A DNA stretch of 38,124 nucleotides from a virus: the IMG/VR virus record IMGVR_UViG_3300007734_000663, positions 1-38,124 of that record; one strand, 5' to 3'. How positions within the stretch are numbered: the first letter of the stretch is position 1; the number at the start of each line of letters is the position of its first letter. A program made the position numbers and the translations under genes. Under the pieces are notes generated by a model. That model saw only the letters and a list, made by a program, of their open reading frames with translations. It ran no database searches and was not told where the DNA came from. Shown here piece by piece: positions 1 to 38,124 of this stretch.

Positions 1-127
1 AAGCTTTAGGCATGGGTTACGAACCCCTAACCCCTAACTGTCACAGATAGCGGCTGATTGGAAGACAGATTCGGCATCCCCTCGGACGATTTATTTTACC
101 CTGCTTTCTTCCTCATATCAAATACGT
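1..127. repeat. Terminal direct repeat, left copy
   Basis: These 127 bases are identical to 37998-38124. An exact repeat of this length at both contig ends is what a circular or circularly permuted molecule gives when assembled with k-mer 127. It therefore marks a complete genome and is probably not a physical phage terminus. It lies inside the gene-free region, so the ends break no gene. Confidence 0.95.
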
Positions 128-200
128 CTCGTTACGCTAATTCTTTTATTGACTCGCGCTCTTGTACTGTGCTTGGTTAGCCAGTGGAGGAAACGTAGAC
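1..200. other. Gene-free leader before the rightward block
   Basis: This is the continuation of the 36842-37997 gene-free region across the circle junction. Two hairpins are visible. One is TTAG(6-9)+GGGTT(14-18) with AACCC(22-26)+CTAA(27-30), loop ACG. The other is CTGTC(38-42) with GACAG(64-68). CCCCTAA occurs twice in tandem at 24-37. TTGACT at 149-154 resembles a -35 box, but no matching -10 lies 16-18 bases downstream, so I make no promoter call. A good Shine-Dalgarno (GGAGG, 186-190) serves the gene starting at 201. Confidence 0.6.
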
Positions 201-662
201 ATGACTGCCCGAACCAAGCCTGATGCCGCCCCTCGTACGGCTACCGATAAGCGTGACTTCGGTCGCAAGTACGAGCTTCACGTCGGTGACCGATATGGGC
301 GACTCCTCGTTACCCAGACGCGCCCCAAGCTCGTCTTGCTCTGCGACTGCGGCAAGACCATCGACGACCGAACCCCTTCCCACATCGCCGTCAATCGCCT
401 CCGTTCCTGCGGCTGTGGCAAGTCTCCTCGCCCCGCTCGCTCCCCCGGCGACAAACACAACGAGTGGACTCTCGTGAAGCTCCTCGAAGACGGAGCCTCT
501 ACCTACCTGCGCCTCTGGTCCGTTGAGTGCTCCTGCGGCTACAAGGCCTCCAAGTACGAGTCCGACCTCAAGACCAATGCCGTCTCCTGTAACGCTTGCG
601 GCTATACTCGCCGAGCAGCTCGCACCCGCCAAAAGCATCTCGACTCCCAGGTGGCCAAGTGA
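201..662 (+). CDS. Tandem zinc-ribbon protein (153 aa)
   Basis: This small protein contains two similar modules. The first has GDRYGRLLV, then CDCGK and CGCG. The second has a related strand pattern, then CSCGY and CNACGY. The layout (G-x-R-x-G-R-L-x-V, Cys pair, Cys pair) is the zinc-ribbon module common in phage accessory proteins, often next to HNH homing nucleases, but no nuclease motif is present. Nucleic-acid binding is inferred. The ATG at 201 is chosen because GGAGG lies 10 bases upstream; an in-frame TTG at 162 lacks such a site. It is the first gene of the rightward block and overlaps the next gene by GTGA. Confidence 0.75.
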   Translation: MTARTKPDAAPRTATDKRDFGRKYELHVGDRYGRLLVTQTRPKLVLLCDCGKTIDDRTPSHIAVNRLRSCGCGKSPRPARSPGDKHNEWTLVKLLEDGASTYLRLWSVECSCGYKASKYESDLKTNAVSCNACGYTRRAARTRQKHLDSQVAK

Positions 663-1048
663 ACAAACTGGGTAAGCGCGCCGTGGCGTGCAAGAACTTC
701 TACTGGATGCAGGGCATGCTCTCAAGCAGTGGCCGTCGCGTTGGCGTCTGGATTCCAGGAACCGTCTGCGGTGCCTCAGAGGAGGAGCTTGTGTGGCCCG
801 ACCTCGACGACCCCGCCACGCTTGGGTGCCTGCTTCACTTGGTGCGCGAGGCGTGGCCGGACGAGTGGCACGAGTTCATGGTGCCGATATTCGACGGCTT
901 TAGCCACTGGTATGTGGGGTGCATGATGCCTGGCACGTCCAGGATCGTCATGCCCACCCGCGTCATGCAGAACGGGTTGCTTGACGCGCTTCCGCCGAAG
1001 CCGACCGAGGCCGAAGCCCTTGTGGCCGCACTGGAGGCTGCGCCATGA
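659..1048 (+). CDS. Conserved-type phage hypothetical protein (129 aa)
   Basis: The function is unknown. The protein contains YWMQGMLSSSGRRVGVW near its N-terminus and WPDLDDPATLGCLLHLVREAW in the middle; the DPATLGCLL pattern recurs in unassigned small proteins of proteobacterial phages and prophages. The GTG at 659 is chosen because it overlaps the preceding stop as GTGA and has a CAGGTGG site just upstream; a longer reading frame to 596 would overlap the previous gene by 67 bases. The stop overlaps the next start as ATGA, so it is translationally coupled on both sides. Confidence 0.75.
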   Translation: MNKLGKRAVACKNFYWMQGMLSSSGRRVGVWIPGTVCGASEEELVWPDLDDPATLGCLLHLVREAWPDEWHEFMVPIFDGFSHWYVGCMMPGTSRIVMPTRVMQNGLLDALPPKPTEAEALVAALEAAP

Positions 1049-1401
1049 GCAAAGTAGACATTGATGAACTCGTCCGCTGGCGAGACAAGTGCGAGGCGCT
1101 GGCTGCATCGCTGCAGCGGAAGGTCCGGCACTGCGACGAGATCACAGAGGAGCGCGACGAGGCGCGGGCGGAAGCGGACTACTTGCGCCGGGACGTGGAA
1201 TGTCTGCAGCTTGGACTAACCGTTAGCAACGAGGCATATCGCGCGGGATACAAAGCGGGGAACCTTGCTAGCGAGGCCTACCGCCGAGGCGCGGAGGCCA
1301 TGCGCGAGGCGTGTGCGCACGAGGCTTCCGTATGCGCCAATCACCGAGGCGAGAAGCTTGCCGACATCCTGAGCGCCCTGCCGATCCCGGAGGAGCCATG
1401 A
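1045..1401 (+). CDS. Small coiled-coil hypothetical protein (118 aa)
   Basis: The sequence is rich in Glu, Arg and Ala. Residues about 5-55 form a predicted amphipathic coiled coil (ERDEARAEADYLRRDVE), followed by repeated AYRAGYKAG / AYRRGAEAM helices. There is no catalytic motif and the function is unknown. It overlaps the upstream stop by ATGA and the downstream start by ATGA, so it sits inside a coupled string of small genes. The ERDEAR motif is shared with the next gene and may reflect an old duplication. Confidence 0.7.
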   Translation: MSKVDIDELVRWRDKCEALAASLQRKVRHCDEITEERDEARAEADYLRRDVECLQLGLTVSNEAYRAGYKAGNLASEAYRRGAEAMREACAHEASVCANHRGEKLADILSALPIPEEP

Positions 1402-1877
1402 CCCGCCTAGACCTTGAAGCCATCCGGGCGCGCTGCGATGCAGCGACGAAGGGTCCGTGGCGAGTGGACGGAAACACCTATGACGAGGATTGCAACGAGC
1501 ACCTCGCGCCATACGGCCTCGAAGGGCCAAATGAACGGATGATCTGGTCAAGCGGCGGTGGCGAATACAGTCACCCCGACATGGCTACGGCGCAATTCAT
1601 CGCCCACACCCGCGCCGACATTCCCGCGCTGCTCGCGTACATCGACGAGCTGGTGCGCGAGCGCGACGAGGCCCGCGCGCAGCTCGCAGCCATCGACACC
1701 GGGAGCCCATGCGACGGGCACCGACATTGCTGCGCGGACCGGCGGAAGCTCGCAGAGGAGCTACTGAGGGTTCGAGCGGAGCGCGACGAGGCAGTCAAGG
1801 CTTGCGCTGACGCGCTTGCAGAGCGCATCACTTGGTACCAACGAGGACGCGAAGAGGCGCTTAAGGAGAAGCCGTGA
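1398..1877 (+). CDS. Phage accessory protein with GPW / DIPALLAYIDEL motifs (159 aa)
   Basis: The N-terminus carries AIRARCDAATKGPW, followed by FIAHTRADIPALLAYIDELVRERDEARAQL and a C-terminal coiled coil. This order is familiar from small, variable phage and prophage proteins of unknown function. A central His/Cys cluster (CDGHRHCCADRR) could bind metal. The start has a strong GGAGGAG site (1389-1395) and overlaps the preceding stop as ATGA. The end overlaps the following GTG. The role is unknown; the position suggests an early or host-takeover accessory function rather than a virion part. Confidence 0.75.
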   Translation: MTRLDLEAIRARCDAATKGPWRVDGNTYDEDCNEHLAPYGLEGPNERMIWSSGGGEYSHPDMATAQFIAHTRADIPALLAYIDELVRERDEARAQLAAIDTGSPCDGHRHCCADRRKLAEELLRVRAERDEAVKACADALAERITWYQRGREEALKEKP

Positions 1878-2251
1878 CCAATTCTATCAAACGAGCTATC
1901 CCAGGAGGCGGATTTGCCACGACTACCAAAGGCTACTGCAGCGGATGGCGGAAGTACGCAGACGCAATCGCAGCAGCGACTGGCTGGGCAATTCACTCAT
2001 TCGGCAATGGGCATGTTCGGTTCGTTTCTTCAGACTACAAACACACGCAGTCAATCAATATCGAATTCATAGAGCCACTAGCTGACGCAGTGCGCAAGGG
2101 GTACAAGTGGAAGAAAATATCACAAAATCATTCCCAATTCAGCGAGCCGTCTTCCTCCGAGGAGTCGACGACCCAAGCGAAAAGTCGCGAATCACCACAA
2201 CCTTCTACCGGCCAAAACACATGGATCTTCGATACGAAGAAGGATTTGTGA
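1874..2251 (+). CDS. Hypothetical protein (125 aa) with low-complexity tail
   Basis: The GTG start overlaps the previous stop as GTGA, and AAGGAG lies just upstream. Residues 1-80 look like an ordinary folded domain (GWRKYADAIAAATGW, HVRFVSSDYK). From about residue 80 the protein becomes Ser/Gln/Glu/Thr-rich and low in complexity. That tail coincides with the 145-base overlap with the next gene, which is read in another frame. Either the tail is a by-product of overprinting, or a mutation removed an earlier stop. No family is recognised. Confidence 0.6.
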   Translation: MTNSIKRAIPGGGFATTTKGYCSGWRKYADAIAAATGWAIHSFGNGHVRFVSSDYKHTQSINIEFIEPLADAVRKGYKWKKISQNHSQFSEPSSSEESTTQAKSRESPQPSTGQNTWIFDTKKDL

Positions 2252-2445
2252 AGGCTGGCTCGACGCTGGTGCCACTCAACAACGTCGTTGAGATGATCTC
2301 AATCAAGCTCGAGCCCGTTGCTGTGCCAGTAGTCTGTGTTGAGCCAAGCGATGACGCTCCCGAAGTGAGCGAGAAGGTATCCGTCACGGATGAAGAAGAC
2401 AAGCCAGCACGCCGTCGAGGCCGACCGCGCAAGATCCAAGTCTGA
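2107..2445 (+). CDS. Hypothetical protein with C-terminal AT-hook-like motif (112 aa)
   Basis: The sequence HMDLRYEEGFVKAGSTLVPLNNVVEM looks like a small beta-rich phage protein of a recurring unassigned type. The last residues, ARRRGRPRKIQV, contain the RGRPRK core of an AT-hook, which binds the minor groove of AT-rich DNA; DNA binding is inferred. The GTG at 2107 has AAGGGG five bases upstream. The later ATG at 2221 has no visible ribosome site but would remove the overlap with the preceding gene. The end overlaps the terminase start by 56 bases. Confidence 0.6.
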   Translation: MEENITKSFPIQRAVFLRGVDDPSEKSRITTTFYRPKHMDLRYEEGFVKAGSTLVPLNNVVEMISIKLEPVAVPVVCVEPSDDAPEVSEKVSVTDEEDKPARRRGRPRKIQV

Positions 2446-4030
2446 TGACGTCCTTGGAGTGTTTGAGGCCGCTGTCCGAGAGCAACTGGCAGCGAAGGAT
2501 CTCTCTCACTTTGAGGGTCTGCTCACCTCTTCTCTCGGGTTTGGCCTTACTACTGCCAGCCCCCTACAGCGAGCTATTGCTCGTGTCGCTGACGGGCGTC
2601 CTTTGGGCGACCTTGCAGATGACCCACGTGTCCTCCGTGCGTTCGGAGGAGTTATTCCAGATGCTGTTAAGCCCGCAGAACTTGCAATCGTCTCTGGTAT
2701 CCGTACGGCTAAGAGCTTATCAGCAGCAGCTCTTGCAGTACACTGGTCGCAGCGGGCGGATTTATCGAGACTAGGGCCTGGAGAGATCCCTCGTATCTCC
2801 ATTGTATCCCTGTCGAAGGACCTTGCAGACGTTGTCTACGGCCACATCGTTGGCAGGACGATGGCCTCTCCTATTCTGTCGAAGCTCATCCTGGAGACTC
2901 CGACAGCGGATACCCTGATGATTCGGCATCCGTCAGGCAGGCCCGTCGAGATCAAGGTAGTTGCATCGAGCAAGGCCGGATCGTCCCTCGTAGCCCGATG
3001 GTCGGCTGGCGTTATCATGGACGAGGTAGCGCGATGGGGTTCTGATGAGTCAGCCGTCTCCGTCAATGACCTACGTGATGCTGTTCTGCTTCGCATCCTA
3101 CCAGGAGCGCAGCTGGTCTACATCTCGAGCCCCTGGGCTCCGATGGGGTTCTTGTACGAGCTTGTCAAAGACAGGTGGGGAAAGCCAAGCCGAGACTGTA
3201 TCGTAGTCAAGGCACCAGCCTACGATATGGCTCCCATCATCTGGCCTGAAGAAAAGCTGGAGATTGCGAGGAGAGATCCGCGCATCTATCGCACCGACAT
3301 CGAAGCAGAGTTTGCTGACCCAGAAGAGGCCCTGTTCACGACAAACATGATCGAGACAGCTACGAGGGAAGCGCCTATCGCTTCCGCGCCCCAGCAAGGA
3401 GTGACATACACTGCTGCCATCGACCCGGCAACCAGAGGTAACAGCTTCACCCTCGTCGTTGCGACTGGCTCTGGGCGCAAGAAGAAAGTCATCTGCTTGG
3501 CGCGTCAATGGACAGGAAGTCCAGTAAATCCCTTGAGGCCAGCACTGGTTCTCGAGGAGATAGCACACATACTAAAAGCATATAGGGTAACTGTCCTAGA
3601 CAGCGACCAGTATATGGGCGACGCGCTACGTGATTTGGCAAACCAAGTCGGGCTCATCCTCGTTCCACACTCGTGGACGTCGACAGAGCGCACCAAACGC
3701 TACCTGACCTTGCGGACCATGTTCGAGATAGGCGATGTCGAGCTGCCGCCAGACCAGTTTGTAAGGCAGGACTTGCAGCGAGTCGTTCGCCGGTACTCTC
3801 AGTCCGGGATAACGATTGACCTGATGAAGTCAGGCGATGGTCGCCACGCCGACTATGCCCCAGCTATCTGCATGGCTCTCACTCGATGGCACGAGCTGGA
3901 AGACAACCGACAGCAGAGTGAATTCGAGAGCGGATACCAGGGACTTGATGAAGAAGAGAAAAAGATATGGGGTAGAATAGAGAATAATATAAGAGCAAAA
4001 AACAAGAAGTCGTCAAGGGTGCGACGATGA
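2390..4030 (+). CDS. terL: Terminase large subunit
   Basis: This is the ATP-driven DNA-packaging motor and headful or end-cutting nuclease, acting at the procapsid portal. The N-terminal ATPase has a degenerate Walker A (SGIRTAKS, about residues 102-109) and Walker B GVIMDE (207-212). The C-terminal RNase H-like nuclease has AAIDPA (Asp about 345), VLDSDQ (404-406) and an Asp-rich GDGRHADYAP segment near the end. The length (546 aa) fits the family. It sits directly upstream of the portal gene, as usual. The ATG at 2390 lies 56 bases inside the previous gene, with GAGAAGG about 12 bases upstream; a GTG at 2459 is an alternative. No small terminase is adjacent; a candidate lies in the opposite operon. 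Confidence 0.92.
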   Translation: MKKTSQHAVEADRARSKSDDVLGVFEAAVREQLAAKDLSHFEGLLTSSLGFGLTTASPLQRAIARVADGRPLGDLADDPRVLRAFGGVIPDAVKPAELAIVSGIRTAKSLSAAALAVHWSQRADLSRLGPGEIPRISIVSLSKDLADVVYGHIVGRTMASPILSKLILETPTADTLMIRHPSGRPVEIKVVASSKAGSSLVARWSAGVIMDEVARWGSDESAVSVNDLRDAVLLRILPGAQLVYISSPWAPMGFLYELVKDRWGKPSRDCIVVKAPAYDMAPIIWPEEKLEIARRDPRIYRTDIEAEFADPEEALFTTNMIETATREAPIASAPQQGVTYTAAIDPATRGNSFTLVVATGSGRKKKVICLARQWTGSPVNPLRPALVLEEIAHILKAYRVTVLDSDQYMGDALRDLANQVGLILVPHSWTSTERTKRYLTLRTMFEIGDVELPPDQFVRQDLQRVVRRYSQSGITIDLMKSGDGRHADYAPAICMALTRWHELEDNRQQSEFESGYQGLDEEEKKIWGRIENNIRAKNKKSSRVRR

Positions 4031-4089
4031 TTTATCTTGACATAAACCAAGTTCGGAAGATGATTGCATACTATGGCTTCGATCAATGA
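4027..4089 (+). CDS. Possible 20-codon coupling peptide
   Basis: An ATG overlaps the terminase stop as ATGA and opens a 20-codon frame ending at 4089, 17 bases past the portal start. It would hand ribosomes from terminase to portal, whose own start at 4073 has poor Shine-Dalgarno spacing. There is no independent sign that the peptide is functional, and it could be chance. Confidence 0.2.
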   Translation: MIYLDINQVRKMIAYYGFDQ

Positions 4090-5941
4090 CACTACTGAAG
4101 CGTGGTGGTTGCTGCATGAACAAGGGGATAACCCAGCAGACTCTGTAGTCAGTACCATCAACTCAATTCGAAACGAGACTTCGTATCGCCGCCAGATGTG
4201 GCAGCGAGCGGCAGAGGTCTATGGTGCGGATTTGCGGATGTTTGGGATGCCAGTAAAGGGCATCTACGATGACCGAGTCAGCTTCAACGTAGCCAGGAAC
4301 GCCATTCATACGATGCAGGCCAAACTGGCTCGCACGATGCCTATCCCATCATCCCAAACGGTGGGCGGAGATTGGATTCAGCGGGATCGCGCAAAGCAAC
4401 TAGACCGATTCTTCTCGGGCGCGTTCTACAGCGCGCAGTACAGCAAGACGTTCCCTCAGATCCTGCTCGATGTCCTTGTCTTTGGGACCGCTGCGGTAAA
4501 GGTCTACTTCTCTCAGGGCAAGTTGCAGATCGAGCGAATCCCGATCTTCGACCTTCTCGTGTCAGAGGCCGAGGCGCGCTACGGAACGCCTCGGTGCTAC
4601 TATCACCGATGCTACATGGACCGCTCCGTGGTCCTTGAGACGTTCGGTGGCGAAGACGAAAGCCTCTACGGGACTGCCGCAGCACGTCGAGCAGCTATCC
4701 TTGGGGCTCCGAAACCTGCGGATGATGACTCTGCGTACATGAATAGTGGCCGCTACAGCGACCAGATCCTGGTGTACGAGGCAGTCCACCTTGCATCTGG
4801 GCCAAAAGCGAACGATGGGGCGAAGATCATCTCCCTTTCGACAGGCGTTCTGCAGGCATCGGAGTGGAGCCGGAGCGATAACGCGTCTATCGCGTTCCTT
4901 AAAACGAACGCGGTACTGTCTGGGTTCTTCGGGCCGTCCATGGCGCTCGAGTTGGCTCCCGCACAGGATGAATACGACCGTCTGAGCGAGAAAATCCAGG
5001 TTGCGCACCACCTTATGGGCGGTTCTCATATCGCAATTCAGGCTGGAACTCTTGGTAAGACGAAAATCGATAACGATGTCGGAACATTCTTTGAATACTC
5101 CGGCGCGCCGCCGATGGTATTCAACCCCCAGCCGGTCCATCCTGATACGTACTCGTACAAGGATTCGATCGCTCAGAATATGCTTCGCTATGAGGGCATT
5201 TCCGAGCTTGCCGCTCAATCCCTTCTTCCAGCTGGCCTTCGTCAGGCATCTGGACGGGCTCTGACGGTATATGACGACATGGAAGACGCTAGGTTCCGTG
5301 TTGCCCACGAGTCTGTGCGTCAATTCCACGTAGACATTGGCTGGCTCATCGTAGATGCATGCATCGAGGCGAGCGAAGCAGGCGAGACTGTCCAAGTCCT
5401 TGCTCCAAGCAAGAAAGCATTGGAGCGCATCGACTGGGAGGATGTTGCCATGGACCGCGACGACTTCATTCTCGTATGCGAACCAGTGAGCGCGCTGAGT
5501 CAGAGCAAGGCTGCGCGGTTCTCGGAAGTCATCGAGATGATGGACCGGAAACTGATCACTTCGAAGGAAGAGGCGTTCTCGCTCCTGGAGATTCCAGACA
5601 TCGATGCCGCTCGCGACCTCGAGACGTCTGACCTAGACGTCGTCGACAAGGCCGTTGCCATGATTCTTCGTGGCCAGCGGTACGTGTCGCCCGACAAGTA
5701 CATGAACATGCCGCTCGCCTTCGACAGGGCTCGACGGCACTACAACAAAGCTCGAGTAGAGGGCGTCCCAGAAAAGCGACTTACGGTCCTTCGACAGTAC
5801 CTCGAAGAGATTGAGTCGCTGCTTCAGCAAGCCAAGCAGGACGTTCAAGACGAGCAGATGGCTCAACAGGCTGCAGCCCAAGGTGCGCAGGGGATGCCCC
5901 CGCCACAAGAAGGTGCGCCACAAATGGAGGAAACACAATGA
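4073..5941 (+). CDS. Portal (head-tail connector) protein
   Basis: This 622-aa protein is expected to form the dodecameric ring through which DNA enters and leaves the head. Its position between terminase and scaffold is diagnostic. The segment DVLVFGTAAVKVYF followed by ERIPIFDLLVSEAEARYG and YYHRCYMDR is typical of podovirus portals. The C-terminus is Gln/Ala/Pro-rich (about 590-622). I start at the ATG at 4073; an in-frame TTG at 4064 has GGAAG at better spacing and cannot be excluded. The end overlaps the scaffold start by ATGA. Confidence 0.88.
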   Translation: MASINDTTEAWWLLHEQGDNPADSVVSTINSIRNETSYRRQMWQRAAEVYGADLRMFGMPVKGIYDDRVSFNVARNAIHTMQAKLARTMPIPSSQTVGGDWIQRDRAKQLDRFFSGAFYSAQYSKTFPQILLDVLVFGTAAVKVYFSQGKLQIERIPIFDLLVSEAEARYGTPRCYYHRCYMDRSVVLETFGGEDESLYGTAAARRAAILGAPKPADDDSAYMNSGRYSDQILVYEAVHLASGPKANDGAKIISLSTGVLQASEWSRSDNASIAFLKTNAVLSGFFGPSMALELAPAQDEYDRLSEKIQVAHHLMGGSHIAIQAGTLGKTKIDNDVGTFFEYSGAPPMVFNPQPVHPDTYSYKDSIAQNMLRYEGISELAAQSLLPAGLRQASGRALTVYDDMEDARFRVAHESVRQFHVDIGWLIVDACIEASEAGETVQVLAPSKKALERIDWEDVAMDRDDFILVCEPVSALSQSKAARFSEVIEMMDRKLITSKEEAFSLLEIPDIDAARDLETSDLDVVDKAVAMILRGQRYVSPDKYMNMPLAFDRARRHYNKARVEGVPEKRLTVLRQYLEEIESLLQQAKQDVQDEQMAQQAAAQGAQGMPPPQEGAPQMEETQ

Positions 5942-6876
5942 GCGATGACCTGATTTCTAAGATGCGAGCAGCAGCAGACACCGTAATCTCTTCACAGTCC
6001 AGCGACAGCGCCGAGGAGGGCCAAGAAGAGTCGTCCGAGGAAGGTTTGTCCACCGAGGGCGAGGCTTCGTCGGAAGACGGTGCTGATGCCATCGAGGCGG
6101 AGGAAGCTGCCGAAGAAGCAGAGCCGGAGGAAGAGTCCGACAATGACGGAGTCGTCGCCATCCGGCGGCAGGCAGAGCGCCGGATTGTTCGAGCCGAGGC
6201 GCGCACGCGCGAACTTGAAGCTCAGCTTGAGCAGGCCAGTTCGCAGAACGAAAAGACCCGAAGTCAGGTCGCGGAAGACATCTTCAAGAAACTTCGACGT
6301 CGGCCCGTGTCGACGTTCAAGGAATTCGGGTTTGAGTTTCAAGACCTGATTGACGCTGGCATTCGTGAAACGACTGGTCAGGATGACCGGGTTACGAGCG
6401 AAATCGATGAACTGCGAGGGGAGCTTCGAGAGCTTCGTCGAGAGCGCGAAGAAATCAAGAAAGGCGAGCAGCACGCTGCGGACAAGCAGAAGCAGGCAGC
6501 CGCACGCGGAGACTTCCTTGGGATGGTCACCAAGCGTGACTTCCCAACTCTCTACAACTTGTTCGAGGATGACCCAGAAGCCTTGTGGGGCGAGGCTCAG
6601 CGCCTTGCTACGAGCATGGCATCGAACGGAGACGACATCAGCGATACCCTCGTGATTCGTATGCTCGACAAAAAGTACCGAGACCGGCTCGTGCGTGCCG
6701 GAGGCGCAGCTGCAGGGAAAGACTCTCCCAAGCGGCAGGCGTCCAAAACGCTATCAACGAAGGCGGCCAGTGAAGTGCGGACTTCGGGCAAGCCGTTTGG
6801 GCAGCTTTCTCCAGATGAACAAAAAGCTGCTCTTCAAGCCGCAGTCAAAAAAGCACTCAATCAATCTCCAAACTGA
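5938..6876 (+). CDS. Scaffolding protein
   Basis: This 312-aa protein lies exactly between portal and capsid, where the assembly scaffold is expected. Residues about 18-68 are extremely Glu/Ser-rich. Two charged coiled-coil stretches follow (about 72-112 and 150-190), then an Arg-rich segment and a basic C-terminus ending KKALNQSPN, consistent with a capsid-contacting scaffold tail. There is no protease motif, so head maturation by cleavage is not indicated here. The start overlaps the portal stop as ATGA, with GGAGG upstream. Confidence 0.82.
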   Translation: MSDDLISKMRAAADTVISSQSSDSAEEGQEESSEEGLSTEGEASSEDGADAIEAEEAAEEAEPEEESDNDGVVAIRRQAERRIVRAEARTRELEAQLEQASSQNEKTRSQVAEDIFKKLRRRPVSTFKEFGFEFQDLIDAGIRETTGQDDRVTSEIDELRGELRELRREREEIKKGEQHAADKQKQAAARGDFLGMVTKRDFPTLYNLFEDDPEALWGEAQRLATSMASNGDDISDTLVIRMLDKKYRDRLVRAGGAAAGKDSPKRQASKTLSTKAASEVRTSGKPFGQLSPDEQKAALQAAVKKALNQSPN

Positions 6877-6888
6877 CAGGACATCATC

Positions 6889-8226
6889 ATGGCTGGCGCA
6901 AACTCCAATCCCACCTACGCAGCAATCCAAGCGATCCTCAAGACGAAGTACCCTGATGGAGCCATCCCCACGGCTCTCTACAAGAACTTCCCACTGGTCT
7001 CGCTTATCAAGAAGACCACGAACTTCGACGGCGACTTCCGCGTCGTTGCGCTTCAGAACGAGCGCCCACAAGGTTCGTCCTACGACTTCACCACGGCGCA
7101 AGGCGTGGCGAAGGGCGGCCTCAACGGCGGCGGCGGTTCCTACAAACGCTTCCAGGTCTACCGCACGAAGCACTATGGCCTTCTCCGCATGGACGGCGAA
7201 ACGATGAAGGCGGCTGTGCGCACGAGTGGCGCGCTTGTTGACCTTTGGAACCAAGAGACGGACGGCGTCTCGACAAATGAGCTTATGGACCTCGAGTTCC
7301 AGCTCTTCGGCGACGGGACGGGCGTTCGAGCGACGGTTGCGTCGTGGACGAACGCTACCAGCACTGTCCAACTCGCGACTCCTTCGGACATCGTCTACTT
7401 CTGCACCGGCATGAAGCTTGGCCTTGTGGTTGGAGGTGTTGAATACGGGTCCAGCGTCCCGGTTGATAGTGCAGCGACCGGAGAAGGCGCGTACGTCTTC
7501 AGCATTGACCGAACGGCTGGTTCGTTTGTGATTTCGAACGCGGCAGGCACTGTTGCGGCAGGCAAATTGTTTAACGGTTTGGCTCCAGCAATCGGCGATG
7601 GATTCGTCCGCCGTGGCGACTACAACGCTAATCCAGGCGGCGGCACGTTCACCACGAGCAACTCGGCTACTGGTCCTGTCACGGGCATCCAGGCGTGGAT
7701 TCCACAGGTGGTGTCGGCGACTCCGTTCTGGGGCCTCAACCGTACGGTGGACTCTGTTCGCCTTGCTGGTCAGCAGCTGAACGCCTCTGGTCTCCCCATG
7801 AACGAAGCACTCATGGAAGCGGAAGCGCGCGTTGCGGTTCAGGGCGTTGGCTACCCGGATACGATCTTCATCAACCCGCTCGATCTGCAGAACCTCAAGA
7901 AGGCTCTTGGTTCGGACATTGTCTATGACCGTGTTCAGTCGAACGTCGCTGGCATCAGCTTCAAGGCGATTGAGTATGACGGCATGAATGGCCCGATGAA
8001 GATCATCTCGGACCCGTTCTGCCCGCGCAACAAAGCGTTCATGCTCAATATGTCGGCATGGGAGCTTTCGACGCTCGGCGCTGCTCCTCAGATGCTCGAC
8101 TTCGACAACAACGACTACCTTCGCGTTGTCGATGCTGACCAGTACGAGGTCCGTTTCGGCCACTACGGCCAGAACATTTGCAACAACCCAGGCAGCAATA
8201 TCGTCATTCGTAACTTCGGTCTTTGA
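6889..8226 (+). CDS. Major capsid protein
   Basis: This 445-aa protein follows the scaffold gene and is the best candidate for the head shell subunit. The N-terminal part (ILKTKYPDGAIPTALYKNFPLVSLIKK) and the C-terminal part (ADQYEVRFGHYGQNICNNPGS) match the style of podovirus capsid proteins. A roughly 70-residue beta-rich insertion (about residues 155-240, ending VRRGDYN) interrupts the core, a common surface-exposed elaboration. HK97-type fold is inferred, not shown. The antisense strand is open over the whole gene (6754-8547), a codon-bias artefact. Confidence 0.9.
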   Translation: MAGANSNPTYAAIQAILKTKYPDGAIPTALYKNFPLVSLIKKTTNFDGDFRVVALQNERPQGSSYDFTTAQGVAKGGLNGGGGSYKRFQVYRTKHYGLLRMDGETMKAAVRTSGALVDLWNQETDGVSTNELMDLEFQLFGDGTGVRATVASWTNATSTVQLATPSDIVYFCTGMKLGLVVGGVEYGSSVPVDSAATGEGAYVFSIDRTAGSFVISNAAGTVAAGKLFNGLAPAIGDGFVRRGDYNANPGGGTFTTSNSATGPVTGIQAWIPQVVSATPFWGLNRTVDSVRLAGQQLNASGLPMNEALMEAEARVAVQGVGYPDTIFINPLDLQNLKKALGSDIVYDRVQSNVAGISFKAIEYDGMNGPMKIISDPFCPRNKAFMLNMSAWELSTLGAAPQMLDFDNNDYLRVVDADQYEVRFGHYGQNICNNPGSNIVIRNFGL

Positions 8227-8253
8227 TCCGGAGCCTAAGAAAGGAGCCGAATT

Positions 8254-9204
8254 ATGGCACTGAACCGAACACTGTATAGTGGCACTGGAACGAACATCGT
8301 CAGCCATGGTAAGATGAGCCAGCGATGGCTGCTCAGTACAACGACTGGGGCGATTAACACCTCCACCGATGAATTCGGTCGAGCCTTGGATGCGACGGTA
8401 GGGCGAGGTCTTCTCCTCACTGAGGTTAGCCCTGGCGTTGTGATGTCGTCTGGCAAATTTAACGTAACGCTTCAGCCAGGCAACAGCATCACGAATTTTG
8501 TGAATGCTAGCGCGAAGGTCACGAAGTTCAACGTCACGGCTCCACACGTCATTCTTTCAACGCAGCTCAAGCAGACTGGCGTGACTTTTCAGACGTGGAG
8601 CTGGGCTACACCTGGACCCCCATCGGTCTTCGTGGATAACCCACCTGTCAGCGTTGTTGGAAGCGTTGGGGCGCTTGGAGCTGTCGCCGGCCCATATTGC
8701 GGCACTGACGGAACGCGAACTACTCTTGGCGGAGTTCCCGTTACGGTAACCTCGTCTCTTACGAGTCAAGCAGTGGCGGGTCTTACGGCGACTTTGACGT
8801 TTGCTGTTGCCGTATCGGGGACCACGCCGTTTACGGTCGGTCGCGGGTATACAATCACTACTCTTGGCACCACCGACTTCACAGCAATTGGTGCCTCGTC
8901 TAACACCATCGGAACGAGCTTCGTGGCAACCGGTGTTGGAACTGGTACTGGCACCGCCATTTACCAGCTCGTAACGGGAGTGGCGCTTGAAACCACTGCT
9001 CCAAACACGCTTGCTCTCCTTTCCCCATACGGGAACGCCGCAACGAGCACGACTTGGACGCTGCAGCTTCCTCCTAACTGTGGTGGCGGCGTCGGCGTCG
9101 TGTGTAACGCGGTCGCTGCTCTTGCAACGACTGCGGTGCTTTCGCCTAACCCATCCTGGCTTTCGGTGGAACTTGAGTTCACCACAAGCTCGGTGGTTGC
9201 CTGA
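8254..9204 (+). CDS. Head decoration-type structural protein (316 aa)
   Basis: This is a Thr/Val/Gly-rich beta protein immediately after the capsid gene, with AAAGGAG before its ATG. Residues about 190-232 contain GTTDFTAIGASSNTIGTSF followed by GTGTGTA, a repeat domain often found in phage virion and tail-fibre proteins. The flanking parts look like a trimeric decoration or head-fibre protein. The role as capsid decoration rests on position and composition only. The stop overlaps the next start by one base. Confidence 0.6.
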   Translation: MALNRTLYSGTGTNIVSHGKMSQRWLLSTTTGAINTSTDEFGRALDATVGRGLLLTEVSPGVVMSSGKFNVTLQPGNSITNFVNASAKVTKFNVTAPHVILSTQLKQTGVTFQTWSWATPGPPSVFVDNPPVSVVGSVGALGAVAGPYCGTDGTRTTLGGVPVTVTSSLTSQAVAGLTATLTFAVAVSGTTPFTVGRGYTITTLGTTDFTAIGASSNTIGTSFVATGVGTGTGTAIYQLVTGVALETTAPNTLALLSPYGNAATSTTWTLQLPPNCGGGVGVVCNAVAALATTAVLSPNPSWLSVELEFTTSSVVA

Positions 9205-9455
9205 TGAAGGGCAAAGGAATGGCCCTCATGATCGCCATTGGCAAGAAGAAGCCGTCGGACGGTTATGATAAGTCATCAGAAGAGATGGATGACTCTCCAC
9301 CCAGCAGTGAAAGCTCTTCGGAGGAACTGAAACTGTTGACGAAGTCCTTCTTCGAAGCTGGTAGCAAGGGCAAGTACAAGTTGGCGGCTCAGGCTTTCCA
9401 TGAAATGCAGAAATACTGCAGCGACATGGAACACGATTCTGAAGAAGAGGAATGA
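9204..9455 (+). CDS. Small acidic protein between head genes (83 aa)
   Basis: A basic N-terminus (MKGKGMALMIAIGKKK) is followed by a Ser/Glu-rich linker, a short helical part (LLTKSFFEAGSKGKYKLAAQAFHEM) and an acidic tail EEEE. No family is recognised. Tight packing between decoration and adaptor genes (TGATG overlap upstream, three bases downstream) suggests a head or neck assembly role. Confidence 0.65.
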   Translation: MKGKGMALMIAIGKKKPSDGYDKSSEEMDDSPPSSESSSEELKLLTKSFFEAGSKGKYKLAAQAFHEMQKYCSDMEHDSEEEE

Positions 9456-9458
9456 TCG

Positions 9459-11393
9459 ATGGCACTCTCGGCGACGTTATCTGAACTTGAGACTTGGGTC
9501 CGTCAAGACGCGGACATGCAGGCTCCCGATGATCGGGTGACGTCGTCTGAGTGCCGCAACCGCATCAATCGGTCGTTGGCTCATCTCTACGACCGATTGG
9601 TGCTTGTTGATCAAGAGTACTTCCTGCGTTCGGTTTCGACGACGTCGAACCACACGGGCAAGTACGACATCATGAACGACTTCAAGACCGGAGTCGTTAG
9701 GTCGTTTACATCGGTCTCCCAGGCGGGCACGGGGTACACGGACGGAGAAATCGTAACTCTCGCACAGGGTACGAACGCAACAGCGACGGGTGTAGTATCC
9801 GTCACAGCTGGCGCAGTGACGGGGTTGACCATCACGAGCGCGGGCAGCGGCTACTTTGATGAAGCCTATACGCAAGCGGCGTTCACTCAGCTTGGCACGA
9901 CAATCGGTCCAGGAGCGACAATCCTGGGGCCTGCGATTAACGTGGGTACCAAGACATACCTCGTATTTCAGAATACAAGTTTCGGCCTGTTAGAGATCGA
10001 CCCAGTCGCGCAAACATGGGTCGCGAGAACGGCAGCAGTCGGCGGAAACGTGACGTATCGCGCAGCATACGTGCCGTCGACCAATGCCATTTACGTCGCG
10101 AAATCAAACGGCGACATATACAAATACGATATTGCGACGACTACGTGGACTGTCTATGCAGCCGTAGCACCGTCGTTTGCCTTCATTAGCATCTTCTATG
10201 ATGATGCGACCAACCAACTGTTTGCCACAGATGCGGCACTGCTTGCGAGCATGTACGCAATCGACCCAGTAACGGTGGTGTCCGCGTCCGTGACGCCGCT
10301 TGGGTTGACCGCACGTGTTCGCGGAGGTCGAAGCGGGTTTGTGTACTTCGAAGATGTTCCTGCGACGAGCATCTACGAGTTCGATACGACCGCGCTTACC
10401 TTCGCGGCGGTTACGCCAATCGCATCGAGTCCATCTGACTTCCTCTACGTGGCTTCGGCAAACAAGTTCTACATGGGCCTGCTCCCAGCAGCTCCGATCA
10501 AGGCCTTGGCCTACGACGTGACGACTGCTTCCGCGATTGACCTGACAGCAACGATCAACGCGCTACCAAACTATGTCTACGCGCAGTCGTACCTCGGATA
10601 CGATGCGACGCAGGACGGCGTTTATTTTTCAGGGTTTTTGACGTCTCCATACGTTGCCAAGATTGATGCGACTACGGATGTGGCAACAGAGGCGCTTGCC
10701 GTCTCTGGCGCAGCTGGCGCGCTCGGTACGTATGAAGTAGCAAATGGCAATGTGATGGCCGTGGTGTACTCTGCGGGAACCCCATTCAGTACTGGGTTTG
10801 AGTTTTACAGTAACCAATCAGTAAATATCAGCACGCCAGACTATATCATCGTCAACCTCGCTGGGTTTGGTCAAGGTGCGCAGGCTCTCGTCTACATCGA
10901 GAGCGACTTCTACAAGTGCAAAGGCATCTGGTATAGCGATGCTGGAGGCGGGACGGGTCCTACGGCGACGTGGTTCCCGCTTCGAAGGTTTCAGTGGGAG
11001 CAGCAGAACGCGCTCAACCAGTCGGCCAACCTTGGCGGCTCAGGAGCCTTGCCTCTGTATCGCATCATGACGCAAGACGGGCGCGACAAGGCGCTGCTTT
11101 CGCCAGACAACGCGGGCGGAGCATTCCAGCTCTGGTACTACCCCGCTCCGACGCGCCTGCTGGTCGATAACGACCGCTTTGACGGGCGCGCAGGTTGGGA
11201 CGACTGGATTGTCAAAGACGTCGCCATTCAGCTCCTGATGGCCGAGGAATCGATTGAGCAGGCAGCGGCGCTGAAGAGCATCCGCGATGAAATCTGGGAG
11301 CGTATCCAGCTCCACGCATCCGACCGAGAAGCCTCGCAGCCTGAGCGCATCATGGACGTCACACTTTTGAGCCGACGCTACAGCCGTCGATAG
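9459..11393 (+). CDS. Head-tail adaptor with inserted beta-propeller-like region (644 aa)
   Basis: The ends are those of a podovirus adaptor (tail tubular A-like). Residues 1-70 include LSELETWVRQDADM and RINRSLAHLYDRLVLVD. The C-terminal 160 or so include FPLRRFQWEQQN, a YYPAPTRLL motif and GWDDWIVKDVAIQLLMAEE, all familiar in this family. Between them sits an insertion of about 390 residues. It begins with a TGYTDGEIVTLAQG / GLTITSAGSGY module and continues with six or so repeats of the Y-x-F/Y-D type that look like a kelch-type propeller. The usual family length is near 200-250 aa, so the insertion more than doubles it. The adaptor should sit below the portal ring, with the propeller displayed outward (inference). 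Confidence 0.72.
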   Translation: MALSATLSELETWVRQDADMQAPDDRVTSSECRNRINRSLAHLYDRLVLVDQEYFLRSVSTTSNHTGKYDIMNDFKTGVVRSFTSVSQAGTGYTDGEIVTLAQGTNATATGVVSVTAGAVTGLTITSAGSGYFDEAYTQAAFTQLGTTIGPGATILGPAINVGTKTYLVFQNTSFGLLEIDPVAQTWVARTAAVGGNVTYRAAYVPSTNAIYVAKSNGDIYKYDIATTTWTVYAAVAPSFAFISIFYDDATNQLFATDAALLASMYAIDPVTVVSASVTPLGLTARVRGGRSGFVYFEDVPATSIYEFDTTALTFAAVTPIASSPSDFLYVASANKFYMGLLPAAPIKALAYDVTTASAIDLTATINALPNYVYAQSYLGYDATQDGVYFSGFLTSPYVAKIDATTDVATEALAVSGAAGALGTYEVANGNVMAVVYSAGTPFSTGFEFYSNQSVNISTPDYIIVNLAGFGQGAQALVYIESDFYKCKGIWYSDAGGGTGPTATWFPLRRFQWEQQNALNQSANLGGSGALPLYRIMTQDGRDKALLSPDNAGGAFQLWYYPAPTRLLVDNDRFDGRAGWDDWIVKDVAIQLLMAEESIEQAAALKSIRDEIWERIQLHASDREASQPERIMDVTLLSRRYSRR

Positions 11394-11402
11394 AGCCCCA
11401 AC

Positions 11403-11828
11403 ATGCCAGTAGAGAAGCCCCAACAGTTTCTTCCACAGGTTACTGGCAATGCTGCTGTTGACCATGCGCAGGATGCGATCTCGCAGCTTGCATCTGCTCA
11501 GCGCAGCCAGGGTACCCAGAAGAGAATCGTAGACAAGCTGTCGCCGACCGAGCCTCCGGCTCGTGGTATCCAGCTTCGTCCGAACCAGACGGTTGACATC
11601 CCGCATAGCGTTGGGCACCCGGTCTCATCGATTGGCGTTGCGTCAATCATCGACTCGAGAAGCAATGCGGCAGCGGCCCCACGTGCTGCGCCAAACCTGC
11701 AGCTTATCGAGCTTCCTAGCAAACTAGGCAGTCGTATTGTAAGAGTAAGATACATCCCGCCGAAGGATGATGCTGGGAAAGACATTCCCAACACTCCATC
11801 GTTCAGGGCAAAACTGGAGCTTGGTTGA
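11403..11828 (+). CDS. Hypothetical neck or tail protein (141 aa)
   Basis: There is no recognised family. A Gln/Ala-rich helical N-terminus is followed by a Pro-rich linker and a basic beta-like C-terminus (SRIVRVRYIPPKDDAGKD). It lies between adaptor and stabilisation-type genes and overlaps the latter by TGATG, so a neck or tail-assembly role is likely. No convincing Shine-Dalgarno precedes the ATG. Confidence 0.65.
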   Translation: MPVEKPQQFLPQVTGNAAVDHAQDAISQLASAQRSQGTQKRIVDKLSPTEPPARGIQLRPNQTVDIPHSVGHPVSSIGVASIIDSRSNAAAAPRAAPNLQLIELPSKLGSRIVRVRYIPPKDDAGKDIPNTPSFRAKLELG

Positions 11829-14800
11829 TGGATCAGATTGTGAAGATTCCGCTTCTTGGTGGCATCGATGAGAGCATCGACCCAGATCAGCTCCCAGCTC
11901 CAGGCATGAAGGAGCTAACGAACGTTGTTATTCGAAAGAAGCAACGGTTCCAGAAGCGCGAGGGCTATACTCTTATCCCTAGTCCATCGAGCCCGACGAC
12001 TCCTGCGACAGTATACCGAGGAAATGCTGTATCCGGTATGCCGTTTCCTGCAGAGGCAATTGGCGGCCACAAGAGCCCATCAGGCGATAAGCTTGTGACC
12101 GTAGCCGACAGCCAGATGTTTGAGTATGTCGGGCAAGACGGCTTGCGGCAGTATCGATATGTGAACGACGTGCCGCGTGCAATGGGCGACGTCGTGCCTG
12201 TTGATACGTCAGCAGGCCAGTGTCTTGAGATCGAATCATGCATCATCAAGAATGAGAACAACGGCCTTCGCGTAACCGTATGGAGCGTGGCTGCGCGGCC
12301 GAGCGCAATCATGGCCGATGACTCCATTTGGTGGGAGAACATTGACGGGGCCGGTCTATATTTTTCCATTCAGAATCAGGATACCGGGGCGTTTTTGTTT
12401 GCCCCGACCCGCATCTACATGCCTGGGTCCATCCCAACGATGGACGTTAGAAACTTGCGCGTGTGCGAGTCTTACGAGGACCCGGCTCTGGGAGCAGATG
12501 GGAATGTAGGCTGCATCATCATGTGGCAACAGGGGCCGTACAGTGGGGCTCCGCAGTTGTGGGGCATTCGAATCAACGCGTACGGCGAGATCGGCAATAC
12601 GATCAACGTCACGAACCTGCTCCAACCAGGGTACCAAGGGCTGCCTCCTACTTACCGATCATTCGACATCGCATCGCTTCGGCGTACGGGAGAGACATAT
12701 GGCTTTGCTCTGATCGTATGCACTGAGGACTCTAAGCCAGTTCCTGAGCTTCAGTGGTATCAGATCAACGCAAGCGCGACGGTGCTGTGGACGGTAAGCC
12801 ACGTAACGACCGTATTTGATGCAGCCACAGCAGGACGAACCTGGAAAGCCAGGTGCATGCGTGGCGTGACCATGCAGTATGAGAAGTCCTATATCAATGG
12901 TCCCTATACTGTGACGGTCAGAGTCGGCATCAGCGACCCTAGCGAGTCTGGATACCGAGTGCCCATTGACATGGCTCTCGTGACTTTCCTGGTCGTCGTA
13001 GTTGGTACTTCGTACTTCGCCGAGCCTGGGCGCTGGGGCATCATCCGAGAGATGAACTACCAGACGCACGAAGACTTCTCGAGCGTTCCTGGGTATGCAG
13101 GTCTTGGTGCAAAAAAGCTGATGTCGGATGCGGTATCGCAGATACATTTGCAGGCAATGGTAAATGCTGGAACGGCGCTTTCCCCACGAGTGAATGTTGC
13201 GACAGTCATTTTGCCAGATGGATCGAAACAACTATATACATTTTCAGATATGGCGTCGTTTAACTCGGCAGGGAATACGGCAGATATGGCCATAGGGGCC
13301 GTCTATAAACCTGGTACTCTCCCGGATTCGATGTATGCAGCGTGGAGCAATCTTGCTCAGGCAAGATATGCTCATCAATATCCTGCAAATCTACAGTTCA
13401 AGGTAGATATGACGTCTACTGCTGTATATAGTCGCGGCAGGCAGATATGCAATGTAACCGAGAGCACATGCGGAGCGACTAATCGATATACTGGAGCTAC
13501 ACCAGGATACTATGAGAGCGTATCTTTAGCTGCAGTGTTCGCAGGAGTACCTCAAGTAACAGCGGCTACAGCCGACATCATACTGGCCAGAGGCATCCTG
13601 TCGACGTCTATAGTCCTTGCTGCAGTGGGCGCAGGCGTGACAAATGGCGTGTATTCCAACGTTCCACTAAACATTGGCGGGAACTACACAGCAAGAGCGA
13701 ATGTAACAGTTGTAGCTGGATCTGTGTCAGCCATAATTATAGTGAATTCTGGATATGATTATGCAGCTGGAGCTGGACAGCCAATCACGATCAACCAAGG
13801 ATTGCTGTATGCTGGGTCTCCATTGCTATCTGGAGTAGCAACTTGCAGCACGGATGTATATGCTGCATGGATTATTATAGTTGATGGAGGCGACTATAAT
13901 AATTCTGCAGCACCGTTCACACAGATCAGACAAGGGACGTGCGCTCCAGTCGCTGGGACTGGGAGCCCGCCGATGCCCGTGCCTACGGCTCATAATGAGA
14001 CCGCGACCATGCTAACGTATGGGCTATATTTTAACCAAGGCGCGACATATTCGTTTGTAGATAGCGCAGATACACTCAATCCGCTGACGAGCGTAGCCTT
14101 CGCTGTGGCTCCTCAGAGCTGCGTCCATCGATGGTCTTCTGTTGTTGCGCCAGACTTTGGAGGTGGCGGACACGAGATTATTTTAGGCGTATCATCTGTG
14201 GGAGCTAAACCTGCGACTTCTCCTAGCGGAGATGCTCCATTGTCTGGCGCGTACGCGTATTCCACAAACAACTACTTTGAGGTATATAAGTGGATGCCGG
14301 GGACAGCTGGTGAGACGCTGCTCCGCCCGACTACAACTAGCGGCCCCGTATCGGGCATGATTAGTGCTCTGGCTGGTCCGTGGAGGATAGTCGGAGACTT
14401 GTCAGTTATCCGTAGGCCCGACAACTCGTCAGTCTCTGATACCGGTAAGAGGCGAGTCGTAGCAGCTATCACTCCAGCTGGAGATGTTCAGCAGCGGACT
14501 CAGTTCCTCGTATATGTAGGCGATACGAGTAATAACGTTACGATGGTGCCTCCCTCAATCGATGAGGGTACGTCAAGCCTCAACTGGCAGTACGTCAATA
14601 ACAAGGGCATGTTTGTAGAATCAGCAAACGCACCCAGGATGCTGACGGTCCCTCTGAATAGCACGCGCATGTTCACAGCAGAGCAATGGAGTACGAGCGA
14701 CGGGGGGCTTGTGCTTATGACGACATCCATGACTGGAGGCATGCTCCGGGATGGAAGCTCGGAGAATGCTTGTCAGGTTGGTGCAATTTCGTATGACCTG

Positions 14801-17113
14801 AAGCCATCAGGATGGCGACAGATATTGAAGTTTGCAGACTATACGCTTGTGAACGGTGGCATCATGTCTTCGTTCGACGGGAGCAGCTGCAGCGAGTCAT
14901 GCATAATGCTTTGGCCGCAGCGTGACTTGACGCTTCTCGCAGCAGAGCGTCAGCCCATGTTGATGAACACGAATTATCAGTTCTATGATGAGACGATGAA
15001 GTTGAATCTTCATGCATGCCTGTGGCCACAGTCGCTGAATACGTATGCATATGGAGCAGCCCGCGATGTAGCTGTAGATGCCGGAGAATTAGGCATGGCG
15101 GTGCTAGCAAATATCCCACGACCATATTTTGTATATGAAGCGGGAATGAAGCCTGGAGCATCTACCGTATCACAGTCAATGCCGTGGACTCGGATAAGTA
15201 CATCGTTCGGGGGAGACCCGACAGAGGACTACCAGTCAATCATGGTAGACCAGCGCATGAGCGCATACAGCCTCAACTCGGCGGTGTCGGGAGATACGGC
15301 ACCAGGAGGAATCAAGGCGCTAACATATTACGGAAAATATGGAAAAAAAGCGCAGATCGGATCTGTCTACTGGGTTCCGCGTAACGTAGGCGGTATTCTG
15401 AGTACGGCTAATGCAATGACGCAAAAGGGATGCTTTTTTGACTCACTCGACACGTCGTGCGACATGATGATGCGATGGGTCTATGAAGTTGCCGATGGGA
15501 CTGGGCGTATCGTGCGTTCCGCTCCCAGCGTTCCAGCGAGGTACTCGATCATCAGCTCAATCAGTTGCTCCGACAAGGGAGACGACTTCCGTCTGACAAC
15601 AGGAGTCGGAGAGTTTAGGTATGGATTCTTCGCCCCTCGAATCGAGCTGACCAACCGACTACGCGTAGGTGCCGATGATAACAAGCGGATCATGTCGCAG
15701 CCGTATACGACAGCCGAGCCATACAGCTCTGTGTTTTACAGGATGCCATTCAAGAACTGGCTGACTCCAGCTACATCATTCATTTCGGATCGTAACGATG
15801 GGAGGCAGCTATGCCCGTTCTCATCATCACCATACGATCAGGACAACCCATACGGCTACGTTGTAAACAACCTGACATGCTTTGATGGCCCAGCGAAGGA
15901 ATACCTTGGCATCCTTGGAATGCCATATTTGTACACTACTGGTGGAGAGTATGCGAACACATGCCCGCCATCTGTGCGGTGCATGACGATTCACCAGGGG
16001 AGAGTAGTCATTGGCGGTGCCGATGATGCGACTGTCATCTGGTTCAGCAAAGAAGTTACCGAGCAGGATGCGCCATCATTCAGCGACCTGCTCACTATCC
16101 AGATTTCGGACGGCGGAGCCGTTACGGGCCTTGGTAGTCTAGCGCGGGCGCTGGTCGTGTTCAAAAAGTCGCAGATTCACGTGCTGACTGGAGACATGCC
16201 AGGGTCGACCGCGACAGGCGCGAGCACAGCAAGTCCATGGAAGACTACGCTTGGAGAACCACACAGACTCGTGGATGGACTCGGTTGCATCTCTCCAAGG
16301 TCTGTCATCTCAACGCCTGTTGGATTGTTCTTTCAGAGCAACCGAACGATTGAGATGATGGGTCAAGATATGGCAGTGAGTCCAATCGGGTACCGCATCA
16401 TGGATGTTCTTGAGACGTATTCAGATGTCGTGTCTGTCGCTCACAAGGCCGTGGATAGCGAAGTGATCTTCTGTTGCCAGAAGCCAAGCGTTCTTGCTGG
16501 AACGAACACGGACAACGATGGCTCGCAGGCAGTCCTGATGGTCTACAACTATCTGGAAGACATCTGGTCCAAGCACACGACCAGCAACTTTGGCCTTGGC
16601 AATGTAGCTATTGGAGAGCAGAACGAACAGACGCTCATGGCTGTTGGAGGCCGGACCTATCGCACGAACGATACCCAGTTCTACGACAAGACTCCGGATG
16701 GAGACGTCTGGGTCACAGCGAGCGGCGAGACAGCGCCAATTGCGTTGAACCAAGGTCAGGGATTCCAGCGGGTTAAGCGAATCCGGATCATGGGCGACCC
16801 GATCCCAGCTCTTCCGGCTCCCCAGCTATACCAGCTGCACGGCATGACGCTGGACGTCATGACGGATTGGGATAGTACGCAGTCCTCGACGTGGACCGAA
16901 ACGCAGGCTCAGTCCATCTACAGTCTTCAGGGCCGAGAGTTCTTCGAGATCCACGTACGCAATCAGAAATGCCAGAAGATTTCGTTGAGGTTCTCAGACA
17001 TTCAGGGCTCCACACTCAATACGGGGTATGGCGTCGCATTCTCAAGCATCGCGCTTGTTGTTGGTGTAAAGTCTGGCCTGAATAAGCGCATGACCATGAT
17101 CGCGGAGCATTGA
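11828..17113 (+). CDS. Very large tail stabilisation-type protein (1761 aa)
   Basis: The N-terminus (PLLGGIDESIDPDQLPAPG, then ELTNVVIRKK and KREGY) is the signature of phage tail-stabilisation or nozzle-type proteins that plug the neck. The C-terminal 550 residues match the same class: HQGRVVIGGADDATVIWFSK, SDGGAVTGLGSL, ALVVFKKSQIHVLTGD, and GLFFQSNRTIEMMGQD. Relatives are commonly 500-900 aa. Here about 900 extra residues lie between, including a module (about 580-700) related to the GSGY beta module in the adaptor. The middle also has more A/T-ending codons than its flanks. ATG 11828 is preferred over TTG 11825. The protein probably forms the tail tube and nozzle. Confidence 0.75.
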   Translation: MDQIVKIPLLGGIDESIDPDQLPAPGMKELTNVVIRKKQRFQKREGYTLIPSPSSPTTPATVYRGNAVSGMPFPAEAIGGHKSPSGDKLVTVADSQMFEYVGQDGLRQYRYVNDVPRAMGDVVPVDTSAGQCLEIESCIIKNENNGLRVTVWSVAARPSAIMADDSIWWENIDGAGLYFSIQNQDTGAFLFAPTRIYMPGSIPTMDVRNLRVCESYEDPALGADGNVGCIIMWQQGPYSGAPQLWGIRINAYGEIGNTINVTNLLQPGYQGLPPTYRSFDIASLRRTGETYGFALIVCTEDSKPVPELQWYQINASATVLWTVSHVTTVFDAATAGRTWKARCMRGVTMQYEKSYINGPYTVTVRVGISDPSESGYRVPIDMALVTFLVVVVGTSYFAEPGRWGIIREMNYQTHEDFSSVPGYAGLGAKKLMSDAVSQIHLQAMVNAGTALSPRVNVATVILPDGSKQLYTFSDMASFNSAGNTADMAIGAVYKPGTLPDSMYAAWSNLAQARYAHQYPANLQFKVDMTSTAVYSRGRQICNVTESTCGATNRYTGATPGYYESVSLAAVFAGVPQVTAATADIILARGILSTSIVLAAVGAGVTNGVYSNVPLNIGGNYTARANVTVVAGSVSAIIIVNSGYDYAAGAGQPITINQGLLYAGSPLLSGVATCSTDVYAAWIIIVDGGDYNNSAAPFTQIRQGTCAPVAGTGSPPMPVPTAHNETATMLTYGLYFNQGATYSFVDSADTLNPLTSVAFAVAPQSCVHRWSSVVAPDFGGGGHEIILGVSSVGAKPATSPSGDAPLSGAYAYSTNNYFEVYKWMPGTAGETLLRPTTTSGPVSGMISALAGPWRIVGDLSVIRRPDNSSVSDTGKRRVVAAITPAGDVQQRTQFLVYVGDTSNNVTMVPPSIDEGTSSLNWQYVNNKGMFVESANAPRMLTVPLNSTRMFTAEQWSTSDGGLVLMTTSMTGGMLRDGSSENACQVGAISYDLKPSGWRQILKFADYTLVNGGIMSSFDGSSCSESCIMLWPQRDLTLLAAERQPMLMNTNYQFYDETMKLNLHACLWPQSLNTYAYGAARDVAVDAGELGMAVLANIPRPYFVYEAGMKPGASTVSQSMPWTRISTSFGGDPTEDYQSIMVDQRMSAYSLNSAVSGDTAPGGIKALTYYGKYGKKAQIGSVYWVPRNVGGILSTANAMTQKGCFFDSLDTSCDMMMRWVYEVADGTGRIVRSAPSVPARYSIISSISCSDKGDDFRLTTGVGEFRYGFFAPRIELTNRLRVGADDNKRIMSQPYTTAEPYSSVFYRMPFKNWLTPATSFISDRNDGRQLCPFSSSPYDQDNPYGYVVNNLTCFDGPAKEYLGILGMPYLYTTGGEYANTCPPSVRCMTIHQGRVVIGGADDATVIWFSKEVTEQDAPSFSDLLTIQISDGGAVTGLGSLARALVVFKKSQIHVLTGDMPGSTATGASTASPWKTTLGEPHRLVDGLGCISPRSVISTPVGLFFQSNRTIEMMGQDMAVSPIGYRIMDVLETYSDVVSVAHKAVDSEVIFCCQKPSVLAGTNTDNDGSQAVLMVYNYLEDIWSKHTTSNFGLGNVAIGEQNEQTLMAVGGRTYRTNDTQFYDKTPDGDVWVTASGETAPIALNQGQGFQRVKRIRIMGDPIPALPAPQLYQLHGMTLDVMTDWDSTQSSTWTETQAQSIYSLQGREFFEIHVRNQKCQKISLRFSDIQGSTLNTGYGVAFSSIALVVGVKSGLNKRMTMIAEH

Positions 17114-17114
17114 T

Positions 17115-18116
17115 ATGGCGACTCTTGAGGAACTCCTGGCATCGTATAAAGGCCAGCAAAGCATGGCGTCAACGCTAGCATCTGCTGCTCCTACTGCAGC
17201 CTCATATGCTTTAGGTGGCGGCCTTGGTCTTGTTGGCGCGATTGCAGCTCCATACATCACAAATGCTATTACGTCGGGGATGAACCGACGCAGTCCAGCA
17301 GAAGAGGCTGCGTTGAAGAGCATCCGAGATGTCGCGGAGGGAGGCCGTACGGCGGCTCAGTCGACGTTGGAGTACGAGCGTGGCCGAGCCCAGCGTCAAG
17401 TCGCACAGGCGGCGGCTCAGGCCCCAGCACGGCAGCGTGCGTCGACGGCGCTCACGGCGCAAGAGAACCAGCTCGAGGCGGACACGCGTCTGTCTGGTAT
17501 GGCCGCAGCGACGAAGATGCAGGAGCAGCAGGCAGCGCAGCGAGCCCTTGCCGACATCGAGACGCGAGCTGGAGAGGCGGAGCGGCAGCGGCAACGTCAG
17601 ATGATGGCAGGAGCCGTCTCTGGCGGCCTTGGGGCGCTCTCGCAGTCATACGGCGGCTACCTTGCTGGTAAGCAGCGACAAGGCGATCTGGAGGCCCAGG
17701 CAGCGGGCGCGGGCGAGGCGGTCAAGACAATCCAGAGTGCGATGAGCACGACTTCCCAGCCGCTAGGTGCGACTCCGGCTGCTCCAGTTGTACCAACGCC
17801 GGTTGCAGCAGCTCCGGTTGCAGCTCCAGTTGTAACGCAAGCTCCGGTGACTATGCAGTCGATAAACAGCATGGGCATCGGGCAACAACCTGCCGCAGAT
17901 GCTCTAATTCAAAATGGACGAGTAATGCCCGCACTTCCGGGGAATATAGATCTTGGCAGTGGGCCTTCCGCATCTAGTGGTGCATACCCAGACTATCAAA
18001 GAAGGCAAATAACGCCAGTTGGTGGTTTTTCATTTAATCTTGATGACAGCGCATTCCCTGGGCAGCTCCCTGGACCTAGCCCCCGTAAGTCCGTTAAAAA
18101 GGCGGGGTCACGCTGA
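17115..18116 (+). CDS. Ejection-type internal virion protein A (333 aa)
   Basis: This Ala/Gln-rich protein has a glycine-rich hydrophobic stretch near residues 23-52 (SYALGGGLGLVGAIAAPYI), then a long coiled coil (about 60-170), an Ala/Pro/Val linker (about 215-250) and a disordered tail. Three consecutive large genes of this kind after the tail tube match the internal, DNA-ejection protein cassette of podoviruses, whose products form a conduit across the envelope. Assignment rests on position and composition. Its stop overlaps the next ATG by one base. Confidence 0.6.
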   Translation: MATLEELLASYKGQQSMASTLASAAPTAASYALGGGLGLVGAIAAPYITNAITSGMNRRSPAEEAALKSIRDVAEGGRTAAQSTLEYERGRAQRQVAQAAAQAPARQRASTALTAQENQLEADTRLSGMAAATKMQEQQAAQRALADIETRAGEAERQRQRQMMAGAVSGGLGALSQSYGGYLAGKQRQGDLEAQAAGAGEAVKTIQSAMSTTSQPLGATPAAPVVPTPVAAAPVAAPVVTQAPVTMQSINSMGIGQQPAADALIQNGRVMPALPGNIDLGSGPSASSGAYPDYQRRQITPVGGFSFNLDDSAFPGQLPGPSPRKSVKKAGSR

Positions 18117-20032
18117 TGGCCGCTGAACTTACAAAAGACGAACAGGATGCCGCGCTGCTTGCTGCTATGCAGGCATCGGTGGCTGAGAAACAGGCCGCTG
18201 CTGATGCAATAAATCGCAGGACAAGACCGGATGCTTTGCCAGTGGAAGGTTCCGTGTTTGATCAAGCACGGCAAACCTACACTCAGCACAATCAGTCCGG
18301 CTACACGCCGCTTGAAAATCAGGTAGTAAACCCAAAGTTGCTGGAGCCACTTCCTCCAGACACGTCAGTCTCAAACGCGACTATGCCGCAGCCAAGTGCG
18401 TCAATGGCGAATCCCGCTGGCGGGTATGTGATTCCGGAGGCGACTTATGTGCCAGCAGCGAGCGAATATGGAACATTTGGAAGCGCAAAACTTGGTGCCT
18501 CACCTGAAGATTATGTCGCGACGTTTCCTCAAGCTACCCCTAAACTAAGCTATCTTCCAGCAGACGCTCCGCAGGTAGGTTCTAGTCCGAATAGCCCTCC
18601 TGTTGCCCCAACACTCCAGCAAGAAGCGCCACTTCAAGCTAGCGGGATTGGAGCGCCACAGGTTAAAATGGACCCTCGATATGCTCAAGGCATCGAGGAC
18701 AGGCAGAGAACGCTTGGGGACTTGCAGGCTCTGCTCAAGGCGGGTGAAGCCCCTATTAACGAGCAGGAGAAGGCCTACACCGATAGGATGGGCAAGTATG
18801 CAACTGACCTTGGTACGTTGCAGGATGCACGTGGAAAACTGGATACGGCACGCGGCGTAGAGCGCCAAATTGAATCAGCGGACATGGCTCGGACGGCAAT
18901 GCGGTTCGATGCTAACCGAGTCTTCAGCGATGTGGCATCTAGCCCACTCGGCACCGCAGGCCTTGCGATTGCTTCTGGCATCGTTCAGGGGCTCAACGGG
19001 TATGCAGGCCAAGACAAGCCCGATGCGATTCTTTCCGCCATCAAAGATGCGGCGACGCGCGATGTCGGCAATCAGGTGAAGATGTCGGAAGCGGGCGAGA
19101 AGTCCAGGCTTGGTTCTAAGAACGCATACGACGAAGCGATTAAGAGCGGAGCGGATAAGCAGGAGGCTGTCCGGCTCGCTGCGATGGCTTCTCTCGACCA
19201 GATTGGCAAGGGCCTTGACTTCATGAAGGCACGCCAAGTCCGAGCCAAGGACCGCGCTGACCTCGAGATTGCATCCGGTGCATTGAAGTCTGAGGCGGGC
19301 AAAGAGTTTACAAAGATGGCTATGGACAATGCAGCGATGCGCATGCAAGCAAGTATAGCCAACTTGTCGAACAGCACTCATTTGCAAATTGCGAATGCTA
19401 CGTCGCGTAGAGAATATGCGCAGATGTCTTACGCAGCACAAGAAAAAGCCAAAGCAGCTGTTGGTGCGTATATGATGGATAACGATAAGGGCGGGGCGAT
19501 TCTTAAAAACGTCTCCAATGCGCAAGATTTTTATAGTGAGTTGAAGAAGGGCCTCGACAACAACGAGAAGCTGGAAGATTTGGTGGCGCGAGATTGGCTC
19601 ACAACGTTGACTGCTAAGTTGACACAGAGCGGTTCTTTGACTGGCAAGGACAAGAGCGCACTGCAGTCAACATTCGATTTGGAAGCAGCATCGGCCATTA
19701 AGGCCAGTTGGTCGCCAGAAAAAAAGGCGGTCATGTCATCTATTGCACGTTCTTACTCGGACCATCTCAGAGAACAGCTAGGCAAAAGTCAGACGACCGT
19801 CGAGCTTGCGGCTCAATCTCTGGTAACAGACTTGAAGGATGCAGACTCGGTAATGAGATTCATGCGCAAGAATGTCGACGGAGCAGCTAAGCAATATGAA
19901 ACGCAGGTTAGTATTGCACCATTAGACAAGCCGGTATGGGATGCAGCACTTGGAAATCAGATCCAACTTGCATACGCGCTAGAAAAAGATACGCTTTCTG
20001 GCAGCAAAAATGCGGCAGTCGTTCGGAAATAA
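18116..20032 (+). CDS. Ejection-type internal virion protein B (638 aa)
   Basis: A Pro/Ala-rich first third (about 1-200) is followed by helical, Ala/Lys/Asp-rich sequence with a short hydrophobic glycine segment (SPLGTAGLAIASGIVQGLNG, about 280-300) that could touch a membrane. No lytic transglycosylase motif was found. It is the middle member of three ejection-type genes, overlapping its upstream neighbour by one base and lying nine bases before the next. Confidence 0.58.
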   Translation: MAAELTKDEQDAALLAAMQASVAEKQAAADAINRRTRPDALPVEGSVFDQARQTYTQHNQSGYTPLENQVVNPKLLEPLPPDTSVSNATMPQPSASMANPAGGYVIPEATYVPAASEYGTFGSAKLGASPEDYVATFPQATPKLSYLPADAPQVGSSPNSPPVAPTLQQEAPLQASGIGAPQVKMDPRYAQGIEDRQRTLGDLQALLKAGEAPINEQEKAYTDRMGKYATDLGTLQDARGKLDTARGVERQIESADMARTAMRFDANRVFSDVASSPLGTAGLAIASGIVQGLNGYAGQDKPDAILSAIKDAATRDVGNQVKMSEAGEKSRLGSKNAYDEAIKSGADKQEAVRLAAMASLDQIGKGLDFMKARQVRAKDRADLEIASGALKSEAGKEFTKMAMDNAAMRMQASIANLSNSTHLQIANATSRREYAQMSYAAQEKAKAAVGAYMMDNDKGGAILKNVSNAQDFYSELKKGLDNNEKLEDLVARDWLTTLTAKLTQSGSLTGKDKSALQSTFDLEAASAIKASWSPEKKAVMSSIARSYSDHLREQLGKSQTTVELAAQSLVTDLKDADSVMRFMRKNVDGAAKQYETQVSIAPLDKPVWDAALGNQIQLAYALEKDTLSGSKNAAVVRK

Positions 20033-20041
20033 GGCATACTC

Positions 20042-23000
20042 ATGGCAACGACTAAAACTGGCTTTCTGCGATTCCTTGGTCCGAACGGCGAGGTAGTCGA
20101 GCGGCCACAAGAGGAGATTCAGAGTCTCCGAATGGCGGGGTTCCGAGCAGAAGCGGGGCAGTCGTTGCTGTTTGCCGATGGCGAAAAGGTGCAGCGCGTT
20201 CCAATCGAGAACATCACCAGGATTCCAGCGAGCGCAAGCTTGGCAATCCCAAGTGCCACGAATGCGTTCAAACTTGTAGCGAAGGAGGAGTATGGCGGCC
20301 TTGGGGGGGCGGCAAAGGGTCTCGCCTATGGCGCTGGGCAAGGGTTCACCTCTGGCTTTGGCGCGTATGGCGCGCAGAAGGCCGGATTGGTTGGCGGAGA
20401 GACCTTGGCGATGATTGATGAGGCGCAGCCCGTTGCCAAGTTTGTCGGCGAAGGCATCGGCATGGCCGCGCAGGGTGGGATTCTTGGTGCACTCGGTAAG
20501 GCAGCAAGAGGCGCTGGAGCTGTCGCTAAGGGCGCAGAGGCAGCTGGAGCTGTTGCCGAGGGCGCAGAGGCAGTGGGAGCCGCGTCGAAGGGCGCAAGCT
20601 TGGCTTCGCGTCTTGGCAAAGGCGCGGCATCAATGGGCTTGTACGGCGCTGGAAGCGAACTGACGGAAGCGCAGAGCCAAGGCCGAGAGGCAAACCCACT
20701 GAAGGCTGCCGCAATTATGGGCACGCTTGGAGCCGCTGGAGAAGTCGCATCGCCGTACATCTCCAAAGCGCTTGGCAAGGGCAAGGAATTCTTCACAAAC
20801 CTGCGCGCGAATAAGCTGGCGGCAGATGTCGAAGGGAGCCTTGCAGATGCAGAGAAGAAAGTAGCTGCTGCGACCACAGCAGAGGAGAAGGCTACTGCAA
20901 AGGTGGGGCTGGACGAGGCACGAGCACAAGCCAAGGCTAGTGGCGTTGCAACCGAAAAGCGTGTTAAAAACTCTATTGAGGATGCAGTAGACGACGCAGA
21001 CATCTCCTCTGGTAAAAGTGCAGCAGAGGCGATTGACCAGCAGCGGGTTGTCTTTGAGAATGACCTGAAAGCACGTGCAACAGCTATCGATGCAGCCGTA
21101 GCCAATATCAACACTGCCAAAGAGACGCTGGCAGGCATGGGGTTTGCGGGAAAGACGGCTGTTGCGGCAGCGGAGAAACTTCAGCAGAACCTGGGCAATG
21201 TCGCTGAGAAGCTTGCCATCACAACGGAAGACATTGCTACGAACGAAGGCCTTCTAACGGCGGCTCAACGGCAGCGTGCAGGAAAGACCGCGTTGTTGAA
21301 GGAGCAAGTTAAGAACGCCGGGTTGAAAGAGACCAACGCACAAGCAGTTGCGAAGGCAGCTGCCGAAGTCACTCGTGTTAGGGCGGCAAACGCAGGCGAG
21401 GCGGCAATTCAGAAGGCCGAGCAGTCTCTCGCGAATATAAAGGCAGAGGGTGCATTCCGCGAGGTAGCATCGCAGAACGCGAATGAAATCCTGGCGGCAA
21501 GTGTTGGCCAGACAGAAGTGTTGGCAGCGCAGAACAAGATTGGCAAGGCAGTAGGCAAGGTCGGCGGGGCGATTGACCGTGAGCTGACTTCTATGGAAAA
21601 TCTTGACGCACAGATCCGCAGGATCGTGCCTGAAGAGATCATCAGGACGGGAGAGTCTGGCGCAGCTGCAGATACCGTTATCGACTCGCTTGGCGCATCC
21701 GGAGCGAAAGAAGCAGAGAATATCGCGAACGTGTTCGTGCAGAAGACAACGGGTCTTACGCCTACTGGCGTTGCTCATGCAACGAAGAAGACGATATTTC
21801 AGTCGCTTGATATGGTGGCGAAGCAGGGCTTTGATAAGTTCATGGCTTTTGTCGAAGCGATGCCGCGCCATGTCAGTATCGGAAATGAAGTTGTCGCGAG
21901 CAAACCTGGGCATCTGTTTGACTGGCTGATGAAAAACGATGCCTTCATCAAGTCGCTTGATGTCGATCAGAGGGTGGCGATTGGCCGCATGGTCAACAAG
22001 GGAGAGTACGCGGCGACAACAGCAAAAGCTCGAGAAGAGATTGCAAGGCGTCTTCGGTCGAAGGCAAAGCCAGTGGCTCTCAAAGAGGCGGCTGCAGACA
22101 CTGTTGTACGCATGGAGAGCGCAGCCGCTGCTCCAGCAGAGGCACGTGCAGCAGAAGCAATGACGCCAGAGATGGCGTACACGGCAAAAGACCAGCAAAA
22201 ACTTGACTACCTAGCTGGTGAGAGAGCCCTCGGTGAGAGCAACCGCAAGCAGCTAAGTGCACTTGAGAACTCTCTTAAAGACGTAGAGTCTGAGGTAGCG
22301 CGCAATCTGAAGCGTGCAGAAGACCGCCTCGCCGCAGCTACGGAGAAACAGTCTACAGCGAAGACTACGCAAGCCAGGATCGAGCAAAACCTTAAGATAA
22401 ATCAGACGAATGCAGACATCGCTCGTCAGAAGAGTGCGGCAGATTCTATAGCAGTTGCTCAGAAAACTCTTGCGGAAGCGCGTGTAGCTACGGCGGCTGG
22501 TGGAAGCGCAGCAGCAGATGCGGCAAAGGAAGCTTCACTAGATGCGACTAGGGCAGCACAGGAAGCTACACTGGCAGGTAGGATTCTGAAGGGAGACGTG
22601 AAGCGAGCATCCCTGGAAACTGCCGAACGTGGCCTCAAGGAGAAGCTCAAAATTCTTCTGGGCGAAGGCGACAAGGGCGGGATTCGGGAACTCGAGCAAT
22701 CGGCTGCGGCGATAATTGATTCGACGAACAAAGACTTTGCCGGCGCGATTGAGCAGCATGCGTTGACGAAGAAATACTTTGTCGCGGGTGAGGAAGAGAT
22801 AGTCGCAGCACGCATGAAGGACTTCGCGAACACGCCAGAAGGCAAGAAGTTCTACGAGCAGATCGCGCTCGCGGCAAAAGCAGAGCGGCGCAAGGCTGTG
22901 CGAAAAGTGGCAACAGAGGCGGAAACTGCGGCTCGAGGAGGCGTGGCGGAGGCAGCTGAAGAAACGGCTGCGCCTGTTGGCAAACAAGAGGTCATCGACA

Positions 23001-23839
23001 TGATGACAAGCCCTGCGGTGGTTGGGTCCATGGCTGCTGGAGGACCGATTCCTGCGTTGGTGGCGCTGATCTCGATGGTCGCTAGCCGAGGCGGGAAGGG
23101 CTCCGTCCGGAAGGCACTCGTCTCGATGTCGCCGATGTTCTTCTATGACGCCAGCGTCCGAACGGCCAGCTTTCTGGAGGCTGTGGCTACCAGCAAGGTA
23201 TTGAAGACTGCCCGCACGGTTGCAACTCAGCGCGCGTATGCGAAGGTCACTCGGCCAGAGGTTGAGGCAGCGAAGACATACGTAGACGACCTGATCAAGG
23301 ACCAAGAGGATGCGAGGTCCGCGTTTATGCAGGCTGCTGGCTCGATAACGATACCAGACGGCAAGTTCAAAGAACTCGAGGCGCAGTATATGGGGGTCGT
23401 GTCGGAGCTTCAGAAGCGCCGACCGATGACTTACGGCAAGGGATCGCCATCAGCTGGTGAAGAGGACTTCGTCAAAGCGGTGCGCGTCATGACAAACCCG
23501 ATGTCTATCACGGATGCTATTCGAAGCGGGACGCTGACGCAGAGCCAGGCTGACATGATGAAGGTCATTTCGCCTTCGGCGTACGCCAACATGCGGAACA
23601 TGGTAGAAACCGTCGCCAGGGCCCAGCCCAAGGCCGTCAGCCCGTATGTCGTGAGAAGCTTCCGCATCGCTTCCGAAGTCATCCCTGGGAGGTTGAGTGT
23701 AGGAGGAGCGCAGTCGCTGATGAATCAGGCTACTGCAGCGCAGCAAGAGCAGAAGCAGTCGCAGAGCCTTGCGACGCGCAATCCGGGGACGAAGTCGTCA
23801 GTTGCAGAGAATGCATCTCTCGACATGCATCGGAACTAA
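20042..23839 (+). CDS. Ejection-type internal virion protein C (1265 aa)
   Basis: This is the largest of the ejection-type proteins. Residues about 83-200 are Gly/Ala-rich and repetitive (GAGAVAKGAEAAGAVAEGAE), like membrane-inserting segments. Long Ala/Lys/Glu coiled coils span about 255-500 and 720-960, and a second hydrophobic patch (GGPIPALVALISMVASRGG) lies near 1000-1020. The C-terminal 200 residues look folded. I see no clear peptidoglycan hydrolase motif, which such proteins often carry. A membrane-spanning conduit role is inferred from order and composition. Confidence 0.58.
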   Translation: MATTKTGFLRFLGPNGEVVERPQEEIQSLRMAGFRAEAGQSLLFADGEKVQRVPIENITRIPASASLAIPSATNAFKLVAKEEYGGLGGAAKGLAYGAGQGFTSGFGAYGAQKAGLVGGETLAMIDEAQPVAKFVGEGIGMAAQGGILGALGKAARGAGAVAKGAEAAGAVAEGAEAVGAASKGASLASRLGKGAASMGLYGAGSELTEAQSQGREANPLKAAAIMGTLGAAGEVASPYISKALGKGKEFFTNLRANKLAADVEGSLADAEKKVAAATTAEEKATAKVGLDEARAQAKASGVATEKRVKNSIEDAVDDADISSGKSAAEAIDQQRVVFENDLKARATAIDAAVANINTAKETLAGMGFAGKTAVAAAEKLQQNLGNVAEKLAITTEDIATNEGLLTAAQRQRAGKTALLKEQVKNAGLKETNAQAVAKAAAEVTRVRAANAGEAAIQKAEQSLANIKAEGAFREVASQNANEILAASVGQTEVLAAQNKIGKAVGKVGGAIDRELTSMENLDAQIRRIVPEEIIRTGESGAAADTVIDSLGASGAKEAENIANVFVQKTTGLTPTGVAHATKKTIFQSLDMVAKQGFDKFMAFVEAMPRHVSIGNEVVASKPGHLFDWLMKNDAFIKSLDVDQRVAIGRMVNKGEYAATTAKAREEIARRLRSKAKPVALKEAAADTVVRMESAAAAPAEARAAEAMTPEMAYTAKDQQKLDYLAGERALGESNRKQLSALENSLKDVESEVARNLKRAEDRLAAATEKQSTAKTTQARIEQNLKINQTNADIARQKSAADSIAVAQKTLAEARVATAAGGSAAADAAKEASLDATRAAQEATLAGRILKGDVKRASLETAERGLKEKLKILLGEGDKGGIRELEQSAAAIIDSTNKDFAGAIEQHALTKKYFVAGEEEIVAARMKDFANTPEGKKFYEQIALAAKAERRKAVRKVATEAETAARGGVAEAAEETAAPVGKQEVIDMMTSPAVVGSMAAGGPIPALVALISMVASRGGKGSVRKALVSMSPMFFYDASVRTASFLEAVATSKVLKTARTVATQRAYAKVTRPEVEAAKTYVDDLIKDQEDARSAFMQAAGSITIPDGKFKELEAQYMGVVSELQKRRPMTYGKGSPSAGEEDFVKAVRVMTNPMSITDAIRSGTLTQSQADMMKVISPSAYANMRNMVETVARAQPKAVSPYVVRSFRIASEVIPGRLSVGGAQSLMNQATAAQQEQKQSQSLATRNPGTKSSVAENASLDMHRN

Positions 23840-23894
23840 ACAAACGAATGCTAGCTACGGCTAGGGATACTACACACGCGAAAGGCAAACCATC

Positions 23895-24278
23895 ATGAGA
23901 GTCGGTACTGGTCTAGGTTCAAAAATCCGCACGTACGCAGCAACTGTGGGTACGACGTTCCGACAGTTGGAGTCAGCGCGCACAGACGATAGCGTGGTGG
24001 TGACCATCGGGACTCCGGTGGTGTTGTCAGCAACTGTGCGCGTCCGGACTCTGGATAGTTCGTATACGCAGGGTATCATCATCCGAAACCCATCGACGAC
24101 TGTCAGTCTGTTTGTCGCTGGTCTTGAGTACGATACATTAGTGTGCGATGCGACGTCGTCGCTGACAGCGTTTGAGGTGTTGCCTGGAGTTGCGCAACGA
24201 TTCGATGTGCGTGACGGAACGGGTATTTGTGTCGGAGTACTTGCGGCGACGTTGACGTTCAAGGTTGCCGGGAACTAA
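23895..24278 (+). CDS. Small beta-rich tail-region protein (127 aa)
   Basis: This is a Thr/Val-rich, predicted all-beta protein with no recognised family. It stands apart from the previous gene (55 bases) and from the tail-fibre gene (68 bases). The 68-base gap is AT-rich and contains TATAAA at 24295-24300 and an imperfect palindrome around GCATGC, but no -35 box at suitable distance. A role as a tail-fibre accessory or decoration is only positional inference. Confidence 0.6.
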   Translation: MRVGTGLGSKIRTYAATVGTTFRQLESARTDDSVVVTIGTPVVLSATVRVRTLDSSYTQGIIIRNPSTTVSLFVAGLEYDTLVCDATSSLTAFEVLPGVAQRFDVRDGTGICVGVLAATLTFKVAGN

Positions 24279-24346
24279 CAACGTACGCACTAACTATAAA
24301 CCATACGCATGCGGTATTACCATAGCGTACAAAATTTAAGGCTATC

Positions 24347-25603
24347 ATGAGCGCACCAGACATTATCAACCCAGGAGCCGCTTCAGGCGGCGTTCCCGTA
24401 GGCGGCAGCGGAGCCGCTGGCTACCTCGCCAAATGGACGGCACCGACAACGCTAGGCGGATCAACGACAACGGGCGCGACGGCTTCGCCTTACGTGGACG
24501 CGACCGGGCAGATCGGCGTCGGCACGACGAGCCCCATCGGAACGCTCGACGTTCGCGCAGCCAACCCGACCATCGTTTGCTCAAACTCGGCGACCCGCTA
24601 TGGTTATTCGGTCTGGAACGACGCCAGTTCTGAATTTCGCACCGGGACTGGAGGAGCGTTCCCCTTCGTTTTGCTAACCAGCAACACCGAACAAATGCGC
24701 ATCACCGCGGCCGGCAACGTCGGCATCGGCACGGCGAGCCCGAGCTACAAACTCACGATCGAAAACAGCGATTCGACGGCATACTCCACGGCGACGCAGG
24801 CGTCGCCCATGGCGAGCCTTCGAAATACGTATGGATCGGCTGGAAACACGCAAGTGATTCTAGTGTACTCGACCGCCAATTATTCCAGCGTCTGGAACAC
24901 TGGTCTGGTCGAAACAGGCGGGGGCGCATATACGGGCGCGCACATCTGGCAAAACAGGACCGGAGTATCGACCTGGGCCGAACGAATGCGCATCGACTCC
25001 AGCGGCTACGTCGGCATCGGCACGACGAGCCCGACCGGACGCCTCCACGTCGTCGGCGGCACAGCGGCAGCGGCCACAAACGGCGCGCCCGTAACGATTA
25101 TCGCGCAAACCGCGGGCAGCGGCAACCAAAACGGCGGAAACATCGTCCTAACCCCCGGCGCGCTATCCGGGACCGGGACAGCTGGCGTTGCGGACCTCTC
25201 AGGTCCAACGGGTACGGGCCTCAAACTTCCCGCGACGCCGGGCAACGCGGACACGCAAGTGCTCGACTGCTACGCAGAAGGGACGTGGTCGCCGACGCTT
25301 GCTGGATTTGTAACGAACACGCCAAGCACAATTGCGGCAAGCTATACGCGCGTTGGTCGGATGGTCACGCTGAACGTGTACCTGTACGCGGGCGGGAGTT
25401 CATTCGGCAGCACCCTTGGCACGACGACCGTAACGGTACCGTCTGGTATGACTCCAAATTTTAGCGGCGTCGGCATCGGCGGGCTCTCGCGCTCGAATTC
25501 CTCCGTTGCGCAAGCAATCGCGTATTACGATGGTAAAATTTATCTTGGCACCAGTACAAGCGCGGCCACTGAAATGTGGCTGTCGGTCACGTATTACGTT
25601 TGA
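24347..25603 (+). CDS. Tail fibre / receptor-binding protein (418 aa)
   Basis: The N-terminus is Gly/Ala/Pro-rich (residues 1-35), probably the virion anchor. Three GIGT-S/A-SP motifs follow (VGTTSP near 58, GIGTASP near 128, GIGTTSP near 224), each leading into a short strand such as TLDV or RLHV. This is the recurring unit of trimeric beta fibre shafts. The C-terminus (EGTWSPTLAGF, YTRVGRMVTLNVYLY) matches common phage fibre tip domains. No intramolecular chaperone is visible. Codon use is visibly more C-rich than the ejection genes upstream, suggesting exchange of the host-range module. Confidence 0.8.
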   Translation: MSAPDIINPGAASGGVPVGGSGAAGYLAKWTAPTTLGGSTTTGATASPYVDATGQIGVGTTSPIGTLDVRAANPTIVCSNSATRYGYSVWNDASSEFRTGTGGAFPFVLLTSNTEQMRITAAGNVGIGTASPSYKLTIENSDSTAYSTATQASPMASLRNTYGSAGNTQVILVYSTANYSSVWNTGLVETGGGAYTGAHIWQNRTGVSTWAERMRIDSSGYVGIGTTSPTGRLHVVGGTAAAATNGAPVTIIAQTAGSGNQNGGNIVLTPGALSGTGTAGVADLSGPTGTGLKLPATPGNADTQVLDCYAEGTWSPTLAGFVTNTPSTIAASYTRVGRMVTLNVYLYAGGSSFGSTLGTTTVTVPSGMTPNFSGVGIGGLSRSNSSVAQAIAYYDGKIYLGTSTSAATEMWLSVTYYV

Positions 25604-25612
25604 GGATTTATA

Positions 25613-25930
25613 ATGTACGCAACAATCGAACCCGTCTCCGTATTCCCAAGCGCCGCAACGGTGCTGTTCATCAACAACGTAACCGTTCAGCCCGGCAGCT
25701 CCGCGAGCTACCAGTGGTGGCTCCAGAACACCGAGCGCGGAAACCTCACGACCGGCTCAATCAACCTCGACGGCGCAGCCTACGCCGCGTGGGGCGCGGA
25801 CGACGAGTATCTGTACCGTTACACCGCGGAAAGCCTCGGATTGACAATCGTCGAGATCGTTCAAGACGTTGCCCCAGCAGGCGTGCCCGTGGTAGAGGCA
25901 GCAGCTCCAGTAGGAGGAACCAATGACTGA
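25613..25930 (+). CDS. Tail-fibre-associated protein (105 aa)
   Basis: This short beta-rich protein (SYQWWLQNTERGN, NLDGAAYAAWGADDEYLYRY) follows the fibre gene by nine bases, with GAGGA before the ATG. Small proteins of this pattern often follow fibre genes and can be tip, assembly or decoration components. It shares the C-rich codon use of the fibre gene. Its end overlaps the next gene by eight bases. Confidence 0.6.
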   Translation: MYATIEPVSVFPSAATVLFINNVTVQPGSSASYQWWLQNTERGNLTTGSINLDGAAYAAWGADDEYLYRYTAESLGLTIVEIVQDVAPAGVPVVEAAAPVGGTND

Positions 25931-26093
25931 ATCAGACGCACTCCAAGTTCTCATCAACGTGGCTCATGCAGCGCAGAAAGGGGGCGTCTTCGCCCTCGCA
26001 GACGCGCCAGTAGTCCTCGAAGCCGTCAAGCTCGCAGAGGCGTTGAAGGCCAGCCTCGCGCCGCCGGAAGCGCCACCGAGCGACGCGCTGTAG
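25923..26093 (+). CDS. Small helical protein (56 aa)
   Basis: The ATG has a very good AGGAGGAACC site. The product begins MTESDALQVLINVAHAAQKG and is Ala/Leu-rich and helical, with a Pro-rich end. No family is recognised. It overlaps the preceding gene by eight bases and the following GTG by one base (TAGTG), which argues that it is translated. Confidence 0.6.
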   Translation: MTESDALQVLINVAHAAQKGGVFALADAPVVLEAVKLAEALKASLAPPEAPPSDAL

Positions 26094-26344
26094 TGTCCCC
26101 CGCAAAAGACCCTGCCGGAGAAGCAGCAGAGAAAGCCGTTGAAAGGGTTTTCTTCCTGCTTGGCGTGGACGTTCACGATGCGGCTAGTATCGAGGAGTTC
26201 CGCCAAGACCTGCGCTTCGGCAAGTCTATGCGGAAATATGCAGAGCAGGGGACGGCGGCCATGGTCAAAGTTGTGGCCATGCTCGTCGTCTCCGGTGTTG
26301 TTTGGGCGATTCAGAACAAGCTCAACCCATTCGCGGGGAAGTGA
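26093..26344 (+). CDS. Single-span membrane protein, holin candidate (83 aa)
   Basis: The N-terminal 50 residues are soluble and include GVDVHDAASIEEFRQDLRFG, a pattern seen in small phage membrane proteins. One hydrophobic helix follows (AAMVKVVAMLVVSGVVWAI, about 55-73) and then a basic end. The GTG overlaps the previous stop. Its place in the cluster leading to the endolysin makes it a holin or lysis-associated candidate; one span and the lack of a signature keep this tentative. Confidence 0.55.
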   Translation: MSPAKDPAGEAAEKAVERVFFLLGVDVHDAASIEEFRQDLRFGKSMRKYAEQGTAAMVKVVAMLVVSGVVWAIQNKLNPFAGK

Positions 26345-26547
26345 TGGACGAAGCTCGCTGGGCCTTTATCTGGCCACTCATGACGCTGATCATCAACGCG
26401 GTCTTCCGCTTCCGCTCACCGGATGCGTGGTGGGCCTGGGCAGAGCGCAACCCGCGCCTCGCGGGCATCGTCCGCCTCGTGAGCGCGCTTGGTCTTGACG
26501 GCGCAAAGGCTCTCAACGCACTGAAGCAAGCAGCGGGGAAAGAATGA
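26344..26547 (+). CDS. Small membrane-associated protein (67 aa)
   Basis: It starts at an ATG overlapping the previous TGA, with GGGGAAG just upstream. FIWPLMTLIINAVFRF (about 8-23) could be a short membrane helix, followed by an amphipathic helix. It could be a second holin component or antiholin, but nothing decides this. The end overlaps the next gene by ATGA. Confidence 0.55.
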   Translation: MDEARWAFIWPLMTLIINAVFRFRSPDAWWAWAERNPRLAGIVRLVSALGLDGAKALNALKQAAGKE

Positions 26548-26771
26548 ATCATGCGAAATGGCTGGCGGTTCTGGCGCTTGCTGGCGCGACTGTGGGCTGC
26601 GTTACTCCATGCAAGAGGGTTGCGCTTACGGCGGTGGCTCTTGACAAAGAGTGCGCGGTAGTCGCTCGCGACAACAAAGATATGAAGCTCGCGGTGGCGT
26701 GCGCTACGGCGTACCTCCACGTCGTAGACAGCCTCACGGCAGGCACGTGCAGCGCGGAGATTGGCAAATGA
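26544..26771 (+). CDS. Putative small lipoprotein (75 aa)
   Basis: The N-terminus has a positively charged residue, a hydrophobic core and a Cys (WLAVLALAGATVGC), resembling a lipoprotein signal; the residue three before the Cys is Thr rather than Leu, so the lipobox is imperfect. The mature part is short and has four further Cys. Near an endolysin this could be an outer-membrane spanin (Rz1-like), but no inner-membrane spanin partner is recognised. Confidence 0.55.
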   Translation: MNHAKWLAVLALAGATVGCVTPCKRVALTAVALDKECAVVARDNKDMKLAVACATAYLHVVDSLTAGTCSAEIGK

Positions 26772-27049
26772 ACGAAGCACTTGGCTGGTTGTCAGCCGTC
26801 ATCGCCATCGTCAACAAGGTGGAGGCAGAGATTGGCCAGCTTCCCAGGTTTGAGAACGGGAAGCTCATCATGCCGGAGTCGCAGTCGCTCAAGGTAGCTG
26901 CGGGGCTCATCGACCCTGCCGAGGTCGCGAACTCGCTGCTGAGCGCAGCGGTCGCAGCAGACCCTACGCTTCATTCGGCGCTGCACATCGCCGCGCTCAA
27001 CAGTCAAGGACTGGACCGTCAACGTCTTCAAGCCGCATTGAAGGAGTAG
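26768..27049 (+). CDS. Hypothetical lysis-region protein (93 aa)
   Basis: The ATG overlaps the previous stop as ATGA. The product is helical (LSAVIAIVNKVEAEIGQLPRF at the N-terminus, then Ala/Leu-rich helices) with no clear membrane span or known domain. It is tightly packed within the string of small genes before the endolysin. Confidence 0.6.
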   Translation: MNEALGWLSAVIAIVNKVEAEIGQLPRFENGKLIMPESQSLKVAAGLIDPAEVANSLLSAAVAADPTLHSALHIAALNSQGLDRQRLQAALKE

Positions 27050-27051
27050 CC

Positions 27052-27207
27052 ATGCCTCTATCGAACTCTGTAGCCGACAACATGCGCGAGCTGATGGAAG
27101 ACAACAAGAAGAAGGGCAAGGAGCGCGGTGCCAACGGCAAGCCGCGCAAGCGCTCTCAGATGATTGCCATGGCTCTTGAGGCGGCCCACAAGCCAAAGGC
27201 TGGTTGA
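27052..27207 (+). CDS. Small basic protein, DUF6496-like pattern (51 aa)
   Basis: The ATG follows AAGGAG at ideal spacing. The product is Lys/Arg-rich, with the order NMRELMEDNKKKGK, then KPRKRSQMIAMALEAAHK. A basic linker followed by Q-x-I-A-x-A-L-E-A-A resembles the small DUF6496-type phage proteins of unknown function. The stop overlaps the endolysin ATG by one base. Confidence 0.6.
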   Translation: MPLSNSVADNMRELMEDNKKKGKERGANGKPRKRSQMIAMALEAAHKPKAG

Positions 27208-27809
27208 TGGGAGTCGAAAGGCAGGCTAAGGCGACGCCAGTGACGCCTGAACAAGTCTTCCTCGCCCTTGCCTCTGCATGGCAAGTCCTCACTGGCGCGC
27301 TGCCTGACCGGCACGTGCTCCACATCATCCACGCTCAGAGCGCCCTCGAAACAGGGCACTGGAAGAGCATCAGCAACTACAACCTTGGCGGAGCCAAGAA
27401 ACACGGCACATGCGATTGGACGTACTTCACGACGACGGAGCGGTTGGGCACGACGAGCGCCGACAAGTTTCTCGCCTCGTCGAAGCCTGGCTCCGAAGTG
27501 GTTCTGCTGAAGGACGAGGGGCAGTTCAAGACGCTGAAGTTCTCGGGCAAGCAGTCGATGAATTGCTTCGCCTCTTGGGAAACCTTGAGCGACGCCTCCC
27601 GCGATCACCTCGACATGCTCTTCCGCAAGTTCCCCAAGGCGATTGAGCAGGCCAAGAAGGGCGACGCAAAGGCGTATGTCCACGAGCTGAAGCGAGCCGG
27701 CTACTTCACAGCCAGTGAAGAAGACTACGCAAAGATCGTCGACAGCATCGCGAGGAGCTACGAGAAGAAGCTCATCAACGTGATGCTGCCAACGGTTGTG
27801 ATGCTGTAG
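27207..27809 (+). CDS. Endolysin, glucosaminidase (GH73-like)
   Basis: This 200-aa protein is predicted to cleave the glycan backbone of peptidoglycan during lysis. The motif HAQSALETGHWKSISNYNLG (about residues 42-61) is the glucosaminidase signature, with Glu48 as the predicted general acid and N-x-N-L-G lining the site. FASWETLSDA, the GYFTASEEDYAKIVDSIA segment and the overall length fit the family. There is no signal peptide, so export needs a holin, in keeping with the membrane genes just upstream. A virion-associated role is less likely given its position. Confidence 0.82.
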   Translation: MGVERQAKATPVTPEQVFLALASAWQVLTGALPDRHVLHIIHAQSALETGHWKSISNYNLGGAKKHGTCDWTYFTTTERLGTTSADKFLASSKPGSEVVLLKDEGQFKTLKFSGKQSMNCFASWETLSDASRDHLDMLFRKFPKAIEQAKKGDAKAYVHELKRAGYFTASEEDYAKIVDSIARSYEKKLINVMLPTVVML

Positions 27810-27818
27810 GAGGACCTA

Positions 27819-27989
27819 GTGGCAAAGAAAAAAACCAAAGGCTTGCGCGGTGGTGTCGAAAATATTGGAGCAAACCTTAATGATCTTAAGGGAAAGGGCT
27901 ATCCACGAGATCAGGCTTTGGCGATTGCTCTTGGACTTGCGTATGGGTTCCGCGACGGTCGGAAACGGAAAGCTTCAGGAAGTTCTTGA
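27819..27989 (+). CDS. Small basic protein after the endolysin (56 aa)
   Basis: The GTG has AGGAGGA (27808-27814) close upstream. The product begins MAKKKTKGLRGGVEN and contains KGYPRDQALAIALGLAYGF, resembling the DUF6496-like gene before the endolysin. Its last 104 bases overlap, tail to tail, the end of the leftward operon (27886), so the two transcription units collide here. Confidence 0.55.
   Translation: MAKKKTKGLRGGVENIGANLNDLKGKGYPRDQALAIALGLAYGFRDGRKRKASGSS
27826..27851 (-). terminator. Weak terminator candidate for the leftward operon
   Basis: On the minus strand AAGCC, loop TTT and GGTTT make a five-pair stem (one G-U) running straight into a T-rich run of seven plus TCTTT. It lies 35-60 bases past the last leftward stop (27886). 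The stem is weak, so this is a candidate only. Confidence 0.25.
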
Positions 27990-28308
27990 TGGCATAGCGT
28001 GCCAGTCGTGAGAATGAACGCTCCTGTTTGACTCCGATGGACCGTGCAAACGCAACGATTGCAGCACGCTCGTCAGCAGTCAGACGAACGGTGAACGAGC
28101 TGTTGTTTAGACGTCCGTAGATATCTTTCTGACACGGAATATCAGGGATGTTCTTACGCTTCGTTGAAGCAGTCATAAGCTTGATAGCAGCACGGAAAAA
28201 CATAGCATACGTTATATGCTCTTCGTGGCAGTAGGTGCGCATCGCTGCGTCATCAGATGGCTCGAGTCCGATTCGAATTGTGCAGTGTTTCATAGGTTCA
28301 GTGTTCAT
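27886..28308 (-). CDS. Possible tandem ribbon-helix-helix DNA-binding protein (140 aa)
   Basis: Two segments share the pattern of a beta strand followed by two helices: HCTIRIGLEPSDDAAMRTYC with FFRAAIKLM, and FTVRLTADERAAIVAFARSI with FSRLARYAIKNFLKL. This resembles two ribbon-helix-helix (Arc/CopG-type) units in one chain. A role as repressor or late-gene switch at the end of the leftward operon is inferred. ATG 28308 overlaps the RusA stop as ATGA. The 3' end overlaps the convergent small gene by 104 bases. Confidence 0.6.
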   Translation of the reverse strand: MNTEPMKHCTIRIGLEPSDDAAMRTYCHEEHITYAMFFRAAIKLMTASTKRKNIPDIPCQKDIYGRLNNSSFTVRLTADERAAIVAFARSIGVKQERSFSRLARYAIKNFLKLSVSDRRGTHTQVQEQSPKPDLVDSPFP

Positions 28309-28823
28309 TGAGCGTCTTTGACATAGCGAACTTGAATAACAGTTTGTGAGCAGAACTCCTCGTCATCGGTCGGTACCCATTCGACGGAGAGCGACACAAT
28401 TTGACGGTCATTGGCCCAAAGCTCTGCACCTGGCTCTTCATTCTTATGAAGCTGGGCCGAGTCCATGATGGTCTTTGCGAGATTGTCGAGGTCGCCGGGC
28501 ATCTTCTTGCTCCAGAAGGCAAGGTCAAGGTGCATCTTCGCGGACGCGTCCCAGGCCTGTCCTCCGTGCTGCTCGACAAGAGCGCGGGCATAAGCAAGGG
28601 AGCACCCGAGCTTGTTGCAGTGCGCACGATAGTCAGATGGCATGAACGTCCCTCGAGTAGTTACTCGTGGTCGTGGGCTTGGCATGATGGGAGCAAAGAT
28701 ATGGACCATCAGATCCCACTTGAGGTCTGGGTACCAGTCGAGGGCGTAACCCTTCGGAACGCTCACTGCAGTTGAAGACGTCTTGATATCAGCGACTGAA
28801 AGCCGCTTGCGTTTATCGACCAT
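28305..28823 (-). CDS. rusA: RusA-type Holliday junction resolvase
   Basis: RusA is a dimeric endonuclease that cuts four-way DNA junctions, here likely clearing branched replication or recombination DNA before packaging. The central motif GDLDNLAKTIMD (about 110-121) provides the paired Asp residues 111 and 113 and Lys117, and WANDRQI supplies Asp139, matching the RusA active-site layout. Length 172 aa is slightly above the usual 120-140 because of an N-terminal extension of about 35 residues. ATG 28823 has GGAGGA at good spacing. It belongs with the annealing protein and nuclease encoded upstream. Confidence 0.88.
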   Translation of the reverse strand: MVDKRKRLSVADIKTSSTAVSVPKGYALDWYPDLKWDLMVHIFAPIMPSPRPRVTTRGTFMPSDYRAHCNKLGCSLAYARALVEQHGGQAWDASAKMHLDLAFWSKKMPGDLDNLAKTIMDSAQLHKNEEPGAELWANDRQIVSLSVEWVPTDDEEFCSQTVIQVRYVKDAQ

Positions 28824-28837
28824 GTTTCCTCCGTAGT

Positions 28838-29353
28838 TTATTGATACATACCAGATTCGACACCAAGAAGGAATTCAGTCGCTTCTTTGGCGACGCAGGC
28901 AGGGTCTTCGCCCGAGAGCACTCGTCGTCGGAACTCCTCGAGGCGGTCGCCTTCGTGATGCTCGATGACTTGCTTGTTGAGCCCGGTGATGTCGGCGAGT
29001 TTACCGATGGCCATGACGGCGGTTCGATGGTCGCGCTCTTCCATGGTTCGGTCGATGATTTCATTGAGCACGCCGGACAGACGCTCGAAGGCCTTGCCGC
29101 TATGCCTCATGGACATACGCACAAGGCGCTGCGCTTCTCGCTCATACTTGTCCATCAAGACGGTCGAACATCCGAACTCTTTGAACATGGCGTCTCGGGA
29201 GTCCGAACCCCACTGCCCTGCGTACATAAGTTTCGCCAGTGATTCCACGTAGATGTCAGCTTGCGTGGTTTTAGTTGGCAACAGCGGTCTATCGAGGCGA
29301 GGGATATCCTTAACTGCCTGGACGGACTGCATGATGGCTTTTTTTCTTGCCAT
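28838..29353 (-). CDS. Possible terminase small subunit or DNA-binding protein (171 aa)
   Basis: After a basic start, residues about 30-75 look like a helix-turn-helix unit (AKLMYAGQWGSDSRDAMFKE). A long helical segment follows with RTAVMAIGKLADITGLNKQ, the kind of oligomerisation helix found in small terminases, and then an acidic C-terminus. No small terminase lies beside the large subunit, so this is the best candidate, but its place in the leftward operon is unusual. A general DNA-binding regulator is the alternative. AAAGGAAA precedes the ATG. Confidence 0.45.
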   Translation of the reverse strand: MARKKAIMQSVQAVKDIPRLDRPLLPTKTTQADIYVESLAKLMYAGQWGSDSRDAMFKEFGCSTVLMDKYEREAQRLVRMSMRHSGKAFERLSGVLNEIIDRTMEERDHRTAVMAIGKLADITGLNKQVIEHHEGDRLEEFRRRVLSGEDPACVAKEATEFLLGVESGMYQ

Positions 29354-29458
29354 TGCATTTTCCTTTGGTTCGTGTATTGTCTCGCGTGGCGGCTGAGTTT
29401 CCTCCCATTTACTGGGTCTCCACTCAAGCCCACCAGCGTTAGCGACGTGGCAACGAAT
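29354..29458. other. Intercistronic gap with terminator stem
   Basis: This 105-base spacer, the second largest in the leftward operon after 31327-31484, separates the zinc-binding gene from the small-terminase-like gene. Apart from the latter's ribosome site (minus strand), it mainly holds the left arm of the strong plus-strand terminator hairpin listed separately. I see no open frame with a start signal. Confidence 0.5.
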
Positions 29459-29483
29459 CTAACGTTGGTGGGTTTGCTTTTTC
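29426..29483 (+). terminator. Strong intrinsic terminator on the plus strand
   Basis: AAGCCCACCAGCGTTAG (29426-29442) pairs along all 17 positions with CTAACGTTGGTGGGTTT (29459-29475), using two G-U pairs that exist only in plus-strand RNA, and is followed by GCTTTTTC. On the minus strand the hairpin has no T run after it. It would stop rightward transcripts that have run past 27989 into the leftward operon. The right arm also encodes the last codons and stop of the zinc-binding gene. Confidence 0.65.
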
Positions 29484-29668
29484 AGAAGCATGCATGAGCG
29501 GCAGACTGTGATGGTGGCAGTGGTATTGGATAGCGTCCACCCTGCTGGGAGGCAGACGTATCCAGCCGTGCTGTGCGTGGTCGCGGTTGTCGCGCATGTG
29601 TAGCAACGCCACTCGTAGTCGCAGCCGGTGAACTCGGGCCTACGGGATGGGCTTTGAATGAGCTTCAT
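29459..29668 (-). CDS. Small zinc-binding protein (69 aa)
   Basis: Cysteine pairs in GCDYEWRCYTC and VCRSCM frame a short beta region with LPAGW, a layout frequent in small phage zinc-finger proteins with P-x-G-W. Function unknown; a nucleic-acid or protein contact is likely. ATG 29668 overlaps the stop of the ATPase gene as ATGA. Its stop codon lies in the arm of the plus-strand terminator. Confidence 0.65.
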   Translation of the reverse strand: MKLIQSPSRRPEFTGCDYEWRCYTCATTATTHSTAGYVCLPAGWTLSNTTATITVCRSCMLLKKQTHQR

Positions 29669-30411
29669 GGTTTCCTGGTGATGAGCTTGGACGTTCCGCC
29701 GAAGACGCGGCGGGTGAACATCTCGCTGTAGCTTGCGGTCATCTCGGCTGGGTTCATGGCCGTGGTGACGATGGTGGGCAACTTGAAGTTATCGCGGGAC
29801 CAGATGACCTGATACAGGTCCTGGTCAGTGTCGCGGGTCCCGACGATATCGTCGAGGATGAGGAGCGACGCGCTCTTGGCGCGCTCGAGGAGTTCCGGCT
29901 CTCGTCCGAGAGGCGAGAACCGACGTGCGTCGACAAGGTCCTTGGCTGCCACGAAGACGGCCTTTAGCGGCTTTGCCACACGAGGCACGGCCTCTCCGCC
30001 TGCGGCTCGTTCTAGGGCCTGCTGCGCCTGACGAATGAGGTGCTCTCGCCATGCCCGCATGTACAGTAAGAACATCCCGAGTGCCGACGTTGTCTTGCCG
30101 GCACCCGTGGTGCCCATGAGCACGACGATGGGTGAAGAGAACGGCGAGGGCTTGAGCTTGGCGATGGTCGCCTTGAAGTCCGCGTCGTTCTCTTGGATCG
30201 ACTTGGTGATGACGGGCAGAGACGCTGCCGGGAACCAGGGGTAGGCCTTGGCGATACCCTCGAACGACTCGGGCATAGCCTTACACCGAGCGACAGCTGC
30301 GGAGTACGGGGCGAGGCGCTCCTGGTCCCAGCGTGCGGCATAGTCCGCCATGTTCGCTGGCTGCTTGAACATCTTGCCAAGGATGGTGTTGAGGTCGTCA
30401 GCGTCGGTCAT
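29665..30411 (-). CDS. DnaC-like helicase loader ATPase (248 aa)
   Basis: This AAA+ ATPase would load the host replicative helicase at the phage origin. Walker A is GTTGAGKTT (100-108), Walker B LLILDD (183-188), a sensor-like TTAMNP lies at 216-221, and the FTRRVF arginines are at 234-235; this is the DnaC/IstB pattern. The N-terminal 90 residues should carry the helicase contact. ATG 30411 overlaps the initiator stop as ATGA; a longer frame upstream is only the shadow of that gene. Its pairing with an initiator mirrors lambda O/P-type modules. Confidence 0.82.
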   Translation of the reverse strand: MTDADDLNTILGKMFKQPANMADYAARWDQERLAPYSAAVARCKAMPESFEGIAKAYPWFPAASLPVITKSIQENDADFKATIAKLKPSPFSSPIVVLMGTTGAGKTTSALGMFLLYMRAWREHLIRQAQQALERAAGGEAVPRVAKPLKAVFVAAKDLVDARRFSPLGREPELLERAKSASLLILDDIVGTRDTDQDLYQVIWSRDNFKLPTIVTTAMNPAEMTASYSEMFTRRVFGGTSKLITRKP

Positions 30412-31034
30412 AGCGTCTCCCCGTACGGATTCTTCCATGTCTTGGTCTCGTCGGTGTTCCCGCAGGATAGCGGGTTCACGGCTGCCTTCCACGTCGGAGC
30501 TGACCGAGCACGCCGAAGCCAGCCTCGAGCGAAGGCGTCGTAGTCCTTGTACGTCTTGCCTGTGCTCTTGAGCCAGTCGCCCATGGCGGTGCGCTGCTGC
30601 GCCATGTCGACGCCAACCTCCTTGGCAATGTCGAGGTGGTCTTGGCTTGGCACCCATGCGTCGAAGGACGCGATGGCCACGCGCTTGCGCGGCTCTCTCT
30701 TCTTCTCTTCTCTGATCTGTTCTGTTCTGTTCTTATCGGGCACCACGTGGCACCCGGTGGTACCCGGTGGTACCACGTGGTTCTCGGTGGTCTTCCCTCG
30801 ATGCTTTCGCTTCATCCTGAGAAAACGCAGAGACTCATCAGCTTTCGGCACCAGTCCGAACGCTTCGAGTTCCTGCATGAACGGCTTGGCAACATCTGGT
30901 ACGACGTCACCATCGGACTCGCAGACTGCTTTCGCCACTTCCAGAGCGGCGATAGCTAGGTCGGTTCGCCCAAGATGCAGAAGCATGATGAGCTTTGCAT
31001 CGTCCGATGGACGACGTTGGTACCAGTTGGCCAT
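30408..31034 (-). CDS. Replication initiator-like protein (208 aa)
   Basis: The N-terminal 75 residues (KLIMLLHLGRTDLAIAALEVAKAV) are helical. Residues about 80-120 form a basic, charged linker. The C-terminal part, FDAWVPSQDHLDIAKEVGVD and then WLKSTGKTYKDYDAFARGWLRRA, matches the DnaT/phage O-type C-terminal motif in which a W-L-x-S-x-G-K, DYDAF and GWLRRA series contacts ssDNA or the loader. It lies directly before the DnaC-like gene. The linker codons overlap the five 10-bp repeats at 30741-30790, as lambda origin iterons lie inside gene O. Confidence 0.7.
   Translation of the reverse strand: MANWYQRRPSDDAKLIMLLHLGRTDLAIAALEVAKAVCESDGDVVPDVAKPFMQELEAFGLVPKADESLRFLRMKRKHRGKTTENHVVPPGTTGCHVVPDKNRTEQIREEKKREPRKRVAIASFDAWVPSQDHLDIAKEVGVDMAQQRTAMGDWLKSTGKTYKDYDAFARGWLRRARSAPTWKAAVNPLSCGNTDETKTWKNPYGETL
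30693..30736. other. Pyrimidine-rich tract beside the iterons
   Basis: The plus strand is almost all C and T over about 44 bases, including three copies of TCTGT in phase. It directly borders the 10-bp repeat array on its left. Strand-asymmetric, easily melted tracts commonly adjoin initiator-binding iterons. It also encodes the basic linker of the initiator-like protein. Confidence 0.45.
30741..30790. repeat. Five tandem 10-bp repeats, candidate origin iterons
   Basis: The units are CACCACGTGG, CACCCGGTGG, TACCCGGTGG, TACCACGTGG and TTCTCGGTGG, abutting exactly with no spacer. Ten bases is one helical turn and is not a multiple of three, so the period is not explained by protein repeats. 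The array lies within the initiator-like gene and beside a pyrimidine-rich tract. Origin function is inferred by analogy with lambda. Confidence 0.7.
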
Positions 31035-31035
31035 G

Positions 31036-31326
31036 TTAGTTGGCCATCGGGTCAGGGATGAACGAGCCCATCATGCCTTCGAGGCATCGGGTCTCAGTCT
31101 GTTTTCCTCGTCCTGGGTTGAGGTCATCGAAGGCGATGGCCAATGCAGCGAGCAGCGACTCAGTCGCATGCTCGAGAGCACTGAGATCGTCCATGCTTAT
31201 CGTCGACATAGGCATCCCATGCGAACTCATGTCGATGGTCACGCCTCCGTCTTGGATGGGAATGAACTCCATGCGTGACGATAGAAGCGTGTCTTTGTTG
31301 GTCACGATGATGGATACTGAAAGCAT
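31036..31326 (-). CDS. Hypothetical protein (96 aa)
   Basis: The N-terminal half is beta-like (LSVSIIVTNKDTLLSS, MEFIPIQDGGVTIDM) and the second half begins with a helix (LSALEHATESLLAALAIAF). No family is recognised. It has a strong AAAGGAGG site and is separated from the upstream gene by a 158-base structured spacer, so it may begin a separately controlled segment that continues into the initiator gene one base downstream. Confidence 0.65.
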   Translation of the reverse strand: MLSVSIIVTNKDTLLSSRMEFIPIQDGGVTIDMSSHGMPMSTISMDDLSALEHATESLLAALAIAFDDLNPGRGKQTETRCLEGMMGSFIPDPMAN

Positions 31327-31343
31327 GCGTCCTCCTTTATATC

Positions 31344-31358
31344 ATATGTCGTACATAT
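31344..31358. promoter_or_regulatory. Inverted repeat, possible operator
   Basis: ATATGTCGTACATAT is a perfect inverted repeat of six bases around CGT. It lies in an AT-rich patch 18 bases before the start of the 96-aa gene. Together with the TATGAT-like hexamer on the minus strand at about 31342-31347 it could be an operator over a promoter, but no good -35 box is visible. Confidence 0.35.
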
Positions 31359-31381
31359 CTTGTAGCGTGCGCAAGTTTTTT

Positions 31382-31478
31382 CGACGCATCCTGCATTCTG
31401 TGGCAGGATGACGTCTCCGCATGCTGCGGAACGCACCGAGACGTGGTCTGCCCCAAATACCAGGCCACGTCTCGGTGC
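31382..31478. promoter_or_regulatory. Two mutually exclusive stems in the intercistronic spacer
   Basis: GACGCATCCTGC (31382-31393) pairs with GCAGGATGACGTC (31401-31413) with one bulge. CCGCA/TGCGG forms a small hairpin at 31417-31429. A perfect 14-bp stem joins 31433-31446 (GCACCGAGACGTGG) to 31465-31478. GAGACGT (31438-31444), used in that stem, is also complementary to ACGTCTC at 31411-31417, so only one partner can be chosen. Such competition is typical of attenuators. No T run follows, so simple termination is unlikely. Confidence 0.5.
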
Positions 31479-31484
31479 AATTAT

Positions 31485-31904
31485 TCAGAAGGGGAAGGTG
31501 TCGTCGCTGAAGCCGGCGTCGCTGACGTTCTTCGTCGTCTGCTTGCGAGCCCGGTCGGCCCAGCCACGAGCCCGCGCTGCATCTTTCGCTCGCCAGATGG
31601 CATCCTTGGCCTTGATGGGGTCTGCCGAATCCTTCTTGGCGAAGTAGTCGAGCATGTTGGCGTGCATATCCAGGTATTCTGGGGGGCAGTCTGAGAATGA
31701 CCAGCCCGTGACGTCTGCGCCCTTCCAGTTCTTCGCCATGAACTTGATCTTCGGGTTGCCGTACTTGCCGTCGAGGTCTTCGTCGGTAGAGACAAGCTGC
31801 TTGTACTCGACCGTCTGCGTCGGCATAACTCGAACGACTTTGAGAACCTCGTCGAGCTTCTGTTCGATACGGCGCAGCAGGGTATCCATGGATTCTTCGG
31901 TCAT
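31485..31904 (-). CDS. Phage protein with SSB-like acidic C-terminal tail (139 aa)
   Basis: An N-terminal coiled coil (about 5-25) is followed by KYGNPKIKFMAKNWKGADVTGWSFSDCPPEYLDM, a domain that recurs in phage recombination operons without a firm function. The last residues, FSDDTFPF, resemble the DDDIPF tip of bacterial SSB, which recruits repair and replication enzymes. It may be the phage ssDNA-binding protein or a mimic of the SSB tip. ATG 31904 has GAGGAA upstream and overlaps the nuclease stop as ATGA; a TTG extension to 31946 is less likely. Confidence 0.6.
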   Translation of the reverse strand: MTEESMDTLLRRIEQKLDEVLKVVRVMPTQTVEYKQLVSTDEDLDGKYGNPKIKFMAKNWKGADVTGWSFSDCPPEYLDMHANMLDYFAKKDSADPIKAKDAIWRAKDAARARGWADRARKQTTKNVSDAGFSDDTFPF

Positions 31905-32653
31905 CGGTGATTCCTCAACTTTTCTGGGCACCCAATGGCTGGGCAAAAGAAACAGTACTTCCCTGGAACTGGCCAGGGCATCTTGTCGGCGACGTGCTCG
32001 ATTGACTTCGCAACAATCTGAGATGCATGAATATGCAGGTCGAACGTGTCGAAGATGCGGGTGTGTGGTGTGACCTTGCCGCTCTTGAGGTTCACGTAGA
32101 CTGCAGATGCAGTCGCGTGCTCAACGCCGTGAGCTTCCGCTGCAGCGAGTGCAAGGGTAGCGAGCTGGGCTTCGTGGTCGTCTGACTTCTGACCGGTCTT
32201 CCAGTCGTAGACGTGGACGCTATCGTGGACGGTGACAACGACGTCGGCAGTCCCGTAGATGCAGCCTGGTTTGTTGGGATAGTCGCGGTGACCGCCTGTC
32301 TTCGGCAGAGCGCGGCATTGCATCCGCTCTCGCCATGCAGGCTCTCGACGTCCTTCGACGTGTTCGTAGTGACCGAGCGGTTGAATCTCGTAGGCTTGCT
32401 CGGTCAGGATCTGAGAGTTCCCAGGAATCTGGGAGTTGAACCAGTCCAGCGTTGACTTGAGAGCGAACGAGAAGTGCTCGTCGAGGGGCTCGAGGTCGAC
32501 CCACTTGCCGGCGTCGATGGCTTTCTCGACGAGCGCATGGAACCTAGTCCCGATGATTGCGGAAGGACCCGGTTGGTCTTTCTCTTGAGGCAACCGGACG
32601 CTGAGCCCACAGCTGAGCCAGCGTCTGGTTGATGATGCAGATCGGATGGTCAT
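31901..32653 (-). CDS. Cas4/RecB-like PD-(D/E)XK nuclease (250 aa)
   Basis: This is a predicted DNA exonuclease acting with the annealing protein. SSTRRWLSC (Cys15) and GTRFH (His39) form the N-terminal part; GTADVVV supplies Asp137, VYDWKTGQK supplies Asp150 and Lys152, and Gln163 follows, the RecB-type motif series. The C-terminus has Cys234, Cys237 and Cys242 (YCFFCPAIGC); with Cys15 these could hold a 4Fe-4S cluster as in Cas4 and AddB. No CRISPR array is present, so a recombination role is most likely. ATG 32653 overlaps the upstream stop. Confidence 0.75.
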   Translation of the reverse strand: MTIRSASSTRRWLSCGLSVRLPQEKDQPGPSAIIGTRFHALVEKAIDAGKWVDLEPLDEHFSFALKSTLDWFNSQIPGNSQILTEQAYEIQPLGHYEHVEGRREPAWRERMQCRALPKTGGHRDYPNKPGCIYGTADVVVTVHDSVHVYDWKTGQKSDDHEAQLATLALAAAEAHGVEHATASAVYVNLKSGKVTPHTRIFDTFDLHIHASQIVAKSIEHVADKMPWPVPGKYCFFCPAIGCPEKLRNHR

Positions 32654-33381
32654 GCCTTGAGAGCCGCCAGCTTGGCCACGTAGACGGGCTTGAGCGTGGC
32701 TCGGTCAGCCTCGGAGAGAGCTGCGGCATCGGCAGCTGCAGCCTTGAGGGAGTCGACGTCTTTGGCTCCGTTAACACGGGCGGTAACGTCCTCGAGCGTG
32801 GGCCCCTTGGGCTTGTCGGCCTCGACAGCTGCAACTTTGAGGTCGTTGACGTACTTGTTGTCGTCATAGAGACCGAGATGGACGTCGCTGGCGAACCCGA
32901 GCAGGCTCAGAGCCTTGCTCATGGCGTCTGTCAGGCTCTTCTTGGGGGCCTCTTCGTCCGTGAAGATTCCGTGTTTGTTTTTCCCAACAAACACCGTTTG
33001 GCCATAATGCCGGACTTCTCCTCGAACCCCCTGCCAGTCGTACCAGAGCATGATGCGCAGCACGTGGACGACCTCCTCGCCAACCTTGCCCCACTTGTCG
33101 TCGATAAGCGGAGCGCCGGTTGCCCAGGTCTCGTCCTCGACGACAATGCCCCAGCCGATCCCAATGGGGCCGAATTTGTCCGTGGCTTTTTTGGCCAAGA
33201 ACGTAGCGTTTATGGCGGTGCCGCTGAAGCCTCCGCCTCTGCTGAATTTCTTTGTGTACTTAGGGTCTGTGGCCTGCACGGAGTTCCAGAGTTCCAGGTG
33301 GTCCGACGTGGCTTCCACGTCCTGCTCCTCTGGCTGTTGCTCTGCGGAGTCTGCCGTGACCTTGATTTTACGTGGTGGCAT
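32650..33381 (-). CDS. Rad52/ERF-like single-strand annealing protein (243 aa)
   Basis: This recombinase is predicted to anneal complementary ssDNA. The domain spans about residues 30-185: GGGFSGTAINATFLAKKATDKFG, a central hairpin region (GEVRHYGQTVFVG), and TDEEAPKKSLTDAMSKALSLLGFASDVHLGLYDDNKYV, the hallmark of phage Rad52-superfamily annealers. A short acidic N-terminus and an Ala-rich tail flank it. ATG 33381 has AAGGACAG upstream; a longer frame reaching 33504 overlaps the previous gene and is rejected. Gene order annealer-nuclease-SSB-like matches phage recombination cassettes. Confidence 0.8.
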   Translation of the reverse strand: MPPRKIKVTADSAEQQPEEQDVEATSDHLELWNSVQATDPKYTKKFSRGGGFSGTAINATFLAKKATDKFGPIGIGWGIVVEDETWATGAPLIDDKWGKVGEEVVHVLRIMLWYDWQGVRGEVRHYGQTVFVGKNKHGIFTDEEAPKKSLTDAMSKALSLLGFASDVHLGLYDDNKYVNDLKVAAVEADKPKGPTLEDVTARVNGAKDVDSLKAAAADAAALSEADRATLKPVYVAKLAALKA

Positions 33382-33778
33382 GTCTGTCCTTGATGCGCCA
33401 ACGATGGCGCGGAGCGCGAATCGCTCGGTCTTCGTTCTCGAGAAACCGTATGTCCTCTCGGAGAACTTCGACACGTGTTGGTGGGATGTGAAGATAAGCT
33501 GCAAGTTCTTTGATGGTGAGACCTTCTTCGCCGCAGGTAGAAAGCACGCTTTCGACGATGCGTGCTCTCATGACTGCGGAAGTCAGCCCTTTTCCAGGTA
33601 CCACCCACTCAGGGTGAGCAGTAGAGCCTAGATGAAGGGCTCTGATTCGTGTTTCGATAGCATCCATCCTGCTTTTCAGTTCAGCGATGCTTTCGTCGAG
33701 CCTATTAAGCAAGCGAGTCTCTGACTCTCGAACGAGAGACTCGCTTGCAGGCTGCTTTGTGATAAACCGAGGCATCAT
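33368..33778 (-). CDS. Coiled coil plus winged-helix regulator candidate (136 aa)
   Basis: Residues about 15-50 form a coiled coil (LLNRLDESIAELKSRMDAIETRI). Residues about 70-130 resemble a winged helix-turn-helix: MRARIVESVLSTCGEEGLTI, KELAAYLHIPPTRVEVLRED, then a basic wing ending HRWRI. A sequence-specific DNA-binding regulator is inferred. ATG 33778 has AGGG upstream; TTG at 33802 is less likely because a coupled small gene ends at 33780. It overlaps the annealer start by 14 bases. Confidence 0.65.
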   Translation of the reverse strand: MMPRFITKQPASESLVRESETRLLNRLDESIAELKSRMDAIETRIRALHLGSTAHPEWVVPGKGLTSAVMRARIVESVLSTCGEEGLTIKELAAYLHIPPTRVEVLREDIRFLENEDRAIRAPRHRWRIKDRHATT

Positions 33779-33779
33779 G

Positions 33780-33932
33780 TCAATCGTCCCTGCCAGCGAC
33801 AAGGAACCCGCACACTGCGGCCCAGGTTAGCGGGCTCAGTAGCACCATGACTGCCAACAGTCCGAAGACCGGGGCCGCCGACCGACTACCCGTGGCAGCC
33901 AGCAGAAGGGCAATCTGCAGGAAGACAATCAA
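33780..33932 (-). CDS. Small two-helix membrane protein (50 aa)
   Basis: The frame starts at a TTG overlapping the previous stop as TTGA and ends two bases before the next ATG, filling an otherwise empty gap. The product is two hydrophobic helices (LIVFLQIALLLAATG and FGLLAVMVLLSPLTWAAV) joined by a short SRSAAP turn, with a charged GRDD end. This holin-like topology in the middle of an early operon suggests a membrane-acting host-takeover or superinfection peptide. Start choice is uncertain. Confidence 0.5.
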   Translation of the reverse strand: MIVFLQIALLLAATGSRSAAPVFGLLAVMVLLSPLTWAAVCGFLVAGRDD

Positions 33933-34297
33933 AATTCCCCGTTTCCAAGGATCATGTCGCGGACTGCAAGCGTCGCCGTGAATTGGTCCATGAGATCAAT
34001 CTTCTTGCGGAAGAGTGCCGTGTACGGGTCTGTACCCGGTCGGACCCGGTTGATGGCGTGCTCATTAAGAGCGACGTCCATCGCCATCTCTGCCAGGAGA
34101 TCCGTAAGGGTCAAGCACCCTTTGGCTTCAATCTGGTCCATGACCATTGATATGTTACTGAATCGAGTCATAAGTCGGCCATACTCGTCCAGAGATTTGG
34201 TGTACTCGTCACCATACTTCGCCTCGTTGCGAAAGAGGCAGTTTCGGGCGATGTCGACTGCAGCGCGGTCGAATGCGAGAGTGATCACATCTTTCAT
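33929..34297 (-). CDS. Helical hypothetical protein (122 aa)
   Basis: A mostly helical protein with no recognised family (AAVDIARNCLFRNEAKYG, LTDLLAEMAMDVALNEHAI). ATG 34297 is chosen because GGAGA lies seven bases upstream; a TTG at 34321 would be an extension without a site. It overlaps the downstream membrane gene. Confidence 0.6.
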   Translation of the reverse strand: MKDVITLAFDRAAVDIARNCLFRNEAKYGDEYTKSLDEYGRLMTRFSNISMVMDQIEAKGCLTLTDLLAEMAMDVALNEHAINRVRPGTDPYTALFRKKIDLMDQFTATLAVRDMILGNGEF

Positions 34298-34330
34298 CAG
34301 TAGTCTCCACACTAGCGCCAACGCGGCGCG

Positions 34331-34711
34331 TTAATAATCGCCATCGCCACAATACGCACACCTGCGCTTGCGGCAGCCACACTGGTATTGAGGCTCTTCC
34401 CAGTTCTCCACGGCATTCGCCGCTTCCACCAGTTCCTCGATTGACGCGAGGAGTGGAGCGAAGGCTTCCCGCGAGGGAAGCGCAACGCCCGGAAACCAGG
34501 CTGGCCATTCCTCGCACCAGTCTTCGAGCGTGCGCACGTCTCGCAGCTCGTAGTGCGAGATGCCATCCACGTTCGCCGACAGCGAAAAGAGGACGGCCAG
34601 GGTTTTTTTCTCTGCGCTTTCAAGCGCATCCTCTACCTCTTCCAAGGTAGGCTCGTCAGGCTCTTCTGGCCCCCAGTATTCTGGGGGGTCAATAGGAGGC
34701 TCCCAGTTCAT
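34331..34711 (-). CDS. Acidic protein with C-terminal zinc-binding knuckle (126 aa)
   Basis: A strongly acidic, Pro/Trp-rich N-terminus (EPPIDPPEYWGPEEPDEP) leads into helices and ends in CGCRKRRCAYCGDGDY, whose four Cys could bind zinc. The acidic part may mimic DNA or bind a basic partner; both are speculative. ATG 34711 has AGGAG upstream and overlaps the previous stop as ATGA. The stretch at 34670-34687 also makes a perfect seven-pair hairpin, CCCCCAG/CTGGGGG with loop TATT. Confidence 0.6.
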   Translation of the reverse strand: MNWEPPIDPPEYWGPEEPDEPTLEEVEDALESAEKKTLAVLFSLSANVDGISHYELRDVRTLEDWCEEWPAWFPGVALPSREAFAPLLASIEELVEAANAVENWEEPQYQCGCRKRRCAYCGDGDY

Positions 34712-34905
34712 GACTGGCTCCTGTAGTGCGACGTCTCGTCGCAGCCTGGGCTTGACTTGACGAAGTGCCGCAAGATGCGGCTGACTTCTGAGCGAGACAT
34801 CGCGGCGAGTTCCCGGTCAGGAATTCGAACCACGTGGACGCACCAGCTTTGCTGGTACACGGACCAGTAGGTCACCGTTCCGTCGCGGTGAAGGGTGAGC
34901 TTCAC
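34708..34905 (-). CDS. Small hypothetical protein with YWSVYQQSW motif (65 aa)
   Basis: The pattern KLTLHRDGTVTYWSVYQQSW followed by a helix ending SRILRHFVK recurs in small uncharacterised phage proteins. GTG 34905 is selected because it overlaps the upstream stop as GTGA; a longer frame to 34959 would be buried in the previous gene. Function unknown. Confidence 0.55.
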   Translation of the reverse strand: MKLTLHRDGTVTYWSVYQQSWCVHVVRIPDRELAAMSRSEVSRILRHFVKSSPGCDETSHYRSQS

Positions 34906-35102
34906 AGGCACATCCCGAGGAGAATCTCCTCGGCTCCGGCGACTTGGCGTTCGCCACAAGACTCACACTTGTACTCACGTGCGTCTGGCTCGACGCCGTC
35001 CGCCTCATCCCCACAATTGAGGCAGAATCCTGGGCTTCCGCCCGTTACTCGAGCGTGCTTCACGGCTGCCGACACTCGTCGGCGAAACATTGCTGTATCC
35101 AT
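34902..35102 (-). CDS. Small zinc-ribbon protein (66 aa)
   Basis: A helical start (AMFRRRVSAAVKHARV) is followed by CLNCGDEADGVEP and CESCGERQV, a two-knuckle zinc ribbon, and a short tail AGAEEILLGM. It resembles small zinc-ribbon regulators of phages. AGGAG precedes the start; GTG 35105 is an alternative. The start overlaps the GP88-like stop by one base. Confidence 0.65.
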   Translation of the reverse strand: MDTAMFRRRVSAAVKHARVTGGSPGFCLNCGDEADGVEPDAREYKCESCGERQVAGAEEILLGMCL

Positions 35103-35827
35103 CACAGGTATCTCCTGGTGAGGACCCGAGGGTCCCGGATGACAAACCCGGTCGTATCCTTGCGGAGGCGACCGAGAGGCTTGAGGAGCACGAGTGCTCC
35201 CGGTGGATCGTAAGGACGTTGGTCATCCTTGGTGCCGTCGACCACGGGCACGCCGTGGAACTCAGACAGCCCGTGAAGGGCCCAGTGGATCTCCGGGGAG
35301 ACCACGACAGCCACGCCGGGCCGGGCCGCTTTAAGGGCTTGCTGTGCCAGCTGAAGCGGCGATTGCCCGCTGCGCTCTGACCAGCTGTAGGTCAGGTGGT
35401 ACGGCTGTGCCGTCCACCGTGCCACGGACTTGGTGTAGTCGTAGCAACGCTCGAGCACACGGGTGCTCAGGTATGACTCCCAGCTAATATCGCTGGTGAG
35501 GTTTGGACGTATCCAAGCCTCCACGCCCTTGCGGGCTTGGGAAGCGAGGAAGTCGACGCACTCGGCGTCGAGCTTGCGACCGAATCCCACAGGATCGGCC
35601 AGGAATTTCCACGTCTTACGGTGGCGGGCGGACTGGACGACGGCCATCTGGCCTCGCCCTGCCGTGTCGAGGCATCCGCCCCGGCAACCCGGACTCATGT
35701 CCGGGCAGATTGTCATCCCGGCGACCTTGCCGGGTGACAGGTGAAGGCCCGCGACACGAATGTCGTAGAGCTTCATGGACTTCTCCAGCTTGGCCTGACG
35801 GCCAAGGTTCAAGAGTTCAGCCTTCAC
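35102..35827 (-). CDS. GP88-family phage protein (241 aa)
   Basis: The N-terminal motif LHLSPGKVAGMTICPDMSPGCRGGCLDTAGRG, with four nearby Cys, is the signature of the GP88 family first named from a mycobacteriophage gene product. Further conserved features are QSARHRKTWKFLADP, WIRPNLTSDISWES and the C-terminal VIRDPRVL. The biochemical activity is not established; the Cys cluster suggests metal or Fe-S binding. GTG 35827 overlaps the upstream stop as GTGA, so the long upstream extension in this frame is not used. Confidence 0.7.
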   Translation of the reverse strand: MKAELLNLGRQAKLEKSMKLYDIRVAGLHLSPGKVAGMTICPDMSPGCRGGCLDTAGRGQMAVVQSARHRKTWKFLADPVGFGRKLDAECVDFLASQARKGVEAWIRPNLTSDISWESYLSTRVLERCYDYTKSVARWTAQPYHLTYSWSERSGQSPLQLAQQALKAARPGVAVVVSPEIHWALHGLSEFHGVPVVDGTKDDQRPYDPPGALVLLKPLGRLRKDTTGFVIRDPRVLTRRYL

Positions 35828-36150
35828 CCGGCCGGCTTCCTTGGAAGATCGGCCACTGGCCGTCGATTGGCGACGGCTTCCTTCCAGTTGGACACCCTGG
35901 AAGGGTGGCTCACGAACGCGTCTACCGCGTCCGCGATGGTTGTTGCTTGCCCGACCGACAGGCCGGACAGGCCCTCGATCAGGTACCACGGCGACAGGCT
36001 GCAGGACCTGTACACGAACCAGCCGTGCTCGTTGAGCGGGAGGCCCCCCCCAGAGAGGGCCCACCCGGACTTACTGACCGAGACACCATCGGGGTAGGCC
36101 CCGAAGTGCCACCCTTCGGCGGCGAGGAATACCGCTTTATTCTTGACCAT
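35824..36150 (-). CDS. Hypothetical protein (108 aa)
   Basis: No family is recognised. The sequence is mixed alpha/beta (AVFLAAEGWHFGAYPDGVSV, WYLIEGLSG) with a Pro-rich basic tail. The AGGAGG site eight bases before ATG 36150 is one of the best in the operon and follows a 79-base spacer, so translation restarts here independently of the coupled micro-genes upstream. Confidence 0.65.
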   Translation of the reverse strand: MVKNKAVFLAAEGWHFGAYPDGVSVSKSGWALSGGGLPLNEHGWFVYRSCSLSPWYLIEGLSGLSVGQATTIADAVDAFVSHPSRVSNWKEAVANRRPVADLPRKPAG

Positions 36151-36229
36151 GACACGCGCCTCCTTGGCGCTGATTCCCAGCGATATGCTGGGCAGGTCGC
36201 AGCCAAGGTTATGAGCCTTGACTCCCGGC
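36151..36229. other. 79-base spacer with hairpins
   Basis: CCCAGC/GCTGGG with loop GATAT (36177-36193) and CAAGG/CCTTG with a seven-base loop (36204-36220) lie between the micro-gene chain and the 108-aa gene. There is no T run and no frame with a start signal. Confidence 0.4.
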
Positions 36230-36340
36230 TTACCGGGAAGCTGCGACGACTAGCCACGCCGGAACGTGGCTGGGTTGCTTCGCCGTACGGGGCGAAGCGG
36301 GAACCGTCCAAAGCATCGCCAGGATGCTCTGGAAGTTCAC
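36230..36340 (-). CDS. Micro-gene (36 aa)
   Basis: GTG 36340 overlaps the previous stop as GTGA. The short product (MNFQSILAMLWTVPASPRTA at the N-terminus) has a hydrophobic start and basic middle. It is the last of four coupled frames. Function unknown; the overlap is the main support. Confidence 0.4.
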   Translation of the reverse strand: MNFQSILAMLWTVPASPRTAKQPSHVPAWLVVAASR

Positions 36341-36492
36341 GAGCCCAGCCGGAGGACGGCTAGCCGGCGTTCGCTGGGCTCGCTTGCGGCGATGGTCGCG
36401 AGCATAGCCCACAGAGCCTTACGCTCTTCGGAGCGAAGAGCGGATGCTGCCATTCGCTCCCGGAATTTCTCCAGGGGGTTCAGGGAATTCAC
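36337..36492 (-). CDS. Micro-gene, helical charged protein (51 aa)
   Basis: GTG 36492 overlaps the previous stop as GTGA. The product (NPLEKFRERMAASALRSEER, then a second helix and a short C-terminal helix) looks like a small folded helical protein. Function unknown; supported by coupling on both sides and by sensible amino-acid composition. Confidence 0.5.
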   Translation of the reverse strand: MNSLNPLEKFRERMAASALRSEERKALWAMLATIAASEPSERRLAVLRLGS

Positions 36493-36593
36493 TTGCACGC
36501 CCCGTAGGGCGGAAGGTGACGTCCGGTGATTGCCTCACCGGCACAGTTGAGGAGCACTCCCGCGATTAGGACCACAGCGATTAGCCTAATCAC
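36489..36593 (-). CDS. Micro-gene, possible signal-anchored peptide (34 aa)
   Basis: GTG 36593 overlaps the stop of the Lys/Pro/Ala protein as GTGA. The product starts MIRLIAVVLIAGVLLNC, a membrane helix ending in Cys like a lipoprotein signal (with Asn before the Cys, which is atypical), followed by a short polar tail. It could be a membrane-anchored early peptide. Confidence 0.45.
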   Translation of the reverse strand: MIRLIAVVLIAGVLLNCAGEAITGRHLPPYGACK

Positions 36594-36841
36594 GTCCAAT
36601 AGTCCTCTGCGGTGCGTCGCCCCTTGGGTGCAGCGAACACGTCGACTGGCTTGCGTGGCTTGGCTGGCTTGGCTGGCTTGGCTGGCTTAGCGGCTGGCTT
36701 AGCGGCTGGCTTAGCGGCTGGCTTAGCGGCTGGCTTTGCGCTTTCACCAGTTGCCCGGTGAATGATGCGCGTGGCCTGCACCGCGTGCGTTCGTTCTGGC
36801 TTCGCGTTGGAATACAACGCGCATAGATCCATACGGCTCAT
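36590..36841 (-). CDS. Lys/Pro/Ala-repeat basic protein (83 aa)
   Basis: This is the first gene of the leftward operon, with AGGAAAGG before its ATG. After a short N-terminal helix, residues about 36-60 are (AKPA)n/(AKP)n repeats like the C-terminal tails of histone H1 or bacterial HU-type proteins, ending in a basic GRRTAEDYWT. Binding of DNA or acidic host factors is inferred. The repeat is encoded by tandem DNA units and could vary in number between relatives. Confidence 0.65.
   Translation of the reverse strand: MSRMDLCALYSNAKPERTHAVQATRIIHRATGESAKPAAKPAAKPAAKPAAKPAKPAKPAKPRKPVDVFAAPKGRRTAEDYWT
36658..36737. repeat. Tandem 9-bp and 12-bp repeats in the basic protein gene
   Basis: Three units of TGGCTGGCT are followed by four units of TAGCGGCTGGCT on the plus strand. 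They encode the Lys/Pro/Ala repeats. All units are multiples of three, so slippage changes repeat number without breaking the frame. Confidence 0.8.
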
Positions 36842-36887
36842 GTGTGAGCACCTTTCCTAACGCGTCACGATTGACGCAGAGCACGCG

Positions 36888-36905
36888 CAAGGCTTCGAAG
36901 CCTTG
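36888..36905. promoter_or_regulatory. 18-bp perfect palindrome
   Basis: CAAGGCTTCGAAGCCTTG is a perfect palindrome 47 bases before the start of the leftward operon. Competing pairs exist: GCACGCG (36881-36887) with CGCGTGC (36936-36942). It could be an operator or part of a structured RNA. Confidence 0.45.
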
Positions 36906-36970
36906 ACGGCACAAGCGGTGCTACCCCTTGCGTCACGCGTGCTAGCATGCGCATCGTCGGTTGACGTTGC

Positions 36971-36986
36971 GCGTTAACGTTAACGC
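36971..36986. promoter_or_regulatory. 16-bp perfect palindrome of GTTAACG units
   Basis: GCGTTAACGTTAACGC is fully palindromic. GTTAAC recurs at 37442-37447, 37456-37461 and 37725-37730, all within the gene-free region. Repetition of one hexamer here is compatible with a regulator or initiator binding site as well as with RNA stems. Confidence 0.45.
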
Positions 36987-37441
36987 TTCTCGTTCTGCAC
37001 CTTCTCAGGGTGTACACTTCTTCCCAATGTGGGAGCGTGCTACCGTTGAAGATAGCAACGAACGCTACGTATCGGTTCCCACTTAGGCCGTCACCCTGGG
37101 GACGGAAGGCCTAGCTATAGGATCGCTTGTAAGGCGATCCAGCGCGAAACATGCACCAGCCTACTAGCGTCGCATCGAAGCTCGCTTGGCGCGGCCCGTT
37201 AGGGTCGCTGATTAGGTTGCGGTGTTAGTGCATGGTCACGCGATAATGCACGTGGGAACGTCCGGAGACGTTGAAACGAGAAACTGATTGTCAGAGAGCA
37301 GGCGGTGTTCCGTTTAGAGGCTTTCGCCGAACCCGATGTGTAGACACTACCCTAATTCGGGCCCTTGTCACGTATTATTGCCACGCGTTACGTCGTTTCT
37401 TTTCCCATCACTCGACAGTGTAACGATTCCAGTGACATAGC

Positions 37442-37461
37442 GTTAACGTGTAGACGTTAAC
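37442..37461 (+). other. Perfect 8-bp hairpin with GTAG loop
   Basis: GTTAACGT pairs with ACGTTAAC across a four-base loop. It directly follows a 72-base extended hairpin (TGTCAC 37366-37371 with GTGACA 37432-37437, enclosing CGTTAC/GTAACG and GTCG/CGAC) and precedes an 11-pair hairpin at 37469-37503. Confidence 0.6.
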
Positions 37462-37773
37462 TAATATCAGGCGTTGACAGAATAGCGACGCTGTGAACGT
37501 CCTGCAGGGTTCCCCGTTGCGTTCCCACTTGGTGGGCACGGCGTAACGGTATGGAAAGTGTATGTGCCCGGTATGGGGTGGATAATACTATGAATCGAAA
37601 CTCAGTGCAACTACTTTTAATTAACGTATTACGTACACACTACAGCATGTGTTGTACGTATCTTTACGGTCGCACCACTGCAATTACCCTAGCGGATTCG
37701 TTTACATCGATTGCGTATACAGTAGTTAACGTATACGTATGTGCTTCGTATACCCCCCGTCTGCACTTCGTAT

Positions 37774-37829
37774 TACGGTAACCCGTAGGGTACCCATCTC
37801 CAAAATTTTCCCTACTGCACGTTACCGTA
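37774..37829 (+). other. Nested 9-bp plus 6-bp hairpin
   Basis: TACGGTAAC (37774-37782) pairs perfectly with GTTACCGTA (37821-37829), and inside it GTAGGG (37785-37790) pairs with CCCTAC (37810-37815). Two perfect stacked helices of this size around a 19-base loop are unlikely by chance. Confidence 0.6.
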
Positions 37830-37997
37830 TTACCGCTACGTTCGCGCATCCACCTATCCAGCGGAGTAGGCCAGCGCGAGTGGGAGCGAGCGTATCTACG
37901 GAGCGTTGTTCACGCGTCTACGTTAGTCGTCGCCAATCCCTAGCTCGTCTATCGCTCGCTTCGGGACCGCTTGCCTGCTCCTCGTTGTTACGCAGGA

Positions 37998-38124
37998 AAG
38001 CTTTAGGCATGGGTTACGAACCCCTAACCCCTAACTGTCACAGATAGCGGCTGATTGGAAGACAGATTCGGCATCCCCTCGGACGATTTATTTTACCCTG
38101 CTTTCTTCCTCATATCAAATACGT
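37998..38124. repeat. Terminal direct repeat, right copy
   Basis: Exact copy of positions 1-127; see the left copy. It should be counted once when the genome is closed to 37,997 bp. Confidence 0.95.

Follow-up and report, generated by a model that had tools for sequence, protein, structure and literature searches.

Constrained base pairing and two family-wide sequence elements in a divergent control region of a phage genome

GOLLD and ROOL RNAs are each produced as one long, abundant transcript and form homo-oligomers. In phages they are often encoded near tRNA islands (PMC12286853). Operons of phages and bacteria can carry structured leader RNAs at their 5′ ends, among them riboswitch-like and attenuator-like elements, and the cos site of phage lambda is a DNA signal arranged as the subsites cosQ-cosN-I2-cosB (PMC4669245). 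The locus described here shares with GOLLD and ROOL a phage-borne, gene-free region with many helices. It differs from them in lacking a covariance-model match and a tRNA neighborhood, in having domains of about 85-105 nt, and in that two of these domains, D1 and D3, apparently lie on opposite strands. Its likeness to structured leaders consists in a compact domain that closely precedes a ribosome-binding site and in maintained helices with compensatory changes and possible alternative pairings, although D1 and D3 match no Rfam family and are known in two or three phages only.

We analyzed the whole record IMGVR_UViG_3300007734_000663 (the window, 38,124 nt), whose 127-base terminal overlap reduces it to a circular genome of 37,997 bp. 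The 1.36-kb region of interest is bordered by the first leftward gene (36841) and the first rightward gene (201; Table 1). An earlier note had described this stretch as free of genes, and we agree: its sole open reading frames span 76, 61, and 102 aa, and because the aligned relative L002 has indels there, no conserved gene is visible. The stretch is a control region common to two opposite gene blocks. The rightward block, from about position 201, contains structural genes (terminase, portal, capsid, tail), and the leftward block contains replication and recombination genes (helicase loader, exonucleases, RusA-like resolvase) together with a GP88-family gene. The first leftward gene encodes a small protein with Ala-Lys-Pro repeats (AKPAAKPAAKP) that has homologues in L002 and L045 only. 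The predicted structure of the terminase is of low confidence (pLDDT 45).

Table 1. Coordinates of features in and around the control region
Feature	Position	Strand	Basis or description
First leftward gene, 83 aa, Ala-Lys-Pro repeats	36590..36841	-	Open reading frame with AGGAAAGG ahead of ATG; directly downstream of D1
Divergent intergenic control region	36842..38124, then over the circle junction as far as 200 (38124 is circle position 127)		No plausible gene; opposite gene blocks flank it
D1, three-way junction: clamp AGCACGCG/CGCGTGCT and two hairpins, then hairpin GCGTC/GACGC by the ribosome-binding site	36860..36943	-	Common to this phage, L002, and L045
D3, multibranched: two stacked helices, two hairpins, 3′ hairpin	37153..37251	+	Pairs kept between this phage and L002; G-U-compatible changes; alifold
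GTGCAT, possible switch	37228..37233	+	Complementary to 37151-37156 or 37246-37251
Perfect hairpin GTTAACGT-GTAG-ACGTTAAC	37442..37461		Stem identical in L002; loop GTAG to GCAT
D4, further maintained hairpins	37466..37570	+ favored	Alifold and compensatory pairs
Element A: ACCCC.GTCTGCACTT, G-run/C-run dyad (here GGGTACCC), CAAAATTTTCC, then CGTT	37752..37822	+	Family profile
Block from A to end of B	37868..38124	+	Alignment: L002 nearly identical, with few differences over ~255 bp of noncoding DNA (37868-38124 and 1-130)
Element B: CCCCTAACCCCTAAC..CACAGATAGCGG..TTGGAAGACAGATTCGGCAT	23..77 (= 38020-38074)	+	Family profile
First rightward gene, Cys-rich	201..662	+	phrog_374, E 1.6e-6; weakly resembles zinc part of HNH endonucleases
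Terminase large subunit	2390..4030	+	phrog_5909, E 2.3e-5; used to gather relatives, 79-97% identical

Searches of phage and plasmid databases returned no match, no iterons were found, and the genome contains no tRNA. No convincing promoter was detected in the region; the one promoter-like site compares with 0.9 expected by chance. This sigma-70-like site (TTGATA-17-TAAAAT, 38090-38118, minus strand) is aimed leftward into the region and is identical in L002.

A terminase search collected 51 loci. L002 is the sole close relative and the only locus that aligns over the whole region (84% identity, 1334 aligned columns). L045 shares pieces near 36702-36981, 37342-37442, 37705-37840, and 38008-38091, and the remaining loci have only elements A and B in common with this phage. 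The structured part is thus restricted to this phage, L002, and, for D1 only, L045. The block that runs to the end of B is more conserved against L002 than are the coding genes (83-90% identity), which may reflect either constraint or recent recombination. Family contigs often start 0.6-2.4 kb 5′ of the terminase gene, among variable and partly repeated small genes. Two open reading frames in the window (1045-1401 and 1311-1877) have multiple matches in L034.

We next compared base pairing between this phage and L002 by predicting stems from one sequence alone and following them in the other. In the null model, substitutions were shuffled among same-base paired columns in 60-column blocks, after an unblocked version had been run. 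The noncoding region contains 8-13 compensatory pairs versus 3.6-3.9 expected (or about 2-4) and 37-46 broken pairs versus 49-60 expected. The corresponding z scores are 2.5 to 5.2 for compensatory and -3.2 to -4.8 for broken pairs, and only this noncoding stretch shows such a departure. In the same two phages, the terminase, portal, GP88, and first-gene controls were flat, without compensatory excess, as were intergenic regions of six other phage groups. Because the noncoding region exceeds the null while the coding and six-group controls do not, this comparison indicates that pairing is under constraint in the lineage of this phage and L002. The covariation that the earlier note had proposed looking for is present above the null and absent from the controls, for a comparison of few sequences.

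Bulk folding gave a different picture. Averaged over 150-nt windows, z is -1.14 for the plus strand and -1.35 for the minus strand, which ranks the region only 62nd and 43rd, respectively, of 253 same-size stretches of its own genome; the unusual overall structure that had been suspected was not borne out against shuffled sequence. Perfect Watson-Crick stems of at least 7 pairs with loops of 3-16 number 6 in the region, compared with 0.9 ± 1.1 in dinucleotide shuffles and 3-4 in coding stretches of the same size. The many nested stems listed in the earlier note fared unevenly. Paired elements are present, and the three concentric helices at 37150-37234, a well-chosen example that corresponds to D3, are fully maintained in L002 with covariation. 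The 8-bp stem at 37442-37461 is also kept, with changes in the loop only. At 37774-37829, the inner six pairs are retained in L002 and one outer pair is broken. The helices at 37366-37437 are not maintained: the bin 37342-37441 contains 12 broken and 11 unchanged pairs, and 37256-37441 is a poorly maintained part of the region. Reading stems by eye in a single genome can therefore give locally right results despite ordinary bulk folding energy.

D1 was aligned by hand and checked against the sequences of this phage, L002, and L045. In all three, an invariant 8-bp clamp closes two hairpins, and the next hairpin stops where the first leftward gene has its ribosome-binding site; in this phage and L045, the domain abuts both the ribosome-binding site and the start codon. 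Compensatory changes occur in three helices, with the clamp unchanged. GCGTC/GACGC becomes GCGCC/GGCGC, two pairs of the second hairpin covary, and the third hairpin is replaced, while in L002 the second hairpin has lost one closing pair. The sole G-U clue points to the minus strand, where L002 has A-U and L045 has G-C in place of a G-U pair.

D3 lies about 0.95 kb ahead of the first rightward gene. Its consensus pairs form in both this phage and L002 in 32 of 32 cases, a figure that leans toward this structure because the structure is the consensus of the two sequences compared; shifted structures pair in only 27-38% of cells. Both sides have changed in 5 compensatory pairs, four of which are recovered by the single-sequence test, and all one-sided changes (4/4) are G-U-compatible on the plus strand. 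With two sequences the shuffle control is modest, as 23 out of 500 shuffles do as well as the real alignment. Alifold energies are -39.0 on the plus strand and -33.5 on the minus strand, and a D3 covariance model matched only this phage and L002 among the fetched relatives. Both of the alternative partners proposed for GTGCAT are present as ATGCAC strands, and L002 shows no change in any of the three strands. D4 has alifold energies of -20.9 (plus) and -12.5 (minus), a z of about -2.8 in both phages, and compensatory pairs at 37468/37504, 37480/37491, and 37523/37540. Event numbers are small for these domains (D3 in two phages, D1 in three), and the strand assignments rest on few sites.

Our best reading, which we place at an even balance of belief and doubt, is a divergent control region with folded regulatory leader RNAs on each side. 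On the basis of these comparisons, the region contains at least two compact folded elements, D1 and D3, whose pairing evolution has maintained and which are probably RNA; we infer their transcription, the strand of each, and a regulatory role. On the minus strand, D1 would fold within the untranslated 5′ leader that precedes the coding part of the first leftward gene, ending at its ribosome-binding site. On the plus strand, D3, and probably D4, would fold as part of a leader or small RNA that precedes the structural genes of the rightward block. The most likely action would be cis-regulation, with termination or ribosome access set by the fold. Two alternative pairings would be available within D3, where 37151-37156, 37228-37233, and 37246-37251 are mutually complementary. 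That D3 represents a new riboswitch-like class of phage RNA, toggling these pairings to turn on the rightward genes and facing an unrelated minus-strand leader in D1, is a speculative extension that we consider doubtful. Elements A and B, further right, would form a separate protein-recognition site ahead of the rightward operon.

These repeats could instead act as DNA, in the form of cruciforms, operator arrays, or a replication origin, with compensation arising by template switching from arm to arm. The whole-region signal is equal on both strands, neither of which is favored by G-U use or energy, so that the plus-strand G-U bias reported from the first inspection is absent over the whole region; this equality also fits DNA inverted repeats or template-switch mutation. 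Among shared Watson-Crick pairs, moreover, the compensated double changes are nearly all Watson-Crick. Against a DNA role stand the one-sided changes in D3, all G-U-compatible on one strand, the lack of iterons, and the multibranched form of D1 and D3, which is more typical of RNA than of operator palindromes. We regard the DNA alternative as unlikely. A single ornate RNA of the GOLLD or ROOL type spanning the region, as the earlier note had suggested, would suit a gene-free, phage-borne stretch of about 1.3 kb with many stems. Rfam searches of the window and of relatives, with the GOLLD and ROOL models included, gave no match at the gathering threshold and only unrelated chance matches at a permissive one (E up to 10). 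The folding energy is ordinary, the genome lacks tRNAs, the domains measure about 85-105 nt, and 37256-37441 is poorly maintained. The G-U clues indicate opposite strands for D1 (minus) and D3 (plus), and what is conserved family-wide is a pair of primary-sequence elements and not a fold. We therefore consider one giant RNA very improbable.

We built family profiles for these two elements. Among the family contigs that span the site, profile A matches about 20 distinct ones; two others, truncated there by contig ends, give partial matches. Profile B matches about 25 distinct contigs of the family (E 1e-8 to 1e-31). The order is always A then B, in the same direction, that of terminase transcription, with a spacing of 186-308 bp. 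B itself is unstructured (mean z +0.4) and the plus strand shows no added structure across the A-B interval, so A and B are best regarded as sequence signals. A 17-mer from B gave only chance matches in bacterial genomes, and further matches to the A motif fall in a seemingly unrelated protein-coding gene conserved between viruses. A was rejected as a sigma-70 promoter, its spacing being inconsistent.

Two further features were observed near these elements in relatives. The sequence CGTTTCACGTGAAACA, which matches 15/16 bases of bacterial parS (bound by ParB), adjoins A in four of them (L017:3967-3982, L047:3951-3966, L024:2803-2818, and L030:3151-3166), 5′ in two and 3′ in two, against a chance expectation of well under once. 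This site is absent from the window; in the four relatives, it could serve to recruit host ParB. A hairpin with the conserved loop TGTTGG(A/G)AT lies just upstream of B in L017, L047, L021, L011-L013, L016, and L015, on three different fully complementary stems (CGGGC/GCCCG, GCACTTG/CAAGTGC, and TCGTGG/CCACGA). Elsewhere the loop sits on stems of at most 3 pairs. The hairpin looks real in this one subgroup and has no clear counterpart in the window.

A and B resemble a packaging or late-operon control site. As a cos or pac site, the terminase would cut the G/C dyad of A and its small subunit would bind the flanking block and B, with the upstream hairpins secondary. The arrangement of the two elements fits this: A always precedes B, by 186-308 bp, on the side where terminase lies and in the direction of its transcription. 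A is laid out like lambda cos: a block, a GC-rich dyad, AAAATTTTCC, and then GCGTT, 8 bp on in several relatives, with a downstream recognition block followed by terminase genes in the same direction. A 28-nt A profile places lambda cos first of 96,950 lambda positions, lambda having been picked after the resemblance was noticed. The same profile misses the ends of N15, HK97, P2, and phage D3, none of which matches A, and scores higher at an unrelated N15 site. Five of 24 contigs carrying A and/or B start inside A or between the two; these clustered ends are ambiguous as physical genome ends, lying at or beside G-runs, where assembly fails anyway. Compared with lambda, cutting here is putative, the second element is 186-308 bp away, and several accessory genes lie between B and terminase; a small terminase subunit was not identified in the genome. 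We hold the packaging assignment tentatively, as a real possibility that falls short of even, and it can be combined with leader RNAs at D1 and D3. If A and B served the late operon on the right as promoter or antitermination elements, they would likewise be expected always upstream of the rightward genes and in their direction, as they are, and A of L045 contains TTGACC-16-TATCCT. The -35/-10 pair is not consistent across the family, however, B is unstructured, and the spacing varies, which leaves this role somewhat unlikely.

These results provide, in a phage group without a characterized member, two covariation-supported RNA candidates, D1 and D3, that are testable and have no Rfam relatives. 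They also define A and B as two short DNA elements common to the group that can be tested as a packaging or late-control site.
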